Positions 1 through 64,000 of a stretch of DNA of 64,000 nt are shown piece after piece. The first letter of the stretch is position 1. Each line of letters starts with the position of its first letter. The notes beneath the pieces were generated by a model, which made no database searches, was not told the origin of the DNA, and saw only the letters and a list, made by a program, of their open reading frames with translations. This DNA comes from Bradyrhizobium sp. CCGB01 (lineage in GTDB: Bacteria > Pseudomonadota > Alphaproteobacteria > Rhizobiales > Xanthobacteraceae), in assembly GCF_024199795.1 (NCBI RefSeq), contig NZ_JANADK010000001.1, forward strand, positions 6,696,001 to 6,760,000, written 5' to 3'. The position numbers and the translations under genes were made by a program.

Positions 1-169
1 GATGCTCCGTCTGCAGCGCACCACGGCAATTCCGGATAACAGGAATATGAACAGCCGTCACCCTCCTGCGTCAAGAAGCGGCATCACTCACGCACACAGC
101 CTTGATCGCTGTCAATCGGCGCGCCGTTTCGCCGTGTTTCCGGTGTGAACGGCGATTGGCGATGTCAGA

Positions 170-370
170 TTAAAGTTTCTTCAGAGTATACACGTAATTG
201 TTGAGCCCGACCTTGGCGGTTGTATCGTCGACGAAATGAACTTCGACTTCGCATCCGGTCTCCAGCGTCTTGATCCGTCCGCCAGTGAAGCCGAGCGATG
301 CGGCCAGCGCCTTGGGATCGGCCTTCTTGTCGCCCCGCTGCATCTCGTCGAATGCGCCCTGGAAGATCAT
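170..370 (-). CDS. Small conserved hypothetical protein (66 aa)
   Basis: I do not recognise a named family. From the ATG at 370 the product is 66 residues, with an acidic/basic N-terminal part and a C-terminal half that reads like a small beta-barrel (GRIKTLETGCEVEVHFVDD followed by KVGLNNYVYTL). No signal peptide or membrane segment is seen, so it is probably cytoplasmic. The frame stays open upstream to an ATG at 448 (92 aa), but the extra N-terminus is low-complexity and unlike the rest, so the shorter start is preferred. There is no clear ribosome binding site for either start. Confidence 0.5.
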   Translation of the reverse strand: MIFQGAFDEMQRGDKKADPKALAASLGFTGGRIKTLETGCEVEVHFVDDTTAKVGLNNYVYTLKKL

Positions 371-596
371 GTCCGGGCCATCATTCGTCACCTTAGTACT
401 GCGGCTCTGTGCAGGCAAAGGGACGGGGCACTTGGATGACCTCCCCAAGGTTCATCGGTCCGAAGATTATCTCTGCCAATGAACCGTCGTTCAACCTGGA
501 ACGACCAAGCGGTTGCGAAGCGGCCACGCAGACCAGGGGCGCCATGGCTGACGGACTTCTCGATTCGGGCGCGCCTCAGCACCAAAGGACGACGGC

Positions 597-953
597 ATGC
601 TTTCTCGCTGCGATCTCATCAAGGGCGCCGCGGTCGCGCTTCTCACCCTCTCGATACAAGGCGCACGGGCGCAGGAGACCAGAATGAATCTGTTCAAGAT
701 CGTCACCATCAAGGACGAGATCGTCGTCGGATTGTCGGCGGAGGAACTCCAGGCGCTCGGCGGCAATGATGCGAGCGCGGTTGCGCACGCGCTGGCGCAA
801 AAGGGCGATCTCACGGTCTGGCAGTACAACGTGCATCGCGGCCCCAACGGCGAATTGCAACAGGCGCCGACCGCGAAGATCGGGCTTCTGGCCAACGCAT
901 CGCTCCGTGTCGAGCCCTATACGACGCCTTACCAGATCGTGCCGCATCCCTAA
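597..953 (+). CDS. Small secreted hypothetical protein (118 aa)
   Basis: Unrecognised family. Residues 1-25 form a plausible Sec signal peptide (MLSRCDLIKG start, hydrophobic AAVALLTLSI core, cleavage after GARA), so the mature protein of about 93 residues should be periplasmic or secreted. The mature part is a soluble mixed sequence ending in YQIVPHP, with no obvious catalytic motif. An AAAGGA ribosome binding site lies just before the ATG. It stands alone between genes of opposite orientation. Confidence 0.6.
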   Translation: MLSRCDLIKGAAVALLTLSIQGARAQETRMNLFKIVTIKDEIVVGLSAEELQALGGNDASAVAHALAQKGDLTVWQYNVHRGPNGELQQAPTAKIGLLANASLRVEPYTTPYQIVPHP

Positions 954-997
954 GGAGCGGCGGTGCGCCTGCGGCCGGGCTCGCAGGCGCACCGCCG

Positions 998-1573
998 TCA
1001 TCGGGACCGCTGTGCCCGACGAGCCTCGCGTTCCGTTGCAAAGCCGTAGACCAGCGCCAGCCGGTCCAGGCATTCGCGAAAGCGCCGTGCGAAATAGTCG
1101 TTCCAGCGCTGGGTCCGAACGGCGCGCCGTTCCCCGATCTGATCCATGGTCAGCCCCAGCACCAGGACGTCGTGCACCAGCGCGGCGCCGTCGGTACCGA
1201 GTTCGCGCTCGACGTGGTTCAGGCGCAGCACAGCCTGGCGCTGGCCCTCGGTGACGGGCTCGCGCGAACGCGTGCCATCGACATATTCGCGCGTCGGGTC
1301 CACCGCCTGGGGACCGCGCTCCGCCCTCTCCCAATCGGTCTGGAAGGCGCGCCCGCCGCGATATTGCGCCTCGTCGATCTGGTGATGCGCGTGTAACCGG
1401 CCGAGCGGATCGCCGCGAACCGAGCGGACGGCCACGATCTTCTCGCCGGCATCAAGCGCCAGCGGATTGTCGACCTCGACCTCCGCCAAATCGGCATTGA
1501 ACGGCGCCTCGCGCGATCGCCGGTCGTAGATTCCACTCAGTCTGTAGGATTTGTTGCGTCGGGCACGGGCCAC
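998..1573 (-). CDS. Hypothetical protein, possibly DUF6456-like (191 aa)
   Basis: GTG start at 1573 preceded by a good AAGGAG site. The 191-residue protein is rich in Arg and Asp/Glu. Its centre (VRGDPLGRLHAHHQIDEAQYRGG then a WERAE stretch) and C-terminal helical part resemble the DUF6456/helical regulators often found beside GcrA- and HTH-type genes in alphaproteobacteria and their phages. That family resemblance is from memory of the pattern and is weak. It follows the GcrA-like gene on the same strand with a 45-bp gap and may share its transcript. Function unknown. Confidence 0.6.
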   Translation of the reverse strand: MARARRNKSYRLSGIYDRRSREAPFNADLAEVEVDNPLALDAGEKIVAVRSVRGDPLGRLHAHHQIDEAQYRGGRAFQTDWERAERGPQAVDPTREYVDGTRSREPVTEGQRQAVLRLNHVERELGTDGAALVHDVLVLGLTMDQIGERRAVRTQRWNDYFARRFRECLDRLALVYGFATEREARRAQRSR

Positions 1574-1618
1574 TCGGATACTCCTTGCAAAATTGACGAT
1601 CCAACGGATAGCAATCCG

Positions 1619-2152
1619 TCAGGCGGCAGAGACCAGCCTCAATACGACGGGACCAGCGGCACGGGCGGATCCAGATCCGGATCTCCGCGTCAGGCGAGCA
1701 TGCGGCGCGCAGTAACTCGAACCCGGCTGGCGCGGATGGCCGCAGAAGGCGATCTCCTCCCCCTCCCTGTCGCCGCCATAGGGATAGCGGCAGTCGTCGC
1801 GCCCGAGTTCGACCAGCGTGATCAGGCGCGGCTGGACGCCGACACAGCGCAACTTGACCCGCGCGACGGGCTTCATTGCGGACTTCGGCGGCACGTTCAG
1901 GTACGGCAATGTCGACCGGCGCGGCGACGGCATCCACGCCTCACCCGGCAAAGACGGCACGATCGACGGACTCCTCATCCGTGCCGGCGCGATGAGGCCG
2001 AGGCGCTTGGCGCGGCCGACCACCGCGCTGCGCGTATAAGCGGTTCCAAACCTTGCGTTAATCTGGCGTCCGATCTCCGCATAAGAGATGCCTTTGAGAA
2101 AATAGTCGCGAAGCGCGTCGGAGTGCTCCGACGGCCAATGGCCCGGTTCCAT
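1619..2152 (-). CDS. GcrA family transcriptional regulator (177 aa)
   Basis: GcrA-type proteins bind sigma-70 RNA polymerase and methylated GANTC DNA to tune cell-cycle genes; phages also carry them. Visible here are the N-terminal helix-turn-helix signature (WPSEHSDALRDYFLKG, SYAEIGRQI, TRSAVVGRAKRLGL, about residues 6-55) and the C-terminal Cys/His block (CRYPYGGD, FCGHP, SYCAPHARL, about 120-155) typical of the family. The ATG at 2152 is chosen because AGGAC precedes it; the frame continues upstream to 2200 with unrelated sequence. It diverges from the S24 repressor gene, and its promoter carries the same 15-bp motifs. Whether it is the cell's main GcrA or a phage-derived paralogue cannot be told; the context favours a paralogue. 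Confidence 0.85.
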   Translation of the reverse strand: MEPGHWPSEHSDALRDYFLKGISYAEIGRQINARFGTAYTRSAVVGRAKRLGLIAPARMRSPSIVPSLPGEAWMPSPRRSTLPYLNVPPKSAMKPVARVKLRCVGVQPRLITLVELGRDDCRYPYGGDREGEEIAFCGHPRQPGSSYCAPHARLTRRSGSGSARAAGPVVLRLVSAA

Positions 2153-2200
2153 GCAGCTGTCCTGTGATTTCCCCGATCGCGCGACCGGAAGGCGGAGCAC

Positions 2201-2229
2201 ACATTCCGGTATTCCGAAGCGATAGTCAA
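2201..2229 (-). promoter_or_regulatory. Candidate sigma-70 promoter of the GcrA-like gene
   Basis: Read on the minus strand, TTGACT (2229-2224) is followed after 17 bp by GAATGT (2206-2201), a good -35 with a weak -10. Motif copy O1 (2204-2218) fills most of the spacer and O2 lies just upstream of the -35, the arrangement expected of repressor operators. Confidence 0.45.
2204..2218. promoter_or_regulatory. Operator-like motif O1 (TTCCGGTATTCCGAA)
   Basis: First of five copies of a 15-bp motif with consensus TTCyGrtwTTCsgAA. It overlaps the predicted GcrA-like promoter spacer. Centre-to-centre distance to O2 is 33 bp. Confidence 0.6.
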
Positions 2230-2236
2230 GCCATAA

Positions 2237-2251
2237 TTCTGATATTCATAA
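2237..2251. promoter_or_regulatory. Operator-like motif O2 (TTCTGATATTCATAA)
   Basis: Second copy, midway between the two divergent promoters, so it could serve both. The centre is 24 bp from O3. Confidence 0.55.
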
Positions 2252-2280
2252 TTGCATCAATTCCGAATTTCGGATTACAA
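2252..2280 (+). promoter_or_regulatory. Candidate promoter of the S24 repressor gene
   Basis: TTGCAT (2252-2257) and TTACAA (2275-2280) are 17 bp apart. The -10 is poor, but the geometry copies the downstream promoter exactly: the operator copy begins 3 bp after the -35 hexamer in both. Confidence 0.35.
2261..2275. promoter_or_regulatory. Operator-like motif O3 (TTCCGAATTTCGGAT)
   Basis: Near-palindromic copy inside the predicted promoter of the S24 gene, suggesting autoregulation. Confidence 0.6.
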
Positions 2281-2313
2281 GAGGCGGGACGATGGGTAAT
2301 CGAGGGAATCACC

Positions 2314-2922
2314 ATGTTGGACGTTGCTATGATCGAGCGGGGCCTGGAGAAGACGGGCAAGAGCAAGGGCGGCCTTGCGGCAGCCATGGGCGTGCGGCCC
2401 GGCGCGGTGTCGGAGATTCTCGGCGGCGAACGCCTGGTGAAGGCGTCGGAAATCATTCCGATCATGGAATATCTTGAGCTCAATCTCGCGCCCATCATGG
2501 GCCGCGTCGGCGCCGGCGCCGTGATCGAGCCGGATTATGAGCAGGTTCCGCCGGAGGGCCTCGGCGATATCGCGCTGCCATTCCCGATCATGGAAGAGAC
2601 GGTCGCCTTCGAGATCGTGGGCGACTCGATGCTGCCCAAATACGAGAGCGGCGACGTGATCGTGGTCTACAAGGATCAGCGCCATCCGCTGTCGAGCTTC
2701 TACGGCGAAGAAGCCGTGGTGCGGCTCAAGACCGGCGAGCGTTATTTGAAGACCATCGAGCGGGGCAAGTCGCCCTCGGTCGTCAACCTCACCAGCTTCA
2801 ACGCCAAGCCGATCGTCGGCGTCAAGCTCGAATGGGTCGGCGAGATCTGCCTGTCCATGCCCAAGGGTCAGCTCGAGCGGCTGCGTGCCAAGTCGGCGCG
2901 CCCTCGCAAGAAGAGCAAATAG
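2314..2922 (+). CDS. S24/LexA-like HTH transcriptional repressor (202 aa)
   Basis: Two-part repressor of the CI/LexA type. Residues about 6-50 form an XRE-like helix-turn-helix (KGGLAAAMGV, RPGAVSEILGGER). Residues about 88-180 are a S24 peptidase-like domain with the nucleophile in GDSM (Ser105) and the general-base Lys in YLKT (Lys146). An Ala67-Gly68 bond in RVGAGAV sits 38 residues before Ser105, close to the spacing of the LexA and UmuD autocleavage sites, so RecA-stimulated self-cleavage is plausible but unproven. The tail is Lys/Arg-rich. ATG 2314 has a GAGGGAA site. Copies of one operator motif flank the gene on both sides, implying control of itself, the divergent GcrA-like gene and the next gene. 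Confidence 0.88.
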   Translation: MLDVAMIERGLEKTGKSKGGLAAAMGVRPGAVSEILGGERLVKASEIIPIMEYLELNLAPIMGRVGAGAVIEPDYEQVPPEGLGDIALPFPIMEETVAFEIVGDSMLPKYESGDVIVVYKDQRHPLSSFYGEEAVVRLKTGERYLKTIERGKSPSVVNLTSFNAKPIVGVKLEWVGEICLSMPKGQLERLRAKSARPRKKSK

Positions 2923-2930
2923 GCGTCTAT

Positions 2931-2945
2931 TTCCGATTTTCGGAA
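2931..2945. promoter_or_regulatory. Operator-like motif O4 (TTCCGATTTTCGGAA)
   Basis: Perfect dyad TTCCGA-TTT-TCGGAA directly after the S24 gene and just upstream of a -35 hexamer. The centre is 30 bp from O5, close to three helical turns. Confidence 0.65.
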
Positions 2946-2951
2946 AGTTCC

Positions 2952-2980
2952 TTGACTTAGTTCTGATTTTCGTAAATACT
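2952..2980 (+). promoter_or_regulatory. Sigma-70 promoter of the 91-aa gene
   Basis: TTGACT (2952-2957), 17-bp spacer, AATACT (2975-2980). O5 occupies the spacer, so a bound repressor would block polymerase. Confidence 0.55.
2961..2975. promoter_or_regulatory. Operator-like motif O5 (TTCTGATTTTCGTAA)
   Basis: Fifth copy, between the -35 and -10 of the promoter for the 91-residue protein gene. Confidence 0.6.
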
Positions 2981-3018
2981 CTGCCGCGCTCCGACCACGG
3001 GCGCGGCAGGATCGTTTC

Positions 3019-3294
3019 ATGCAGTATTTCGTCGTGATGATCGACTATGGGCGGCGCGGACGCGAGGCGGTCGTCGATCCCGAAATCACAAGGCGCGAGG
3101 TCGTCTCCCGCGTCGCTTCGGGTGAATATCAAAACATCTCGTTCATCCACGAAATCGCGGAGAATTCGGTCGAGGACGTCACCGAGGCCATCCTGACCGA
3201 GGCCGCCCTCCCCCGGGTTCCACCTGAAGAAGTCGACCTCCAGGCGATCCGGCTCGATCACGCCCGCGACCTGCGCAAGCATGAGCGGACGTGA
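3019..3294 (+). CDS. Small hypothetical protein under operator control (91 aa)
   Basis: No family recognised. It is acidic and helical (EITRREVVSRVASGEY, NSVEDVTEAILTEAALPRVPPEEVD), with no signal peptide or membrane segment. Its importance comes from context: its own promoter at 2952-2980 carries two copies (O4, O5) of the motif that surrounds the adjacent S24 repressor gene, so it is the likely effector or anti-repressor output of that module. A strong terminator follows directly. Confidence 0.6.
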   Translation: MQYFVVMIDYGRRGREAVVDPEITRREVVSRVASGEYQNISFIHEIAENSVEDVTEAILTEAALPRVPPEEVDLQAIRLDHARDLRKHERT

Positions 3295-3303
3295 CGCAGG
3301 CCG

Positions 3304-3351
3304 GGAGCACCGCTCCGATGGAATCGGAACGGCGCTCCAGATTTTTGTTTT
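3304..3351 (+). terminator. Long hairpin plus T-run terminator, start of an interspersed repeat
   Basis: GGAGC (3304-3308) to GCTCC (3334-3338) closes a long hairpin whose inner arms are CCG/CGG and TCCGAT/ATCGGA around a GGA loop, with two symmetric mismatches. A T-rich tract (TTTTTGTTTT) follows. The hairpin and the sequence on to about 3403 match a repeat I associate with many Bradyrhizobium intergenic regions. It separates the 91-aa gene from the convergent quinone oxidoreductase gene. Confidence 0.7.
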
Positions 3352-3431
3352 GACGCGTTTTCTTTACGCAAACCGGTATCGACTTCGCTCGAAAACGCTC
3401 TGATAAACCTGCGCCAACATCCGGCTGGAGA

Positions 3432-4406
3432 TCACACCGTGAGAACGGTCGAGCCCGTGGTCTTGCGCGCGGCGAGATCGGCATGCGCCTTGGCGGCATC
3501 CTTCAGCGGATACGTCTGGTGCACCTCGATCTTGACCGCGCCGGACTTCACGACGTCGAACAGCTCGCCTGCCATCGCGACCAGGTTCTCGCGTTTGGCG
3601 GCGTAGGTGAACAGCGTCGGCCGAGTGACGTAGAGCGAGCCCTTCTGCGCGAGCAGACCGAGATTGAGCGGCTCGACAGCGCCGGAGGACGCACCGAACA
3701 GCGCGGCCACGCCGAGCGGCGCAAGGCAGTCCAGCGACTTCAGGAACGTGTCCTTGCCGACGGAATCGTAGACCACCGGCACCTTCTTGCCACCCGTGAT
3801 CTCGTCCACGCGCTTCACGAAATCCTCGCGCGTGTAGATGATGACATGATCGCAACCATGCGCCTTGGCGAGCTTGGCCTTCTCGTCGTTGCTGACGGTG
3901 CCAATCACGGTTGCGCCAAGATGCTTGGCCCACTGGCTCAGGATCAGGCCAACGCCGCCGGCCGCGGCATGGAGCAGGATGGTGTCGCCGGCCTTCACGC
4001 GATAGGTCTGCCGGATCAGATATTGCGTGGTGAGTCCCTTCAGCATCATGGCCGCCGCGGTCTTGTCGTCGACGCCGTCAGGCAGCTTCAACAGCCGGTC
4101 GGCCGGAATCAGCCGCGCCTCGGAATAGGCGCCGAGCGGCGATGCGCCATAGGCGACGCGATCGCCCGGCTTCAGATCGGTAACACCGGGCCCGATTTCC
4201 TCGACGACACCGGCCGCCTCGCTGCCAAGACCACTCGGCAATTGCGCGGGATACACGCCGGAACGATTGTAGATGTCGACGAAGTTGAGACCGACGGCGG
4301 TGTGGCGGATGCGCGCCTCGCCAGGTCCGGGCTTGCCGACGCTGACCTCCTCCCAGACCAGGACTTCAGGACCGCCGGTCTTGTGAAAGCGAATGGCATG
4401 CGTCAT
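3432..4406 (-). CDS. qor: NADPH:quinone oxidoreductase, zeta-crystallin type (324 aa)
   Basis: Medium-chain dehydrogenase/reductase without zinc, reducing quinones with NADPH in the cytosol. The start MTHAIRFHKTGGPEVL, the GroES-like fold motif (VGLNFVDIYNRSGVYP, GSEAAGVVEEIGPGV), the Rossmann glycine motif (AAAGGVGLILSQWAKHLGATVIGTVS, about residues 145-170) and the length of 324 residues all fit Qor. ATG 4406 is preceded by GGGAG; the open frame upstream is not conserved in style. It is a single gene, convergent with the previous one and divergent from the zinc-ribbon gene. Confidence 0.93.
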   Translation of the reverse strand: MTHAIRFHKTGGPEVLVWEEVSVGKPGPGEARIRHTAVGLNFVDIYNRSGVYPAQLPSGLGSEAAGVVEEIGPGVTDLKPGDRVAYGASPLGAYSEARLIPADRLLKLPDGVDDKTAAAMMLKGLTTQYLIRQTYRVKAGDTILLHAAAGGVGLILSQWAKHLGATVIGTVSNDEKAKLAKAHGCDHVIIYTREDFVKRVDEITGGKKVPVVYDSVGKDTFLKSLDCLAPLGVAALFGASSGAVEPLNLGLLAQKGSLYVTRPTLFTYAAKRENLVAMAGELFDVVKSGAVKIEVHQTYPLKDAAKAHADLAARKTTGSTVLTV

Positions 4407-4634
4407 GGGCGTTGCTCCCTTATTCGTTGCAGTGAAGGTCCGTGGAAAGCGGATCGGCCTGTGAAATAGGCATTTGGTCCGCCCGTTACAGTACAGAGAC
4501 GTAACAAGAATGTCACAGCGAACGACAAACGCCGGCCGTTCCGCCTCTGTTCGTAAAAGGTGATGACGGCCCTTGGTGCGACCGGCAGTAGGTTTCGCAC
4601 GGGGTTTGGTGGTCGCCTGCGAAGGAGAGCCGAG

Positions 4635-4835
4635 ATGCCAGCTTATGTACAGCATCATCAGGACATCGAAATCGCGCCTGTAATCTGCCCCACCTGTATG
4701 GGGTTCCTGCCGATGTATGTTCGCGAGATCGAACCGCATTGGAGCCTTGCCACGATCGACTTCGTCTATGAATGCGCGGACTGCGGCGCCGAAGTCCGGC
4801 AGACCATCCGCAAGCCGGAGCTGCTGCGGCACTGA
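4635..4835 (+). CDS. Small zinc-ribbon protein (66 aa)
   Basis: A 66-residue protein with two CxxC knuckles, C18-P-T-C21 and C47-A-D-C50, which should bind one zinc ion as a ribbon. The linker (MGFLPMYVREIEPHWSLATIDFVYE) is a short beta-rich stretch. ATG 4635 follows a GGAGAG site; the frame is open back to 4560 but the extra 25 residues look spurious. No function can be assigned. It lies 145 bp upstream of the MoxR gene on the same strand. Confidence 0.7.
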   Translation: MPAYVQHHQDIEIAPVICPTCMGFLPMYVREIEPHWSLATIDFVYECADCGAEVRQTIRKPELLRH

Positions 4836-4980
4836 CCGCCGTCGGCGAACCGCTCAAGTATTTGCGTTAAGCGGAAAAAACGCCGTCGGCGCGGGTCTGA
4901 TGCCTCCCAAACGAGGCTTGTTCTTTGCCGGGAACGCAGGCAGAACAAGCCCCAAGCAAGACCTTTGGGAGCGCCCTTTC

Positions 4981-5928
4981 GTGGCTGAACAGAAGGCCTC
5001 GACCTCGATCGAGGCAGTGGAGAGCGGCCTCGCCGCACAGGGCTATATCGCGAGCCGGCAGATCGCGACGGCCGTCTATTTGTCGCAACAGATCGAGAAA
5101 CCGATCCTGGTCGAAGGCCCCGCGGGCGTCGGCAAGACCGAGCTTGCCAAGGCCATTGCCGCCTGGCGCGGCATGAAGATGATCCGCCTGCAATGCTATG
5201 AAGGCCTCGACGAGGCCAAGGCGCTCTACGAGTGGAAATACGCCAAGCAGCTTCTCTACACCCAGATCCTCAAGGACAAGCTCGGCGAAGTCCTCGGCGG
5301 CGCACAGACGTTGCACGCCGCGCTCGAGCAGCTCCATGATTTCGGCGACGTCTTCTTCTCTAAGGAGTTCGTCGAGCCCCGCCCTCTGCTCCAGGCGCTG
5401 GAGCAGCCGGGCGGCTGCGTGCTCCTGATCGACGAGATCGACAAGTCGGATGCGGAATTCGAATCGCTGCTGCTGGAAATCCTCTCCGATTTCCAGGTCA
5501 CGATCCCCGAGCTCGGCACGGTCTCGGCGATCACGCCGCCGACGGTGATCCTCACCTCCAACAGCGAACGCGATCTCGGCGACGCCCTGAAGCGGCGCTG
5601 CCTGCATCTGCATATCGGCTTCCCCGAGCAGCGGCTGGAGGAGCGCATCGTCGAAAGCCGCGTGCCCGGCATCTCGCAGACGCTGCGCCGGCAGATGGTC
5701 GGCTTCATCCACGAGATCCGCTCGCTCGACCTCAAGAAGCTGCCCTCGGTCAGTGAGACCATCGACTGGGCGCGCGTGCTGGTTCTGCTTCAGGCCACGG
5801 ACCTCGATACCGAGATCGTCAAGGACACGCTCAACGTGCTCCTGAAATACGAGGCCGATATCGAGGCGGCTCACCCTCAAATCACGACCTTCATTGCCAA
5901 GGCGGCACGGTCCAACGTCTTCGGTTGA
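4981..5928 (+). CDS. MoxR-family AAA+ ATPase (315 aa)
   Basis: Cytosolic chaperone-like ATPase that normally works with a von Willebrand factor A (VWA) partner to mature metalloenzymes or complexes, as in CoxD/CoxE of carbon monoxide dehydrogenase. Walker A is GPAGVGKT (residues 46-53), Walker B is LLIDEIDKSD (about 147-156), and sensor regions follow (ILTSNSERDLGDALKRRCLHLHI). GTG at 4981 is chosen because GGGAG lies just upstream; an in-frame ATG at 4900 would add 27 atypical residues. The next gene begins within 6 bp, so the two form one operon. Confidence 0.85.
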   Translation: MAEQKASTSIEAVESGLAAQGYIASRQIATAVYLSQQIEKPILVEGPAGVGKTELAKAIAAWRGMKMIRLQCYEGLDEAKALYEWKYAKQLLYTQILKDKLGEVLGGAQTLHAALEQLHDFGDVFFSKEFVEPRPLLQALEQPGGCVLLIDEIDKSDAEFESLLLEILSDFQVTIPELGTVSAITPPTVILTSNSERDLGDALKRRCLHLHIGFPEQRLEERIVESRVPGISQTLRRQMVGFIHEIRSLDLKKLPSVSETIDWARVLVLLQATDLDTEIVKDTLNVLLKYEADIEAAHPQITTFIAKAARSNVFG

Positions 5929-5933
5929 CGCCG

Positions 5934-7313
5934 ATGCGCGAGAACCTCCATCGTTTCTTTCGGGCAGCGCGCGGCGCCGGCGTTCATGTCTCGCCCGCCG
6001 AAAGCATCGATGCGATGCGTGCGGTGTCGCAGGTCGGTGTTTCCGACCGCGCTATCCTGCGCGACGCGCTGCTCCTGACGCTCGCCAAGTCGCAGGACGA
6101 GAAGCTCGCGCTCGGCGACTGCTTTGATCTGTTCTTCAGCCAGCCGGAGCCGCGCCAGGATCAGCCCGAGGCCAACAGCGACGACGACGCCTCGCAGGAC
6201 GCGGATCAGTCGCCCTCATCAGGCTCGGCCAGCGAAGCGGGCGAAGGTCAGCCTCCGGAAGCACTTGGCCCCTTGGCGCAGATGCTGCTGTCGCAGGACC
6301 GCAACGCGATCGCGGCCGCGATCGCCAGCGCGTCGGGCGCCGCCTCCCTGTCCGACATCCGCTATTCCACCCAGCGCGGCATCTTCTCCAGCCGCATCCT
6401 CGACGCCATGGGCCTCCAACGCCTGCGCGACGATCTCGACCAATTGACCGCGACCAATCCATCGCTCGCCGAGCGCCTCCGTGCCGCTCTGGACGCCTTG
6501 CGCGAGGCGGTGCGGGACACGGTCTCGCAGGGGCTTGCGCTCTATGCCCGCGAGGAGGCCGAGAACCTCCGCAACGAGATCCTGCGCAATGCGCCGCTCG
6601 CCCGCATCGAGCGGCGGCAGGTCGCGGAGATGCGCGCCCTCATCCGCCAGATCGCGCGCCGCCTGCGCGAGCGCTATTCGAAGCCGCGCAAGCGGCAGCG
6701 CCGCGGCCATCTCGACGTCCGTCGCACGCTGCGCCGCAACGCCGCGTGGGGCGGCGTGCCCTTCCTCACCGCATGGAGGCGCAAGCATCGCGACCGGCCA
6801 AAGATCGTCGCGCTCTGCGACGTCTCCGGCTCGGTCGCGCAGGTCTCCGATTTCTTCCTGCTGCTGATCCACTCGTTGCACGAGGTGGTCGACGACGTCC
6901 GCTCCTTCGCCTTCTCCTCGCATCTGATCGAGGTCAGCGAGATCCTGGAAAAGAAATCGCCGGAAGAGGCGATGGCCGAGATCATGTCCAAGGTCGGATT
7001 CGGTTCGTCCGACTACGGCTCTTCGCTGGTCGATTTCGAGCACGATTTCATGAGCACGCTGACACCGCAGACCACGGTGATCGTGCTCGGCGACGCCCGC
7101 AGCAACAATCTCGATCCGCGTGCCGACATCCTGCGCCGCATCTCCGAGCGCTCGAAGCGCGTGGTCTGGCTCAATCCCGAAGGACGGCTCGCCTGGGGCT
7201 TCGGTGATTCCGAGATGCCGCGCTACGCGACCTTCTGCAGCGTCGTGCGCCAATGCGCGACCGCGCAGCAGCTCGAGCGCGCGGTGTCCGATATCGTGGC
7301 GACCTATCAGTAA
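5934..7313 (+). CDS. VWA-domain protein, CoxE-like partner of MoxR (459 aa)
   Basis: VWA protein of the CoxE type. The N-terminal half is helical with a Gln/Asp/Ser-rich linker (about residues 65-105). The C-terminal VWA domain carries the MIDAS start VALCDVSGSVAQVSDFF (about 290-306) and a later VIVLGDARSNN. It pairs with the MoxR ATPase just upstream. An in-frame TTG at 5925 overlaps the MoxR stop codon; ATG 5934 is the more usual choice. No dehydrogenase structural genes are adjacent, so the client of this pair is unknown. Confidence 0.85.
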   Translation: MRENLHRFFRAARGAGVHVSPAESIDAMRAVSQVGVSDRAILRDALLLTLAKSQDEKLALGDCFDLFFSQPEPRQDQPEANSDDDASQDADQSPSSGSASEAGEGQPPEALGPLAQMLLSQDRNAIAAAIASASGAASLSDIRYSTQRGIFSSRILDAMGLQRLRDDLDQLTATNPSLAERLRAALDALREAVRDTVSQGLALYAREEAENLRNEILRNAPLARIERRQVAEMRALIRQIARRLRERYSKPRKRQRRGHLDVRRTLRRNAAWGGVPFLTAWRRKHRDRPKIVALCDVSGSVAQVSDFFLLLIHSLHEVVDDVRSFAFSSHLIEVSEILEKKSPEEAMAEIMSKVGFGSSDYGSSLVDFEHDFMSTLTPQTTVIVLGDARSNNLDPRADILRRISERSKRVVWLNPEGRLAWGFGDSEMPRYATFCSVVRQCATAQQLERAVSDIVATYQ

Positions 7314-7333
7314 AGTGTGATCGGGCCCCGGCG

Positions 7334-7516
7334 TCAGGCGGCGTTCAGCTCAGCCTGTGCGAGATTGCATTCACGAAAGTGATACGCGATTTCGTCGAGC
7401 GCGCGCTGCTCCCATTCCTGGGCCTGCGCAAGCCAGAATACCCGGCGCTCCGAATCGAGAGCCGCACGTTCACGGCACAAAAATTCCTGACCGCGAATTT
7501 CAACCAGTCTGTTCAT
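7334..7516 (-). CDS. Small conserved hypothetical protein (60 aa)
   Basis: A 60-residue, charged, helical protein (MNRLVEIRGQEFLCRERAAL, then a Trp/Gln-rich helix VFWLAQAQEWEQRALDEIAYHF) that would form a helical hairpin. ATG 7516 has a GGAGTGGAG site immediately upstream; an ATG 18 bp earlier lacks one. I recognise the sequence style from Bradyrhizobium genomes but know no function. It is convergent with the CoxE-like gene. Confidence 0.65.
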   Translation of the reverse strand: MNRLVEIRGQEFLCRERAALDSERRVFWLAQAQEWEQRALDEIAYHFRECNLAQAELNAA

Positions 7517-7868
7517 ACACTCCACTCCTGCCATGTGAAGTCATTCCCCGTGAATCAGGCTTAACAGAGTCCCGCCCCTCTCGCCTGATGATTTCTGTGC
7601 ATATCGCGACGCAGAATGGGACAGCGATGCTTCCCGTGCACTGCGGTAGCTCGCGGCGCACAATCAAGAGCAGATCATCAATTAGTGATCGAAGATCGGG
7701 ACGATACTCGCGTCCGAGCGATCTTAACTCTTGTGACGCAATGAAGTGCGGCAATTTGTGAAGAGACGTTCTAAACAGCTCACCGAATTCCCGACTCATT
7801 GTCGTCGCATGGTCTTCATGCAGCGCCGTTAACAGGGGCACGCGAACTTGACGATCGCTTGAGGCAAC
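7517..7868. other. 352-bp stretch without a convincing gene
   Basis: This stretch is less GC-rich than its surroundings. A minus-strand open frame of up to 135 codons crosses it, but its codons lack the strong G/C third-position bias of the neighbours and it overlaps genes at both ends. I see no hairpin terminator or recognised promoter. Confidence 0.4.
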
Positions 7869-8090
7869 ATGAGCAATGACATCGACTTCGATCTTTCGCC
7901 GGACCAATGGGAAGCGCTGAAGGCGCTTCGCAACCCCGTGTCGAACGGTCGCCTCTCGAAGGCCTACATCGTGGAAGGTCTCGTCAAGCTCGGCCTCGTT
8001 GTCGTCAGTGACGGCGTACCTTCGATAACGCCGACCGGACGCAAGGTTCTCGTGCGCGGATCATGCAGGCTCCTGGATCTCGTGGCGTGA
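7869..8090 (+). CDS. Small hypothetical protein, winged-helix-like (73 aa)
   Basis: A 73-residue protein whose pattern (SPDQWEALKALRN, SKAYIVEGLVKLGLVVV, GVPSITPTGRKVLV) reads like a compact winged helix with a TPTGR wing, as in small MarR-like or phage DNA-binding proteins. No catalytic motif, signal or membrane segment. It stands alone, convergent with the methionine aminopeptidase gene. Confidence 0.6.
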   Translation: MSNDIDFDLSPDQWEALKALRNPVSNGRLSKAYIVEGLVKLGLVVVSDGVPSITPTGRKVLVRGSCRLLDLVA

Positions 8091-8171
8091 CGAGGCTGTC
8101 GCAACAGCTTTGCACGATCGCCTGAAAAATGATCCTTCGCGCGCTGCTGAGGGCGCGTCGCGGGGATGACC

Positions 8172-8921
8172 TCAACCCGCCAACGTAACGACCAAAGGTC
8201 CATTTCGAGTTGCGACAACCGTGTGTTCGTACTGAACCGTAGGCGCCTCGGGGCTGCCGTAGAGCGTCCATGGATCATCGCCATCCTCTGCCCACTCGGC
8301 GCCAATGGACAGGAACGGCTCGACGGTGAACACCAGGCCATCGCCCATGACGCGACGTTCGGAGGAGTCGGGCCATGTTGCGATCTCTGTCGGCTCCTCA
8401 TGGAGCGACAAACCGACACCGTGACTGGCGAGGTTCTTGACGAGCGTATAGCCGTTTTTCCGGGCGAAGGCCCCGATGGCTTGGCCAATGCCGGCAATCG
8501 GCTTGCCGGCTCCAACCTGCCGCAGGCCCGTCCACATCGCCCGCCGACCATCCCTGCAAAGACGCTCGATCGAACGGGTCACGGGCGGAACGGCGAACGA
8601 GGCTCCCGTATCGGCGAAGAAGCCGCTCTTCTCAGCCGAAACGTCGATGTTGACGAGGTCGCCACGTTCGATCCGCCGGGCACCGGGAATGCCATGAGCG
8701 ATCTCTTCGTTCACGCTGATGCAGGTTGCGCCGGGAAAGGCATAGGCCAGTTCCGGCGCCGAACGCGCCCCGGCAGCCTCCAGCATCCTTCGTCCGATCT
8801 GGTCGAGTTCAGAGGTGGTCATGCCGGGCTCGAGGGCCTTCCCCATCGCCTCGAGGGCGTTGGCGACGATACGCCCGACCTCTTTCAGGCAGATCAGATC
8901 GTTCTCATTCGAGATTGTCAT
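8172..8921 (-). CDS. map: Type I methionine aminopeptidase (249 aa)
   Basis: Removes the initiator methionine from nascent proteins. The five metal ligands of the pita-bread fold are visible: Asp93 (VNIDVSAE), Asp104 (FFADTG), His167 (NLASHGVG), Glu201 (FTVEPF) and Glu232 (VQYEHTVV). The length of 249 residues suits type I. ATG 8921 has a GGAAGAG site; the frame is open further upstream without one. Because it diverges from dctA and sits beside unrelated genes, it may be an additional copy rather than the main essential one. Confidence 0.92.
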   Translation of the reverse strand: MTISNENDLICLKEVGRIVANALEAMGKALEPGMTTSELDQIGRRMLEAAGARSAPELAYAFPGATCISVNEEIAHGIPGARRIERGDLVNIDVSAEKSGFFADTGASFAVPPVTRSIERLCRDGRRAMWTGLRQVGAGKPIAGIGQAIGAFARKNGYTLVKNLASHGVGLSLHEEPTEIATWPDSSERRVMGDGLVFTVEPFLSIGAEWAEDGDDPWTLYGSPEAPTVQYEHTVVATRNGPLVVTLAG

Positions 8922-9047
8922 ATCGAGCTCTTCCGAAAGCCGGGACATAGCGGTTGCGATGCCGACTTGCAAACCGGAGGGCGCAACGCAGGAATCCCGG
9001 ATTTTCCGACGGCCCTGGATGACCTTCCAGAACAAACCGCGACAATC

Positions 9048-9063
9048 TGGCACGGTAGTTGCT
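9048..9063 (+). promoter_or_regulatory. Sigma-54 promoter of dctA
   Basis: TGGCACG-gtag-TTGCT matches the sigma-54 consensus, with GG at 9049-9050 and GC at 9061-9062 exactly 10 bp apart. Transcription would start near 9073, about 33 bp before dctA. An imperfect inverted pair (TCCGAAAGCCGGGA near 8932, TCCCGGATTTTCCGA near 8995) lies upstream where DctD-type activator sites would be expected. Confidence 0.85.
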
Positions 9064-9105
9064 CCCTATTGATGATCGAGACGCGTCAAATCGGGGGAGT
9101 TCACC

Positions 9106-10425
9106 ATGTCGACCATTGCCGCGGCACCGGCCGCCGAGTCCAAGCCGCTCTATACCTCGCTGTTCGTCCAGGTCCTTGCCGCGCTGATCCTCGGCATCGT
9201 CCTCGGCATGCTCGTCCCCGACTTTGCCGTCGGCCTCAAGATCCTGAGCGACGCCTTTTTGAAGCTGATCTCGATGATCGTGGCCCCGATCGTGTTCTGC
9301 GTCGTCGTGCACGGCATTGCCGGCGCGGGCGACCTCAAGAAGGTCGGCCGGGTCGGCGTCAAGGCGCTGGTCTATTTCGAGGTCATGACGACCGTCGCAC
9401 TCGTCGTCGGCCTGCTGCTCGCTTACCTCTTCGGCCCCGGCCATGGCATGAACATCGATCCCTCGACGCTGGATGCCAAGGCGCTCAACACCTATGCCGA
9501 CAACGCCCACAAGCTGTCCGGCGGCGGCATCGGCGCTTTCCTGATGAACGTGATTCCCAGCACCTCCTTCGATGCGCTGTCGCGCAACGACGTGCTCCAG
9601 GTGCTGTTCTTCGCGGTTCTGTTCGGTGTAGGCCTTGCGCTCGTCGGCGGCGAGAAGGGCGCGCTTGTCACATCGATGATCGACGCGGCCTCCACCGTGC
9701 TGTTCCGCGTCATGGGACTGATCGTTCGCGTCGCCCCACTTGGCGTGCTCGGCGCGGTCGCCTATACCGTCGGCAAATATGGCGTCGGCTCGCTGAAGCA
9801 GCTCGTGTCGCTGGTGATGCTGTTCTACGTCTCGGTCGGCATCTTCGTGCTGGGCGTGCTCGGCAGCGTCATGGCGCTCGCCGGAATCAACATCCTCAAA
9901 TTCCTCGCTTACTTGCGCGAAGAGCTGACCATCGTGCTCGCGACCGCTTCCTCCGATGCCGTGCTGCCGCAGATCATGAAGAAGCTGGAGCGGATGGGCG
10001 TGAAGGATTCCGTGGTCGGCCTCGTCATCCCGACCGGCTATTCCTTCAACCTCGACGCTTTCTCGATCTACCTGACGCTTGCCGTCGTCTTCATTGCGCA
10101 GGCGACCAACACGCCGCTGTCGTTTGGCGACCTCCTGCTGGTGCTCGGCGTTTCGCTGATCACGTCGAAGGGCGCGCACGGCGTGCCCGGCTCGGCGATC
10201 GTGATCCTGGCCGCGACGCTCAACGCCGTGCCGAGCATTCCTGCCATCGGCCTCGTGCTGGTGTTGTCGGTCGACTGGTTCATCGGCATGGCCCGCGCCG
10301 TCGGCAACCTCGTCGGCAATTGCGTGGCGACGGTCGTCGTGGCCGCGTGGGAAGGCGACCTCGACCGCGCCAAGGCGGCCAAGGTGCTGGAGGGCGGCGA
10401 ACTGGTGGACGTGACGGCGGGATAG
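9106..10425 (+). CDS. dctA: C4-dicarboxylate/cation symporter DctA (439 aa)
   Basis: Inner-membrane DAACS-family carrier that takes up succinate, fumarate and malate. About eight hydrophobic segments are visible, with the family motifs SSDAVLPQIM (hairpin region, about residues 285-295), PTGYSFNLDAFSIYLTLAVVFIAQATN (about 308-334) and SKGAHGVPGSAIVILAATL (about 350-368). ATG 9106 follows GGGGGAG. The sigma-54 promoter directly upstream fits rhizobial DctB/DctD control. No dctBD genes are seen beside it. Confidence 0.95.
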   Translation: MSTIAAAPAAESKPLYTSLFVQVLAALILGIVLGMLVPDFAVGLKILSDAFLKLISMIVAPIVFCVVVHGIAGAGDLKKVGRVGVKALVYFEVMTTVALVVGLLLAYLFGPGHGMNIDPSTLDAKALNTYADNAHKLSGGGIGAFLMNVIPSTSFDALSRNDVLQVLFFAVLFGVGLALVGGEKGALVTSMIDAASTVLFRVMGLIVRVAPLGVLGAVAYTVGKYGVGSLKQLVSLVMLFYVSVGIFVLGVLGSVMALAGINILKFLAYLREELTIVLATASSDAVLPQIMKKLERMGVKDSVVGLVIPTGYSFNLDAFSIYLTLAVVFIAQATNTPLSFGDLLLVLGVSLITSKGAHGVPGSAIVILAATLNAVPSIPAIGLVLVLSVDWFIGMARAVGNLVGNCVATVVVAAWEGDLDRAKAAKVLEGGELVDVTAG

Positions 10426-10437
10426 CGCCCCCGCGGA

Positions 10438-11811
10438 TCAGTCATTCCACTGGAGGAGCGGCGTTCCATACGCCCTCCTCCAGACCGACAGGAAGCGCGG
10501 AAACCAGGAGTGCGCCACGGCGCCCTTATAGGCCCAGGTGCGGTACTTCAGGCCCTGCTCCGAGATCAGCTCCTGATATCCGCCATGGACCTCGGTCGCC
10601 GTGCGAATGTCCTTCAATATCCCTTGCGCGCAGGCCCGGTAAGTATCGCTCCCCGAGAATTCGTCATAGTCCAGCATGCGATCCGCGAACTCGACGTTGA
10701 ATGTCGGCCAGGAGGAACGTCCCTGGTAGGCCGGCGCTGCGATCTTGTGGATCATCTTGTTCCGCGGATTGTCCGCGGAGACCAGGAAGTGGAACGTGCT
10801 GGGGATGCGAAAGCGCGGCTCCGCAATGATCAGATCCGTCGTGGCCGCGAACAGCGCGCGCTCGCTCGCATCGTTCAGGTCCCAGAATCCGCGATGCACG
10901 CTGACGAAATCCAGCGCAACCGAGGACACCGGCGAGCCCGCCGGGCCGTCTAGCGAATGCCTGATATGGCCGTCCTTGCCGAACAGGCGCAGAAGGTCTG
11001 TCTTGTACTGAGCGAGGTCGCGTCCCAGCAGCCGCTTCAGTTCGCTCTCCTCGACGACGCCGAGCTGAACGCCCCACACGAACGTCGTGTAGACGCAGGC
11101 ATTGGTGACGAAACGCCGGCGTTCCGCACGCGTGTCGGTTGCCGCAGAGCGCGGGGCGCGGGCGTCGCACAGCAAATATCTGGTCCCGTCAGCGTCGAAC
11201 GGCTCCAGCTCGCTCGCGAGCTTCAGGATCGCCCGCTTCAGATCACCGCCGTATTCGGCCAGCAACAGGCGGCCGGCATGCGCGCATTGCGACATCGCCA
11301 GGTAAGGCGACGCTCTCTCCTCCGCAGAGATCATCTGCTGGAGACCGGCGAGAATACCGAGCAGCGTATCCGACGGACGCGAGAAATAGTTCACGCCGAG
11401 GTAGCGGGCCCGTCCCGCCGGGACGATGGTCGTCGTGACGATGTCGGCGCGGATCGCCTCCAGCAGCAGGCGGACGCTCTTCTCGAGCAGCCGAGCCCGC
11501 CGCACGGCGTCCTGCGAATCCATGATGGTCTCGGGGTCGAGGACATCAGGATAGAACCAGGCGAAGTCGCGCGGGTAATAGGCGGAAGCATGCGGCGCCC
11601 CCGTGACGAGGAACGCCTCGGTCACCGAAAAGGCGCTGTCCATCGAGTGCCGATAGAGGTCCTCGATGGCCGAGAACGAATGATGCGACCTCCTCAGGAA
11701 TCGATCACCGAGAAAATTCACCGCCTGGAGAGCGTTGGCGACGAAGGTCGCGGCCGCGCCCTGATAAAACCGGTTTCCACGATGTGACGGCAAGGAAATA
11801 TCGCTGCTCAT
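10438..11811 (-). CDS. Unknown protein with glycosidase-like (alpha/alpha) features (457 aa)
   Basis: No named family recognised. It is soluble with no signal peptide. Several stretches resemble (alpha/alpha)6-barrel carbohydrate enzymes such as amylo-alpha-1,6-glucosidases: ASAYYPRDFAWFYPDVLDP (about residues 75-93) with adjacent acidic residues, SVHRGFWDLNDASERALF, and a Trp-rich C-terminus (YRTWAYKGAVAHSWFPRFLSVWRRAYG). This is a pattern-level impression only. It is convergent with dctA (12-bp gap) and lies 94 bp downstream of allC on the same strand. Confidence 0.7.
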   Translation of the reverse strand: MSSDISLPSHRGNRFYQGAAATFVANALQAVNFLGDRFLRRSHHSFSAIEDLYRHSMDSAFSVTEAFLVTGAPHASAYYPRDFAWFYPDVLDPETIMDSQDAVRRARLLEKSVRLLLEAIRADIVTTTIVPAGRARYLGVNYFSRPSDTLLGILAGLQQMISAEERASPYLAMSQCAHAGRLLLAEYGGDLKRAILKLASELEPFDADGTRYLLCDARAPRSAATDTRAERRRFVTNACVYTTFVWGVQLGVVEESELKRLLGRDLAQYKTDLLRLFGKDGHIRHSLDGPAGSPVSSVALDFVSVHRGFWDLNDASERALFAATTDLIIAEPRFRIPSTFHFLVSADNPRNKMIHKIAAPAYQGRSSWPTFNVEFADRMLDYDEFSGSDTYRACAQGILKDIRTATEVHGGYQELISEQGLKYRTWAYKGAVAHSWFPRFLSVWRRAYGTPLLQWND

Positions 11812-11905
11812 ATGCGCCTGGTATCTGGTGATCCCCGACGATGGCCGGTCACCATTCCAAGCATGACTGATTCGTGTCTCGCCCTGATGACGCGGGGCCC
11901 CTCGG

Positions 11906-13180
11906 TCAGCTCGCGCCGGAGCGGCCTTCTCGCGGCCTGAAATGCTCGATCACCCGCAGCAGCACGCGCGCGCCGGCGTCGGCGTCGGCGAGCTCGACGT
12001 GCTCATCCGGGTGATGGCTGATGCCGCCGCGGCAGCGGACGAAGATCATGCCGACGTCGGCGATGTCGATCATTGCCATGCCATCGTGCCCAGCCCCGCT
12101 CGGCAGCTCGAACGTTCCAAGGCCTTCGGCTTGGATCGCCTGCGCGATCTGGTCCTTCAGCCAGGGCGCGCAAGGCGCGGTGCGGTTCTCGTGAGTGACG
12201 TCGAGCTGAAGCGCCAATTGCCGGCGCTTGGTGATGGCCTCGATCTGCCGGACGACATCAGCGACCGCCCGTTTGCGGTGCATATCGGTCGGCGCGCGCA
12301 TGTCGATGGTGAACGACACCTCGCCCGGAATGACGTTGGTCGCGCCGGGCCTCGCCTGGATATAGCCGACGGTGCCGACCAACCCGCTTTCGTCGGTTCG
12401 GCAAAACTGCTCGATCGCGCCGATGCATTCGGCCGCGCCGGCGAGCGCATCACGGCGCAGCGCCATCGGCACGGTGCCGGCGTGACCGGCCATGCCGGTC
12501 AACCGCGCAGCGAGCCGTGTCGCTCCCGCGATCGCGGTGACGACACCGACCGGCAGGTTCTGTGCTTCCAGCACCGGGCCCTGCTCGATGTGCAATTCGA
12601 GATAGGCGAGCAGTTCGCGCCGGGTCCGCGCGGCGGCGCCGATGTGATCGGGATCGAGGCCGAACGAGACGAGCGCATCGCGCATCGACACGCCGTCGCG
12701 ATCGCGCGTGTTCAGAACGCTCTCGTCGAAGGTACCGGCCACCGCACGGCTGCCGAGGAGTGTCGAGGCGAAACGCACCCCCTCTTCATCGGCAAAGCCG
12801 ATCACCTCGATCGCGAAAGGCAGGCGCTTGCCGCGGCGGTTGAGATCCGCGACGCAGGCAATCGCGGTGATCACACCCAGCGGCCCGTCCCATTTGCCGG
12901 CATCGCGCACGGTGTCGTAGTGCGAGCCGAGCATCAGGCAGGGCGCCCCCGGCTGCTCGCACTCATAACGGCCGCAGACATTGCCGATCGCGTCGAGATG
13001 CGCGCTCATGCCGGCATCGCGCATCCAGCTCAGGATGAGGTCCGCGGCCTTCCGCAACTCCTTCGTGAGATAGATGCGGGTGAGCTTGTCGCCTTCCTCA
13101 GAGATCGCGGCGAGCTCGTTGGTGCGGCACACGATCTCTTCGCCGAGTGATGCTTTCTGAACGGCGTTACCAGCACCCAT
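11906..13180 (-). CDS. allC: Allantoate amidohydrolase, M20 family (424 aa)
   Basis: Zinc/manganese amidohydrolase that splits allantoate to ureidoglycine, CO2 and ammonia in purine breakdown. Metal-site motifs of the M20 Zn-dependent hydrolases are present: GSHYDTV (His), GKWDGPLG (Asp), GFADEEGVRF (Glu-Glu), LELHIEQGPVLE (His) and GISHHPDEHV (His near the C-terminus). SGAGHDGM is the usual substrate-side loop. Length is normal. N-carbamoyl-beta-alanine or N-carbamoyl-amino-acid hydrolases are close relatives, but the surrounding urate-pathway genes favour allantoate. It diverges from the purine importer operon across a 399-bp regulatory region. Confidence 0.85.
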   Translation of the reverse strand: MGAGNAVQKASLGEEIVCRTNELAAISEEGDKLTRIYLTKELRKAADLILSWMRDAGMSAHLDAIGNVCGRYECEQPGAPCLMLGSHYDTVRDAGKWDGPLGVITAIACVADLNRRGKRLPFAIEVIGFADEEGVRFASTLLGSRAVAGTFDESVLNTRDRDGVSMRDALVSFGLDPDHIGAAARTRRELLAYLELHIEQGPVLEAQNLPVGVVTAIAGATRLAARLTGMAGHAGTVPMALRRDALAGAAECIGAIEQFCRTDESGLVGTVGYIQARPGATNVIPGEVSFTIDMRAPTDMHRKRAVADVVRQIEAITKRRQLALQLDVTHENRTAPCAPWLKDQIAQAIQAEGLGTFELPSGAGHDGMAMIDIADVGMIFVRCRGGISHHPDEHVELADADAGARVLLRVIEHFRPREGRSGAS

Positions 13181-13230
13181 CTCGGCGAGCTTTCCATTTC
13201 CTGGACCGCGGTGGTCCTTACGACGATCGA

Positions 13231-13247
13231 TACAAGTTCAGTGCCAG
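13231..13247 (-). promoter_or_regulatory. Weak sigma-54-like promoter for allC
   Basis: On the minus strand, CTGGCACTGAACTTGTA has a perfect -24 element but TTGT in place of TTGC at -12, at the correct spacing. It lies about 50 bp before the allC start. It is tentative because of the altered -12. Confidence 0.35.
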
Positions 13248-13344
13248 CGAAAATCACCTGACCGGCACCGTCCTAATCAGCGCGTGGTTAGCACGAATGC
13301 GGGTTGCCGGCCGACCGCCCAGCTCTCGTCATACACGGCCCGAA

Positions 13345-13366
13345 CTGGTTAAGGCTGCTTAACCAG
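13345..13366. promoter_or_regulatory. Perfect 9-bp dyad between allC and the importer operon
   Basis: CTGGTTAAG (13345-13353) and CTTAACCAG (13358-13366) flank a 4-bp spacer. It lies about 160 bp upstream of the sigma-54 start site of the importer operon, suitable for an enhancer or a divergent operator. The surrounding intergenic region is clearly AT-richer than the genes. Confidence 0.5.
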
Positions 13367-13488
13367 ATTGCATACAACAAGGTGATAGTGCTCAAAAATT
13401 AATCTTCCGATTTCCCTAGCACGAGACGTGAAATCTAAAAATATCAAATTCTTCAATCACGTATAAGCAATTGATTGCTTCCTAACCT

Positions 13489-13506
13489 TTGGCACGAAGC
13501 TTGCGA
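13489..13506 (+). promoter_or_regulatory. Sigma-54 promoter of the first purine importer operon
   Basis: TTGGCACG-aagc-TTGCGA matches consensus, with GG at 13491-13492 and GC at 13503-13504 separated by 10 bp. Predicted start near 13516, leaving a leader of about 64 nt before the ATG at 13580. Confidence 0.85.
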
Positions 13507-13579
13507 CATCTCTTGCCGGCTCCGCCAGACGGCGCGGCCGCGAGAGCAAGGCGGGGCAGCCGCCAAAGGGGAGCAAGCA

Positions 13580-14692
13580 ATGGATTTTGGCAGGATTTCA
13601 CGACGTCATTTGTTGCAGGGCGGTGCGGCCCTCACCCTCGGCGCCGCGGTTGGCGTCCGCCCGGCCTTTGCGGCCGAGACGACCATCGGCTTCATCTATG
13701 TCGGCTCGCGCGACGACTACGGTTACAACCAGGCGCATGCGCAGGGCGCGGCGGCACTGAAGAAAATTCCAGGCCTCAAGGTCGTCGAGGAGGAGAAGGT
13801 GCCGGAGACCGACGCGGTCGAGAAGACGATCGAGTCCATGATCAATCTCGACGGCGCCACCCTGCTCTTCCCGACCTCGTTCGGCTACTACAACCCGCAC
13901 ATGATCAAGATGGCCAACAAGTTCCCGAAGCTGCGCTTCGAGCACTGCGGCGGCCTCTGGAGCGACAAGGACCCGAAGAACGCCGGCAGCTATTTCGGCT
14001 ACATCGACGAAGCCCAGTACATCTCCGGCATCGTGGCCGGCTACACGTCGAAGAGCGGCAAGCTCGGCTTCGTCGCGGCCAAGCCGATCCCGCAGGTGCT
14101 GCGCAACATCAACGCCTTCGCGCTCGGCGCCAGGCTCGCCAACCCGAAGGCCACGACGCAAGTCATCTTCACCGGTGACTGGTCGATGCCGGTCAAGGAA
14201 GCCGAAGCCACCAACAGCCTGATCGACCAGGGCGTCGACGTCCTCACCTGTCACGTCGACGGTCCGAAGACCATGGTCGAGAACGCGGCGCGCCGCGGCG
14301 CCTTCGTCTGCGGCTATCACACCAACCAGTCGCCGCTCGCGCCGAAAGCGTATCTGACCGGCGCCGAGTGGAATTGGGAAGCGCTCTATCCGAAGTTCGT
14401 GAAGATGATCGCGGCCGGCGAGAGCATTCCGAACTTCTATCGCGGCGGCCTCAAGGAGGAAATCGTCAAGACCTCGCCTTATGGCGAAGCGGTTTCCGCC
14501 GAGGCACGCAAGCACGCCGACGAGGTCAAGGCAAAATTCCTGTCGGCCGATGGCTACGCGATCTTCAAGGGAGGACTGGTCGACAACAAGGGCAAGACGG
14601 TCATCCCGGCCGGGACCGATCGCGGCCAGAAGGATCCTGAACTCGAGAAGATGGACTACCTCGTCGAAGGCGTGATCGGAGCGACTTCGTGA
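13580..14692 (+). CDS. BMP-family purine/nucleoside-binding protein, Tat-exported (370 aa)
   Basis: Periplasmic binding protein of the BMP (Med/PnrA-like) family feeding a nucleoside- or purine-type ABC importer. The N-terminus has a twin-arginine signal (ISRRHLLQGG, hydrophobic ALTLGAAVGV, cleavage near AFAA-ET). The mature domain starts TTIGFIYVGSRDDYGYNQAHA, typical of the family, and contains FPTSFGYYNPHM and GVDVLTCHVDGP. ATG 13580 has GGGAG upstream. It is the first gene of an operon with two permeases, a hydrolase, an ATPase and a deaminase. Tat export suggests folding before transport, unlike the paralogue at 24870, which has a Sec signal. Confidence 0.88.
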   Translation: MDFGRISRRHLLQGGAALTLGAAVGVRPAFAAETTIGFIYVGSRDDYGYNQAHAQGAAALKKIPGLKVVEEEKVPETDAVEKTIESMINLDGATLLFPTSFGYYNPHMIKMANKFPKLRFEHCGGLWSDKDPKNAGSYFGYIDEAQYISGIVAGYTSKSGKLGFVAAKPIPQVLRNINAFALGARLANPKATTQVIFTGDWSMPVKEAEATNSLIDQGVDVLTCHVDGPKTMVENAARRGAFVCGYHTNQSPLAPKAYLTGAEWNWEALYPKFVKMIAAGESIPNFYRGGLKEEIVKTSPYGEAVSAEARKHADEVKAKFLSADGYAIFKGGLVDNKGKTVIPAGTDRGQKDPELEKMDYLVEGVIGATS

Positions 14693-15801
14693 CGACGGAA
14701 GCCGCGGATTCCACTGAAGCGGTCGGGACAGTTGCCCCGGCCGCCGATCCCGGCTTTCTCCAGCGCCACGGCGGCACCATCGAATACATCCTGATCCCGG
14801 GCGCGGCGCTGGCCGGCGCGCTCGTGGTCTTCGGTATTTTTGTCGCGATGTTCGGCAAGAACCCGCTCGATCTGTATTTTTATATGTATTACGGCGCCTT
14901 CGGCACCTGGTTCTCCTGGCAGAACACGCTGACACGCGCGGCGCCCCTGATCCTCACGGCACTCTGCACGGCGCTGCCCGCGCAGCTCGGCATGGTCATC
15001 ATCGGCGGTGAAGGCGCGCTCCTGATCGGCGCGCTGTCGGCGACCAGCGCCGCGTTGGCGCTTCAGGGCATGCCCCCGCTCATCGTGCAAATTGCCATGG
15101 TCATCGCCGGCGTAATCGGCGGCGGCTTGTGGATCATGCTCACAGGCGCGCTGCGCCAGTACCGCAACGTCAACGAGACAATCTCGAGCCTGCTGCTCGT
15201 CTACATCGCGCTTGCGATCCTCAACCATCTCGTCGAAGGCGTGATGCGCGATCCCGCCAGCCTCAACAAGCCGTCCACGCGCGAGATCGGCGCCGCCAAC
15301 ATGATCGGATCGATTCCCGGCACCGACGTGCATTGGGGACTCGTCTTCGGCCTCGTTGCCGCCATCGCCGCCTATATCCTGATCTATCACACGGTGTTCG
15401 GCTTCGCGGCGCGCGTTGCCGGCGGCAATATCCGCGCCGCAAAAATCGTCGGCCTCAGCGTCAGCAAGCTGATCCTGACCATCTGCTTCTTCGCCGGCGG
15501 CGCCGCGGGCCTTGCCGGCATGGTCGAGGTCGCGGCCGTACAGGGACGCACCAACGCCAATCTTGCGGCAGGCTACGGCTTCACCGGCATTCTCGTTGCC
15601 TTCCTGGCCCGGCAAAATCCGCTCGCGATCATACCCGTCGCGATCCTGCTCGGCGGCATCAGCGCCAGTGGCGGCCTGCTGCAACGTCGCCTCGGATTAC
15701 CGGACGCATCTGTGCTGGTGCTCCAGGGCATCATCTTCGTCTTCGTGCTGGCCAGCGATGCGCTCTACGGCCGCATCGGATTCCTGAAGGGAAAATCCTG
15801 A
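14689..15801 (+). CDS. ABC importer permease, BMP-associated, first subunit (370 aa)
   Basis: Inner-membrane permease of the nucleoside/purine ABC class (YufP/NupB-like), 370 residues with about nine hydrophobic segments. The conserved cytoplasmic loop ARVAGGNIRAAKIVGLSVSKLIL couples to the ATPase, and GYGFTGILVAFLARQNPLAII is a family hallmark. GTG start overlaps the binding-protein stop codon (GTGA), indicating translational coupling. Confidence 0.9.
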   Translation: MTTEAADSTEAVGTVAPAADPGFLQRHGGTIEYILIPGAALAGALVVFGIFVAMFGKNPLDLYFYMYYGAFGTWFSWQNTLTRAAPLILTALCTALPAQLGMVIIGGEGALLIGALSATSAALALQGMPPLIVQIAMVIAGVIGGGLWIMLTGALRQYRNVNETISSLLLVYIALAILNHLVEGVMRDPASLNKPSTREIGAANMIGSIPGTDVHWGLVFGLVAAIAAYILIYHTVFGFAARVAGGNIRAAKIVGLSVSKLILTICFFAGGAAGLAGMVEVAAVQGRTNANLAAGYGFTGILVAFLARQNPLAIIPVAILLGGISASGGLLQRRLGLPDASVLVLQGIIFVFVLASDALYGRIGFLKGKS

Positions 15802-15802
15802 G

Positions 15803-16729
15803 ATGGCAGACGGATCGATCGGACTGTGGACCGTACCGCTCGCCGTGCTCGGTGGCGCCATACGCGTCTCCACGCCCTTCCTGTTCGTGAGCCTGGGGGA
15901 ATGCATCACCGAACGCTCCGGCCGCATCAATCTCGGCCTCGAAGGCACGCTGGTGATGGGCGCGATGAGTGCTTACGGCATCTCGTATCTCTCCGGCTCG
16001 CCCTGGCTCGGCGTATTCGCCGCCGGCATCACCGGTGCACTGCTGGGCGCTCTGCATGCCGGCATCTGCTCGCTGCCGCGCGTCAACGACGTCGCGGTCG
16101 GCATCGCGCTGATGCTGTTCGGCACTGGACTGGCCTTCTATCTCGGCAAGCCGTTGATCGAACCCACTGCGCCGCGGCTGCCCGCGATCGATTTTGGCTG
16201 GTGGAGCGACGTCCCGCAGGTCCGCGCCGCGCTGCGGGTCAACGTGCTGTTCCTGATCGGCGTTGCGCTCGCGCCAATCCTCTATTGGGCCTTCCGCACC
16301 ACGCGCTGGGGCCTTTTGATCCGCACTGCCGGCGAGAGCTCGGACGCCGCGCGCGCGATGGGCCACTCCGTGCTGCTGATCCGCCTGCGCGCGACCATGG
16401 TCGGCGGTTTCCTCGCCGGCATCGGCGGCTCCTTCCTGTCGCTGTTCTATCCCGGCAGCTGGAACGAGGGCCTGTCCTCCGGTCAGGGCATCACCGCCGT
16501 GGCCCTCGTGATCTTCGCGCGATGGGATCCGCTGCTCTGCCTGTGGGCCTCGCTCGCCTTCGGCGGTGCCGCGGCGCTGGGACCGGCCTTGCAATCGGTC
16601 GGCGTCACCTCCGGCTATCACCTCTTCAACGCCGCACCCTACATCCTGACGCTGGCGATTATGATCATCACCTGCTCGCCGAAACGCACGCTGACCGGAG
16701 CCCCGGCCGAATTGTCGATCACCCGCTAG
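15803..16729 (+). CDS. ABC importer permease, BMP-associated, second subunit (308 aa)
   Basis: Second permease (YufQ/NupC-like) of the same importer, 308 residues. It begins with the typical [32 protein letters not shown] segment and has the coupling-loop-like [29 protein letters not shown] and [22 protein letters not shown]. It begins one base after the preceding stop codon. Confidence 0.9.
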
Positions 16730-16740
16730 AGAGCGAAATC

Positions 16741-17424
16741 ATGCCCGAGCGCACCATCAAGTCCGAGCCCTATGCCTGGCCCTACAACGGCGATCTCCGC
16801 CCGGAGAACACCGCACTCATCATCATCGACATGCAGACCGATTTCTGCGGCGTCGGCGGCTATGTCGACAAGATGGGCTACGACCTCTCGCTGACCCGGG
16901 CACCGATCGAGCCGATCAAGAGGTTGCTCGCGGCGATGCGCAAGCAAGGCTTTCACATCATCCATACCCGCGAAGGCCATCGTCCCGATCTCTCGGATCT
17001 TCCCGCCAACAAGCGCTGGCGTTCGCGGCAGATCGGCGCCGGCATCGGCGATCCCGGCCCCCGCGGCCGCATTCTGGTGCGCGGCGAGCCCGGCTGGGAC
17101 ATCATTCCCGAACTGGCGCCCCTCCCCGGCGAACCCATCATCGACAAGCCCGGCAAGGGTTCGTTCTGCGCTACCGACCTGGAGCTGATCCTGCGCGTGC
17201 GCGGTATCGAGAACATCGTGTTGACAGGCATCACCACCGACGTCTGCGTTCACACCACAATGCGTGAGGCCAACGACCGCGGCTTCGAATGCGTGCTGCT
17301 GCACGATTGCTGCGGCGCGACCGACAAGAGCAACCACGACCACGCGCTCAAGATGATCAAGATGCAGGGCGGCGTATTCGGCGCAGTCTCGACGTCGGAC
17401 GCCTTCATTGGAGCGATTTCGTGA
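16741..17424 (+). CDS. biuH: Isochorismatase-fold cysteine hydrolase, biuret-hydrolase-like (227 aa)
   Basis: The sequence agrees closely with what I remember of Rhizobium biuret hydrolase, which converts biuret to allophanate and ammonia: the opening [20 protein letters not shown], the [15 protein letters not shown] stretch and [20 protein letters not shown]. The triad is Asp30 (IIIDMQTDF), Lys136 ([10 protein letters not shown]) and Cys169 ([11 protein letters not shown]), with the same spacing as BiuH. Ureidoacrylate hydrolase RutB is the main alternative. It sits between the permease and ATPase genes of a purine importer, unusual for a catabolic enzyme, and implies that an imported nitrogen compound is its substrate. 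The following ATPase gene overlaps its stop codon. Confidence 0.75.
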
Positions 17425-18953
17425 TCATCGGCGAGACGCCACCGCCGTCAGGCGCCTTCGGCGTCGACGCGATTGCCATGACCATGCGCTTCGGCGACTT
17501 CCTGGCGCTGGACAATGTCGAGCTGAAGGTCAGGCCGGGCTCGTTCCATGCGCTGCTCGGCGAGAACGGCGCCGGCAAGTCGACGCTCGTCAAATGTATC
17601 ATGGGCTATTACCACGCGAGTGAAGGCGACATCCTCGTCGGCGGACGCGAGCAGGCGATCGCCAACCCGAAGGACGCCCACGCGCTCGGCCTCGGCATGG
17701 TCTACCAGCATTTTACCCTCGTGCCGGCGATGACGATCGCGGAAAACCTCGTGCTGGCACGCGACGATGTGCCAGCCATGGTGAACTGGCCGAAGGAGAT
17801 GAAGGAGCTCGAGGCCTTCCTGGCGCGCATGCCCTTCAAGGTGCCGCTCGGCGCAAAGGTCTCCGACATCTCCGCGGGCGAACGGCAGAAGTGCGAGATT
17901 CTCAAGCAGCTCTATCTGAAGCGGCGCTTCCTGATCCTGGACGAGCCGACCTCGGTGCTGACGCCCGCCGAAGCTGACGAGGTGCTCGGGATGCTCCGCG
18001 ACATGGTCGTCAAGGGCGAGCTGACCATTCTGATGATCACGCATAAATTCCGCGAGGTCATGGCTTTCGCCGACGACGTCACGATCCTGCGCCGCGGCAA
18101 GCTCGCGGGAGCCGGCAAGGTCGCCGAGCTCACGCCTGACGCGATGGCGCGCACCATGATCGGCGCAGAGCAGTTGACGGTGCAGCCTCCGCGCATCGGC
18201 GAGGCAGGTCAGGCCAGGCTCGAACTGGCAAAGGTCCGCGCACGCGACGATGCAGGTGCCGTCGCTGTGCATGATGTCTCGCTTACCGTGCGTGCGGGCG
18301 AGATCGTTGGCATCGCCGGCGTCTCCGGCAATGGCCAACGCCAGCTGGTCGAGGTGTTGGCCGGCCAGCGCGAGGCGGAGAGCGGCGAAGTCCGCGTCGC
18401 CGGCGAACCCTATCACGCCAGCCGCCAGGAGATGCGCCGCCACAAGATGTCGCTCCTGCCCGAGGAACCGCTGAAGAACGCCTGCGTCGGCGGCATGAGC
18501 GTCGCCGACAACATCGCCTTCCGCGAATTCGACCGCGCACCCTTCGCCAGCGGCGGCTGGTGGCTCAACCGCGGCGCCTTCCGCGACGATGCCAGGAAGA
18601 AGATCGGCCAATACAAGATCAAGACCCGCACGCCCGAGACGCCGATCGCGGCGCTGTCGGGCGGCAACGTCCAGCGCGCCGTGCTGGCGCGGGAGCTTAG
18701 CGGCGACGTCGAGGTGCTGATCGCCGCCAATCCCTGCTTCGGCCTCGACTTCGCGGCGGTGGCGCAGATCCATGCCGAGATCATGGCCGCACGCAACCGT
18801 GGCGCCGCCGTGCTGCTCGTCAGCGAGGATCTCGACGAATTGCTCGAACTCTCCGATCGTCTGGTGGTGATGTTCCATGGCGAATTCGTGTATGAAGCAC
18901 GAACCAGCGAGGCCGATCTCACCGTGGTCGGCCGGCATATGGCGGGTCAGTGA
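17421..18953 (+). CDS. ABC importer ATPase, tandem-domain (510 aa)
   Basis: Double ATPase of the RbsA/NupA type that powers the importer. Domain 1 has Walker [15 protein letters not shown] (about residues 46-59), Q-loop MVYQHF, signature DISAGERQK and Walker [12 protein letters not shown]. Domain 2 has the degenerate Walker [11 protein letters not shown] (about 301-310), signature [15 protein letters not shown] and a Walker B replaced by [12 protein letters not shown], as usual in this family. GTG start overlaps the biuH-like stop codon (GTGA). Confidence 0.92.
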
Positions 18954-18966
18954 CCAGGGAAGAGCG

Positions 18967-19452
18967 ATGAGCGGCGGATCCGGGCGCGACGAGCACTTCC
19001 TCCGCCTTTCCTTCGCGGTCGCCCGCCGCTCCCTCACCCATGGCAACCATCCGTTCGGCTGCGTCGTCGTCGATGCGGATGGCAAGGTGCTGGTCGAGTC
19101 CGAGAACGGCTACATGCCCGACCACGACGGCACCGCGCATGCCGAGCGCCTGGCGGCCACGCAGGCCTGCCGTACGCTCAGCCGCGAGGTGCTGGCGAAA
19201 GCCACGCTCTATTCCTCCGCCGAGCCCTGCGCGATGTGTTCAGGCGCAATCTACTGGGCCGGCATCGGCCGTGTCGTCTACGGCCTCAGCGAGCACCGCC
19301 TGCGCGGTGTCACCGGCAACCATCCGGAGAACCCGACGCTCGATTTGCCCTGCCGCGAGGTCTTTGCCAGCGGCCAGCGGCCGACGGAGGTCGTCGGCCC
19401 GCTGCTCGAGCACGAGGCCGAGGCGCTCCACGACGGGGTGTGGACGAAGTAG
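18967..19452 (+). CDS. Nucleoside deaminase, guanine-deaminase-like (161 aa)
   Basis: Zinc-dependent deaminase of the cytidine deaminase fold. His58 and Glu60 (GTAHAERLAA) with Cys88 and Cys91 (AEPCAMCSGAIYWAG) form the active site. Length and sequence recall the short Bacillus-type guanine deaminase and related nucleoside deaminases rather than TadA. It is the last gene of the importer operon, 13 bp after the ATPase, so it probably acts on the imported purine. Cytosine-type substrates cannot be excluded. Confidence 0.82.
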   Translation: MSGGSGRDEHFLRLSFAVARRSLTHGNHPFGCVVVDADGKVLVESENGYMPDHDGTAHAERLAATQACRTLSREVLAKATLYSSAEPCAMCSGAIYWAGIGRVVYGLSEHRLRGVTGNHPENPTLDLPCREVFASGQRPTEVVGPLLEHEAEALHDGVWTK

Positions 19453-19472
19453 CTGCTTCCAAGAACTCGACT

Positions 19473-19568
19473 GCGTAGGGTGGGTTAGCGAAGCGTAACC
19501 CACCACTCTTTCTTCAACACGATGAAAGCGAAGAGGTGGATTACGCCTTCGGCTAATCCACCCTACGC
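19473..19568. repeat. Palindromic intergenic repeat
   Basis: Outer arms GCGTAGGGTGG (19473-19483) and CCACCCTACGC (19558-19568) are perfectly inverted. Each half has its own small hairpin (GGGTTAGCGAAGCGTAACCC and GGATTACGCCTTCGGCTAATCC). This is a repeat I associate with many Bradyrhizobiaceae intergenic regions. It lies between convergent genes and may also terminate transcription. Confidence 0.8.
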
Positions 19569-19596
19569 TTCAGATGTGAATGGGCCCCCAAGCCGA

Positions 19597-20703
19597 TCAG
19601 AACTTCACTGTCACGCCACCGTACACCGTGGACTCGGTGCAGCTGTTGGTGCTCTGGCCGGTTGCGGCGATCGTGCAGACGCCGGGCATGGCGTTGTGGT
19701 CGAGCCCGAACTTGTTCTGCCAGTATCTGTAGGCGACCCAGAGGTCGACGAAGTGCGAGTACTTGTCACCCCAGGCGGCCTTCGAGGCGTCGAAGGTCAG
19801 ACGGATCGGTTCGCTGTTCAGCTCGGTTTTGGAGGCCGTGGAGAGCCGCCCGGGGCCCGAAAGCGCAGGCAGGCCGTTCGAGTCGCCCTTCGGTCCATAC
19901 CAGCCGGCGCGGCCGCTGATCGACCAGAACTGCATGTTCGGCGGCAGGAAGCCCAAGTCCATGTAGTAGTTGATTTCGACGGCCCAGGTCGGCCTGTAAC
20001 TGACGTTGCCATCGGAGTTGCAGGTCACCCCCGGCACGCCCGGTCCGAACAGGCCACACTCGGTGAAGGCGTTGTGGTTCGAGAACTCCCAGTACATCAA
20101 CGGGGCGACGTTGATGTAACCCTTGTACGGAAGGTCGAAAGCGAACTGGAGACCGGCGACGACGTCGCGCTTGGCGGGCGCGAGGAAATTGTTTTCTGTA
20201 TTGGCGTCCATGCCGACTTCGAACGAAATATTGTGCAGCGGCCCCATGCTGAAGGCCTTGGTATTGAACAGCTCGTTCCAGCCGAGGGTCGAGCGGAACA
20301 GGCCGTAGATCTCGGTCGCGCCCGCGCAATCGGCGGCGCCGCCAGTGATGGTCACGCCCGGCGCAACACAGGGGCTGGCAGGATCGTTCTTGCCCGACTT
20401 GAACATCGAGATCGTGAAGAAGTTGGTGCCGTAGGCCCAGAGGTCGAAGTGGGTGAAGGAGTAGACCTGCTTGGGGGTGGTGCCGTTGATGCTGCCGTTC
20501 GGGTTGACGCTCCACATGCCGGGGTCGGTGCCCTTGGGCATCCAGGAGAACGTCACGCGGTTGTCGATCACCAGGAAGAACGGAAGGTCCGCGGCTTTCT
20601 TGGCCGCCTTGACCGGCAGGTCCGCCGCGTGAGCCAGGTCGCCATTGACCAGCGTAGCAAGTGACAACGCCATTGCTGTCACTGCCGTAAAACGAAACGA
20701 CAT
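19597..20703 (-). CDS. Tsx-like outer-membrane nucleoside channel (368 aa)
   Basis: A Sec signal peptide (MSFRFTAVTAMALSLATLV..., cleavage near AHA-AD) precedes a beta-rich protein ending in a C-terminal Phe (STVYGGVTVKF), the outer-membrane barrel signature. Alternating aromatic strands such as FTHFDLWAYGTNFFTISMF, PTWAVEINYYMDLG and FVDLWVAYRYWQNKFG fit nucleoside-specific channel-forming proteins of the Tsx type. ATG 20703 has a GGGGGC site. It lies between the two purine/nucleoside ABC importers and would supply their substrates across the outer membrane. The family call is by pattern only. Confidence 0.7.
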   Translation of the reverse strand: MSFRFTAVTAMALSLATLVNGDLAHAADLPVKAAKKAADLPFFLVIDNRVTFSWMPKGTDPGMWSVNPNGSINGTTPKQVYSFTHFDLWAYGTNFFTISMFKSGKNDPASPCVAPGVTITGGAADCAGATEIYGLFRSTLGWNELFNTKAFSMGPLHNISFEVGMDANTENNFLAPAKRDVVAGLQFAFDLPYKGYINVAPLMYWEFSNHNAFTECGLFGPGVPGVTCNSDGNVSYRPTWAVEINYYMDLGFLPPNMQFWSISGRAGWYGPKGDSNGLPALSGPGRLSTASKTELNSEPIRLTFDASKAAWGDKYSHFVDLWVAYRYWQNKFGLDHNAMPGVCTIAATGQSTNSCTESTVYGGVTVKF

Positions 20704-21246
20704 CCTGATAGCCCCCAAGTTTTGACAGGTCGAATTGACTGCCCCTGGGTGCGACACTTGCGCCGATATCCGGAAGTGAGAAGCCTCAACATTTCCCATG
20801 GCGTGCCGGATGTTTTGGCAGCACGCGGCGCTTCATCGCGGATTTTGCGTGTCCGCGCACGCGACTTGCGTGCGCGGGACGCGCGCACGTTGCCGGACAT
20901 TCCCGTTTGGTTTTGCTCGGCTTTTGTTGGCGCTGCACGACGCATCGATCGCGAGATGCGGCGATCGCTTTACGTCGCGGCGCAGCATGCGGGAATGGGA
21001 GTGCCGCTGCTCAACTTCAGGTCAAGCCTGCACAGCGGGTTCCGATTCACTTCAAAGCGTCACAAATTTGCAACAGGCGCCCGAAGCACTGGCGCGATTG
21101 CTGCAATTGTCGATGAAGGCCAATAGCAGCGAACGAACGCCGGCGCCTGCCGAAGCGTTGAGCAAGGGATGACGCTTTTTCACATCTTACGTGGCGGTTC
21201 AAACTAGCCCACAATTGAGGCAGCTCACCCCTGTAAGCAGTCACGC
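20704..21246. other. 543-bp divergent intergenic region with a GC-rich hairpin
   Basis: CCGCGCACGC (20853-20862) and GCGTGCGCGG (20868-20877) make a perfect 10-bp stem with a GACTT loop and no T-run. A weak sigma-54-like match (TGGCGCGATTGCTGCA, 21090-21105) has the right spacing but mismatches in both elements. No gene is supported. The region holds the promoters of the divergent tsx-like and second importer genes. Confidence 0.4.
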
Positions 21247-22818
21247 ATGTTAGATCCGACGCCCAACGGCCTGCATTCCAGCGAACCGCCGCTGCTCCGG
21301 ACGCTCGGGCTCACCAAGCGCTATGGGGATTTCCTCGCCAACGATTCCATCGACATCGATATCTGGCCGAAGCAAATCCACGCGCTGCTCGGCGAGAACG
21401 GCGCCGGCAAGTCGACGCTGGTCAAGGCGATCTACGGGCTGATCCAGCCCAGCGCCGGCGAGATTCGCTGGCTCGGCCAGCCCATTATGCTGGCCGGCCC
21501 GTCGGAAGCGCGCAGCCGCGGCATCGGCATGGTGTTCCAGCATTTCTCGCTGTTCGACAATCTCACCGTCGCCGAGAACGTCGCGCTCGGCCTCGACGGA
21601 AGAGAATCCTTCAGGGACATGTCGGCACGGCTGGAGCAGGTGTCGAAGACTTATGGCTTGCCGCTCGATCCCAAACGCGAGGTCTGGCAATTGTCCGTCG
21701 GCGAGCGCCAGCGCATCGAGATCGTCCGTGCGCTGATGCAGGATCCGAAATTCCTGATCCTGGACGAGCCCACCGCCGTCCTGACGCCGCAGGAGGCCGA
21801 CCAGCTCTTCATCGTGCTGGAACGGCTCAAGGCCGAAGGCCGCGCCGTCCTCTACATCAGCCACAAGCTGGAAGAAGTGAAGCGGCTCTGCGACACCGCC
21901 ACGATCCTGCGCGGCGGCAAGAAGGTCGAGACCTGCAATCCCAGGCTCGAGACCGCCGCTTCGCTCGCGCGCATGATGGTCGGCGGCGAGATCAGGGAAG
22001 TCAAAGCACCGGCCGGACGGAAGACCACCGTGCCGCGCCTCGTCGTCAACGACCTCTCGCTTGCACCAGCCGAGGCGCACGGCGTCCGGCTCGAGCACAT
22101 CTCGTTCGAGCTCAAGGGCGGTGAGATCCTCGGCATCGCCGGCGTCGCCGGCAACGGCCAGGACGAACTGTTCGCCGCGCTCTCGGGCGAACGCCTGTCG
22201 AAGGACCCCGGCACGGTGGTGATCGAAGGCATCGCCGCAGGCCACCTCTCGATCACCCAGCGCCGGAAGCTGGGCGCGGCCTTCGTCCCGGAGGAACGGC
22301 TCGGCCACGGCACCGCGCCGCGCATGAAGCTGTCGGAGAACGCCCTGCTCACCGGACACGCGGCCAGCGGCATGGTCCATCACGGCTTCATCGACACGGC
22401 GGCCACGCTGAAGACGGTCGATCGCGCGACCGAAACGTTCGACGTCCGCAAGGCCAAGCGCGATCCGGAAGCTGCCAGTCTTTCCGGCGGTAATCTGCAA
22501 AAGTTCATCGTGGGACGCGAGATCCTGCGCAACCCGGCGGTTCTCGTCGTGAGCCAGCCGACCTGGGGCGTCGATGCCGGCGCCGCCGCCGTCATCCGCC
22601 AGGCACTGCTCGATCTCGCAACCGCAGGTGCGGCCGTGCTCGTGACCAGCCAGGACCTCGACGAGCTCGCCGAGATAGCCGACCGCATCGCCGTCATGTT
22701 CCACGGCCGGCTCTCCGCGCCGCTCGCGACAAGCGACGCGAGCCGCGAAAAGCTCGGCCTTCTCATGGGCGGCAGCAGCCTCGAGCCGAAGGAGGCCGCG
22801 CATGCAGCTGGTGCTTGA
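21247..22818 (+). CDS. ABC importer ATPase of the second purine/nucleoside system (523 aa)
   Basis: Tandem ATPase like the one at 17421. Domain 1: [18 protein letters not shown] (about residues 49-66), MVFQHFSLFDN, signature QLSVGERQRIE, Walker B LILDEPTAVLTPQE. Domain 2: GIAGVAGNGQDELFAAL, signature SLSGGNLQKFIVGRE, and a degenerate Walker B VLVVSQPTWGVD. Its 3' end overlaps the permease start by 17 bp. Gene order (ATPase, two permeases, binding protein) differs from the first system, so the two are separate acquisitions or old paralogues rather than a recent duplication. Confidence 0.92.
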   Translation: MLDPTPNGLHSSEPPLLRTLGLTKRYGDFLANDSIDIDIWPKQIHALLGENGAGKSTLVKAIYGLIQPSAGEIRWLGQPIMLAGPSEARSRGIGMVFQHFSLFDNLTVAENVALGLDGRESFRDMSARLEQVSKTYGLPLDPKREVWQLSVGERQRIEIVRALMQDPKFLILDEPTAVLTPQEADQLFIVLERLKAEGRAVLYISHKLEEVKRLCDTATILRGGKKVETCNPRLETAASLARMMVGGEIREVKAPAGRKTTVPRLVVNDLSLAPAEAHGVRLEHISFELKGGEILGIAGVAGNGQDELFAALSGERLSKDPGTVVIEGIAAGHLSITQRRKLGAAFVPEERLGHGTAPRMKLSENALLTGHAASGMVHHGFIDTAATLKTVDRATETFDVRKAKRDPEAASLSGGNLQKFIVGREILRNPAVLVVSQPTWGVDAGAAAVIRQALLDLATAGAAVLVTSQDLDELAEIADRIAVMFHGRLSAPLATSDASREKLGLLMGGSSLEPKEAAHAAGA

Positions 22819-23893
22819 GAAGCGCGCCGAGCGCTCCAACACGATCGCGCTGGTCTCGCCGCTGATCGCGATCGGCCTCACGATCGTGACCATGGTCATC
22901 CTGTTCGCGATCCTCGGCAAGAATCCGCTGCTCGCGCTGCACGCCTACTTCATCGCGCCATTGACCGACGGCTATTCGCTCCAGGAGATCGCGGTGAAGG
23001 CCACGCCTTTGGTGATGATCGCGATCGGGCTGTCGCTCTGCTATCTCGCCAATGCCTGGAACATCGGCGCGGAGGGGCAATTCCTGATCGGCGCTGTCGC
23101 CGGAAGCTGGATCGCGGTGAAGACACAGGGCACCGATGTCGGGGCCTGGGTGCTGCCGGTGATGCTCGTGCTCGCAGCCGCGGCCGGCGCGCTCTACGCG
23201 TTGATCCCCGCGATCTGCAAGGTGAAGTTCGGCGCCAGCGAAATCCTGACCAGTCTGATGCTGGTCTATGTCGCCGACCTCTTCCTCGACTATCTCGTGC
23301 GCGGCCCATGGCGCGACCCGCACGGCTTCAACTTCCCGACTACTGCCGAGTTCGATCCGGTCGCAACGGTGCCCCTGTTGATCGAGGGCGGCCGGCTGCA
23401 TCTCGGCTCGATCATCGCCCTGCTCGTCGTCGCGGCAGCGGCAATCCTGCTCGGGCGCACCATCAAGGGTTTCGAGATCCGCGTGGTCGGTGCGGCGCCT
23501 CGCGCGGCGCGGTTCGGCGGCTTCAATGCCAACCAGCTGATCATCCTGACCTTCGCCGTCTCCGGCGCGCTCGCAGGTCTTGCCGGCATCATCGAGGTCG
23601 CGGGTCCGGTCGGGCATCTCCAGCCCGGCATCTCGCCCGGTTACGGCTTTACCGCGATCATCGTCGCCTTCCTCGGCCGGCTGAACCCGCTTGGAATATT
23701 AATTGCAGGCCTCTTTCTCGCATTGACCTTTATCGGCGGCGAGCAGGCGCAGATCGCGATGAAGATCCCGTTGGACGTGACCAAGGTTTTCCAGGGCATC
23801 TTGCTGTTCTACGTGCTCGCCTGCGATTCCCTGATCCTCTACCGCTTCAGGCTGGTGTTCCCAAACCGACAGGTGACTCGTGGAGCTGGTTGA
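22802..23893 (+). CDS. ABC importer permease of the second system, first subunit (363 aa)
   Basis: Inner-membrane YufP/NupB-like permease, 363 residues with about nine hydrophobic segments. Hallmarks are LSLCYLANAWNIGAEGQFLIGAVAG, the coupling loop IRVVGAAPRAARFGGFNANQLI and GYGFTAIIVAFLGRLNPLGI. Overlaps the ATPase gene by 17 bp and the next permease by 14 bp. Confidence 0.9.
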   Translation: MQLVLEKRAERSNTIALVSPLIAIGLTIVTMVILFAILGKNPLLALHAYFIAPLTDGYSLQEIAVKATPLVMIAIGLSLCYLANAWNIGAEGQFLIGAVAGSWIAVKTQGTDVGAWVLPVMLVLAAAAGALYALIPAICKVKFGASEILTSLMLVYVADLFLDYLVRGPWRDPHGFNFPTTAEFDPVATVPLLIEGGRLHLGSIIALLVVAAAAILLGRTIKGFEIRVVGAAPRAARFGGFNANQLIILTFAVSGALAGLAGIIEVAGPVGHLQPGISPGYGFTAIIVAFLGRLNPLGILIAGLFLALTFIGGEQAQIAMKIPLDVTKVFQGILLFYVLACDSLILYRFRLVFPNRQVTRGAG

Positions 23894-24797
23894 AGCCATC
23901 ATCCTTTCGGTGCTCGCCGCATCGACGCCGTTGCTGATCGCGGCCACCGGCGAGCTCGTGACCGAGCACTCCGGCGTGCTCAACCTCGGCGTCGAGGGCA
24001 TGATGATCGTCGGCGCGGCCTGCGGCTTTGCGGGTGCGTGGCTCACCGGCTCGATCTTCATCGGCGCGCTGTTCGGCATCGTCGCGGGCACGCTGATGTC
24101 GCTGATCTTTGCGCTGATGGCGCTCGGGCTCGCCGTCAACCAGGTTGCAACGGGTCTCGCGCTGACCATCCTCGGCGTCGGCCTGTCCGGCCTGATCGGC
24201 GCCGGCTTCGTCGGCGAGCGCATCGCACCGGCCGTGCATCTCGCCATTCCCGGCCTCACCGACATCCCGCTGATCGGCCGCGTGCTGTTCGGCGAAGATG
24301 CCTTCGTCTATTTCTCCATCGCGCTCATCATCGGCGTTTGGTGGTTCCTGTACCGCACGCGGGCGGGCTTGATCCTCCGTGCCTGCGGCGACAATCATGT
24401 CTCCGCGCATGCCCTCGGCTATCCTGTTCTGCGCATTCGCACCTTCGCCGTGATGTTTGGCGGCGCCTGCGCCGGGCTTGCCGGCGCCTATCTGCCGCTC
24501 GCCTATACGCCATTCTTCATTCCCGGCATGACGGCGGGCCGCGGCTGGATCGCGCTGGCGCTGGTCGTGTTCTCGTCCTGGCGGCCGGGACGGCTCGTGG
24601 TCGGCGCCTATCTGTTCGGCGCGGTGACGATCCTGCAACTGCACGCGCAGGGCTGGGGCGTCGGCATTCCCTCGCAGTTCATGTCGGCGCTGCCTTACCT
24701 CGCGACCGTCATCGTGCTGGTCCTCTTGTCCCGCGCGCGCACCGGCGGCTCGACCGCACCGGCGGCGCTCGGCACCGTGTTCGTGCCTGATCGCTGA
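23880..24797 (+). CDS. ABC importer permease of the second system, second subunit (305 aa)
   Basis: YufQ/NupC-like permease, 305 residues, GTG start inside the preceding gene. It opens with ASTPLLIAATGELVTEHSGVLNLGVEGMM and contains the coupling loop RACGDNHVSAHALGYPVLRIR and GRGWIALALVVFSSWRPGRL. Confidence 0.9.
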   Translation: MELVEAIILSVLAASTPLLIAATGELVTEHSGVLNLGVEGMMIVGAACGFAGAWLTGSIFIGALFGIVAGTLMSLIFALMALGLAVNQVATGLALTILGVGLSGLIGAGFVGERIAPAVHLAIPGLTDIPLIGRVLFGEDAFVYFSIALIIGVWWFLYRTRAGLILRACGDNHVSAHALGYPVLRIRTFAVMFGGACAGLAGAYLPLAYTPFFIPGMTAGRGWIALALVVFSSWRPGRLVVGAYLFGAVTILQLHAQGWGVGIPSQFMSALPYLATVIVLVLLSRARTGGSTAPAALGTVFVPDR

Positions 24798-24869
24798 TCT
24801 TTTTCCGCGAGGTGCGCGATGGGGCGCGCAAATTGCGGATCGTGGCCTTCCCCTGATGTTTGGAGATTG

Positions 24870-25949
24870 ATGATGAGGAAATCACTTCTTGCGCTGGCTG
24901 CCGGGCTTTTGCTTGCCGGCAGCGTCAGTGCAGCCTCCGCCGCCGACAAGCTGAAGGTCGGTTTCATTTACCTCGGTCCGATCGGCGACCTCGGGTGGAC
25001 CTACCAGCACGACCTCGCGCGCCAGGCACTGGTGAAGGAGCTGGGCGACAAGATCGAGACCACCTATCTCGAGAACGTGCCCGAAGGCCCCGACGCCGAG
25101 CGCTCCATCGAGCAGCTCGTCCGCGCCGGCAACAAGCTGATCTTCACGACGTCGTTTGGCTACATGGACCCGACGCTGAAGGTCGCCAAGAAGTATCCGA
25201 ACGTGCATTTCGAGCACGCCACCGGCTACAAGCGCAATCCGAACATGTCGACCTACTCGGCCAAATGGTACCAGGGCCGCTACATCCAGGGCCTGATCGC
25301 GGCCAAGATGTCGAAGTCCGGCGTGCTCGGCTATATCGGCTCGTTCCCGATTCCGGAGGTCGTCTCAGGCATCAACGCGACGATCCTGGCGGCGCAGACC
25401 ATCAACCCGAACATCAAGGTCAAGATCATCTGGGCCAACACCTGGTTCGATCCGGGCAAGGAGGCCGATGCCGCCAAGGCGCTGATCGACCAGGGCGCCG
25501 ACGTCATCATGCAGCATACGGATTCGCCGGCGGCGATGCAGATCGCCAGCGAACGCGGCAAGCTCGCCTTCGGTCAGGATTCCGAGATGATCAAGTTCGG
25601 GCCGAAGACCCAGCTCACCTCGATCCTGGACACCTGGGGCCCCTACTACATCGAGCGCGTCAAGGCCGAACTCGCCGGCACCTGGAAGTCCGAGGACAGC
25701 TGGGGCGGCCTCGACAGCCACATGTTCGCGATGGCGCCCTATACCAACATGCCTGACGACGTGAAGAAGATCGCCGAGGACGCCCAGGCTGCGATCACAG
25801 CGGGCAAGCTGAATCCGTTCAAGTGCCCGATCGTTGGGCAGGACGGTAAGCCGATCGAGTGCAAGGGCGGCGATCACCTCGACGACGGCCAGATCCTCGG
25901 CATGAATTTCTACGTGAAGGGTATCGACGACAAGCTGCCGGGCAAGTAG
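24870..25949 (+). CDS. BMP-family binding protein of the second system, Sec-exported (359 aa)
   Basis: Periplasmic BMP/PnrA-like purine or nucleoside binding protein. Signal peptide residues 1-25 (RKSLLALAAGLLLAGSVSAASA), then KLKVGFIYLGPIGDLGWTYQHDLARQ, the family's ligand-site start; FTTSFGYMDPTLKVAKKYP and GADVIMQHTDSPAAMQ follow. Two adjacent ATG codons (24870, 24873) follow a TGGAG site. It closes the operon and is followed by a strong terminator. Compared with the paralogue at 13580 it uses Sec, not Tat, export. Confidence 0.9.
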   Translation: MMRKSLLALAAGLLLAGSVSAASAADKLKVGFIYLGPIGDLGWTYQHDLARQALVKELGDKIETTYLENVPEGPDAERSIEQLVRAGNKLIFTTSFGYMDPTLKVAKKYPNVHFEHATGYKRNPNMSTYSAKWYQGRYIQGLIAAKMSKSGVLGYIGSFPIPEVVSGINATILAAQTINPNIKVKIIWANTWFDPGKEADAAKALIDQGADVIMQHTDSPAAMQIASERGKLAFGQDSEMIKFGPKTQLTSILDTWGPYYIERVKAELAGTWKSEDSWGGLDSHMFAMAPYTNMPDDVKKIAEDAQAAITAGKLNPFKCPIVGQDGKPIECKGGDHLDDGQILGMNFYVKGIDDKLPGK

Positions 25950-25998
25950 CACGCTTCTTGCATTGCCTAAAACACCTGCTCCTCCCGGAGGAGGTTCG

Positions 25999-26051
25999 GA
26001 GGGGGTGGCCAGAAGCACCCGGCACTTGTGGTCGCCCCCTCTTTTATTTTG
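25999..26051 (+). terminator. Strong rho-independent terminator
   Basis: GAGGGGGTGGCC (25999-26010) pairs along 12 bp (two G-T wobbles) with GGTCGCCCCCTC (26030-26041), followed by TTTTATTTT. It ends the second importer operon just before the convergent deaminase gene. Confidence 0.85.
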
Positions 26052-26057
26052 CCTTGA

Positions 26058-27407
26058 TTATCCCGCCTGCATCGCCCGCGCCGCTGCGCTGTGGCGGCGG
26101 ATGAGATCGGCGACATCGAGGCCGGGGATCGCGCCGTCGATCACGGCCCATCGTCCCGCCACCATCACCCGGTCGGCCCGATGCGCCCCGCACAGCACCA
26201 GCGCGGCCAGCGGATCGCCTTGGCCGGAGAAGCGCAGCTCGTCGAGCTTGAACAGTGCGAGATCGGCGGCCTTGCCGACGGCGATCTCGCCGAGTTCGGG
26301 ACGGCCGACGCAGGCCGCCGAGCCCTTGGTGGCCCAGCGCAGCGCATCCTTGTGGCTGACCTTCGTCACCCCATAACGGGCCCGTTGCAGCAGGAACGCC
26401 GCGCGCACCTCCTGCATCAAATTCGATCCGTCGTTCGAGGCTGAGCCGTCGACGCCGATGCCGATACCGACACCGGCCTCCTCCATCTCGCAGACGGGAC
26501 AGCAGCCCGAGGCCAGGAGCTGGTTGCTGCAGGCGCAGTGGCTGATGGTCGTCTTCGCCTTGCCGAGCCGCTTCATCTCCTCGGCATTGAAGAAGATGCC
26601 GTGGGCGAGCCAGGTGCGCGCATTGAGCCAGCCGCATTGCTCGAGATAGTCGAGCGGACGGCAGCCATACATCTCCTGGCAGAATTTGTTCTCGTCCTCG
26701 GTTTCCGCAAGATGAGTGTGCAAGCGGACGTCGAGCTTTTCGGCGAGGTCCGCGGTGGCACGCATCAGGGATGTCGTCACCGAGAACGGCGAGCACGGCG
26801 CCAGCGCAATCTGCACCATCGCATCCGCGCCGCGCTGGTGATGCTTTGCAACCACGCGCGCGCTGTCGGCCAGGATCGTGTCCTCGTCCTGCACGACGCT
26901 GTCAGGCGGCAGGCCACCGTCGCGCTGCGACAGGTTCATCGAGCCACGCGTCAGCAGCACGCGCACGCCGAGCCGTCTTGCGACCCCGACCTCGATATCG
27001 ACGGACTCCTCGAGCCCCGCCGGGAACACATAGTGATGATCCGTCGTGGTGGTGCAGCCGGAGAGCAGGAGCTCGGACATCGCCACGGTGACGCCAAGCT
27101 CGAGCGCATCAGGCGTCAGCTTCGCCCAGACCGGATAGAGCGCTTGCAGCCAGGGAAACAGCTCGCGGTCCATCGCCGCCGGCAGCGCCCGCGTCAGCGT
27201 CTGGTAGAAATGATGATGGGTGTTGATGAGCCCCGGCAGCACGACATGCTCGCTTGCGTCGAACATTGCGACATCCGCCGTCGCCGGCACGCCGCCGGCT
27301 GGCACCAGCTCGACGATCCGGCCATCCCTGATCACGATCCCGCGCTCGGCTCCGTCGGCGAGGATGGCGAGGGGATCCCTGATCCAGATCGGCTTTGCGT
27401 CGCTCAT
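26058..27407 (-). CDS. 8-oxoguanine/guanine deaminase, amidohydrolase family (449 aa)
   Basis: Cytosolic metal-dependent deaminase. The amidohydrolase ligands are visible: NTHHHFYQTL (His-x-His strand 1, about residues 66-75), RLHTHLAETEDE (His), LAHGIFF (His) and GIGVDGSASND (Asp). The sequence SELLLSGCTTTTDHHYVFPAG and the block ALPAAMDRELFPWLQALYPVW fit the 8-oxoguanine deaminase subgroup rather than classic GuaD. ATG 27407 has a GAGGAG site. Divergent from the dehydrogenase operon. It would convert guanine to xanthine or 8-oxoguanine to urate. Confidence 0.85.
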   Translation of the reverse strand: MSDAKPIWIRDPLAILADGAERGIVIRDGRIVELVPAGGVPATADVAMFDASEHVVLPGLINTHHHFYQTLTRALPAAMDRELFPWLQALYPVWAKLTPDALELGVTVAMSELLLSGCTTTTDHHYVFPAGLEESVDIEVGVARRLGVRVLLTRGSMNLSQRDGGLPPDSVVQDEDTILADSARVVAKHHQRGADAMVQIALAPCSPFSVTTSLMRATADLAEKLDVRLHTHLAETEDENKFCQEMYGCRPLDYLEQCGWLNARTWLAHGIFFNAEEMKRLGKAKTTISHCACSNQLLASGCCPVCEMEEAGVGIGIGVDGSASNDGSNLMQEVRAAFLLQRARYGVTKVSHKDALRWATKGSAACVGRPELGEIAVGKAADLALFKLDELRFSGQGDPLAALVLCGAHRADRVMVAGRWAVIDGAIPGLDVADLIRRHSAAARAMQAG

Positions 27408-27495
27408 GATCCCGATTCTCCTCACATTCGCGCGACAAGCATTTGCTGCGGCCAACTGCCCAATCGCCGTCCCGCTACGACTTGTTTGTTGCGAC

Positions 27496-27512
27496 TTGGC
27501 TCCGGTCTTGCA
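27496..27512 (+). promoter_or_regulatory. Sigma-54-type promoter of the xanthine-dehydrogenase operon
   Basis: TTGGCTCC-ggtc-TTGCA has GG (27498-27499) and GC (27510-27511) 10 bp apart, with two mismatches in the -24 flank. Predicted start near 27523, about 34 bp before the ATG at 27557. Confidence 0.6.
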
Positions 27513-27556
27513 AGACTCATCTGCACGATTCACCGGGTGAAGGCGTCGGCGCAACC

Positions 27557-28384
27557 ATGGATTTGAATACCATCACGACGGTGGCCCATCCGCAAACGCG
27601 TGCGGAGCTGCCCGCCTGGACGGCAGGTGATGCTTGGCTCGCCGGCGGCACCTGGCTGTTCTCGGAGCCGCAGGTCCATCTGAGGCGGCTGATCGATCTC
27701 TCCGATCTGAAATGGCCGGCGCTGACGATCACCGACGGCCATCTCTCCATCGCCGCGACCTGCACTGTCGCGCAGCTCGACGGTTTCACCTGTCCGCCCG
27801 ACTGGCTCGCGGCACCGCTGATCGGGCAGTGCTGCCGGGCCTTCCTCGCCTCATTCAAGATCTGGAAGACGGCGACGGTCGGCGGCAATCTCTGCATGTC
27901 GCTGCCGGCGGGACCGATGATCTCGCTCACCGCGGCGCTCGACGGCATCTGCACCATCTGGAAGGCCGGCGGCGGCGAACATAAGATTCCCGTCGTCGAC
28001 TTCGTGACCGGCAACCAGCGCAACCGCCTGACGCCGGGCGACCTGATCCGGCAAATCGATATCCCGATTGCTGCGCTGAAGCGCCGCACGGCGTTCCGCC
28101 AGATCTCGTTGGCACCCGTCGGCCGCTCGGCCGCGCTTCTGATCGGAAGCCTCGATGCCGATGGCAAGCTGATGCTGACGGTGACGGCATCGACGGTGCG
28201 ACCGATCCAGCTATCCTTTCCCAAGCCGCCGGACCCGAGCACACTCCGTAACGCGATCACGCAGCAGATCCCGGATGATCAGTACCACACCGACATCCAC
28301 GGCAAGCCGCTCTGGCGCAAGCATATGACGCTACGGCTCGCCGAAGAGATTCGCAGCGAACTTCTCGGGGCAGCATCGTCATGA
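27557..28384 (+). CDS. FAD subunit of a xanthine-dehydrogenase-type enzyme (275 aa)
   Basis: FAD-binding subunit of a molybdenum hydroxylase (CoxM/XdhB-like fold). The two flavin loops are recognisable, though divergent: AWLAGGTWLFSEP (about residues 27-39) for the first and ATVGGNLCMSLPAGPMISLTAALDG (about 112-136) for the second. At 275 residues it has a normal length for a separate subunit. The stop codon overlaps the start of the next gene (ATGA), so the two are translated together and very probably form one enzyme. Confidence 0.85.
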   Translation: MDLNTITTVAHPQTRAELPAWTAGDAWLAGGTWLFSEPQVHLRRLIDLSDLKWPALTITDGHLSIAATCTVAQLDGFTCPPDWLAAPLIGQCCRAFLASFKIWKTATVGGNLCMSLPAGPMISLTAALDGICTIWKAGGGEHKIPVVDFVTGNQRNRLTPGDLIRQIDIPIAALKRRTAFRQISLAPVGRSAALLIGSLDADGKLMLTVTASTVRPIQLSFPKPPDPSTLRNAITQQIPDDQYHTDIHGKPLWRKHMTLRLAEEIRSELLGAASS

Positions 28385-31107
28385 GCTTCGAGGTCAACGG
28401 CAAGGCGTTTCCGCAAACACCGCGCGCCGGCCAGTGCCTGCGCACGTTCCTGCGCGAGCTCGGTCATTTCGGGGTGAAGAAGGGCTGCGATGCCGGCGAT
28501 TGCGGCGCCTGCACAGTTCTGCTGGACGGCGAGCCCGTGCACAGTTGCCTGATCCCGGCGTTCCGCGCCGAGGGGCGCGTCGTCACCACGATCGAAGGGC
28601 TTGGCGGCGACGGCGGCGCGCATCCGATGCAGCAGGCTTTCCTCGACGCGCAAGGCTTTCAATGCGGCTTCTGCACCGCCGGCATGATCCTGACCTGCGC
28701 CTCGCTGAACCAGGCGCAGCGTACCGATCTCGGGTCGTCGTTGAAGGGCAATATCTGCCGCTGCACCGGCTATCGTTCCATCGAGGATGCGCTGCTCGGC
28801 AAGACCAATGTCGACGAGAGCGTCGAGGCCGGTGCCGCCTTCGGCCGCAGCCTGCCGGCACCGGCCGGCCCGGATGTCGTGCGCGGCAAGGCGCGCTACA
28901 CCTTCGACACCGCCATCGACGGCCTGCTGCACATCAAGCTGCTGCGCTCACCGCACGCCCACGCGAGGATCGTCGCGATCGACAAGACGGACGCATTGCG
29001 CGTCCCCGGCGTGCACGCGGTGCTGACACATGAAGATGCTCCGTCGGTCCTGATCTCGACCGCGCGGCACGAGAAGGACTGGATGGACCCCGAGGACACC
29101 CGCATCCTCGACGAGGTCGTCCGCTTCATCGGCCAGAAGGTTGCAGCCGTCGTCGCCGAGAGCGAAGCCGCCGCCGAGGAGGCGTGCCGCCGGCTGAAGG
29201 TCGACTACGAGATCCTGCCTGCGCTGATCGATCCCGAGTTGGCGATGACGCCCGGCGCGCCCGTCCTTCATCCTGACCGCACCACCGCGAACCGCATCGC
29301 CGATCCCCAGCGCAACCTCGCGGCGGAGACGCATGGCGAGTACGGCGATGTCGCAACTGCGCTTGCGACGTCCGCCGTCACCTACGAGGCGACGTTTCAC
29401 AGCCATCGCGTGCAGCATGCGGCGCTGGAGACCCATGGCGGCCTCGCCTGGCTCGACGCATCAGGCGTGCTCAACGTCCGCACCTCGACGCAGGTGCCGT
29501 TCCTGACCCGGCGTGCGCTATCGGACATCTTCGGGCTTCCCATGGACAAGGTCCGCGTGTTCTGCGAGCGCGTCGGCGGCGGCTTTGGCGGCAAGCAGGA
29601 GATGTTCGTCGAGGACATTCTGGCGCTCGCTGCACTCAAGACCGGGCGTCCGGTGAAGCTGGAGCTGACCCGCGAGGAGCAGTTCATCGCGACCTCGACG
29701 CGGCACCCGATGCGCGTCCACATCAAGGCCGGCGCCGACGCCGGCGGCAAGCTCACCGCGCTCCAACTCGAGGTGCTCTCCAACACCGGCGCATACGGCA
29801 ATCACGCCGGCCCCGTGATGTTCCACTCGCTGTCCGAGTCCATCGCCGTCTACAATTGTCCGAACAAGAAGGTCGACGGCTTTGCCGTCTACACCAACAC
29901 GGTGCCGTCAGGCGCGTTTCGCGGCTATGGCCTGCCCCAGACGCAGATCGCGATCGAAGCCGCGATCGACGAGCTGGCAAGCCAGCTCGGTATCAGTCCT
30001 TACGACATGCGCCGGCGCAACGTCGTCAAGCCAGGAGACCCCATGCTGTCGCCGCCGCCGTCGGAATTTCACGACGTGCTCTACGGCTCCTACGGGCTCG
30101 ACCAGTGCATCGACCTCGTCGAGCGTGCGATGCAGGCGGATCGGCCGCAGCCGGACCTGTCGCCGGAATGGCTGATCGGCGACGGCGTCGCCCTGACCAT
30201 GATCGACACGGCGCCGCCGGCCGGCCATATCGCGGACGCGATGATCGCGCTCAACGACGACGGCGGTTTCGATCTCACCGTCGGCACCGCCGAGTTCGGC
30301 AATGGCACCAGCACCGTGCACCGCCAGATCGCGGCGACGACGCTCGCAACCACCGTCGACAGGATCCGTCTGCGCCAGTCCGACACTGCCCATGGCGGCC
30401 ACGACACCGGCGCCTATGGCAGCGCAGGCACCTTCGTCGCAGGCAAGGCAACGCATGATGCGGCCATGCGGCTTGCGGCCGAGCTGCAGGCGGCGGCGGC
30501 AAGCGCGTGGTTATGCGACGCCGCGAGCTGCACGCTCGACGACGAAGCCGTCGTCAGCGGCGTGCGACGGATGTCATTTGCGGAGCTTGCGAAGCTCGCG
30601 CGCGAACGCGGCCAGCCATTCGTCGCCAGCGGCAATTCCGACGGCACGCCGCGCTCGGTCGGCTTCAACGTCCAGGGCTTTCGCATCGCCGTGAACAAGG
30701 GCACCGGCGAGCTCAGGATTCTCAGGAGCGTGCACGCGGCTGATGCCGGCGTCGTCGCCAATCCCATGCAGTGCCGCGGCCAGGTCGAAGGTGGCGTCGC
30801 GCAGGCGCTCGGTGCGGCGCTCTACGAGGAGATGGTGATCGACGCAGAGGGGCGCGTCACCAACCCGAAATTCCGCGACTACCACCTGCCCTCCTTCGCA
30901 GACGTTCCGCGCACGGACGTGTTCTTCGCCGAGACGTCCGACACGGTCGGGCCGCTGGGCGCCAAGTCGATGAGCGAGAGCCCCTACAATCCAGTCGCCG
31001 CCGCGCTCGGCAACGCGATTGCGGATGCCACCGGCATCCGCTTCACCGCGCCGCCCTTCAAGCCGGACCGGCTATTTCCGGCGCTGCACGAGAAGTTCGG
31101 CAATTAA
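28381..31107 (+). CDS. Fused [2Fe-2S] and molybdopterin subunit, xanthine-dehydrogenase type (908 aa)
   Basis: One chain carries both iron-sulfur clusters and the molybdenum domain. Cluster ligands are Cys36, Cys41, Cys44, Cys56 (CDAGDCGACTV...C) and Cys95, Cys98, Cys126, Cys128 (CGFC...CRC). The Mo-pterin domain begins near residue 160 and includes VGGGFGGKQEMFVED, PSGAFRGYGLPQTQIAIE and the late Glu-bearing motif GAKSMSESPYNP, where XDH has its catalytic Glu. In context it should hydroxylate hypoxanthine or xanthine to urate, but the substrate could be another purine. Its last 4 bp overlap the convergent next gene. Confidence 0.88.
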   Translation: MSFEVNGKAFPQTPRAGQCLRTFLRELGHFGVKKGCDAGDCGACTVLLDGEPVHSCLIPAFRAEGRVVTTIEGLGGDGGAHPMQQAFLDAQGFQCGFCTAGMILTCASLNQAQRTDLGSSLKGNICRCTGYRSIEDALLGKTNVDESVEAGAAFGRSLPAPAGPDVVRGKARYTFDTAIDGLLHIKLLRSPHAHARIVAIDKTDALRVPGVHAVLTHEDAPSVLISTARHEKDWMDPEDTRILDEVVRFIGQKVAAVVAESEAAAEEACRRLKVDYEILPALIDPELAMTPGAPVLHPDRTTANRIADPQRNLAAETHGEYGDVATALATSAVTYEATFHSHRVQHAALETHGGLAWLDASGVLNVRTSTQVPFLTRRALSDIFGLPMDKVRVFCERVGGGFGGKQEMFVEDILALAALKTGRPVKLELTREEQFIATSTRHPMRVHIKAGADAGGKLTALQLEVLSNTGAYGNHAGPVMFHSLSESIAVYNCPNKKVDGFAVYTNTVPSGAFRGYGLPQTQIAIEAAIDELASQLGISPYDMRRRNVVKPGDPMLSPPPSEFHDVLYGSYGLDQCIDLVERAMQADRPQPDLSPEWLIGDGVALTMIDTAPPAGHIADAMIALNDDGGFDLTVGTAEFGNGTSTVHRQIAATTLATTVDRIRLRQSDTAHGGHDTGAYGSAGTFVAGKATHDAAMRLAAELQAAAASAWLCDAASCTLDDEAVVSGVRRMSFAELAKLARERGQPFVASGNSDGTPRSVGFNVQGFRIAVNKGTGELRILRSVHAADAGVVANPMQCRGQVEGGVAQALGAALYEEMVIDAEGRVTNPKFRDYHLPSFADVPRTDVFFAETSDTVGPLGAKSMSESPYNPVAAALGNAIADATGIRFTAPPFKPDRLFPALHEKFGN

Positions 31108-31991
31108 CTTCCGCGATAGGTCGAGTAGCTCCACGGCGTGACCAGCAGCGGCACGTGGTAATGGCTTTCCGGGTCGCTGATCGCAAAGCGCAGCGGGATC
31201 TCGTCGAGGAACGGCGGGTCCGACAGCGGCACGTTGCGTTCCGCGTAGTATTTGGCGACGCTGAATTTGAGCTCGTAGCGGCCGATCGGCAGCGGACGGC
31301 CGCCGATCAGCGGCTGGTCGGTGCGGCCGTCCGCGTTGGTGACGGCGCGCGCGATGACGCGGCTTTCGCCGAGGTTCGCAAGCTCGACCAGCTCGACCGC
31401 AATACCGGACGCAGGCTTGCCGGCGTGATTGTCCAGAACATGGGTTGAGAGCAGGCCGTGCACCTTCAGCTTGTCGTCGGCGATGACGAGCTGATCGAGC
31501 CGAAGCGCGGAGATGCGGCCGATCTCCTCGATCGCGCGCCGCGTCTCGGTCTTGGCGATATTGCGCAGCCGCGTCTCGAAGTCGCGCAGAACGGAATCCC
31601 TGGTGTGACGGCGCACGCAGACGATATAGGGGAAGCCAAACTTGTCGCGATAGGCGTTGTTGACGCGCTCGAACGCCGCGTATTCGGCGTCCGACAGCCG
31701 GTCGAGACCGGCGCTGTTCTGCTCGTCGTTCGATTCCGCGGTGAGGCCCGCCGCACGCTGGGTCTTGTTGGCGAGATCGGGATGCGCCCGGATCAGCGCA
31801 AGTTGCACGTCGGGCTCGGCGCTCTGGATCGCCGCCATCAGCGCGGCGTGCAACTGGTTGATGCCGGCGAACGGCCGCTTGCCGGCGAGCTGCTCGGCGA
31901 TCCACGGCGAATATTCGACGACATTGGCGAGTGCAGCGACGAAATCGGCCTTGCTTGCAGCGTTGAGATCGGTGAGCGAAATCTGCGGCAT
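31104..31991 (-). CDS. Fused OHCU decarboxylase and 5-hydroxyisourate hydrolase (295 aa)
   Basis: Bifunctional enzyme turning 5-hydroxyisourate into S-allantoin. Residues 1-165 are OHCU decarboxylase (EYSPWIAEQLAGKRPF, IRAHPDLANKTQ, FGFPYIVCVRRHTRDSVL); residues about 178-295 are the transthyretin-like hydrolase (LSTHVLDNHAGKPASGIAVEL and the C-terminal signature YSTYRGS). The domain order matches plant allantoin synthase. ATG 31991 follows the PuuE gene by 4 bp on the same strand, placing it in a DUF3830-puuE operon. Confidence 0.93.
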   Translation of the reverse strand: MPQISLTDLNAASKADFVAALANVVEYSPWIAEQLAGKRPFAGINQLHAALMAAIQSAEPDVQLALIRAHPDLANKTQRAAGLTAESNDEQNSAGLDRLSDAEYAAFERVNNAYRDKFGFPYIVCVRRHTRDSVLRDFETRLRNIAKTETRRAIEEIGRISALRLDQLVIADDKLKVHGLLSTHVLDNHAGKPASGIAVELVELANLGESRVIARAVTNADGRTDQPLIGGRPLPIGRYELKFSVAKYYAERNVPLSDPPFLDEIPLRFAISDPESHYHVPLLVTPWSYSTYRGS

Positions 31992-31995
31992 CGTC

Positions 31996-32931
31996 TCACC
32001 CGATCTCGAATGCGTCGGCGGCAAGATGCGCATGCTTGTCGTGCCAGTGCTGCGCGATCTGGAGTCGCGTCGGGACCCAGACGCGATCGTGCCTGCCGAT
32101 GTAGTCGAGGAAGCGGATCAGCCCGGCGGCGCGGCCGGGCCGGCCGGCGAGACGGCAGTGCAGCCCCACCGACATCATCTTCGGCGCGGTCTGCCCTTCC
32201 GCATAGAGCACGTCGAAGGCGTCCTTCAGGTAAGTGAAGAACTGCTCGCCTTCCGCAAATCCTTGCGGGTTGATGAAGCGCATGTCGTTGGCATCGAGCG
32301 TATAGGGAATGATGAGCTGCTTGCCGGCCGCGCCCTTGACCCAGTAGGGCAGATCGTCGGCATAGGAGTCGCAGAGATAGAGGAAGCCGCCTTCCTCCAT
32401 CAGCAGGCGGTTGGTGTTGATCGAGGAGCGCCCGGTGTACCAGCCGAGCGGCCGGGCGCCGGTGGCCTCGGTGTGGACGCGGATGGACTCGGCAATCTCG
32501 GCGCGCTCCTGCGCCTCGGTCATGTCCTTGTGCTCGATCCATTTCAGGCTGTGGCTCGCGATGTCCCAGCCCGCCTCCTTCATCGCCGCGACGATCTCGG
32601 GATTCCGCTTCAGCGCGGTGGCAACGCCGAACACGGTCGCTGGCCACTTCCGCGCGCCAAACATCCGCCACAGCCGCCAGAAGCCGGCGCGCGAGCCATA
32701 CTCGAACATCGACTCGATATTGGCATGGCGCTGGCCCGGCCAGGGCTGCGCGCCGAGCACGTCGGACAGGAACGCTTCCGAGGCGCGGTCGCCGTGCAGA
32801 ATGTTGTTCTCGCCGCCTTCCTCGAAATTGACGACGAATTGCACCGCGACCCGCGCGTTGCCGGGCCACTCCGGATGCGGCGGATTGCGGCCGTAACCGC
32901 GGAGATCGCGCGGGTAGCTTGTATCAGTCAC
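31996..32931 (-). CDS. puuE: Allantoinase PuuE, polysaccharide-deacetylase fold (311 aa)
   Basis: Metal-independent allantoinase that hydrolyses allantoin to allantoate. The start YPRDLRGYGRNPPHPEWPGNARVAVQFVVNFEEGGENNILHGD and GWDIASHSLKWIEH, GWYTGRSSINTNRLL are characteristic. GTG at 32931 follows the DUF3830 stop codon directly. With the upstream fusion enzyme and allC it covers hydroxyisourate to ureidoglycine. Confidence 0.93.
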   Translation of the reverse strand: MTDTSYPRDLRGYGRNPPHPEWPGNARVAVQFVVNFEEGGENNILHGDRASEAFLSDVLGAQPWPGQRHANIESMFEYGSRAGFWRLWRMFGARKWPATVFGVATALKRNPEIVAAMKEAGWDIASHSLKWIEHKDMTEAQERAEIAESIRVHTEATGARPLGWYTGRSSINTNRLLMEEGGFLYLCDSYADDLPYWVKGAAGKQLIIPYTLDANDMRFINPQGFAEGEQFFTYLKDAFDVLYAEGQTAPKMMSVGLHCRLAGRPGRAAGLIRFLDYIGRHDRVWVPTRLQIAQHWHDKHAHLAADAFEIG

Positions 32932-33345
32932 TCAGACTTCCTCGAAGCGGATCGGCAGCGCGCCCTTCCACAGCACGCTCTTGCCGAGGGTCGCCAGATT
33001 CTCCAGGCCCGAGGTCAGCGTGATGAAGTGATTGCCGGCGAGCTGACCCATCTTGCTGGCGAAGTGCACGCCGCCATAGGCGAGCAGGATCTCGGTCTCG
33101 CTGATGCCGCCGGGATAGAGGATGATCTGGCCGGGCGCAGGATAGCTGGTGTGGTTCTCGTAGCCGACGCCGAAATCGAGATCGCCGAGGGGCATCCACA
33201 CGCCCTCGCCGCTCCAGCGCACGTGGATGATGTGGCTTTCGAACGGCAGCGCTTTGCGGAACGCGGCGACGGTCTTGGGCGCCAGCTGCTCCTCGAAGCG
33301 GGCATCGAAGGTGAAATCACCGGCGCGGATAACGAGTTTGCTCAT
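32932..33345 (-). CDS. DUF3830 family protein (137 aa)
   Basis: Small beta-rich protein of the DUF3830 family, structurally cyclophilin-like. Features are FTFDARFEEQLAPKTVAAFRKALPFESHIIHVRWSGEGVWMPLG, GYENHTSYPAPGQIILYPG and an AYGGVHFASKMG stretch. ATG 33345 begins the operon DUF3830-puuE-OHCU/HIU. Its constant company with purine and allantoin genes suggests a role in ureide metabolism, but the function is not established. A sigma-54-like promoter lies 45 bp upstream. Confidence 0.85.
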   Translation of the reverse strand: MSKLVIRAGDFTFDARFEEQLAPKTVAAFRKALPFESHIIHVRWSGEGVWMPLGDLDFGVGYENHTSYPAPGQIILYPGGISETEILLAYGGVHFASKMGQLAGNHFITLTSGLENLATLGKSVLWKGALPIRFEEV

Positions 33346-33388
33346 CTCATCTCTCTGGATCGGGGGCGTGGCCCCGCGGGGAATTTTC

Positions 33389-33406
33389 AAGCAAAGAGCA
33401 TTCCAG
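33389..33406 (-). promoter_or_regulatory. Sigma-54-like promoter of the DUF3830-puuE operon
   Basis: On the minus strand CTGGAATG-ctct-TTGCTT has GG (33404-33403) and GC (33392-33391) 10 bp apart; the -12 is perfect and the -24 has two mismatches. Start predicted near 33380, about 35 bp before the ATG. Confidence 0.5.
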
Positions 33407-33433
33407 AGGGCTTCGCGCAAGTGGCGCGGCCCC

Positions 33434-33712
33434 TCACCTGCGGTCGTAGGACCAGCCGAAAATGCCACTCCGCCGCACCTCCGGCTCGGGCTCGGCCACA
33501 AGCTGCGGCGCTTCCTTCAGTTCCGCTTGCGGCGCCGGTGGAGGCGGCGCCGGCAGGTTCTCGCATTTCAGGGAGTAGACCAGCTTGCCGTCCGCGGTGC
33601 GCCCGATCGGGGCGCAGGGATCCGGATGCGCCGCCGTGGTCTTCGGAGCAAGCTTGACTTGCGCGGTCGCCGGCGCGGCGATCAGGAGAAGGATCAGCAG
33701 ATATCTCGACAT
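33434..33712 (-). CDS. Small secreted hypothetical protein (92 aa)
   Basis: Signal peptide residues 1-17 (MSRYLLILLLIAAPATAQ) and a short mature part with two Cys (DPCAPIG, YSLKCENLP) that could form a disulfide, followed by a Pro/Glu-rich tail ending GIFGWSYDRR. No family recognised. ATG 33712 is chosen for the signal peptide; the frame is open to 33811. It is 88 bp upstream of the DUF3830 gene but separated by that operon's own promoter. Confidence 0.65.
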   Translation of the reverse strand: MSRYLLILLLIAAPATAQVKLAPKTTAAHPDPCAPIGRTADGKLVYSLKCENLPAPPPPAPQAELKEAPQLVAEPEPEVRRSGIFGWSYDRR

Positions 33713-33935
33713 CGTTGTCGCCTGAAAACCGAATTCGGCCCATTGAACCCGATTGCAGGGGGCGAGTCCACCGGCGCTGCGGGGCAAGGGTGCCGAATAT
33801 TTGGCCGGCACGCGCTCATGATTCTGAGTGGGCTCCAGTCCTTCGTCAAAACGACCTTGGGGCGCTCGGCTGGTTCATAACCGTCATTGCGAGGAGCTCG
33901 CGACAGAATTGCCTAGCAATTTTGCGCTGATGCGA

Positions 33936-33981
33936 CGAAGCAATCCAGAATCCCCCTGCGGAAGGATTCTGGATTGCTTCG
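33936..33981. repeat. 18-bp perfect inverted repeat, Bradyrhizobium-type
   Basis: CGAAGCAATCCAGAATCC (33936-33953) and its exact complement (33964-33981) flank a 10-nt loop. The flanks (CATTGCGAGGAGC before, GCTGCGCTCG after) belong to a repeat I associate with many Bradyrhizobium intergenic regions. Confidence 0.8.
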
Positions 33982-34100
33982 CTGCGCTCGAAATCCGGGG
34001 TGCAAGGTAGCAGCATCGCCCCTCCAGCTCGCATTTGAATCCTGGACACACTGATCCGCTCTCGCGGCTCAATTCGCCCGAGCTCTGCTTCGTCACTCCA

Positions 34101-34253
34101 CCCTCTTGAACCAAGAGGGCGCAGGGAAGGCCGGGTGCCGGCCGGCACCCACGGTCCGCTGTGCGCTTGTAGCGCAAAAGAAATGCACAGCGGCATACAG
34201 GTGAAGCCCAACACACGGCCTTCCCTGCGCAGTGGGTTGACGGCTTATGCCGT
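34101..34253. ncRNA. Nested multi-hairpin structure, candidate structured RNA or cruciform
   Basis: Hairpin CCCTCTTG-AAC-CAAGAGGG (34101-34119). Then a 15-bp long-range stem, GCGCAGGGAAGGCCG (34119-34133) with CGGCCTTCCCTGCGC (34216-34230), encloses the 18-bp palindrome GGGTGCCGGCCGGCACCC (34133-34150) and the hairpin CCGCTGTGC/GCACAGCGG (34156-34193). A small ACGGC-TTAT-GCCGT hairpin follows (34240-34253). All stems are perfectly paired. Strand and function are unknown. Confidence 0.45.
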
Positions 34254-34630
34254 GCTCTCCCGGGAGCCGAGTTCGTTCTGGCCTCCCTCGCCCCGGCGAA
34301 ATTCGCGGACACCGCGCCGGTTGACGCGACTGCCGTCTCCGCAAGAGCTTGACCGTAGCAACGACGGCCAGGACCACACGGTTTTGCCGTACGCGCGTTC
34401 GTTGGCGCCACAGGGTTCGACGACGTTGTGCACTTTGCCGTCGAAATGTTGGCGAGACGAACTCACAGCGCCGCTCGTCCGCACGAAGCCTCGGGCTCAC
34501 GGAGAGCAATCCGCCCTGCCCTCAGCATCACGTGCCGACGCTGCCGCGTCCACCGCAACCCGCCTCGCGAAACGCGACGACACAAGATCGCCCCTCAAGA
34601 TCGAGCCGGGATGCGCGACACATACGCCGT

Positions 34631-34645
34631 TTCCGAATTTCGGTA
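34631..34645. promoter_or_regulatory. Sixth match to the S24-module operator motif
   Basis: TTCCGAATTTCGGTA agrees with O3 (TTCCGAATTTCGGAT) at 13 of 15 positions, 32 kb away and inside the non-coding repeat. Whether the repressor binds here is unknown. Confidence 0.35.
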
Positions 34646-34785
34646 AAGTGGAATATTTTGCTGACAGGGGATTGACGGGCAGCGAAACAGGCGGCCGTCG
34701 ACGGGGCACGTCGCACGGATGCAACAAAGGGGCGGTGCAAGCACCGCCCCTTTGGCAAGCTGCAGAGTACAGCCCAGACAGCCCC

Positions 34786-35190
34786 CTAATAAGGCTGATA
34801 ATAACCACGCGGACCGTAGTAGGGACCGCCGCCATAATATCCCTGCCCGCCATAGTAAGGACCCGGGCCATAATAATAGCGGTTCTCGTAATACTCCTGG
34901 CGCCGGCTTTCAGCGATTGCGCCTCCGATCAAGCCGGCCGCGACACCCATAAAGGCAAGGCCCGCGGCATTCGGACCACGCCGATAGTAATGGCGCCGCC
35001 GGGCTGCACTGAAGTCGGTCACGCCGGACGAGCCCTGTCCTGCCAGAGCGGCCTTTGCGGCTGGCGCCTTGGCCGGCAACGGCGACGCGGCAGCCGACGG
35101 CGATACCGAGGCGGCGACCAGGGCGAGGCTGGCGACTGCTGCCAGCACGGTGCTGCGGCCGGTTATCGAACGCACGAGTCCATCACTCAT
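34786..35190 (-). CDS. Secreted Gly/Tyr-rich protein (134 aa)
   Basis: N-terminal signal segment (GRSTVLAAVASLALVAASVSPSAAA, about residues 11-35), an Ala/Lys-rich linker, a short hydrophobic glycine segment (AAGLAFMGVAAGLIGGAIAES, about 75-95), then a tail of repeated YYGPGPYYGGQGYYGGGPYYG. Such proteins are common and uncharacterised in Bradyrhizobium; they look like envelope-associated, low-complexity proteins. ATG 35190 has an AGAGGA site. Not part of an operon. Confidence 0.7.
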   Translation of the reverse strand: MSDGLVRSITGRSTVLAAVASLALVAASVSPSAAASPLPAKAPAAKAALAGQGSSGVTDFSAARRRHYYRRGPNAAGLAFMGVAAGLIGGAIAESRRQEYYENRYYYGPGPYYGGQGYYGGGPYYGPRGYYQPY

Positions 35191-35479
35191 TTCAAAGTCC
35201 TCTGTTCTCGCCCAATCAAGAGACATGCAACAACGCGTAACGCGCAAACCATTGAAATAGTTTCATGATCGCGGCAATCCGCCACGTTTGAACGATTGTA
35301 AACCGAACCACCAGATGCAGCTTGAACCATCCAACCTGAGCGGATAATGAACAGCCGCGCCGTTTTTCGGTCGCCGTAAGCGTTTCACGTGAACCAACGC
35401 ATCAACCGACGCCGTCGGGATCGATGCCATTTCGAAGGTTCAATGTGACTGACGCGTCCTTTTCCTCGAGAGAAACCAG

Positions 35480-35737
35480 ATGATTGCGGTTCGCAAACTG
35501 CCGGCGCGCTATGCGCCGATCGTGATGCCATTTGTGCTGTCCATCCTCATGACCGCCGTGGTGTCGGTCATTTCGACGCTCAGGAGCCTCGGCGCAACGC
35601 CGGCGTTCCTCGCGACCTGGCCGGGCGCCTGGGCGCTGTCATGGCTCGTCGCCTTTCCAACGCTGCTGATGGTGCTGCCACTGGTCCGCCGGATCGTGGC
35701 CTGCCTCGTCGCGGCTCCGTCTCAACCAGGCCGCTAG
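35480..35737 (+). CDS. DUF2798 membrane protein (85 aa)
   Basis: Small inner-membrane protein of the DUF2798 family with two transmembrane segments (about residues 12-35 and 45-70). The family pattern LPARYAPIVMPFVLSILMTAVVS, ISTLRSLG and ALSWLVAFPTLLMVLPLVRRIV is clear. Function unknown. It stands alone. Confidence 0.8.
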   Translation: MIAVRKLPARYAPIVMPFVLSILMTAVVSVISTLRSLGATPAFLATWPGAWALSWLVAFPTLLMVLPLVRRIVACLVAAPSQPGR

Positions 35738-36013
35738 CCGGACGCGGGCGGCGCGCATGAAGCACGCCGTCCCGCTTCCATGATCACCCGACACCTTGGA
35801 TCGAGCTTCCACTCTTTCATCTCTACCCGTTGCCTTGTCGCGACATCGTCGACTGCTGCTCTACATCGCGGCGCGAACCCTGTCGGAATGCTCCTATCAA
35901 GTCGCTCACCGCAGCGATTGACTGGCAGATCTATGCACTAACCGGCAGCCTACTCTCGCGCCTCGCAGGGCTCGATCATCACGCGGATGGCTATGGGCGC
36001 CATACGATAAGCG

Positions 36014-36169
36014 GCGTGGTCCGCCTCGCGCTGGTGCGGCTCCGGCGAATTCGAAAGCGGCATATCCGCCATCTTCCTCGGCGCGATGCCGGCGGTAGTT
36101 CTCGGCAACGTCGGCACCATCGATGTGGGGGCGATCGTTACCGTGAATGTGGCCGCGACTACGGGCCCG
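36014..36169 (+). pseudogene. Probable remnant of an MFS exporter C-terminus
   Basis: In one plus-strand frame from 36038, GSGEFESGISAIFLGAMPAV and then VLGNVGTIDVGAIV resemble the last two membrane segments of EntS-like MFS exporters (GEFESG...PAVVLGG.GTI). Upstream, the expected RGR motif region is scrambled, and downstream the frame loses family character. No start codon or full-length frame exists. The rest of 35738-36181 shows nothing else. Confidence 0.4.
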
Positions 36170-36181
36170 TGTCGATCGCGA

Positions 36182-37039
36182 CTATTGTCGCGCCGATTGC
36201 AGCTGGACCGGGGCCGCCCGTCGCACCGCCGCATGCGGTGACGACGTTGCCGGCGCCGGCTTGCGCGTCTGAGCCGCAGCCGGACGTGGCGCAGGCACTG
36301 GTGCTGCGCGTTTCTTCTGCCCCGCGTTCGACCGGTCGGTCGTTTTCCCGGCGATCTCGGGCATCTTGTTATCCGACGTCTTGCTTTCAGACGCCTTGTC
36401 CCCAGGCATCTTGGCGACCAGCCGCGCCATCTGTTCCTGGCCTGCTTTCAATTCATCGGCAAGCCTGAGATTGTCGAGCGACATTTGCTCCTGGTTCGCT
36501 TTCAATTGCGCCTGGCTCTCCTTGAGCTGATCGATGCCTTGCTGCACGTTTGCGAGATCGCTCGCCAGCTTCTGCAGCAATTCGGTCAACTCCGGCGGGA
36601 GCGTGCTGCCGGTTGACGCGACGACCTCCGGTACGGTTTCGGCGGCAGATGCCGGTTGCGGCGACGCCTCGGCCAATTGAGCAGTCGGGCTCGTCTCAGC
36701 TTCGCGCACCGGCTCTGCTTGCAACTGCGACGACGTCGCAGTTTGCAACGGCGCCCAACCTGCGATCATCTGCCTGACCGTATCACCGTGGGATGATTGC
36801 GAGACGAAGGCAGCGATGCCGATCCCTGCAGCCAGCCCGAGACCGGCGAGGCCGCGTAGCGCTGGTCCGCCACGCCGCAGGCGACTGCGCATGGCATCGC
36901 GCTCCAGCTGGGCAAGCTGCTCGTTGGCGCGCGCGATCTCTTCATCCACGCTCTTGATTTTCTCGAAGGTATGCGTGAGCTCCGCGTCCATGCGCGCGGA
37001 CAGCGCATACGGCTCGATCGGTGTCGTTACGGAATTCAT
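36182..37039 (-). CDS. Membrane-anchored coiled-coil protein (285 aa)
   Basis: Unrecognised family. Residues about 17-52 are a charged coiled coil, 61-80 a single membrane span (LRGLAGLGLAAGIGIAAFVS), 90-150 an Ala/Glu/Pro-rich linker, 150-212 a second coiled coil (LLQKLASDLANVQQGIDQLK, then QAQLKANQEQM and KAGQEQMARLVAKM), and the tail is Lys/Pro/Ala-rich. The layout resembles envelope-spanning scaffold proteins. It stands alone; I know similar proteins from Bradyrhizobium but no function. Confidence 0.7.
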   Translation of the reverse strand: MNSVTTPIEPYALSARMDAELTHTFEKIKSVDEEIARANEQLAQLERDAMRSRLRRGGPALRGLAGLGLAAGIGIAAFVSQSSHGDTVRQMIAGWAPLQTATSSQLQAEPVREAETSPTAQLAEASPQPASAAETVPEVVASTGSTLPPELTELLQKLASDLANVQQGIDQLKESQAQLKANQEQMSLDNLRLADELKAGQEQMARLVAKMPGDKASESKTSDNKMPEIAGKTTDRSNAGQKKRAAPVPAPRPAAAQTRKPAPATSSPHAAVRRAAPVQLQSARQ

Positions 37040-37217
37040 TGGCGCTCCTCTTCGCAGCCCAATGTCGCCCGAAGGCGTCCGTCACATTTGCTTGCCCCGA
37101 TCATCGCTGACGCGATTTGTCCAAAGCAAGACGCCTTCAAGGAAATTCGGAGGCCGGGGGACTACGGGTGCCATGCCCCCTCCCCCAATACCTCCTCGAT
37201 CCCGAGGCCTCAGACCT

Positions 37218-39005
37218 TTACGACAACGCTCCCAACACCCCGCGCGTCGCCTTGTCGATCTCTTCGACATAGCGGCGGCGGACGAAGTTCTCGGTGAGGA
37301 AGCCGACCACCTTGCGGCTGTCGGTGGAATCGACCACCGCCAGCATCTCGGCCTCGGCCTCGTCGAACACCGCCATCGCCGACTTCACGTTCATTTCCGG
37401 GATCAGCACGATCTCGGTCAGGCGCGCGAGCTCGATGACCTGGATGTCGTCGGCGATGGTGTCGAGATCGCTGGAGAACAGGTCGGGCAGCAGGACGAGC
37501 CCGACATATTCGTCCGCATTGTTGACGATGACGATACCGGGCCGCGAGCCCAGCGCGAATTCGCGGCGGACCGCGGCGATCGTCGTGGTCGACGGCACCT
37601 TGCCGACATCGGAGCGCATCAGCCGCTCGACGGTGAGGTTGCGCAGCCAGCCCACGTCATTGGCGCTGCGGATGGTCTCGCCGCGCAGATGCAGGCGCCA
37701 GGTCGAGAACGAATGGCCGAACATGAAGCGGACGCAGATCGAGGTGACGATGCAGCCGGCCAGCACCACGGCCGTGACGTCGACATTGCGGGTCATCTCG
37801 AGCACGAGGAACGACATGGTCAGGGGACCGCCGACGATGGCGACGCCGAGCGTCGCCATGCCCGTCAGCATCGCGACCAGCGGGTCGATCACGAAATTCG
37901 GACTGATCAGCAACAGCACCGCGGCAAAGAATTTTCCGATCAGGCTGCCGACGAACAGCGAGGCGAAGAACAGTCCGCCGCGGAAACCCGAGGCGAGCGA
38001 GATCAGGCAGGCCGTCACCTTCAGGGCGATGATCAGCGCGATCAGGCCGATCGTCATGTCGTGAAAGAGATCGAGCACCATGGCGCCGTGGCCGGCCGCC
38101 AACACCTGCGGCGTGACGATGGCGAATCCGCCGACGATGAGGCCGCCGATCACCGGCCGCAGCCAGATCGGCAGCCAGGCGAACAGGCGCTCGAACATCG
38201 AAGACGAACGCATCACCGCGATGCCGACGCCGCTGGTCACGAGCGCGAGCCCGACCAGTGCCAGATATTGCTCGATGCCGACCGAACTGACCTTCGGGAT
38301 CTCGAGGGAGTACGGCGCGCCGCCGAGCCATTGCGCGGTCAGGGCGCCGGCCAGCGAGGCCGCCAGGATCGGCGCGGCGCTGCCGACCGAATAGACGCCG
38401 ACGATCAACTCGCAGGCATAGAAGGCGCCGGTGATCGGCGCGCCGAACGCCGCCGCGATCGCAGCGGCGGCGCCGCAACCGACGATCAGGCGCAAATCGT
38501 TGCGGCGTAGATTGAAGAACTTGCCGAACAGCGAGGCGATGCCCGAGCCGATCTGGGTGTAGCCGGCCTCGAGGCCGACCGAGGCGCCGCAGCCGTTCGA
38601 GATCAGCGTCTGGCTCGACACCACCACGCTGTCGCGCATCGACAGGTTGCCACCGCGCAACGCGTTGGCCTCGATCGGGTCGACCGCATTCGAGATCTTC
38701 ATGCGCCGCCGCGACCATTCCATGATGCCGAGCGCGAGTCCGCCGAGCGCCGGCGCAATCAGCGCCGCCCAGGGACTGACGCGCGTATTGGCGGACAGGC
38801 GGACGTCGATTGGAATGCCATAGATCACCACGTGCGCAATCTGCGCGATCTCGGCCATCAGCGTCACGACCGCGCCGGCCAGCGTGCCGATCACGAGGGC
38901 AAGCGGGATCAGGTAGAATTCGTTGCTGCGCAGCAGCGCGCGCAGCCGAACCATGGTGCGGTTCGACCCCTTGCGATCGACGAGATGTCTGATCCGCACG
39001 AACAC
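37218..39005 (-). CDS. ClC-family chloride channel/antiporter with CBS domains (595 aa)
   Basis: Inner-membrane ClC protein. The selectivity regions are present in variant form: GSGIASLFGKF (canonical GSGIP), CGASVGLEAGYTQ (canonical GxEGP, with the gating Glu kept) and GAPITGAFYACEL. About ten hydrophobic segments span residues 25-430, then two CBS domains (about 450-590; MRSDVGKVPSTTTIAAVRREF, PEMNVKSAMAVFDEAEAEML) likely sense nucleotides. GTG start 39005 lies 9 bp from the aldolase stop codon, so the two may be co-transcribed. Confidence 0.9.
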   Translation of the reverse strand: MFVRIRHLVDRKGSNRTMVRLRALLRSNEFYLIPLALVIGTLAGAVVTLMAEIAQIAHVVIYGIPIDVRLSANTRVSPWAALIAPALGGLALGIMEWSRRRMKISNAVDPIEANALRGGNLSMRDSVVVSSQTLISNGCGASVGLEAGYTQIGSGIASLFGKFFNLRRNDLRLIVGCGAAAAIAAAFGAPITGAFYACELIVGVYSVGSAAPILAASLAGALTAQWLGGAPYSLEIPKVSSVGIEQYLALVGLALVTSGVGIAVMRSSSMFERLFAWLPIWLRPVIGGLIVGGFAIVTPQVLAAGHGAMVLDLFHDMTIGLIALIIALKVTACLISLASGFRGGLFFASLFVGSLIGKFFAAVLLLISPNFVIDPLVAMLTGMATLGVAIVGGPLTMSFLVLEMTRNVDVTAVVLAGCIVTSICVRFMFGHSFSTWRLHLRGETIRSANDVGWLRNLTVERLMRSDVGKVPSTTTIAAVRREFALGSRPGIVIVNNADEYVGLVLLPDLFSSDLDTIADDIQVIELARLTEIVLIPEMNVKSAMAVFDEAEAEMLAVVDSTDSRKVVGFLTENFVRRRYVEEIDKATRGVLGALS

Positions 39006-39014
39006 CTTTCCGCC

Positions 39015-39668
39015 CTAGCCTTCCGACATGCCGTAGCCGGCCATGCGCTGGCGGACACGTTCGATCTCGTCGCTGGGGAGCAGCGGCGGTTTCCCGATCT
39101 GGAGGCAGCCGTGATACTGCCGCGCCAGCGTTTCGACCTCGACGGCGAGCCACATCGCCTTGTCCAGCGTCTTGCCGAGCGCGATCATGCCGTGATGATC
39201 GAGCAGGCAGGCATGCCGCCCCACCAGCGCCCGCAACGCATGCTCGGAGAGCTCCGCCGTACCGAACGTGGCATAGGGCGCGCAGCGGATGCTGTCGCCA
39301 CCGGCCGCCACGATCATGTAGTGCACGGGTGGAATCTCCATGCCCATGATCGCCAGGATGGTGCAATAGGTGGGATGGGCGTGGACGACAGCGTTGACGT
39401 CGTCCCGCGCCCTCAGGATGTCCAGGTGGAAGCGCCACTCGCTAGACGGCTTCTGGTCGGGCGCATGCGAGCCGTCCATCGCCATGAACACGATCTGGTC
39501 CGGCGTCATGGCATCGTAGGGCGTGCTGGTCGGCGTGATCAGAAGCCCGTCCGCATGCCGGACGCTGATATTGCCCGAGGTGCCCTGGTTGATGCCGAGC
39601 GCGTTCATGCGGCGGCAAGCGTCGATGATGGCCTGTCTCTTTGCGAGCTCGTCCGCTGTCATCGACAT
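39015..39668 (-). CDS. Class II aldolase/adducin family protein (217 aa)
   Basis: Zinc-dependent aldolase or decarboxylase fold related to L-fuculose-phosphate aldolase. Motifs are GTSGNISVRHADGLLITPT (phosphate loop), SSEWRFHLDILRARDDVNAVVHAHPTYCTILA (catalytic Glu and the His-x-His zinc ligands) and CLLDHHGMIALG (third His). Substrate cannot be inferred: the neighbours are a ClC channel and MarC. Two ATGs, 39668 and 39662, are equally possible. Confidence 0.85.
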   Translation of the reverse strand: MSMTADELAKRQAIIDACRRMNALGINQGTSGNISVRHADGLLITPTSTPYDAMTPDQIVFMAMDGSHAPDQKPSSEWRFHLDILRARDDVNAVVHAHPTYCTILAIMGMEIPPVHYMIVAAGGDSIRCAPYATFGTAELSEHALRALVGRHACLLDHHGMIALGKTLDKAMWLAVEVETLARQYHGCLQIGKPPLLPSDEIERVRQRMAGYGMSEG

Positions 39669-39849
39669 CTCGGTTTCTTCTCGATTTCTTCTCGATTTCT
39701 TGGCGATGGGCGCTTGTTAGACCCGAAGTACGTCAAAGCAATATGGCAGTGCAAGAGAAAGCGGACCGGATGAGGTCCCGTCGTGCCGGCTGTACCGTTA
39801 CATCAGGAAACCAGCTGTAAAATCAGCACATTAGCAGATTGTCGCAGGT

Positions 39850-40476
39850 TCAGGAAAAGCTCGCCCTGACAGCCGCGATTCCGTTGATCACGAACTGCAC
39901 CGAATAGGCCGCGAGCAGCATGCCGAGCACCCGCGACAGGACCGCGTTGCCGGTACGCCCGAGGGTGCGGGCGATCAGGCCCGCAGAGACGAAGCACAGC
40001 ATGCAGAGCAGACAGACCGCGACCACGACAGCGATGATGATCGCGAGCCTGGCCCCATAGCCGGCATCGCCCGCCAGCAGCAGAGTGGTCGCGATCGCGC
40101 CGGGACCGGCCATCATCGGGATCGCCAGCGGAAACACCGCGACGTCGGAGGCATGCTCCGAGGTGGCCTTGTCGGCCTCGCGCGCCTCGCGGTGCGGACG
40201 GTCGCCGAAGATCATCTGGTAGGACACGCCGAACAGCAGCAGTCCGCCGGCGATCTGGAAGGCGGGGATGCCGATCCCGAGCTGGCGCAGCAGCCAGTTT
40301 CCGATCAACGCGATGACCACCAGAATCGACGCCGCGATCAACGGCGCGCGCAGCGCGATCGTGCGCTTGACCTTGTCGGGCATCCCGCCGGTCGCGGCCA
40401 GGAAGGCCGGCGCAAGGCCGACGGGATCAACCACCAGCAGCAGCGTCACGAAGGCGGACAGGGCGAAGTCAAGCAT
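39850..40476 (-). CDS. MarC family integral membrane protein (208 aa)
   Basis: UPF0056/MarC membrane protein with six hydrophobic segments. VVDPVGLAPAFLAATGGM, AFQIAGGLLLFGVSYQMIFG and PLAIPMMAGPGAIATTLLL are the family signatures. Once linked to multiple antibiotic resistance in E. coli, but its transport substrate is not established. Single gene, divergent from the ferritin-like gene. Confidence 0.9.
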   Translation of the reverse strand: MLDFALSAFVTLLLVVDPVGLAPAFLAATGGMPDKVKRTIALRAPLIAASILVVIALIGNWLLRQLGIGIPAFQIAGGLLLFGVSYQMIFGDRPHREAREADKATSEHASDVAVFPLAIPMMAGPGAIATTLLLAGDAGYGARLAIIIAVVVAVCLLCMLCFVSAGLIARTLGRTGNAVLSRVLGMLLAAYSVQFVINGIAAVRASFS

Positions 40477-40626
40477 GGATCAGGCGTCTCGGGCGGGCGT
40501 CACTCGGGCGACCAGCCATAGCGGCTCGCGATCGCCTTCGCGAGGAACAATTGCTTTCGAAGAGTCTTTATCGCGAGAGGAATGAGGAAGGGCATGCCTT
40601 CCCGTGTCGCCTCATGAGGAGGATCT

Positions 40627-41193
40627 ATGGCTAAACGAGCAAAGAAACGCACCACCAGGAAGACCGCCGCGCGCCGCCCACGTCAGGCGCCGAAGATGCT
40701 GAGCGACCTGTTCCTGGAAACGCTGAAGGACATCTATTTCGCCGAGAACAAGATCATCAAGACGCTGCCGAAGATGGCCAAGGCCGCGCATTCCAGGGAT
40801 CTCGCCGCCGCCTTCAACAAGCATCTGCGCGAGACGCAGGGCCAAGTCAAACGTCTCGACCAGATCTTCAAGATGCTGGGCAAGCCCGCGCGCGGCAAGC
40901 CCTGCGAAGCGATCAACGGCATCACCGAAGAGGGCGCCGAGATCATGAAGGACTTCAAGAACGCCCCTGCCCTCGACGCCGGCCTGCTCGCCGCGGCGCA
41001 GGCCGTCGAGCATTACGAGATCTCCCGCTACGGCACGCTGCGCACCTGGGCCGAGGAGCTCGGCATGCCCGACGCGGCAAGGCTGCTTCAGGCCACGCTG
41101 GATGAGGAAGAGGCGACCGATCACACCCTGACCGAGCTCGCCACCTCCGTCATCAACCTCGAGGCGGAAGAAGGCTACCGCGCGGCCGCCTGA
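40627..41193 (+). CDS. DUF892/YciF-like ferritin-like protein (188 aa)
   Basis: Four-helix ferritin-like protein of the YciE/YciF (DUF892) family, linked to general stress. A Lys/Arg-rich N-terminal tail (MAKRAKKRTTRKTAARRPRQ) precedes the domain with LFLETLKDIYFAENKIIKTLPKM, HLRETQGQVKRLDQIF and QAVEHYEISRYGTLRTWAEELG, whose Glu/His residues would bind a di-iron site. A GAGGAGGAT site precedes the ATG. A hairpin follows the gene. Confidence 0.88.
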   Translation: MAKRAKKRTTRKTAARRPRQAPKMLSDLFLETLKDIYFAENKIIKTLPKMAKAAHSRDLAAAFNKHLRETQGQVKRLDQIFKMLGKPARGKPCEAINGITEEGAEIMKDFKNAPALDAGLLAAAQAVEHYEISRYGTLRTWAEELGMPDAARLLQATLDEEEATDHTLTELATSVINLEAEEGYRAAA

Positions 41194-41221
41194 TACGCGC
41201 GCCTGCCCTACTGTTGCCTCC

Positions 41222-41248
41222 GACGCCGCGGAACATCTCCGCGGCGTC
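41222..41248 (+). terminator. Perfect 11-bp hairpin after the ferritin-like gene
   Basis: GACGCCGCGGA (41222-41232) and TCCGCGGCGTC (41238-41248) with an ACATC loop. There is no T-run, so it would act as a weak terminator or an mRNA stabiliser. Confidence 0.45.
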
Positions 41249-41379
41249 GATGCGTTAGAGTGCAAGGGCCTCTTCCGGTCCGTGGGGCCAGGCATGCTCC
41301 AAACGCGCGATGCTGGAATTTTGGGGAACCATCCCCATATCCTCGTTTTCCAATCGCAGCGCCTTCCCCGAGTTTTGCC

Positions 41380-41763
41380 ATGCAACCCAAAAATCCCCTC
41401 GACTGGATGCTGTCCGAAGCCCTGGACTCGCTGACCCGCGCCGAACGGCTGCGCCAGCAGTTCGGTCGTCAGGACGCCTGCTGGGAGCCGCCGATCGACG
41501 TGCTCGAGACCGAGCATGAGCTGCTGATCCTGGTGGCGCTTCCCGGGGTCAATCCCGACAATGTCGAGACGGTGATCCATGACGGCGTGCTCGTCGTCTC
41601 CGGCCAGCGCACGCTGCCGCCGGAGCTTCGCAACGCCCGCATCCACCGCCTCGAGCTGCCGCAGGGCCGCTTCGAGCGGCGCATCGCGCTTCCCCTTGGC
41701 CGCTACGCCATCAGCCGCTTCGTGATGGACGGCTGCGTCGCGCTGCGTCTCGCCAAATCCTGA
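41380..41763 (+). CDS. Hsp20/alpha-crystallin small heat-shock protein (127 aa)
   Basis: Small chaperone that holds unfolding proteins. The alpha-crystallin domain spans about residues 38-125: PPIDVLETEHELLILVALPG, NVETVIHDGVLVVSGQR, LELPQGRFERRIALPLG, RFVMDGCVALRLAKS. It lacks the usual C-terminal I-x-I extension, so oligomerisation may differ. ATG 41380 is chosen because the domain starts soon after it. It is 8 bp upstream of a lon gene, an attractive chaperone-protease pair. I looked for a ROSE-type RNA thermometer and see only a short GGGGA-ACCA-TCCCC hairpin (41323-41336). Confidence 0.85.
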   Translation: MQPKNPLDWMLSEALDSLTRAERLRQQFGRQDACWEPPIDVLETEHELLILVALPGVNPDNVETVIHDGVLVVSGQRTLPPELRNARIHRLELPQGRFERRIALPLGRYAISRFVMDGCVALRLAKS

Positions 41764-41771
41764 GGTCGATC

Positions 41772-44165
<2,394 letters not shown>

Positions 44166-44170
44166 AGGTG

Positions 44171-44326
44171 ATGAAGAAACTGCTGGAAAAAGCGAAGCGA
44201 TCGCGGAAGACGCAGCGGCTGCGCCAGCTGCTCGATCGTGCCATCGACCGGGTTCGCGATGCGCTGGCGGCACCCGGGCCGCGGCTTCAGCCCGTTCCGG
44301 TCCGGGTGAAGCGCCGCAAGGGTTGA
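44171..44326 (+). CDS. Very basic 51-aa protein downstream of lon
   Basis: Open frame of 51 codons starting with ATG 44171, 5 bp after the lon stop codon; in-frame GTG codons at 44162 and 44168 overlap or touch lon. The product (MKKLLEKAKRSRKTQRLRQL, then LDRAIDRVRDALAAPGP) is one amphipathic basic helix plus a Pro/Arg tail. Placement before the shared terminator supports it as a real cotranscribed gene; no family known. Confidence 0.45.
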   Translation: MKKLLEKAKRSRKTQRLRQLLDRAIDRVRDALAAPGPRLQPVPVRVKRRKG

Positions 44327-44365
44327 GCCCTCCGTCTCGAGCCCTTGCGGCAGCCCCAAACAAAA

Positions 44366-44389
44366 GGCCCCCTCCTAACCGAGGGGGCC
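44366..44389. terminator. Bidirectional terminator between lon and HU genes
   Basis: GGCCCCCTC (44366-44374) and GAGGGGGCC (44381-44389) with a CTAACC loop. On the minus strand it is followed by TTTTGTTTGGGG, so it best serves the HU gene; on the plus strand TTGCGTTGTT follows. Confidence 0.85.
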
Positions 44390-44398
44390 CTTGCGTTG

Positions 44399-44701
44399 TT
44401 AGCCCACGGCGTCCTTGGCGGCCTTGACCGGGCGGGCGCGGACGATCTTCCGGGCCGGCTTGGCCTTGAACATCATCTCTTCACCCGTGAACGGGTTGGT
44501 ACCCTTGCGCGCCTTGGTCGCGGGCTTCTTGATGACCACGAACTTGGCGAAGCCCGGCACCAGGAACAGGCCGTTCTTCTTGAGCTCTTTGTGACCGACA
44601 TCGGTCAGCGTCTCCATGACGCTCTTGACGTCGCGCTTGGAAAGCTCGGTGGCGGTCGCAATCTTTTCGATCAGCTGCGATTTGGACATTTGGGTTGGCA
44701 T
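44399..44701 (-). CDS. HU-family DNA-binding protein (100 aa)
   Basis: Nucleoid-associated protein. The start MSKSQLIEKIATATELSKRDVKSVMETLTDVGHKEL forms the helical dimer core, and GLFLVPGFAKFVVIKKPATKARKGTNPFTGEEMMFKAKPARKIVRARP is the beta-arm with the conserved arm motif near KGTNPFTGE. It has a short Ala/Lys tail. ATG 44701 has an AGAGGAG site; the frame stays open far upstream without a better start. Single gene. Confidence 0.93.
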   Translation of the reverse strand: MPTQMSKSQLIEKIATATELSKRDVKSVMETLTDVGHKELKKNGLFLVPGFAKFVVIKKPATKARKGTNPFTGEEMMFKAKPARKIVRARPVKAAKDAVG

Positions 44702-44982
44702 CGTGTCTCCTCTGATTCGTTGCCGGTTGCATACTAGACCAACCGTTGAAGGCTTAGAGCCTTCTGCACAGTTTTGTCGCGGTTTTACGGGCTTTTTTGG
44801 CCCTCTCGGGCAAAAAACCCTGCTTTTCAGCGGCTTCCAGAGCGGAAGGAGCCTCCGGCAGCGGTTTTTGCCTTGTTTCAAAGGCCCGCACGTCGCCTTG
44901 CTAAAGCTGATTCGCTGCTTTCGACAAGCGACGACCGGCCTCTTTGCCGGAGGCCGGTCGCGATTCACCCTGAAAAATAGGG

Positions 44983-46215
44983 CTAGACGCGCTCGATGAT
45001 GACGGCCGGAGCCATGCCACCGGCGGCGCACATGGTGACGAGACCGCGCTTGAGGTCACGCCGTTCGAGCTCGTCGAGCACGGTGCCGATCAGGATCGAG
45101 CCGGTGGCGCCGATGGGATGGCCGAGGGCGATCGAGCCGCCATTGACGTTGACCTTGGCGCGGTCGAGCTTGAGGTCACGGATGTACTTTTCCGCCACCA
45201 CCGCAAACGCCTCGTTGATCTCGAACAGGTCGATGTCGTCGATGGTCAGCCCCGCCTTCGCCAGCACCTTGCGCGTGGCCGGCACCGGCGCGTTCAGCAT
45301 CAGGGTCGGCGAGTCCCCCATGTTGGCCATCGCGACCACGCGCGCGCGGGCTTTCAGGCCATGCGCCTTGGCATAAGCGGGCGATGCAAGGAGGATCGCG
45401 GCAGCACCGTCGACGACGCCGGAGGAATTGCCGGCGTGATGCATGAAGTCGATGTTCAGGTCCGGATGTTTTTGCAGGATGAGACCGCGATAGGTCGTGC
45501 CCTTGTCGTCGAGCGCATAGTCGGCGATCGCGGGGAATGCCGGCTTCAATGCGGCCAGCCCTTCCATCGTGGTCTGCGGCCGCGGGTACTCTTCATGGTC
45601 GAGCGCGAGGCTGCCGTCCTCGCGATGCACAGGCACGAGGCTCTTCTTGAAGTAGCCGTTCGCCATCGCATGCGCCGCACGCTTCTGGCTTTCGAGGCCG
45701 AGCGCGTCGACGTCCTGCCGCGTGATCCCTTCGAGCGTCGCGATCGCATCGGCACAGACGCCCTGATGCGACTGCGGATGCCGCGCACGCAGGCGCAGAT
45801 TGCCAGAGTCCATCATCATCGGACCGCCGCCGCGGCGCCCTTCCATCGACATCATCTCGCAGCCGCCGGCGATGACGAGATCTTCGGTGCCCGACATGAT
45901 CGAGGCCGCGGCCATGTTGACGCTGGTGATGCCGGAGCCGCAGAAGCGGTCGAGCGTCACCGCGCTGGCGCGCACGTCGTAGCCGGCATCGAGCGCCGAC
46001 ATGCGGCCGAGATCGCCGCCTTGCGTCGCCACCTGCGCGCTGCAGCCCCAGACGATGTCATCGACATCGGCGGTGTCGATGCCGGTGCGGTCGGCGAGCG
46101 CGCGCAGCACGGTTGCACCGAGCTGCTGCGGATGAATGCCCGAGAGTGCTCCCTTGCCGGCCTTGCCGACGCCTCGCGGGGTCCGGCAGGCATCGATGAT
46201 CAGCGCATCGGTCAT
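44983..46215 (-). CDS. Acetyl-CoA acetyltransferase / thiolase (410 aa)
   Basis: Thiolase of the FadA/PaaJ group, cleaving 3-ketoacyl-CoA or condensing acetyl-CoA. Nucleophile Cys92 lies in TLDRFCGSGITSVN; the general-base His is in GGSIALGHPIGATG (about residues 359-372); the second active Cys is in LVTMCAAGGMAPA. Length is normal. It stands alone, so the exact pathway (fatty acid, polyhydroxybutyrate or aromatic breakdown) cannot be inferred. Confidence 0.92.
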   Translation of the reverse strand: MTDALIIDACRTPRGVGKAGKGALSGIHPQQLGATVLRALADRTGIDTADVDDIVWGCSAQVATQGGDLGRMSALDAGYDVRASAVTLDRFCGSGITSVNMAAASIMSGTEDLVIAGGCEMMSMEGRRGGGPMMMDSGNLRLRARHPQSHQGVCADAIATLEGITRQDVDALGLESQKRAAHAMANGYFKKSLVPVHREDGSLALDHEEYPRPQTTMEGLAALKPAFPAIADYALDDKGTTYRGLILQKHPDLNIDFMHHAGNSSGVVDGAAAILLASPAYAKAHGLKARARVVAMANMGDSPTLMLNAPVPATRKVLAKAGLTIDDIDLFEINEAFAVVAEKYIRDLKLDRAKVNVNGGSIALGHPIGATGSILIGTVLDELERRDLKRGLVTMCAAGGMAPAVIIERV

Positions 46216-46387
46216 GGGCGTTGTCCTCTTGTTATGAGTGTTGAGGACGGTTTTGAATCAGGGGGTGGGCGGAGTCAATGTGCGGCGCAGACCCTTCTCA
46301 CCCGGATTTTCCGCTGCGCGGTTTGCGCACGAAAGCCTCCGCAACCTCATGGCCCGGCTTGACGGCGTCTGAACGCAATGGAAGCGA

Positions 46388-47851
46388 CTACACCCCCGCC
46401 GCGTTCTTCGCGATCACGTTGCGGTAGAAGCTCGCGCTGAGCTTCGGTGTACGCACCTGCGTGTCGAAATTGACGTGATAGAGCCCGAACCGCTTGCCGA
46501 GCCCGAACACCCATTCGAAATTGTCCAGCAGGCTCCAGAGGAAATAGCCGCGTACCGGCACGCCTTCGGCGGTGGCGCGCTGGAGCTGGGCGAGATAGTT
46601 GCGCAGGTACATGATGCGGTCGGTGTCGTAGATCTTGCCGTCAGGCGACACCACGTCGTCGCTGGAGGTGCCGTTCTCGGTGATGTAGATCGCATCCGTC
46701 TTCCAGATCTTCGCCGCCAGCTTCGGCACCCAGTAGATCGTCTCCGGCGCGATCCGGAGCCAGTCCGAACTCATATGCGGGAACGATTTCGGGATCGGCA
46801 GCGGCATGAAGCCTGCGCCCTGGTCGGAGGGCACCACGTAGTTCTGCGGCGCGTAGATGTTGAGGCCAAGGAAGTCGACCGGTGAGGAGATGATCTTCAG
46901 CTCGGCGTCGGTGTATTTCGGCGCATTGGCGCCCGCATATTTCAGGAAGGCGTCGGTGTATTGGCCCGTCATGATGACGTTGAGATAACCGGCATTCATC
47001 TCGCGCAGCGCAATCTCGGCGGCGCGGACATGCTCGGGCGTGTCGATCGCGGGAACGCAGACGTCGATGTTCTCGGCCGGCCCCACCCGTGTGCCGCGGC
47101 GGCCACGGGCTCGCACCGCCTGCACCGCGATCCCGTGCGCGAGCGCGCTGTTGTGCCTGATCTGGTTGACCTCGGCCTGCGGCAGCGTCACGCCCGGCGC
47201 ATCGATGCCGAGGCCATAGCCGAACTGGACGAAGCGCCCGCTCTCGTTCAGCGTGAATACGTTCTTGACGCGATCGGTCAGGCGCTCGGCGACATAGCCC
47301 GCATAGTCACCGAAAATCTTGCAGGTCTCGGTCGAGCGCCAGCCGCCAAAACGGTCCTGGAGCGATTGCGGCAGGTCCCAGTGATAGAGCGTCAGCCACG
47401 GCTCGATGCCATTCTTGAGGAGCTCGTCGACGAGGCGGTTGTAGAAGTCGAGCCCCCTAGGGTTCGGCTTGCCGTCGCCATCCGGAAACACCCGCGGCCA
47501 GGCCACCGAGAAGCGATAGGCCTTGCAGCCGAGCTCCTTGATGAGCGCGATGTCCTCCTTGTAGCGGTGATAATGCTCAACGGCGCGATCGCCGGTGGTG
47601 CCGTCCTCGATCTTGCCGGGGATGCGCACGAACTTGTCCCAGATCGAAGCCCCTCGCCCGTCCACATTGACCGCGCCCTCGACCTGATAGGACGAGGTCG
47701 CCGTGCCCCAGACAAAGCCCGCCGGAAAGCCGTCCATGCCTCGCGGCGCCGCCGCCCGCTTGGCCTCGGCGGCCTCCAACGGATTTGCCAGCCCGGCCGC
47801 GGACAATCCCGCCAGCGTGGCAAACTGGCGACGCGAGACCTTGTCCGACAT
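46388..47851 (-). CDS. GH1 beta-glucosidase with a Tat signal (487 aa)
   Basis: Family 1 glycoside hydrolase. A twin-arginine signal (VSRRQFATLAGLSAAGL, cleavage near the Leu-Glu-Ala-Ala region, about residue 27) sends it to the periplasm. Barrel motifs are PAGFVWGTATSSYQVEGAV, YRFSVAWPRVFPDGDG and LTLYHWDLPQSLQDRFGGW. The acid/base Glu is in TLNESG, where GH1 enzymes normally have NEP, and the nucleophile Glu is in YITENG. ATG 47851 is chosen for the Tat signal. Export and the altered NEP motif are both unusual. Confidence 0.9.
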   Translation of the reverse strand: MSDKVSRRQFATLAGLSAAGLANPLEAAEAKRAAAPRGMDGFPAGFVWGTATSSYQVEGAVNVDGRGASIWDKFVRIPGKIEDGTTGDRAVEHYHRYKEDIALIKELGCKAYRFSVAWPRVFPDGDGKPNPRGLDFYNRLVDELLKNGIEPWLTLYHWDLPQSLQDRFGGWRSTETCKIFGDYAGYVAERLTDRVKNVFTLNESGRFVQFGYGLGIDAPGVTLPQAEVNQIRHNSALAHGIAVQAVRARGRRGTRVGPAENIDVCVPAIDTPEHVRAAEIALREMNAGYLNVIMTGQYTDAFLKYAGANAPKYTDAELKIISSPVDFLGLNIYAPQNYVVPSDQGAGFMPLPIPKSFPHMSSDWLRIAPETIYWVPKLAAKIWKTDAIYITENGTSSDDVVSPDGKIYDTDRIMYLRNYLAQLQRATAEGVPVRGYFLWSLLDNFEWVFGLGKRFGLYHVNFDTQVRTPKLSASFYRNVIAKNAAGV

Positions 47852-48054
47852 TGATGCTGCTCCGAGGGTGATGCTGATGCTGCGGCACAATGGCGCGTCG
47901 CAGGCGGTTTGAGAAGACGTGAGGCCGGGATTTGCAGATGCAGAATTGCGGCACACCGACCCACCACAGAATTTACCTCAATTAACCTGCAAAGCTCTCC
48001 GTTCTCCAGCAAGTTTTGCGTCGAGCCATGTCGATCAAGCGATGGAGACGGAAG

Positions 48055-48894
48055 ATGAGCGAAGAGACAGACCTCGAGACGACCGGCATTGGACGCCGGG
48101 ATGTTCTTCTCACGGCCGGAGCCATGCTGGCAGGAATGACGGCAGCCAATCCGGCGGCTGCGAATGCCCAAGGCGCTCCCCGCCCCGCTTCGGTCGCCCG
48201 CGATTCCGCGCCGCTCGGCGCGCGGCTGCAAGGCGTCCAGCATTTCGGCGTGACCGTGCAAAACATGAATCGCGCCTTCGAATTCTACACTGAAGTGCTC
48301 GGCGGCACCGAGATTTTCCGCGACGGTGACTTCCAGGGTGAACCGATCCACAACACGCTCTTGACCGATCAGGAAATCGAAGCGCGCGAGCGTCATGTCA
48401 ACCCGCGCACGATCGGGGTTCCCGATCTCAGGGGCGGCACCCAACGCCTGGACGTGCGCTTCGTCCAGTTCGACAACGTCGTGATCGAGCTTCTGCAATA
48501 TCGCGACGCCGGTCAGCCGTCGGGCAGCGGCGACAGCTTCGCGGAACCTCGCGATCACATGAGCCCGGCGTTTCCGCGCTCCATGCACATCTGTTTCTAC
48601 GTGAGGGATGACGTCGACTTCAACAAGTTCATCCATGACCTCGAAGCAGAATCGGCGCGCCGCGGCATGACGCAGGTGCGGGCCAATCGTGTGATCACCG
48701 TGACGTCCGAGCAGCAACGCCGCGCCGCCCCGATCGAGGCGAACACCAATCGCATCACGCAGGGCCTCTCGGAAGGCTGGGAGCTGATCTACTGCAAGGG
48801 TCCCGAGGGAGAACAGCTTGAATTCGTCAAGGCCCTGGGGCCGGTCAAGAAACGCTTCAGTGACGCGCTCGCCGCCCGCCAGCAGCGGGGCTAG
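48055..48894 (+). CDS. Tat-exported VOC/glyoxalase-fold protein (279 aa)
   Basis: A twin-arginine signal (GIGRRDVLLTAGAMLAGMTA, cleavage near ANAQ) precedes a vicinal-oxygen-chelate fold: QHFGVTVQNMNRAFEFYTEVLGG (first beta-alpha unit, about residues 62-84), RFVQFDNVVIELLQYRDAG and SMHICFYVRDDVDFNKFIHDLE (second unit), ending GPEGEQLEFVKALG. Possible metal ligands are the His of QHFGV and Glu of VIELLQY. The substrate is unknown. ATG 48055 follows GGAGACGGAAG. A secreted ABM-domain protein follows on the same strand. Confidence 0.8.
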   Translation: MSEETDLETTGIGRRDVLLTAGAMLAGMTAANPAAANAQGAPRPASVARDSAPLGARLQGVQHFGVTVQNMNRAFEFYTEVLGGTEIFRDGDFQGEPIHNTLLTDQEIEARERHVNPRTIGVPDLRGGTQRLDVRFVQFDNVVIELLQYRDAGQPSGSGDSFAEPRDHMSPAFPRSMHICFYVRDDVDFNKFIHDLEAESARRGMTQVRANRVITVTSEQQRRAAPIEANTNRITQGLSEGWELIYCKGPEGEQLEFVKALGPVKKRFSDALAARQQRG

Positions 48895-48966
48895 AGCAGC
48901 ACGACGCCTGTTCCTGTGAGCCCCTGCCCTGCAAGACGCATGCGTGCGTACCGGAGGATGATCCCC

Positions 48967-49380
48967 ATGACGTCACGAACACGAATGATCCTGGCCCTCG
49001 CCGCTGCTTTACTCGGCGGCGCGGCGCCGGCCGCCACACAGGAGCGCGATGGCGTTCGCTATCGCGCCATTCCCGACGGCGCCTATTCGGTTGTCGCTGA
49101 AGTGCGGGCCAAGCCCGGCAAGGAGCGCGCGCTTCGCGAAGCAACGCTGCCGCTCGTCACGCTCGTCCGCAGCGATCCAAAGAACCTCGTCTACTTCTTC
49201 CAGGAGGATCGCGAGACGCCGGGACGCTTCATCTTCTATGAGATCTTCGCAACCCGCGACGACTTCGAGGCCCACAACGCCATGCCCTATGTCCAGCAGT
49301 GGTTCGGCCGGCTTCCCGAACTGGCGGAAGGTGGCGTCGTGGTCAGGCGGCTGGAAATCCTCGGCCACAACGGCGGTTGA
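48967..49380 (+). CDS. Secreted antibiotic-biosynthesis-monooxygenase-fold protein (137 aa)
   Basis: Signal peptide about residues 1-23 (RMILALAAALLGGAAPAAT) then a dimeric ABM/quinol-monooxygenase-like fold: YSVVAEVRAKPGKERALREATLPLVTLVRSD, NLVYFFQEDRETPGRFIFYEIFATRDDFEAHNAMPYVQQW. ATG 48967 is preferred over ATG 48958, because the GGAGG at 48953 abuts the latter but sits 9 bp from the former. With the Tat-exported VOC gene 72 bp upstream it may form a periplasmic pair. Confidence 0.82.
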   Translation: MTSRTRMILALAAALLGGAAPAATQERDGVRYRAIPDGAYSVVAEVRAKPGKERALREATLPLVTLVRSDPKNLVYFFQEDRETPGRFIFYEIFATRDDFEAHNAMPYVQQWFGRLPELAEGGVVVRRLEILGHNGG

Positions 49381-49413
49381 TTTCACCGCAAGGCGGCAGC
49401 ATCGCTTGATGGA

Positions 49414-52239
49414 TCAGGACAAGCGGGCGATCTGCCGCCGCGCGATCGCCTCCCCTCTGGTCTCGTCAAGAATTTCCCGCGCCCGGGCCAGCCCGGGAAC
49501 GTGCTCCCGGTCGCCGAGACGTCCCAGCAGTTCGCTGAGGACGGCGTGCGCGACCGCCGTTCGTCCGGCGACCAGCTCCAGTTCGGCGAGACCGACGCTG
49601 GCATCGCATTCATGGAAATAGATGCCCAGCGAGCGCATCAATTCGATCGCGCCCACGAACAGGTTTCTCGCGGCATCCAGATCGCCCGGCCGATTGCGCG
49701 CCATCAGGATCCTTGCGAGGACGGGGTTGTATCGTCCAATGAACCGGCCATCCCGGTCGCCGAGGCATTGTGTCATCGCCTGCTTTGCCGCGGCCTCCGC
49801 TCCATCCAGATCACCTAACAAGCGTCGCGTCTCCGCAAGTTCAACCCACAGGATCGGATGAAGCGTCCCTGTCTTCAGGATGAATCCGTCCTGCAGACTA
49901 CGGGTCAGACTGCGTTCTGCCGCCTCCAGGTCACGGGCTTCCTCGCGGACCAGAAGGGCCTGGAAGACATCAACCAGAACGCGCCATGGACGATAGAAGC
50001 TGGAAACAGCCTCGAGCTTCCGCAAATAGAGTCTGACGCGCTCAAAATCGCCGGACGCAAGGTTGGCCCAGATAGCTCCCTGGGCGAGGACAAAATACAG
50101 GGTGGTCACGTGGCCCTGGCTTTCCGCCTGGCTGACGGTCGAAGCCAGCAGAGACCGCGCCTGATCGGAATACCCCAGATAATATTTAGCGAGCCCGAGG
50201 CCGACCTTGCAGGAGATGATCGAGTCGATACCGCCAAAATAAAGCGAAACCCTTCGCGGAATCGCCGTTCGGTCGTCGAGAAACGCCTCGAACTTCTGCT
50301 GTGCCAACCTCATGTCGGAGTCCTCAAAAGCCTGGAAGGCAGACCAGCGCAGGAGAAGTCTCGACATCACGGCATCGTTCGATCTCCTGCATACCGCTGC
50401 GAACGCATCGATGTACGGCGAAGCGGGACGCCTGGTCAGGAGCATGTTTTGAACGATGCCGTAGAGCGCTCGCATCTCCAGGAAATCGTTGCGCGCGATT
50501 TGCGCTGCGCGCCAGGCGTGTTCGTAGAGGCTCGCGCCTTCGAGGCCCGGCACATAGACCTGCGCCGCCGCGAGCGCGACCAGCACGCGAGATCTCACGG
50601 CGGGCCCGACATCGGGGCTGCTGTCGGCAAAGCGCAACGCCAGCTCCAGATGAGGAACGCCTTGCGCGAGTGAGGTGAACTCGAGCCATAGACGTTCGGC
50701 TGCAAGAACCAGCGCCATCCCGAGGCCGGGGTTGACGGAAAACGCCCAATCGAGAGCAACGCGAACCTCGTCGATGTAACCGCGCAGCCGTGCACCGTCC
50801 GCGACGGACTCGGGGGCGTCCCAATCCCTCCGTTCCAGCACGTCGAGGAAATAGCGCGCGTGGCGCTCGTGCACCCGCTCCCGATCGCCTGCCGCGCCCG
50901 ATGCCCGCGTGGCATAGGCCCGCGTGGTCTCCAGCAAGCGATATTCCAGCAGCGTGGCGCGATGATCGAGGCTCAGAAACGACTTGCTCGCCAATGCGGC
51001 AACCGCTTCGCGGACACCCGCCATGTCCAGATCGTCATCGCTGGCAACCGCAATCGCGGCATCGAGGGTGAAAGGCCCGGCAAAAAGGGAGAGGCGCCCG
51101 AGCACCACCTGCTCCCTTTCGGGAAGCAGGTTGTAGCTCCAGTCGATCGTGGCGGCGAGCGAGCGATGACGCGGAATGGTGGTCCGGCGATCGACCCAGA
51201 GCAGGGAAAACCGCTCGTCGAGCCCGCGGCGAACCTCGTCGACGCCGAGGACGTCGACCATCGACGCCGCGAGCTCGATAGCCAGGGGCATTCCGTCGAG
51301 ATGCCGGCAGATATCCGCGATCGCTGCCGCGACGGTATCGTCGATCTCGAAGCCCGGAATTCGCTGGCAGACGGTTCGCGTGAACAGCTGGGCTGATGAA
51401 TAATCCTGAAGGTTCTCCGCCGTCACCGGAACGGACGACGGCGGTGTTTCCAGCGGACCGAGACGCCAGACCAGCTCGCCTTCGATCCGCATGGTTTCGC
51501 GGGTCGTCACCAGAATGTGGACGTCGCTCGTATCGCTGAGCACACTTTCGACGAGAAGCGCGACATTCTCGGTGACATGCTCGCAGGAATCCAGGACCAG
51601 CAGCAGGTGCCGGCCATGGAGGGCCAGCAGGACCTGATCGAGACTTGCGGCGATGTGAACCGGCAGATCAAGCGCGCCAGTGACTGCCGCGCAGACCCGG
51701 CTTCCGTCGGTGATGCGGTCGAGCTCGACAAGGCACACGCCGTCGGCGTAGGCCGCTTCGAGTTCGCTTGCCACGGCAAGCGCCACTGTCGTCTTGCCGA
51801 TTCCACCGGGCCCCAGGACCGTGACAAGCCGGTGGTTCTGCAGGAGCTCCCCGATGTTGCCGATCACCGCACCGCGGCCAATCGGCGTGTTCGTCGCGGC
51901 CGGCGCCCGAGATCGGCTCTTCGGTGCGCGATAGACGCTGACCTCCCCGACGAAGCGGTATCCGAAGGATGGCTCTGCGCGGATCAGGTCGCCGTATTCA
52001 TGAAGAGCTTTTCTCAGGCCGGAGATCTGAACCTTCAGGTTGGCCTCGGTCACGATCCTCCCGGGCCACGCCCGATCGTAGAGCTCAGACCTCGAGACGA
52101 GCTCACCCGGAGCTTCCAGGAGAGCACCCAGGATCGCAGCCGCGCGCGAGCCAATCCTCACGGGGGTCTCACCGTGCAACAGCAGGCGTCTGGCCAGGCT
52201 GAAACGAAATGGTCCAAACGTAACTTCCGGACCCGACAT
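49414..52239 (-). CDS. Large wHTH transcriptional regulator with NB-ARC-like ATPase and TPR-like tail (941 aa)
   Basis: STAND-type signal regulator. Residues about 5-100 are an OmpR/PhoB-type winged helix (FGPFRFSLARRLLLHGETPV, EANLKVQISGLRKALHEYG, SFGYRFVGEV). The ATPase has Walker A GPGGIGKTT (143-151), Walker B LLLVLD (212-217) and a helical lid with HLDGMPLAIELAAS. Residues about 480-941 are all-helical and TPR-like, the probable ligand-sensing part. ATG 52239 is chosen for the wHTH start. Targets are unknown; the neighbouring secreted VOC/ABM genes, convergent with it, and the GrlR-like gene on the same strand are candidates. Confidence 0.88.
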   Translation of the reverse strand: MSGPEVTFGPFRFSLARRLLLHGETPVRIGSRAAAILGALLEAPGELVSRSELYDRAWPGRIVTEANLKVQISGLRKALHEYGDLIRAEPSFGYRFVGEVSVYRAPKSRSRAPAATNTPIGRGAVIGNIGELLQNHRLVTVLGPGGIGKTTVALAVASELEAAYADGVCLVELDRITDGSRVCAAVTGALDLPVHIAASLDQVLLALHGRHLLLVLDSCEHVTENVALLVESVLSDTSDVHILVTTRETMRIEGELVWRLGPLETPPSSVPVTAENLQDYSSAQLFTRTVCQRIPGFEIDDTVAAAIADICRHLDGMPLAIELAASMVDVLGVDEVRRGLDERFSLLWVDRRTTIPRHRSLAATIDWSYNLLPEREQVVLGRLSLFAGPFTLDAAIAVASDDDLDMAGVREAVAALASKSFLSLDHRATLLEYRLLETTRAYATRASGAAGDRERVHERHARYFLDVLERRDWDAPESVADGARLRGYIDEVRVALDWAFSVNPGLGMALVLAAERLWLEFTSLAQGVPHLELALRFADSSPDVGPAVRSRVLVALAAAQVYVPGLEGASLYEHAWRAAQIARNDFLEMRALYGIVQNMLLTRRPASPYIDAFAAVCRRSNDAVMSRLLLRWSAFQAFEDSDMRLAQQKFEAFLDDRTAIPRRVSLYFGGIDSIISCKVGLGLAKYYLGYSDQARSLLASTVSQAESQGHVTTLYFVLAQGAIWANLASGDFERVRLYLRKLEAVSSFYRPWRVLVDVFQALLVREEARDLEAAERSLTRSLQDGFILKTGTLHPILWVELAETRRLLGDLDGAEAAAKQAMTQCLGDRDGRFIGRYNPVLARILMARNRPGDLDAARNLFVGAIELMRSLGIYFHECDASVGLAELELVAGRTAVAHAVLSELLGRLGDREHVPGLARAREILDETRGEAIARRQIARLS

Positions 52240-52569
52240 TGCCTGCTCAGCCCTCAGCGAAGCGATGGTCGATCGGTCGGCCGTTCTGCGGAGGCGTCGC
52301 GCGATCGCTGGTCTTGCGGCTACAGCATCTCGACAAGATGTCGCAGGCACGGGAAGCGTTGGATCGGGTGATATCGGGATCGCGCGGGATCATCGGTTCT
52401 GGCCAGTACTCAGCCGGTACGAAGATACGCAGCTATCAGGCACAGGACCGGAATTCTTTCGGATTGGCACGAATAGGTCGGGCGAACTGACGCAGCCAGC
52501 GTTCGATGCATCCGAGGAGCCGATGCCGGAGCAAGGCGCAGGAGGGCCCGCAGGTGCCCGCGCGTGCGG
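52240..52569. other. 330-bp intergenic region, nothing recognised
   Basis: It separates the GrlR-like gene from the large regulator gene on the minus strand, and so should carry the regulator's promoter. Open frames here are short and show no family or start signal. No hairpin or repeat was noticed. Confidence 0.4.
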
Positions 52570-52977
52570 TCAGCGCGAGCGCTTCGGCAATTTCGGGAGC
52601 TTGCCAGGATCGAACGGGGGGACCTTCGCGATCTGTTCGGGGGCCGGCGTCGGCTGTTCGGTCCGAATGAGCGTTCCCTGGAGCAAGACGCCCGGCGCCT
52701 GTCCCGCCGTCGCGGTGTAAGTCGCGATCTTGCCGGGGCACGTCCCCTGGATCTCCAGCGTGAGCTCATCGTCGACGCCGAAGACCGTTGCACGTCCGTC
52801 GGTATGACGCTTCGTCGACACGGTGGCGGTGAAGCGATCTCCATCGAGCTTGCAGGAGCCGTGATACGTCATCAGGCTGTCGCAGCCCCAGATCTGTCCG
52901 TCTGCGACATGGACGATCCCGGTCCCCTGGTCGATCGGCGTCTTGTACCAGGCCGCGTAGGTGCCGTCCTTCAGCAT
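52570..52977 (-). CDS. GrlR-like regulatory protein (135 aa)
   Basis: Resembles the GrlR family, beta-barrel proteins that in enteropathogenic bacteria inhibit a type III secretion activator: LKDGTYAAWYKTPIDQGTGI, WGCDSLMTYHGSCKLDGDRFTATVSTKRHTDGR, VFGVDDELTLEIQG. Related proteins are frequent in rhizobia without type III links. ATG 52977 has GGAG 6 bp upstream and is preferred to in-frame ATGs at 52995 and 53016. The Pro-rich tail (PAPEQIAKVPPFDPGKLPKL) is extra. No partner activator is visible. Confidence 0.72.
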   Translation of the reverse strand: MLKDGTYAAWYKTPIDQGTGIVHVADGQIWGCDSLMTYHGSCKLDGDRFTATVSTKRHTDGRATVFGVDDELTLEIQGTCPGKIATYTATAGQAPGVLLQGTLIRTEQPTPAPEQIAKVPPFDPGKLPKLPKRSR

Positions 52978-53035
52978 GGGAGTCTCCGCTGACATTCCCT
53001 CGCGAACAATCCGCATGATCAGCGCTAAGAAACGG

Positions 53036-53203
53036 TTAATCGCGCGGCCCGTGCGAATCCGGTCGCTCCTTTCGCAACTCGGCTTCCAGTTCCTCGATGA
53101 TGCTGTGAAGCAGACCGGCGGCAAGCGGATCGGTGACTTCCCGCTCCAGGCGCCTGTAACGCGCGATCTGGAATTCCTGCTCTTGCAACTGGCGCTCGGT
53201 CAT
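53036..53203 (-). CDS. Small conserved-looking coiled protein (55 aa)
   Basis: A 55-codon frame, ATG 53203 to TAA 53036, with a GGAGGG site about 8 bp upstream. The product starts MTERQLQEQEFQIARYRRLE and continues with AAGLLHSIIEELEAELRKER, a charged helical hairpin. The strong ribosome site and regular heptads make it credible. No function known. Confidence 0.65.
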   Translation of the reverse strand: MTERQLQEQEFQIARYRRLEREVTDPLAAGLLHSIIEELEAELRKERPDSHGPRD

Positions 53204-53376
53204 CGGACGGGCCCTCCGGCAAACCTACCCGGAAACAGCCAAGTCGTTTCGTTACAATTTTAAGATCATTGGCGATGGTTTCTGATCGGTTAAGGAACGC
53301 GGCGCCGAGCAGGCAGGTCTGTGGGGTTTGTACTGTCTCGCCTGTGGCCGACGCCGGTGGCTCAACGGAACCACCC

Positions 53377-55845
53377 TCAGAACGTCACCCGCATGCCCGC
53401 ATAGAACGCCCTTGGCCTTGCCGGGCTCAGCGAGCGCGGGTCGTTGAATTCGGCGCCATTGGTGAAGTTGGGCAGGGCTTCGCGGTCGAAGAATGTGCCA
53501 AGGGTCGAGTAGCGGTTGTCGAAAATATTGTTCACCCGCCCGTAGATCTGGAAGTTCTTGGTGATCTGGTAGGAGGTGTGGAGGTTGAAGACGGTGTACG
53601 AGGGCAACTTCGGAAACTGGTTGGACTCATCGCCGACGAAATACTGGCTCGAGACAAAGAGCGCATCACCACCGACCTTCCAAACATCGGTAACCGCATA
53701 TTCGATGCTGGCCTTGATGAGGTGGCTCGGCAGGCGCGGGATGTGATTACCCGGCAAGACCTGGATGTTGCCGTCCGCGTCGGCGAACGGGCTGTCTGAG
53801 CCAAGCGTCAGCGCGTCGAGGAAGCGTGCATCAAGGAATGCGTAGCTCGCCTGGAACTGAAGCACATTCGACTTCAGGCTCACTTCGGCTTCGACGCCCT
53901 GCCTGCGTGTCCGGCCGACGTTCTGGAAAAAGCCAAAGCCGGTCAGGCCCGGAATTGGGGTCGCGAGGATGTCGTCGTAGTTGGTGGCACGGTAGGCACC
54001 GATCTTCCAGCCGAGCGAACCGATGTTCAATTCCTTGGTGCCGCGGAAGCCAGCTTCGAACGTCTTGGATACGACTTGCTGAAGTGGGGGGTCAGCGATC
54101 AGGAACTGCCCGATGATGCACGGCCTCGCCGGATCAGCGCAGCCGAGTTCGAGTGGCGTCGGCACCCGGTTGGCTTCGGAATAGCCGGCATAGGCGGTGA
54201 CTTCAGACGTGATCTTGTAGGTGCCGCCGATGATGGGATTGAATCGGTCATAGGTATGATCGCCATTGAGCGCGGTGCCGAGCTGGTCCATCAGCGTGAC
54301 ACGGGCCGCATTGAACCGGCCGCCCGCCGTCACCGCAAAGCGATCGTCCACGTTGAACGTATCGAGCGCATAGAGCCCCTGATATTGGTTGACGGTACGA
54401 AGCGACACGGGGCCTACCGATGTCGGGTCACCGGACGCGCCCAGGAATATGCCGCTGCCCGTAACGACATAGTTCGTACCTACCGTCCCCAATTCGGCGC
54501 TACCGGTAAAGCGCGTGCTGCTGACATCATAGCTTGCGCCGATCACAAAGCGGTTGTCATGACCGAACAACTGATCGGTGTTCGTCGCCTGCCCGGAGAC
54601 GCCAAACGTGGTCGATTTCGTGCTGGTGCGATCGATCTCGCCGAGAATGGCATCCGGCGCAAAGGTATTGGCGAGCTGAACGCCGTTGAGGCCGTTGGCC
54701 GGCGCTTGAAGGCCGGTCAAAGGGTTGACGTCGCCAAAGCAAAGCAGTGTCGCATCCGCGTCGCAGGGCACCGTATCAGTCGGGTTTCCATCCGCGGTAT
54801 TCTGTTTGAAGCCCCGCAAATGCGCCGTGCCCTCGAAGGTCCAGGTCGGCGTCGCCTCCACCTTGCCGGTCAGGTTGAGATAGCCGACCTTGTTGGAAAT
54901 GGTTTGCGGCGTCGTGTAGGTCGCACCCCAATATTGCTGGAGCAATTCGGCCGGAACAGTGCTGGGTCCTGCCAGGGAATTGTTGGCGACGCCCATATTG
55001 AGGTGGAATTCGTTGCCTTCAAAGCGATACCCGACATCGCCGTAGAAGCGCCTGACGTCCGATGACGAGAAATTGCGGAAGCCGTTGTCGCGAATGCCTT
55101 CGAGCGCTCCGTAGACCGCCCAGTTATTGTCGACCTGCTTGCCCCATTGCGCAGAGCCCTGGATGCGGCCGAACGAACCGCCCATGATGTCGATCTCGGC
55201 ACCTTGATAGTTGAAGCCGTTCTTCATCTGCAGATCGATGGCGCCGCCGAGCGCGTTAAGGCCGTATGCCGGATTGTTTGTTACGACCACTGCCGATCGG
55301 ATCGCAGCCGTCGGGATCAGATCCCAATTAACGGTGTCGGAAAACGCCTCGTTGATGCGCACGCCGTTCTGGTAGACGGCGAGGCCCTGCGGCGTGCCGG
55401 CCAGAGGTGAAGCGACGAAGCCGCGAAACTGCACATCGGGCTGGAATGGATTGCCGGTCACTTCATTGATGCTGAGACCAGGCACGTACTGCTGCAGGGC
55501 AACGGCGATATCTGGCGAGGCGGTACGCCTGATCTGGCTGGCATCAACCGCATTGATCGCCGACGGCACCTTGTCGACATCGAGACCTCTGCCGGTGCCC
55601 GGTGATGTCGGATAAACGTATATTCGGGTCTTCGGAGCGGCGGACGCCGGCGCGCCGATGCGCGCGACCGGTCGCGTTGGCGCGGTGCGCCTCACGGCCG
55701 GCGGCGGTGGCGCCGTGACCTCGATCGGCGGCAGGTTCTGGACGTTGGTCTGCTCGTCCTGCGCAGCCCCGGCAGGGCCTGCGAAAACCAACCCCGACAT
55801 CAGCCCCGTCGACACCGAGGCCATCAACAAACGACGCCTGCCCAT
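53377..55845 (-). CDS. TonB-dependent outer-membrane receptor (822 aa)
   Basis: Signal peptide residues 1-28 (MGRRRLLMASVSTGLMSGLVFAGPAGAA), a TonB-box-like LPPIEVTAP, a Pro/Ala linker, plug domain (DKVPSAINAVDASQI, QFRGFVASPLAGTPQGLAVYQNGVRINEAF, NNPAYGLNALGGAIDLQMKNG) and a 22-strand barrel ending YAGMRVTF with the terminal Phe. ATG 55845 is chosen for the signal peptide; upstream TTG (55905) and GTG starts are possible. It follows the histidine kinase gene on the same strand. Its position near PQQ-dehydrogenase accessory genes makes a metal chelate, perhaps lanthanide, a possible ligand; the sequence itself does not show this. Confidence 0.92.
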   Translation of the reverse strand: MGRRRLLMASVSTGLMSGLVFAGPAGAAQDEQTNVQNLPPIEVTAPPPPAVRRTAPTRPVARIGAPASAAPKTRIYVYPTSPGTGRGLDVDKVPSAINAVDASQIRRTASPDIAVALQQYVPGLSINEVTGNPFQPDVQFRGFVASPLAGTPQGLAVYQNGVRINEAFSDTVNWDLIPTAAIRSAVVVTNNPAYGLNALGGAIDLQMKNGFNYQGAEIDIMGGSFGRIQGSAQWGKQVDNNWAVYGALEGIRDNGFRNFSSSDVRRFYGDVGYRFEGNEFHLNMGVANNSLAGPSTVPAELLQQYWGATYTTPQTISNKVGYLNLTGKVEATPTWTFEGTAHLRGFKQNTADGNPTDTVPCDADATLLCFGDVNPLTGLQAPANGLNGVQLANTFAPDAILGEIDRTSTKSTTFGVSGQATNTDQLFGHDNRFVIGASYDVSSTRFTGSAELGTVGTNYVVTGSGIFLGASGDPTSVGPVSLRTVNQYQGLYALDTFNVDDRFAVTAGGRFNAARVTLMDQLGTALNGDHTYDRFNPIIGGTYKITSEVTAYAGYSEANRVPTPLELGCADPARPCIIGQFLIADPPLQQVVSKTFEAGFRGTKELNIGSLGWKIGAYRATNYDDILATPIPGLTGFGFFQNVGRTRRQGVEAEVSLKSNVLQFQASYAFLDARFLDALTLGSDSPFADADGNIQVLPGNHIPRLPSHLIKASIEYAVTDVWKVGGDALFVSSQYFVGDESNQFPKLPSYTVFNLHTSYQITKNFQIYGRVNNIFDNRYSTLGTFFDREALPNFTNGAEFNDPRSLSPARPRAFYAGMRVTF

Positions 55846-56009
55846 CCCTGCTTTCCCATCCGTGACCACCGGCCGTTTTGATTTTCGCCGTTTGGGTGAG
55901 ACCAAGTGTAATCAGCGGTCGCAATCCCGCCAGCCACAAAAGGTCGGGTAATCTCCGCGCCCATTTTCCCGACAAAATCGGGAATTTTTCCCGATCATCT
56001 CGGATGCGA

Positions 56010-57362
56010 TCAGGCCCCCGCCGTCGGAACCAGCGCCTCGACGGTCAAGCCGCCCTCGCCGGAGACGACGTTGAGCGTCCCGCCCAGCGCCAGAATTCGC
56101 TCGCGCATGCCGACGAGGCCGAAGCCGAGCTTCTGGCCCGGCTCCATGCCACGGCCATTGTCGCTGACCCGTACCCGGGCGCAGCCGCGGCCGCCGGCCT
56201 GCTCCACGGGTTCGATGACGACATTCACCGAGGTCGCGCCGGCATGGCGGAACACGTTGGTGAGCGCCTCCTGCACGATGCGGTAAATGGTGAGGTCGGC
56301 GGTCTCGCCGGTGACGCCGAGCGCCGGCGAGATCGTGGTTTCGATCGCGACGTCGGGATGCGACTCCCGCCACAACCGCGACAGCGATTCCAGCGCCTGG
56401 CGCAGGCCGAGCTCGGCGAGGCCCACGGGCCGGAGCCGTTCCAGCACCCGGCGATTGAACTGCTGAAGCGCGTTGATCTGCTCCATCATGGCACTGCCGT
56501 GTTTTCGCACGGCATCCGCGCTCGGGGCGCGTCCATCCGCCTGCTTCGCCAGCGCGCTCGCATGTGCGCGCAGCGAGAAAAGATAGGGCCCGAACTCGTC
56601 ATGGAGCTCGCGTGCGATCTCCTTGCGCTCGAGGTCCTGGAGCGACACCGCGCGCTCGGCAAGGCGCCGCTTGTCCTCGACCGCCTCACCCAGCGTCGCC
56701 GCAAGATGATTGAGCTTGGTGCAGATCGCGGCGAGCTCAGGGGCACCGCCCGGCGCGACGCGCGCGCCATAGCGCCCGTCTTCGAGCTCGGCCATCATTT
56801 GCGCCAATGACTGGAGGGGGGCGAGCGCGCGACCCACGACCGTCATCATCACCAGGAACAGCGCGAGCGCGATCACCGAGCCAACCTCGAGCTGGGTGAC
56901 GATGGCGTCCCAGATCTCGGCGATCTCGTCATCGGGATGCGCGGTGATCACCAGCGAGCCGGGCTTGCCTTGGATCGAGACGGGCACGCTCACCGCGCTC
57001 TGCTCGGGATGAACCAGACTGACGAACCAGGCCGGCGGCCCGCGCGCATCGTCGTCGGCTTCGGTTCGCGGCGGCGTCAGCGGGTTCCCGCCGGCGTCCT
57101 TGAGGGCTATGCTGACATGGCGCAGGCGGCTGAGATCGCGCGCGATCTGGTTCAGCTTGGCATCCGGATCGGGCGCTTCGTTGAGGTCGGCCACGATCAT
57201 CTCGATGAATTCGCGCGCGAGCCGGATCACGCTCTGGTCCTCGGCCTGCACGCGCGGCCCGGCTTCGGCGACCTGGCGGCCGATATTGACCGCGAGCCCC
57301 AGCGCCAGCAGCAGCGCCAGCAACAGGTTGATGCGCGCGCGCAACGATAGATTTTGCCACAT
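56010..57362 (-). CDS. Sensor histidine kinase, HisKA_3 type (450 aa)
   Basis: NarX/UhpB-like kinase. Two membrane spans (about residues 8-28 and 158-180) enclose a periplasmic sensor of about 130 residues; a HAMP domain follows (ALAPLQSLAQMMAELEDG). The phospho-acceptor is His254 in EIARELHDEFGPYLFSLRAHA. ATPase boxes are N (EALTNVFRHAG) and G (VSDNGRGMEPG, GLVGMRERI). ATG 57362 begins the first membrane span. It diverges from its LuxR-type partner across 143 bp. The pair probably senses alcohol or formaldehyde metabolism, by context. Confidence 0.92.
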   Translation of the reverse strand: MWQNLSLRARINLLLALLLALGLAVNIGRQVAEAGPRVQAEDQSVIRLAREFIEMIVADLNEAPDPDAKLNQIARDLSRLRHVSIALKDAGGNPLTPPRTEADDDARGPPAWFVSLVHPEQSAVSVPVSIQGKPGSLVITAHPDDEIAEIWDAIVTQLEVGSVIALALFLVMMTVVGRALAPLQSLAQMMAELEDGRYGARVAPGGAPELAAICTKLNHLAATLGEAVEDKRRLAERAVSLQDLERKEIARELHDEFGPYLFSLRAHASALAKQADGRAPSADAVRKHGSAMMEQINALQQFNRRVLERLRPVGLAELGLRQALESLSRLWRESHPDVAIETTISPALGVTGETADLTIYRIVQEALTNVFRHAGATSVNVVIEPVEQAGGRGCARVRVSDNGRGMEPGQKLGFGLVGMRERILALGGTLNVVSGEGGLTVEALVPTAGA

Positions 57363-57505
57363 GGGTGCCGCCCGTGCCTCGCGAAGGTTGGCCCGCGCCT
57401 GTCCGATGACGTTGACAGAGGCGAAGCGCCCGATATCTAATCGAGAGCGTACAGCAATCCCGGCCGAGCGCGAAACAGGCCAAGACGCTGTCACGGGGAA
57501 CGCCT

Positions 57506-58126
57506 ATGCGCATTCTGATCGTCGACGATCATCCTATTGTCGCCTCCGGCTGCCGTGCCGTGCTGGCCGACGAGGGCGAGATCGAGATCCTGGAGGCCGC
57601 CGACGCCGAAGACGGCGAGTGCGTCTTCATCGTCGAGCGCCCCGACCTCTCGATCATCGACATCAACCTGCCGACCGTCTCCGGCTTCGAGCTCGCGCGC
57701 CGCATCCTCGAGCGCGCGCCGGAAGCCCGCATCATCATGTTCAGCATGAACGACGACCCTGCCTTTGCCGCGCGGGCGATCGAGTGCGGCGCCAAGGGCT
57801 ACGTCTCCAAGACTGGCGACCCCGACGACCTCGTCGAGGCGATCCGCGCTGTCGGAGGCGGCGGCACTTATCTGCCCACCGCGATCGCACGCAGCATCGC
57901 GTTCGCGGGACCTGCGCTGGCGCAAAGCCCGCTGTCGAAGCTGAACGCGCGCGAGATGGAGATCCTGCGGCTGCTCAGCGCCGGAAAGAGCCTGTCCGAG
58001 ATCGCCTGGCTGGTGCAATCGTCCTACAAGACGGTGGCCAACACCTCCTCGATCATGCGCCAGAAACTCGGCGTGAAGACCTCGGTCGAGCTGGTTCGGC
58101 TGGCGATCGACAGCGGCGTCGCCTGA
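57506..58126 (+). CDS. LuxR-type response regulator (206 aa)
   Basis: NarL/FixJ-family regulator. The receiver domain has the acidic pair in VDDHP, phospho-acceptor Asp52 (LSIIDINLP) and Lys102 (GYVSKTG). The C-terminal GerE helix-turn-helix (LNAREMEILRLLSAGKSLSE, YKTVANTSSIMRQKLGV, about residues 146-200) binds DNA. GGGGAA precedes the ATG. Divergent partner of the kinase at 56010. The next gene is fghA, 77 bp downstream on the same strand, consistent with a role in C1 or alcohol metabolism, as for the exa/flh-type regulators. Confidence 0.93.
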   Translation: MRILIVDDHPIVASGCRAVLADEGEIEILEAADAEDGECVFIVERPDLSIIDINLPTVSGFELARRILERAPEARIIMFSMNDDPAFAARAIECGAKGYVSKTGDPDDLVEAIRAVGGGGTYLPTAIARSIAFAGPALAQSPLSKLNAREMEILRLLSAGKSLSEIAWLVQSSYKTVANTSSIMRQKLGVKTSVELVRLAIDSGVA

Positions 58127-58203
58127 CGCGCGACAACCGCCACGATTTCGGTCACACAAGCGTTGCAATGTTGATGTGGTTAGGAGCCACTGGAGCTTAG
58201 GGC

Positions 58204-59049
58204 ATGACGATTCAGACTGTCTCGACCAATACATCCTACGGCGGCGTGCAGGGCGTGTATCGCCATGCGAGCCAGACGACCGGAACCGACATGGTGTTCT
58301 CGGTCTATGTCCCGCCGCATGCGCAAGGCGCGAAGCTTCCCGTGGTCTGGTATCTTTCCGGCCTCACCTGCACGCATGCCAACGTCACCGAAAAGGGCGA
58401 ATTCCGCAAAGCCTGCGCCGAGCTCGGCCTGATCTTCGTCGCCCCCGACACCAGCCCGCGCGGGCCGGACGTGCCGGGCGATGCCAACAACGCCTATGAT
58501 TTCGGCCTGGGGGCCGGCTTCTATGTCGACGCGACGCAAGAGCCGTTCGCGCGCAACTATCGCATGTGGAGCTATGTCACCGACGAGCTGCCCAAACTCG
58601 TGGCGGAGAACTTTCCGGTCGACGCCAAGCGGCAATCGGTGATGGGCCATTCGATGGGCGGCCACGGCGCGCTGACGGTCGCGCTGCGCAATCCGCACCG
58701 CTATCGCGCCGCGAGCGCGTTCGCGCCGATCGTGGCGCCCTCGCTTGTGCCGTGGGGCATCAAGGCGCTGACCGGCTATCTCGGGCCGAACAAGGACACC
58801 TGGCGCAACCACGACACCGTGGCGCTGATCGAGGACGGCGCGAAGTACTCCGGCTTCCTGGTCGACGTCGGCGAGGCCGATAATTTCCTCAAGGAGCAGC
58901 TCAGGCCGGAGTTGCTGGAAGCAGCCTGCACCAAGGCGGGCATCCCGCTGACGTTGCGGCGCCAGGCGGGCTATGATCACAGCTATTATTTCATCTCGAC
59001 GTTCATGGGAGACCATCTGCACTGGCATGCGGAGCGATTGAAGGGGTAG
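58204..59049 (+). CDS. fghA: S-formylglutathione hydrolase (281 aa)
   Basis: Esterase-D-type serine hydrolase that completes glutathione-dependent formaldehyde oxidation by releasing formate. Nucleophile Ser150 lies in MGHSMGGHGAL; Asp and His of the triad are in VDVGEADNFLKEQLRPELLE and GYDHSYYFISTFMGDHLHWHA. The opening SFGLTCTHANVTEKGEFRK-like stretch (YLSGLTCTHANVTEKGEFRK) is typical. It is downstream of the LuxR regulator and near the PQQ-alcohol-dehydrogenase accessory operon. Confidence 0.95.
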   Translation: MTIQTVSTNTSYGGVQGVYRHASQTTGTDMVFSVYVPPHAQGAKLPVVWYLSGLTCTHANVTEKGEFRKACAELGLIFVAPDTSPRGPDVPGDANNAYDFGLGAGFYVDATQEPFARNYRMWSYVTDELPKLVAENFPVDAKRQSVMGHSMGGHGALTVALRNPHRYRAASAFAPIVAPSLVPWGIKALTGYLGPNKDTWRNHDTVALIEDGAKYSGFLVDVGEADNFLKEQLRPELLEAACTKAGIPLTLRRQAGYDHSYYFISTFMGDHLHWHAERLKG

Positions 59050-59067
59050 CGAGCGCTCGCTGCCTTC

Positions 59068-59220
59068 TTCCTTCTCCCCTTGCGGGAGAAGGTGGCGCGA
59101 AGCGCCGGATGAGGGGTTGTTTCCGCGCATTCAACTGCGTGAACGTGCGCGCGGATAGATACCCCTCACCCGTCTCGCCGCTAAAGCGGCGAGCCACCCT
59201 CTCCCACAAGGGGAGAGGGC
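59068..59220. repeat. Paired inverted repeat of the CTTCTCCCCTTG type
   Basis: CTTCTCCCCTTGCGGGAGAAG (near 59071) and CTCTCCCACAAGGGGAGAG (near 59199), with GGTGGCGCG/GCCACC and GAGGGG/CCCCTC inner segments, form a long imperfect stem. This is an element I associate with many Bradyrhizobium intergenic regions. It lies between convergent fghA and DUF3280 genes and may terminate both. Confidence 0.75.
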
Positions 59221-59246
59221 GCAGTGACGCGCGTGGAGAGAAGAAT

Positions 59247-59750
59247 CTACTCCGGCTTGCCGTAATTCGGCGCCAGCAATCGGTTGCGGATCAGATAGCT
59301 CATCGTGCGCGACCAGGATTCGTCCGTGTTGCCGCGCATGTCGGCGCTGGCGGCGGCGATCATGTTGCCGGTCTTCACGTCGCGCAGATAGATGTTGAGG
59401 TTGATGATCAGGTTCGAAACCTTCTGCACCATGCCGGTGATCTCCAAGTCGGCACCCAGCTGCCCGGCAAGCTTGAGGTCGCAGCCGCCGCAGGCCTGAA
59501 GATTGGCGTGACGGGCGGCATCCCTGACCGGCGCGATATCGAGCAGCTGGAACCTTCCCGAAGCAGTCAGTTCCTTGCGCAGCTGCTCGCTGATGCGCTC
59601 GAGCCGCGCCTCCTCCGGCTTGGAGCCGTAGAACTCGCCGGGCAGGCTGGTGTCGATCAGCTCGAAATCGAACACCACCAGCTTCGGCGGATCGGCGCGC
59701 GCGACCGAACCCGTCAACAGCAAAGCCGCGAAACATAGCAGCGCTCGCAT
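59247..59750 (-). CDS. DUF3280 secreted protein (167 aa)
   Basis: Signal peptide about residues 1-20 (MRALLCFAALLLTGSVARAD), mature part of the DUF3280 family: PPKLVVFDFELIDTSLPGEFYGSKPEEARLERIS, QACGGCDLKLAGQLGADLEITGMVQKVSNLIINLNIYLRDVKTGNMIAAASADMRGNTDESW. Usually found beside PQQ-dependent alcohol dehydrogenase genes; function unknown. CGGC in QACGGC gives two close cysteines. Divergent from the binding-protein gene. Confidence 0.85.
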   Translation of the reverse strand: MRALLCFAALLLTGSVARADPPKLVVFDFELIDTSLPGEFYGSKPEEARLERISEQLRKELTASGRFQLLDIAPVRDAARHANLQACGGCDLKLAGQLGADLEITGMVQKVSNLIINLNIYLRDVKTGNMIAAASADMRGNTDESWSRTMSYLIRNRLLAPNYGKPE

Positions 59751-59878
59751 GATCGTGATTCCGGGCCTCGCGCGCGCGGGGACGAAATGCGGGGTTGCAA
59801 GCCGGGCCAAATCGGTCATGCTTTAGCAGAGACAATTCTCCACCGGCGGTCAAGCCAGGGAGAACATCTGGAGGAAAC

Positions 59879-61060
59879 ATGATCCGATGGTTGGTCGGCC
59901 TGATCGGCTTGGGTCTTGCCGCGACGAGCGCGCTCGCGGCGGAGCCTGCCCAGATCGGCGTCGGCTATCTCGGAATCGCCGGCACCAGATCGACGCTGTC
60001 GCTGGTCGAGCAGCCCGCGGACAATGACGGCGTCGCCGGCGCGCGCCTCGCCATCGAGGACAACAACACCACCGGGAAATTCACGGGCCAGCGCTTCACG
60101 CTGGAGGAACGCCGGATCAAGGAGGGCGAAGACGTCGTCCAGGCTGCGACCGCGCTGGCCGACAAGAACGGCTTCATCATCGCCGATCTGCCGGCCGATG
60201 CGCTGCTGAAAGTCTCGGACGCGCTGCGCGACCGCGGCACGCTGGTGTTCAACGCCGGCGCGATCGACGAGCGGCTGCGCGAGGCCGATTGCCGCGCCAA
60301 TGTCATCCACACCGCGCCGACGCGGGCGATGCTCGCCGATGCACTCGGCCAGTACCTGGTGTGGAAGAAATGGTCACGCTGGCTGCTGGTGGTCGGCTCG
60401 CATGACGAGGACAAGCTGTTCGCGGACGCACTAAAGCGCGCCGCCACCCGGTTCGGCGCCAAGGTCGTGCAGGAGAAGACCTTCGAGGACAAGGGCGGCG
60501 CGCGGCGCACCGATAGCGGCGTGACGCTGATCCAGCGTCAGATGCCGGTGTTCACGCAAGGCGCGCCGGCCTACGATGTTCTCGTCGCCGCCGACGAGAG
60601 CGAAGTGTTCGGCGCCTACCTGCCCTACCGCACCTGGGATCCCCGCCCCGTCGCGGGCTCGGCCGGGCTTGTGCCGAAGAGCTGGGATGCCTCGCAGGAC
60701 CAGTGGGGCGCGATCCAGATGCAAAACCGCTTCGTCAAGCTGAACTCGCGGCGAATGACGCCGCTCGACATGCAAGCCTGGACGGCGGTGCGCATGATCG
60801 GGGAAGCCACCTCGCGCACCAATTCCGGCGACGTCAAGAAGGTCACCGACTTCATCAAGAGCCCGGATTTCTCGGTCGCCGCCTTCAAGGGCACGCGGCT
60901 GACCCTGCGCGACTGGAATCTCCAGCTGCGCCAGCCGATCCTGCTGGTCGACGGCCGCATGGTGGTGTCGGTGTCGCCGCAGGAGGGATTTCTGCATCAG
61001 GTCTCCGAACTCGACACGCTCGGCTACGATCGCCCGGAGAGCAAATGCAAGCTGAAATGA
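59879..61060 (+). CDS. Periplasmic binding protein of the PQQ-alcohol-dehydrogenase ABC system (393 aa)
   Basis: Branched-chain-amino-acid-type periplasmic binding fold found in the ped-type ABC cluster linked to PQQ-dependent dehydrogenases. Signal residues 1-20 (IRWLVGLIGLGLAATSALAA); then PAQIGVGYLGIAGTRSTL, EQPADNDGVAGARLAIEDNNTTGKFTGQRFTLEERRI and ADESEVFGAYLPYRTWDPRPVAGSAGL. It starts an operon with a beta-propeller, ATPase and permease. GGAGG precedes ATG 59879. Ligand unknown. Confidence 0.88.
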   Translation: MIRWLVGLIGLGLAATSALAAEPAQIGVGYLGIAGTRSTLSLVEQPADNDGVAGARLAIEDNNTTGKFTGQRFTLEERRIKEGEDVVQAATALADKNGFIIADLPADALLKVSDALRDRGTLVFNAGAIDERLREADCRANVIHTAPTRAMLADALGQYLVWKKWSRWLLVVGSHDEDKLFADALKRAATRFGAKVVQEKTFEDKGGARRTDSGVTLIQRQMPVFTQGAPAYDVLVAADESEVFGAYLPYRTWDPRPVAGSAGLVPKSWDASQDQWGAIQMQNRFVKLNSRRMTPLDMQAWTAVRMIGEATSRTNSGDVKKVTDFIKSPDFSVAAFKGTRLTLRDWNLQLRQPILLVDGRMVVSVSPQEGFLHQVSELDTLGYDRPESKCKLK

Positions 61061-61070
61061 GGACATTAAA

Positions 61071-62051
61071 GTGAGGACTTGGATGTTGCGCACGTGGCGT
61101 GTTGGGCTCCTCTCCGGACTGGCGCTCGCGGCGGCGCCCGCGCATGCGTTCATCGCCTATGTCTCGAACGAGAAAAGCAACACGGTGTCGGTGATCGACA
61201 CCGACAGCTGGACCGTGACCAAGACCATCAAGGTCGGCCAGCGCCCGCGCGGCATCGATTTCACCCGCGACGGCAAGTTCGTGATGGTCGCGGTCGGCGA
61301 CGACGACACCATCCAGGTCATCGACGCCAAGACCCAAGCCGTTGTGGACAGCCTGCCCTCCGGCCCGGACCCGGAATTGTTCGCGCAGGATGCGGCCGGA
61401 AAAATCCTCTATGTCGCCAACGAGAACGACAACACGGTCACCGTGATCGACCTGGAGAAGCGCGCTCGCCTCGGCGACATCCAGGTCGGCGTCGAGCCCG
61501 AGGGCATGACCATCAGCCCCGACGGCAAGACCCTGATCAACACGTCCGAGACGACCAACATGGCGCATTTCATCGACACCGCCTCGCGCCAGATCGTCGC
61601 CAACGTGCTGGTCGACGCGCGGCCGCGCTTTGCCGAATTCAAGCATGACAGTTCAGAGCTGTGGGTGTCCTCGGAGATCGGCGGCACCGTCTCGATCATC
61701 GATCCCAAAAAGCATGAGGTAGTCGGCAAGGTCACGTTCGAGATTCCGGGCCTACGGAAAGAGGCGATCCAGCCGGTCGGCATCGGCATGACCAAAGACG
61801 ACAAGACCGCCTTCGTCGCGCTCGGCCCGGCCAACCGCGTCGCCGTGGTCGACGTCGCCTCGCGCAAGGTGACGAAATATCTGCTGGTCGGACAGCGCGT
61901 CTGGCACATGGCGTTCACGCCGGACGAGAAATACCTGCTCACCACCAATGGCGTGTCGAACGATGTTTCCGTCATCGACGTCGCCGCGCAAAAAGTGATC
62001 AAGACCATTCAGGTGGGCGAGCTGCCCTGGGGTATCACGATCGCGCCATGA
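61071..62051 (+). CDS. YVTN beta-propeller protein, PQQ-catabolism associated (326 aa)
   Basis: Signal peptide (about residues 1-27) then seven-bladed propeller repeats of about 42 residues, each with the YVSNE/VTKTI pattern: AYVSNEKSNTVSVIDTDSW, VAVGDDDTIQVIDAKTQAV, YVANENDNTVTVIDLEKR, GGTVSIIDPKKHEV, TNGVSNDVSVIDVAAQ. GTG 61071 has a GAGGA site; ATG 61083 is an alternative. Periplasmic; typical companion of PQQ dehydrogenase ABC genes, but its role is not established. The stop codon overlaps the ATPase start. Confidence 0.88.
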   Translation: MRTWMLRTWRVGLLSGLALAAAPAHAFIAYVSNEKSNTVSVIDTDSWTVTKTIKVGQRPRGIDFTRDGKFVMVAVGDDDTIQVIDAKTQAVVDSLPSGPDPELFAQDAAGKILYVANENDNTVTVIDLEKRARLGDIQVGVEPEGMTISPDGKTLINTSETTNMAHFIDTASRQIVANVLVDARPRFAEFKHDSSELWVSSEIGGTVSIIDPKKHEVVGKVTFEIPGLRKEAIQPVGIGMTKDDKTAFVALGPANRVAVVDVASRKVTKYLLVGQRVWHMAFTPDEKYLLTTNGVSNDVSVIDVAAQKVIKTIQVGELPWGITIAP

Positions 62052-62854
62052 CCAGCCCTGCCCCCATCGCCGAACAGCGCGAGACGCCACGGACTGATCC
62101 GGCCGCGGTGCCAGCGCTGTCGATCGGCGGCGTCAGCCATGCTTACGGGCCGCGCCGGGCGCTGATGGACGTCTCCTTCAATGTGCAGCCCGCGAGCTTC
62201 ACCGCCCTGCTCGGCCTCAATGGCGCCGGCAAGAGCACGCTGTTCTCGCTCGTCACGCGCCTCTTCGGCATCCAGAGCGGCCGCGTCGGCATTTTCGGCC
62301 ACGACATCAGCAAGAGCCCCGGCGAGGCGCTGCGGCTGCTCGGCGTCGTGTTCCAGCCGCGCACGCTCGATCTCGACCTGTCGCTGACGCAGAACCTGCT
62401 CTATCACGCCGCGCTGCACGGCATCAGCCGGCGCGAGGCCGCCGCGCGTAGCGTCGAACTGCTCGGCCGCATCGGGCTCTCGGAGCGCGCCGGCAGCAAG
62501 GTGCGCGACCTCTCGGGTGGCCAGATGCGGCGACTGGAGATCGCCCGGGCGCTGCTGCACCGGCCGCGGCTGCTCCTGCTGGACGAGCCGACCGTCGGCC
62601 TCGACGTCAAGGCGCGCGCCGACATCATCAGCCATGTCCGCCAGCTCGTGACCGAGCAAGGCATCGGCGTGCTCTGGGCCACGCATCTGTTCGACGAGAT
62701 CATGCCCGGCGACGAACTCGTGGTGCTGCACCAGGGCAAGGTACTGGCGCAGGGGCCGATGAGCCGCGTCATTACCGAGGCGGGCGCGCAGGACGTCAAC
62801 ACCGCCTTCATGCGCCTGACCGGTGCGCAAACGATGCCGGGAGGAGGCGCATGA
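62048..62854 (+). CDS. ABC transporter ATPase, PQQ-system (268 aa)
   Basis: ATPase subunit of the ped-type ABC system: Walker A GLNGAGKST (about residues 57-65), signature LSGGQMRRLEIARALLHRPR and Walker B LLLLDEPTVGLDVKA. The pattern of the short N-terminal tail (TSPAPIAEQRETPRTDPA) is unusual. ATG overlaps the beta-propeller stop codon and its own stop codon overlaps the permease start. The pair with the permease resembles ABC-2 (exporter) types, so the system may export rather than import. Confidence 0.92.
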   Translation: MTSPAPIAEQRETPRTDPAAVPALSIGGVSHAYGPRRALMDVSFNVQPASFTALLGLNGAGKSTLFSLVTRLFGIQSGRVGIFGHDISKSPGEALRLLGVVFQPRTLDLDLSLTQNLLYHAALHGISRREAAARSVELLGRIGLSERAGSKVRDLSGGQMRRLEIARALLHRPRLLLLDEPTVGLDVKARADIISHVRQLVTEQGIGVLWATHLFDEIMPGDELVVLHQGKVLAQGPMSRVITEAGAQDVNTAFMRLTGAQTMPGGGA

Positions 62855-63699
62855 GCAGCATCACGACGCGGGATACACCGCGCGGTTTCTCGACCGCGGA
62901 ATACATGACCTGCCTCACCGGCATCGTCTGGCGCGAGGGCCTGCGCTTCCTGCATCAGCGCGAGCGCTTCGTCTCGGCGCTGGTTCGGCCGCTGGTGTGG
63001 CTATTCATCTTCGCCGCCGGCTTCCGTCAGGTGCTGGGCATCTCCATCATCCCGCCCTACGAGACCTACATCCTCTACGAGGTCTATATCGCGCCCGGGC
63101 TGATGGCGATGATCCAGCTCTTCAACGGCATGCAGTCCTCACTTTCGATGGTCTATGACCGCGAGATGGGCAATATGCGGACGCTGCTGGTGAGCCCGCT
63201 GCCGCGCGGGTTCCTCCTGTTCTGCAAGCTGCTGGCGGGCACCGCCGTGTCGCTGCTCCAGGTCTATGCGTTCCTGCTGATCGCGTGGTTCTGGGACATC
63301 ACCCCGCCGCCATCGGGCTATCTCACCGTGCTGCCGGCGCTGATCCTGTCCGGACTGATGCTGGGCTCACTCGGCATGCTGATCTCCTCCGGCATCAAGC
63401 AGCTCGAGAGTTTCGCCGGCGTGATGAACTTCGTGATCTTCCCGATGTTCTTCGCCTCCTCCGCGCTCTACCCGCTCTGGCGGGTGCAGGAGGGCAGCCC
63501 CTACCTCTACTATCTCTGCGAGGCCAACCCGTTCACCCACGCGGTCGAACTCATCCGTTTTGCACTCTACGGGCAGATCAACTGGATCTCGCTGGCGGTG
63601 GTGGCAGCCTGCACAATCGTCTTCATGATCGGCGCGATTCTGGCCTATGATCCCTCGCGCGGGCTGGCGCGACGGGGTCCTGCGGGAGGCGAAGGATGA
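62851..63699 (+). CDS. ABC-2 type permease, PQQ-system (282 aa)
   Basis: Membrane subunit of the ped-type system. Six hydrophobic segments: LVRPLVWLFIFAAGFRQVLG, YIAPGLMAMIQLFNGMQSSLS, GFLLFCKLLAGTAVSLLQVYAFLLIAW, YLTVLPALILSGLMLGSLGMLI, SFAGVMNFVIFPMFFASSALYPLW and LAVVAACTIVFMIGAILAY; the E-M-G-N-M-R-T-L-L-V-S-P segment is the ABC-2 hallmark. ABC-2 proteins are usually exporters. Overlaps both neighbours by 4 bp. Confidence 0.9.
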   Translation: MSSITTRDTPRGFSTAEYMTCLTGIVWREGLRFLHQRERFVSALVRPLVWLFIFAAGFRQVLGISIIPPYETYILYEVYIAPGLMAMIQLFNGMQSSLSMVYDREMGNMRTLLVSPLPRGFLLFCKLLAGTAVSLLQVYAFLLIAWFWDITPPPSGYLTVLPALILSGLMLGSLGMLISSGIKQLESFAGVMNFVIFPMFFASSALYPLWRVQEGSPYLYYLCEANPFTHAVELIRFALYGQINWISLAVVAACTIVFMIGAILAYDPSRGLARRGPAGGEG

Positions 63700-64000
63700 G
63701 ATCGGGGATCGTGACCATAGCCGCTCTGGCGCTCGCTGTTGCAGGCACGGCTGCGCGCGCGGCCGATCCGCGCTATCCGGACTGGCCGTGCACGCAGGCA
63801 AAGGTGCCCGTGATTTCGCTCGCCGCGGTCTGGGCCGGCCCGGAACTCGGCGACGCCGAGACCAAATGGAAGGACGATGCCAAGGTCACCGCGCTTGTCT
63901 CAAAGCTGTCGGCGCGCAAGACGCCACTGGATGAGGCCGAGAAATCCGTGAAGGAATTTCTGGCCGGCTCCGCCTCCGACAAGACCGCGAATGCCAAATT
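63696..64000 (+). CDS. Secreted hypothetical protein, incomplete at window edge (at least 101 aa)
   Basis: Starts with ATG overlapping the permease stop codon (ATGA). Signal peptide about residues 1-22 (RSGIVTIAALALAVAGTAARA), mature part DPRYPDWPCTQAKVPVISLAAVWAGPELG. It has one Cys so far and no recognised family. It is the last gene of the PQQ-associated ABC operon seen here; the 3' end lies outside. Confidence 0.65.
   Translation, partial: MRSGIVTIAALALAVAGTAARAADPRYPDWPCTQAKVPVISLAAVWAGPELGDAETKWKDDAKVTALVSKLSARKTPLDEAEKSVKEFLAGSASDKTANAK

Follow-up and report, generated by a model that had tools for sequence, protein, structure and literature searches.

Several regulatory systems of phages and bacteria are known that have a repressor of the LexA/CI type. 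The immunity region of phage lambda comprises the repressor gene cI, the operator OR with its three sites (OR1-3), the operator OL and the genes cro, N and Q. In Pseudomonas aeruginosa the AlpR-AlpA system consists of an autocleaving LexA/CI-like repressor that governs an antiterminator and is triggered by DNA damage. The available text of PMC11150451 likewise mentions AlpA as an antiterminator and describes that GafZ antiterminates the gene transfer agent (GTA) cluster of Caulobacter, and according to this text and the accessible part of PMC9632790 gafYZ is repressed by RogA. GafA homologues carry the annotation DUF6456, as given in passages of PMC9638019 and PMC9765227.

Here, we describe a cassette of four genes and five operators in Bradyrhizobium sp. 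CCGB01, located in a stretch of 64,000 nucleotides that was analysed as a whole (the window, to which all positions refer). This locus is probably the immunity and early regulatory region of a temperate phage that has been domesticated and would work as a damage-released switch acting in trans. The reading is built on homology and gene order, on the conserved operators and the catalytic motifs, on purifying selection and on phage relatives. Among open-licence papers no description of the cassette was found in print. Its features are the following.

998..1573, minus strand: DUF6456 (GafA/GafZ-type) protein of 191 aa, assigned to the phage branch; second gene of the gcrA-like operon
1619..2152, minus strand: GcrA-like protein (PF07750, 163.7 bits)
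2204..2218, strand not applicable: operator O1, in the -35/-10 spacer of the gcrA-like promoter
2224..2229, minus strand: TTGACT, flanked by O1 and O2, as -35 hexamer of the gcrA-like promoter, whose -10 is weak by eye
2237..2251: middle operator O2, upstream of the gcrA-like -35
2261..2275: operator O3, at the head of the repressor gene (putative autoregulation)
2314..2922, plus strand: S24 repressor of 202 aa, HTH and LexA/CI-type autopeptidase, from Pfam, PHROG and motif evidence
2931..2945: operator O4, perfectly palindromic, located before the -35 of the 91-aa gene
2952..2980, plus strand: promoter-like sequence TTGACT-17-AATACT of the 91-aa gene, its spacer holding O5
2961..2975: operator O5, between -35 and -10 of the 91-aa gene
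3019..3294, plus strand: 91-aa protein, with phage homologues just upstream of ERF/YqaJ recombination genes

The original prediction had proposed five copies of one operator at 2204, 2237, 2261, 2931 and 2961, and all of them were found at these coordinates. The 15-bp string that it gave for them (TTCyGrtwTTCsgAA) is exact at 2204 and 2931 but has one mismatch at 2961 and two at both 2237 and 2261. Comparison of the two intergenic regions in 30 same-genus loci yields a 17-bp palindrome, about TTTCYGAWWWTCRGAAA, with the highest column information at positions 2-4 and 6 of each half. With up to three mismatches the 15-bp string has 21 matches in the window versus 8.96 expected, a number reached in 0 of 100 shuffles. 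A test matrix composed of 60 sites from 12 divergent relatives only (second clade, 77-82% S24 identity) gives the five operators, taken together, the ranks 1, 2, 4, 5 and 6 in the 64-kb window. Dinucleotide shuffles contain on average 0.07 matches at the score of the lowest window operator, and none of 100 has more than one such match within 800 bp. The own genome was searched with patterns, namely a slightly widened string with the reversed string as control and a palindrome pattern. The widened string has only three exact matches, all at the repressor locus, and 162 matches with up to two mismatches versus 105 for the reversed control; the palindrome pattern matches O4 and one further place. 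By these searches the motif is not common genome-wide.

The sites are also conserved in orthologous loci. A matrix from all 30 loci was applied to 54 same-genus loci (24 of them outside the matrix), and three upstream plus two downstream sites are kept in 47 of the 54 and in 18 of the 24. All seven exceptions lack one downstream site (by position O4 in at least four) and two of them lack O3 as well. Of the 52 loci that have exactly three upstream sites, 48 have O1 and O2 spaced by 33 bp and 4 by 34 bp; O4 and O5 are 30-33 bp apart in all 47 loci with exactly two downstream sites. The matrix has 0 matches in 33,297 bp of repressor (S24) coding sequence. Judged by this comparison, the five operators are confirmed as real, conserved sequence elements.

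The third-ranked matrix match in the window (34630) falls inside a dispersed repeat at approximately 34054-34700 (minus strand), which has the palindrome at 34630-34646 in its promoter-like head. This repeat family has 13 matches in the own genome and 40, 52 and 51 in the genomes G025, G019 and G015, respectively; copies were examined at loci L168-L188, L195-L206 and L238-L257, and three repeat loci gave no gathering match in Rfam. The palindrome is present (anywhere in 1001 bp) in 20/20 copies of G025, chosen regardless of the motif, and in 4 of 6 own-genome copies measured (8 tried). It occurs in 0/8 copies of G015 and 1/13 copies of G019, where one copy was picked for the motif, and the copies of G031 were chosen for having it. 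The extra operator-like sites of G025 and G031 were considered as a regulon and rejected, as they are located in this repeat. The palindrome is still recorded here because so few of the G015 and G019 copies have it. The repeat palindrome is either a coincidence or the result of lineage-specific capture by the repressor.

The arrangement of the operators follows the promoters. On the minus strand the order is O2, TTGACT (2229-2224), O1 and a weak -10, and on the plus strand O4, TTGACT (2952-2957), O5 and AATACT as given by a promoter scan; at both repressed promoters, then, one operator precedes the -35 and another occupies the spacer. TTGAC is found between O1 and O2 in 53/54 loci and directly before O5 in 51/54. 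O1 had been claimed to overlap the GcrA-like promoter and does so, since it sits in the -35/-10 spacer. A second claim, that two operators share the same offset of 3 bp after a -35 hexamer, holds in the window for TTGCAT (2252-2257) and TTGACT (2952-2957), but TTGCAT is not conserved in 12 second-clade loci; the conserved geometry is instead that O1/O2 and O4/O5 each flank a TTGAC. The promoter originally assigned to the S24 repressor is accordingly not conserved in the second clade. In the window O3 can be read as lying within a TTGCAT/TTACAA promoter, the promoter scan offers TAGTCA-18-CATAAT instead, and the second-clade equivalent of O3 lies behind TATGAT, over the presumed start point. 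The repressor's own promoter in CCGB01 thus has two candidate placements. Because its -10 is poor, the gcrA-like promoter may not be switched on by derepression alone. As far as can be judged from the DNA, the locus appears to share with lambda-type immunity regions the repeated operators at divergent promoters and at a left early promoter (three plus two sites in 47/54 loci, with the pairs flanking TTGAC). A GAATC (GANTC, CcrM-type) is located at 2306-2310, 3 bp before the repressor ATG, and recurs in 17 of the 18 first-clade loci listed. The 12 second-clade loci do not have it at that place, although several contain a different GANTC in the vicinity. It is a possible feedback site for a GcrA-type protein.

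The repressor matches PF00717 with 43.2 bits, HTH models below their cut-offs, and phrog_4 (transcriptional repressor); PDB sequences contain no relative at 0.01. Its Ser and Lys motifs are found in 54/54 loci and its Ala-Gly motif in 53/54, with the catalytic residues assigned by motif to what we take to be those of LexA/CI. Such a protein with HTH, S24 autopeptidase, Ser/Lys dyad and Ala-Gly site would be of the lambda type, and these catalytic motifs set it apart from RogA, whose S24-like domain is without catalytic residues and which represses gafYZ. Orthologues are present in 33 of 35 other Bradyrhizobium genomes, assigned to this genus by the names of their proteins, and both misses are assemblies of 720 and 1000 contigs. 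In a family-wide draw of 296 the repressor is found in 27 same-genus rows including the own genome (misses only partly listed), and outside the genus its best match has 54%.

The divergent operon begins with the GcrA-like gene. A longer ORF extends to 2200 but would overlap the promoter, so that translation presumably starts with the ATG at 2152. The protein matches PF07750 over nearly its full length and differs from canonical GcrA, reaching 48.5 bits with the equivalog NF050816 versus a cut-off of 280. The GcrA-family protein had been assigned to the cro position; its gene is indeed the first one of the divergent operon (among ORFs of at least 60 aa), where a lambda-type region has Cro, but it fits a regulator of the early right operon better than a Cro analogue. 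The operon is completed by the DUF6456 gene (998-1573), which the first reading of the locus overlooked. The window protein alone scores 19.6 bits with Pfam DUF6456, below the cut-off of 26.3, and its affiliation follows from its relatives: PF20057 is matched by 11/11 members of an alignment that takes in another genus and a phage (best 2.1e-8), and a pairwise comparison of profiles, made against 18 stronger DUF6456 proteins, reaches 96.3% at E 2e-9. Since the window protein stays below the cut-off and very long branches join the GTA and phage types, it is not certain that it shares the activity of GafZ. For the 91-aa protein Pfam contains no model that matches at 0.1. Between the DUF6456 gene and a convergent 118-aa gene a long GC-rich inverted repeat is visible by eye (961-994), which looks like a shared terminator and is not among the predictions of the terminator scan.

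The phylogeny of DUF6456 was reconstructed from 47 rows, including 13 cassette proteins, with 200 bootstrap trees. The 13 cassette proteins form one clade (100/97) among viral rows and the GTA-type proteins (GafZ) stand on a separate branch (100/100). In 0/200 bootstrap trees are the viral rows alone on one side. The nesting of the cassette inside the viral rows depends on the GTA outgroup, because the GTA branch is long and the inner viral forks beside the cassette are not starred. According to this tree the cassette DUF6456 belongs to the phage branch and does not group with the GTA-type proteins. By the marker searches given below it also does not co-occur with a GTA cluster as GafA/GafZ of the RcGTA type do.

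Relatives of the cassette occur in phages. The Bradyrhizobium phage or prophage ppBeUSDA76-2 (OP596614) encodes homologues of the 91-aa protein (49%) and of the DUF6456 protein (45%), the former on the left strand two genes ahead of ERF, behind which YqaJ and NinB are located, the latter on the right strand three genes before terminase. Scans of viral contigs revealed DUF6456 in 13 loci, the 91-aa gene in 24 and the repressor in 13 (four via a short segment only), and in 7 of the 24 viral loci with the 91-aa gene this gene is followed by ERF/YqaJ matches of equal orientation. The viral contig L306 contains 91-aa (plus), GcrA, DUF1376 and DUF6456 (all minus), i.e., the order and orientation of the cassette. 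Besides L306 the 49 viral loci include three with 91-aa and DUF6456 and six with 91-aa and GcrA (L291 left out), always divergent. Frames are open over the viral matches examined, two GcrA matches being partial (L302 and L305). Another viral contig, L283, has ERF, an S24 repressor in the cI position, DnaA-C, a replication initiation protein, DUF6456 and terminase. In another genus of the family (L107 of genome G133, 7282-10196) a repressor with 54%, DUF6456, a DnaA-C protein and a replication initiation protein make up a phage-like early region; its operator-like sites are weaker (12.7-19.1), and no structural genes were noticed by eye among the ORFs printed. A phage primosomal gene, DUF1376, survives between GcrA and DUF6456 in 3/22 second-clade and 0/32 window-clade loci, its protein having 67-71% to a phage protein and open frames (the domain was checked for one of three).

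The full operator cluster was found in none of 51 phage and viral loci scanned except L291. This 4.5-kb contig (IMGVR_UViG_3300020015_000012), filed as viral, has DUF1376, GcrA, S24 (79%), five strong operators and the 91-aa gene and is probably a fragment of a Bradyrhizobium chromosome. The suggestion of a phage immunity region, possibly a domesticated prophage switch, is thus supported by the relatives in ppBeUSDA76-2 (91-aa, DUF6456) and by viral contigs of matching order and orientation, and further by the S24 protein in the cI position of L283 and the primosomal gene in three cassettes. Its domestication part agrees with the distribution of the repressor (33/35 genomes) and the purifying selection on the genes.

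The four genes are colinear in 14/14 regions. GcrA and the 91-aa gene were detected in each of the 54 loci; DUF6456 was detected in 51 and is situated outside the fetched flank in the remaining three. Open frames were observed for S24 in 54/54 loci, for DUF6456 in the 51/51 in reach, for GcrA in 52/54 and for the 91-aa gene in 51/54. Broken-looking frames were observed for GcrA in L045 and L085 and for the 91-aa gene in L051, L052 and L072, with S24 and DUF6456 open there, and represent either decay or sequencing error. Median dN/dS is 0.14 for S24, 0.15 for the 91-aa gene, 0.18 for DUF6456 and 0.36 for GcrA, with coverage filtering and n=14 for GcrA (without the L095 row) and for the 91-aa gene (without the L100 row); three neighbouring genes have 0.09-0.12 (seven first-clade regions). 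By these ratios purifying selection acts on the cassette genes. A common chromosomal site of all cassettes is supported in part, since window-type neighbours on the same sides are kept in 4/9 second-clade genomes examined. Head, tail, packaging, lysis or integration PHROGs are not matched at 1e-5 by any of the 20 longer flanking ORFs (approximately 13 kb on either side), so that the linked integrase, packaging and structural genes of a functional prophage are missing among them, and DUF1376 occurs in 3/54 loci.

From these data the following course can be proposed. The region would have been captured in the ancestor of Bradyrhizobium, most simply once, and the host would have retained it when the remainder of the prophage had gone. 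The S24 repressor is predicted to shut two promoters by binding to the operator pairs that flank their -35 boxes, with O1 and O2 acting at the gcrA-DUF6456 operon and O4 and O5 at the 91-aa gene, and O3 (with O2) would tune its own synthesis. The trigger may be self-cleavage of the repressor, most simply RecA-assisted at the Ala-Gly bond following DNA damage. Not every repressor of this kind is cleaved, because RogA of Caulobacter is described as having no catalytic residues (PMC9632790). Upon release a GcrA-family sigma-70 cofactor and a GafZ/Q-like antiterminator would be made together and would act in trans on promoters elsewhere. Action in trans is proposed because no late genes remain beside the regulators; no such target was found. 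Binding, cleavage, the DNA-damage trigger, the activator and antiterminator activities and the targets in trans are the parts that we infer. We count against this reading that GcrA evolves fastest, that frames look broken for GcrA in 2/54 and for the 91-aa gene in 3/54 loci, and that 7/54 loci are without one downstream operator and two of these without O3.

If the output were the GcrA-like protein and not the antiterminator, the locus could be a stress switch of the host cell cycle that redirects sigma-70 at GANTC promoters, which we regard as rather unlikely. The nearly full-length PF07750 match and the GAATC before the repressor ATG in first-clade loci would suit it, and phage-borne GcrA was proposed to steer the host cycle (PMC3556154, accessible part). 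But DUF6456 is more constrained than GcrA, the GAATC is not at that place in the second clade despite some GANTC nearby, and the GcrA-like protein is below the cut-off for canonical GcrA.

The DUF6456 gene also raises the question of a relation to GTAs. Of 36 Bradyrhizobium genomes 34 are without TIGR02219, a marker of RcGTA, which 17/24 others of the order possess; the two Bradyrhizobium matches are a partial one of 92 bits in G035 and one of 33 bits, below the cut-off, in G010. DUF6456 proteins of at least 90 bits are found in 18/24 other genomes of the order and in 0/36 of Bradyrhizobium, where the best one has 52.8 bits and belongs to G033, a genome without a detected cassette repressor. 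A possible loss of GTAs in nodulating lineages is mentioned in the available text of PMC7363004. Since TIGR02219 is mostly and strong DUF6456 wholly missing in the 36 Bradyrhizobium genomes, the cassette is not a usual GTA regulator. The RcGTA cluster was rejected as its target, as GTA_TIM has no match in the own genome and TIGR02219 occurs in 2/36 Bradyrhizobium genomes only.

A weak phage portal match (38.6 bits, below the cut-off) at 2,773,402 of the own genome (G000:C1:2773402-2773812), situated in a 643-aa ORF, was discarded as a target for having no link to the cassette; this ORF may belong to another prophage remnant. Reads from phage-like particles of B. japonicum S06B cover the chromosome evenly, according to PMC10127595. 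Particles of this type are one possible output of the released regulators, with no observed link to the cassette. It is conceivable, and in our opinion doubtful, that after the loss of RcGTA Bradyrhizobium runs a second, independently domesticated phage programme, in which the GcrA and GafZ-like pair, released by the damage-cleavable repressor, drives phage-derived late or lysis genes elsewhere, perhaps those of S06B particles. If true, this would be a system for gene transfer or altruistic lysis with regulators and particle genes at separate loci.

That the repressor is kept for superinfection immunity, silencing incoming phages that share its operators with the other genes as passengers, appears very unlikely. 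It agrees with the repressor having the lowest dN/dS of the four genes and with two related sites (19.6 and 15.9) in viral contig L304, 31 bp apart and a few hundred bases from the GcrA match. However, the full operator cluster is restricted among the 51 phage and viral loci to the probably chromosomal L291, the repressed genes are constrained too, and the four cassette proteins have no PADLOC match at 0.01. Finally, a decaying prophage remnant without present function, in which sites and genes persist by inertia, is highly improbable: the locus is phage-like yet incomplete, has the primosomal gene in so few loci, and includes a faster drifting GcrA and some broken-looking GcrA (2/54) and 91-aa (3/54) frames, but the repressor is retained in almost all other genomes with its frame and Ser/Lys motifs intact in every locus, three genes have dN/dS of 0.14-0.18, and the operators are conserved although the surrounding DNA differs between the clades.

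The probable domesticated immunity region in Bradyrhizobium looks like a phage decision circuit of which the regulators alone are left. It seems to persist across a genus of central importance to agriculture with selection on operators, active-site motifs of the repressor and output regulators. It represents a case of a GcrA-family cofactor beside a GafZ-like antiterminator, in replacement of the usual DnaA-like partner, and makes testable which role phage late regulators have in a host that discarded the late genes.

Compared with known systems, the cassette resembles lambda in its CI-like S24 repressor with cleavage motifs, in three operators at two diverging promoters and a further group of operators at the leftward early promoter, and in having one early-left gene and, in the rightward operon, one at the position of Q. 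In contrast with lambda it has a GcrA-family protein in the place of cro, no recognised recombination, late or integrase genes alongside and a replication gene in only 3/54 loci, and it is near-universal in the host genus. With RogA-GafYZ of Caulobacter crescentus it shares a LexA-like repressor of HTH and S24 domains over an operon of two genes, the second of them GafZ-type. RogA differs in lacking cleavage residues and, judged by the gene numbers, in not adjoining gafYZ (PMC9632790). Moreover, the GafY partner is DnaA-like in related GafA proteins and GcrA-like in the cassette, the cassette DUF6456 is of the phage branch, and TIGR02219 is absent from nearly all Bradyrhizobium genomes (34/36). 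The likeness to AlpR-AlpA is one of description, namely an autocleaving LexA/CI-like repressor over an antiterminator with DNA damage as trigger, cleavage and trigger being predicted for the cassette, which adds the GcrA partner and the 91-aa gene. Similar in gene content are ppBeUSDA76-2, L283 and L306, with the 91-aa gene on the left strand (ppBeUSDA76-2 and L306), DUF6456 in the right operon (all three), GcrA (L306) and S24 (L283); unlike the cassette they possess further phage genes and are without the cluster of its operators. Singly the parts are known, phage GcrA from PMC3556154 and repressor-GafYZ circuits from PMC9632790 and PMC11150451, and what is new is that they occur together and are maintained in this form across a host genus, with no late genes recognised beside them.
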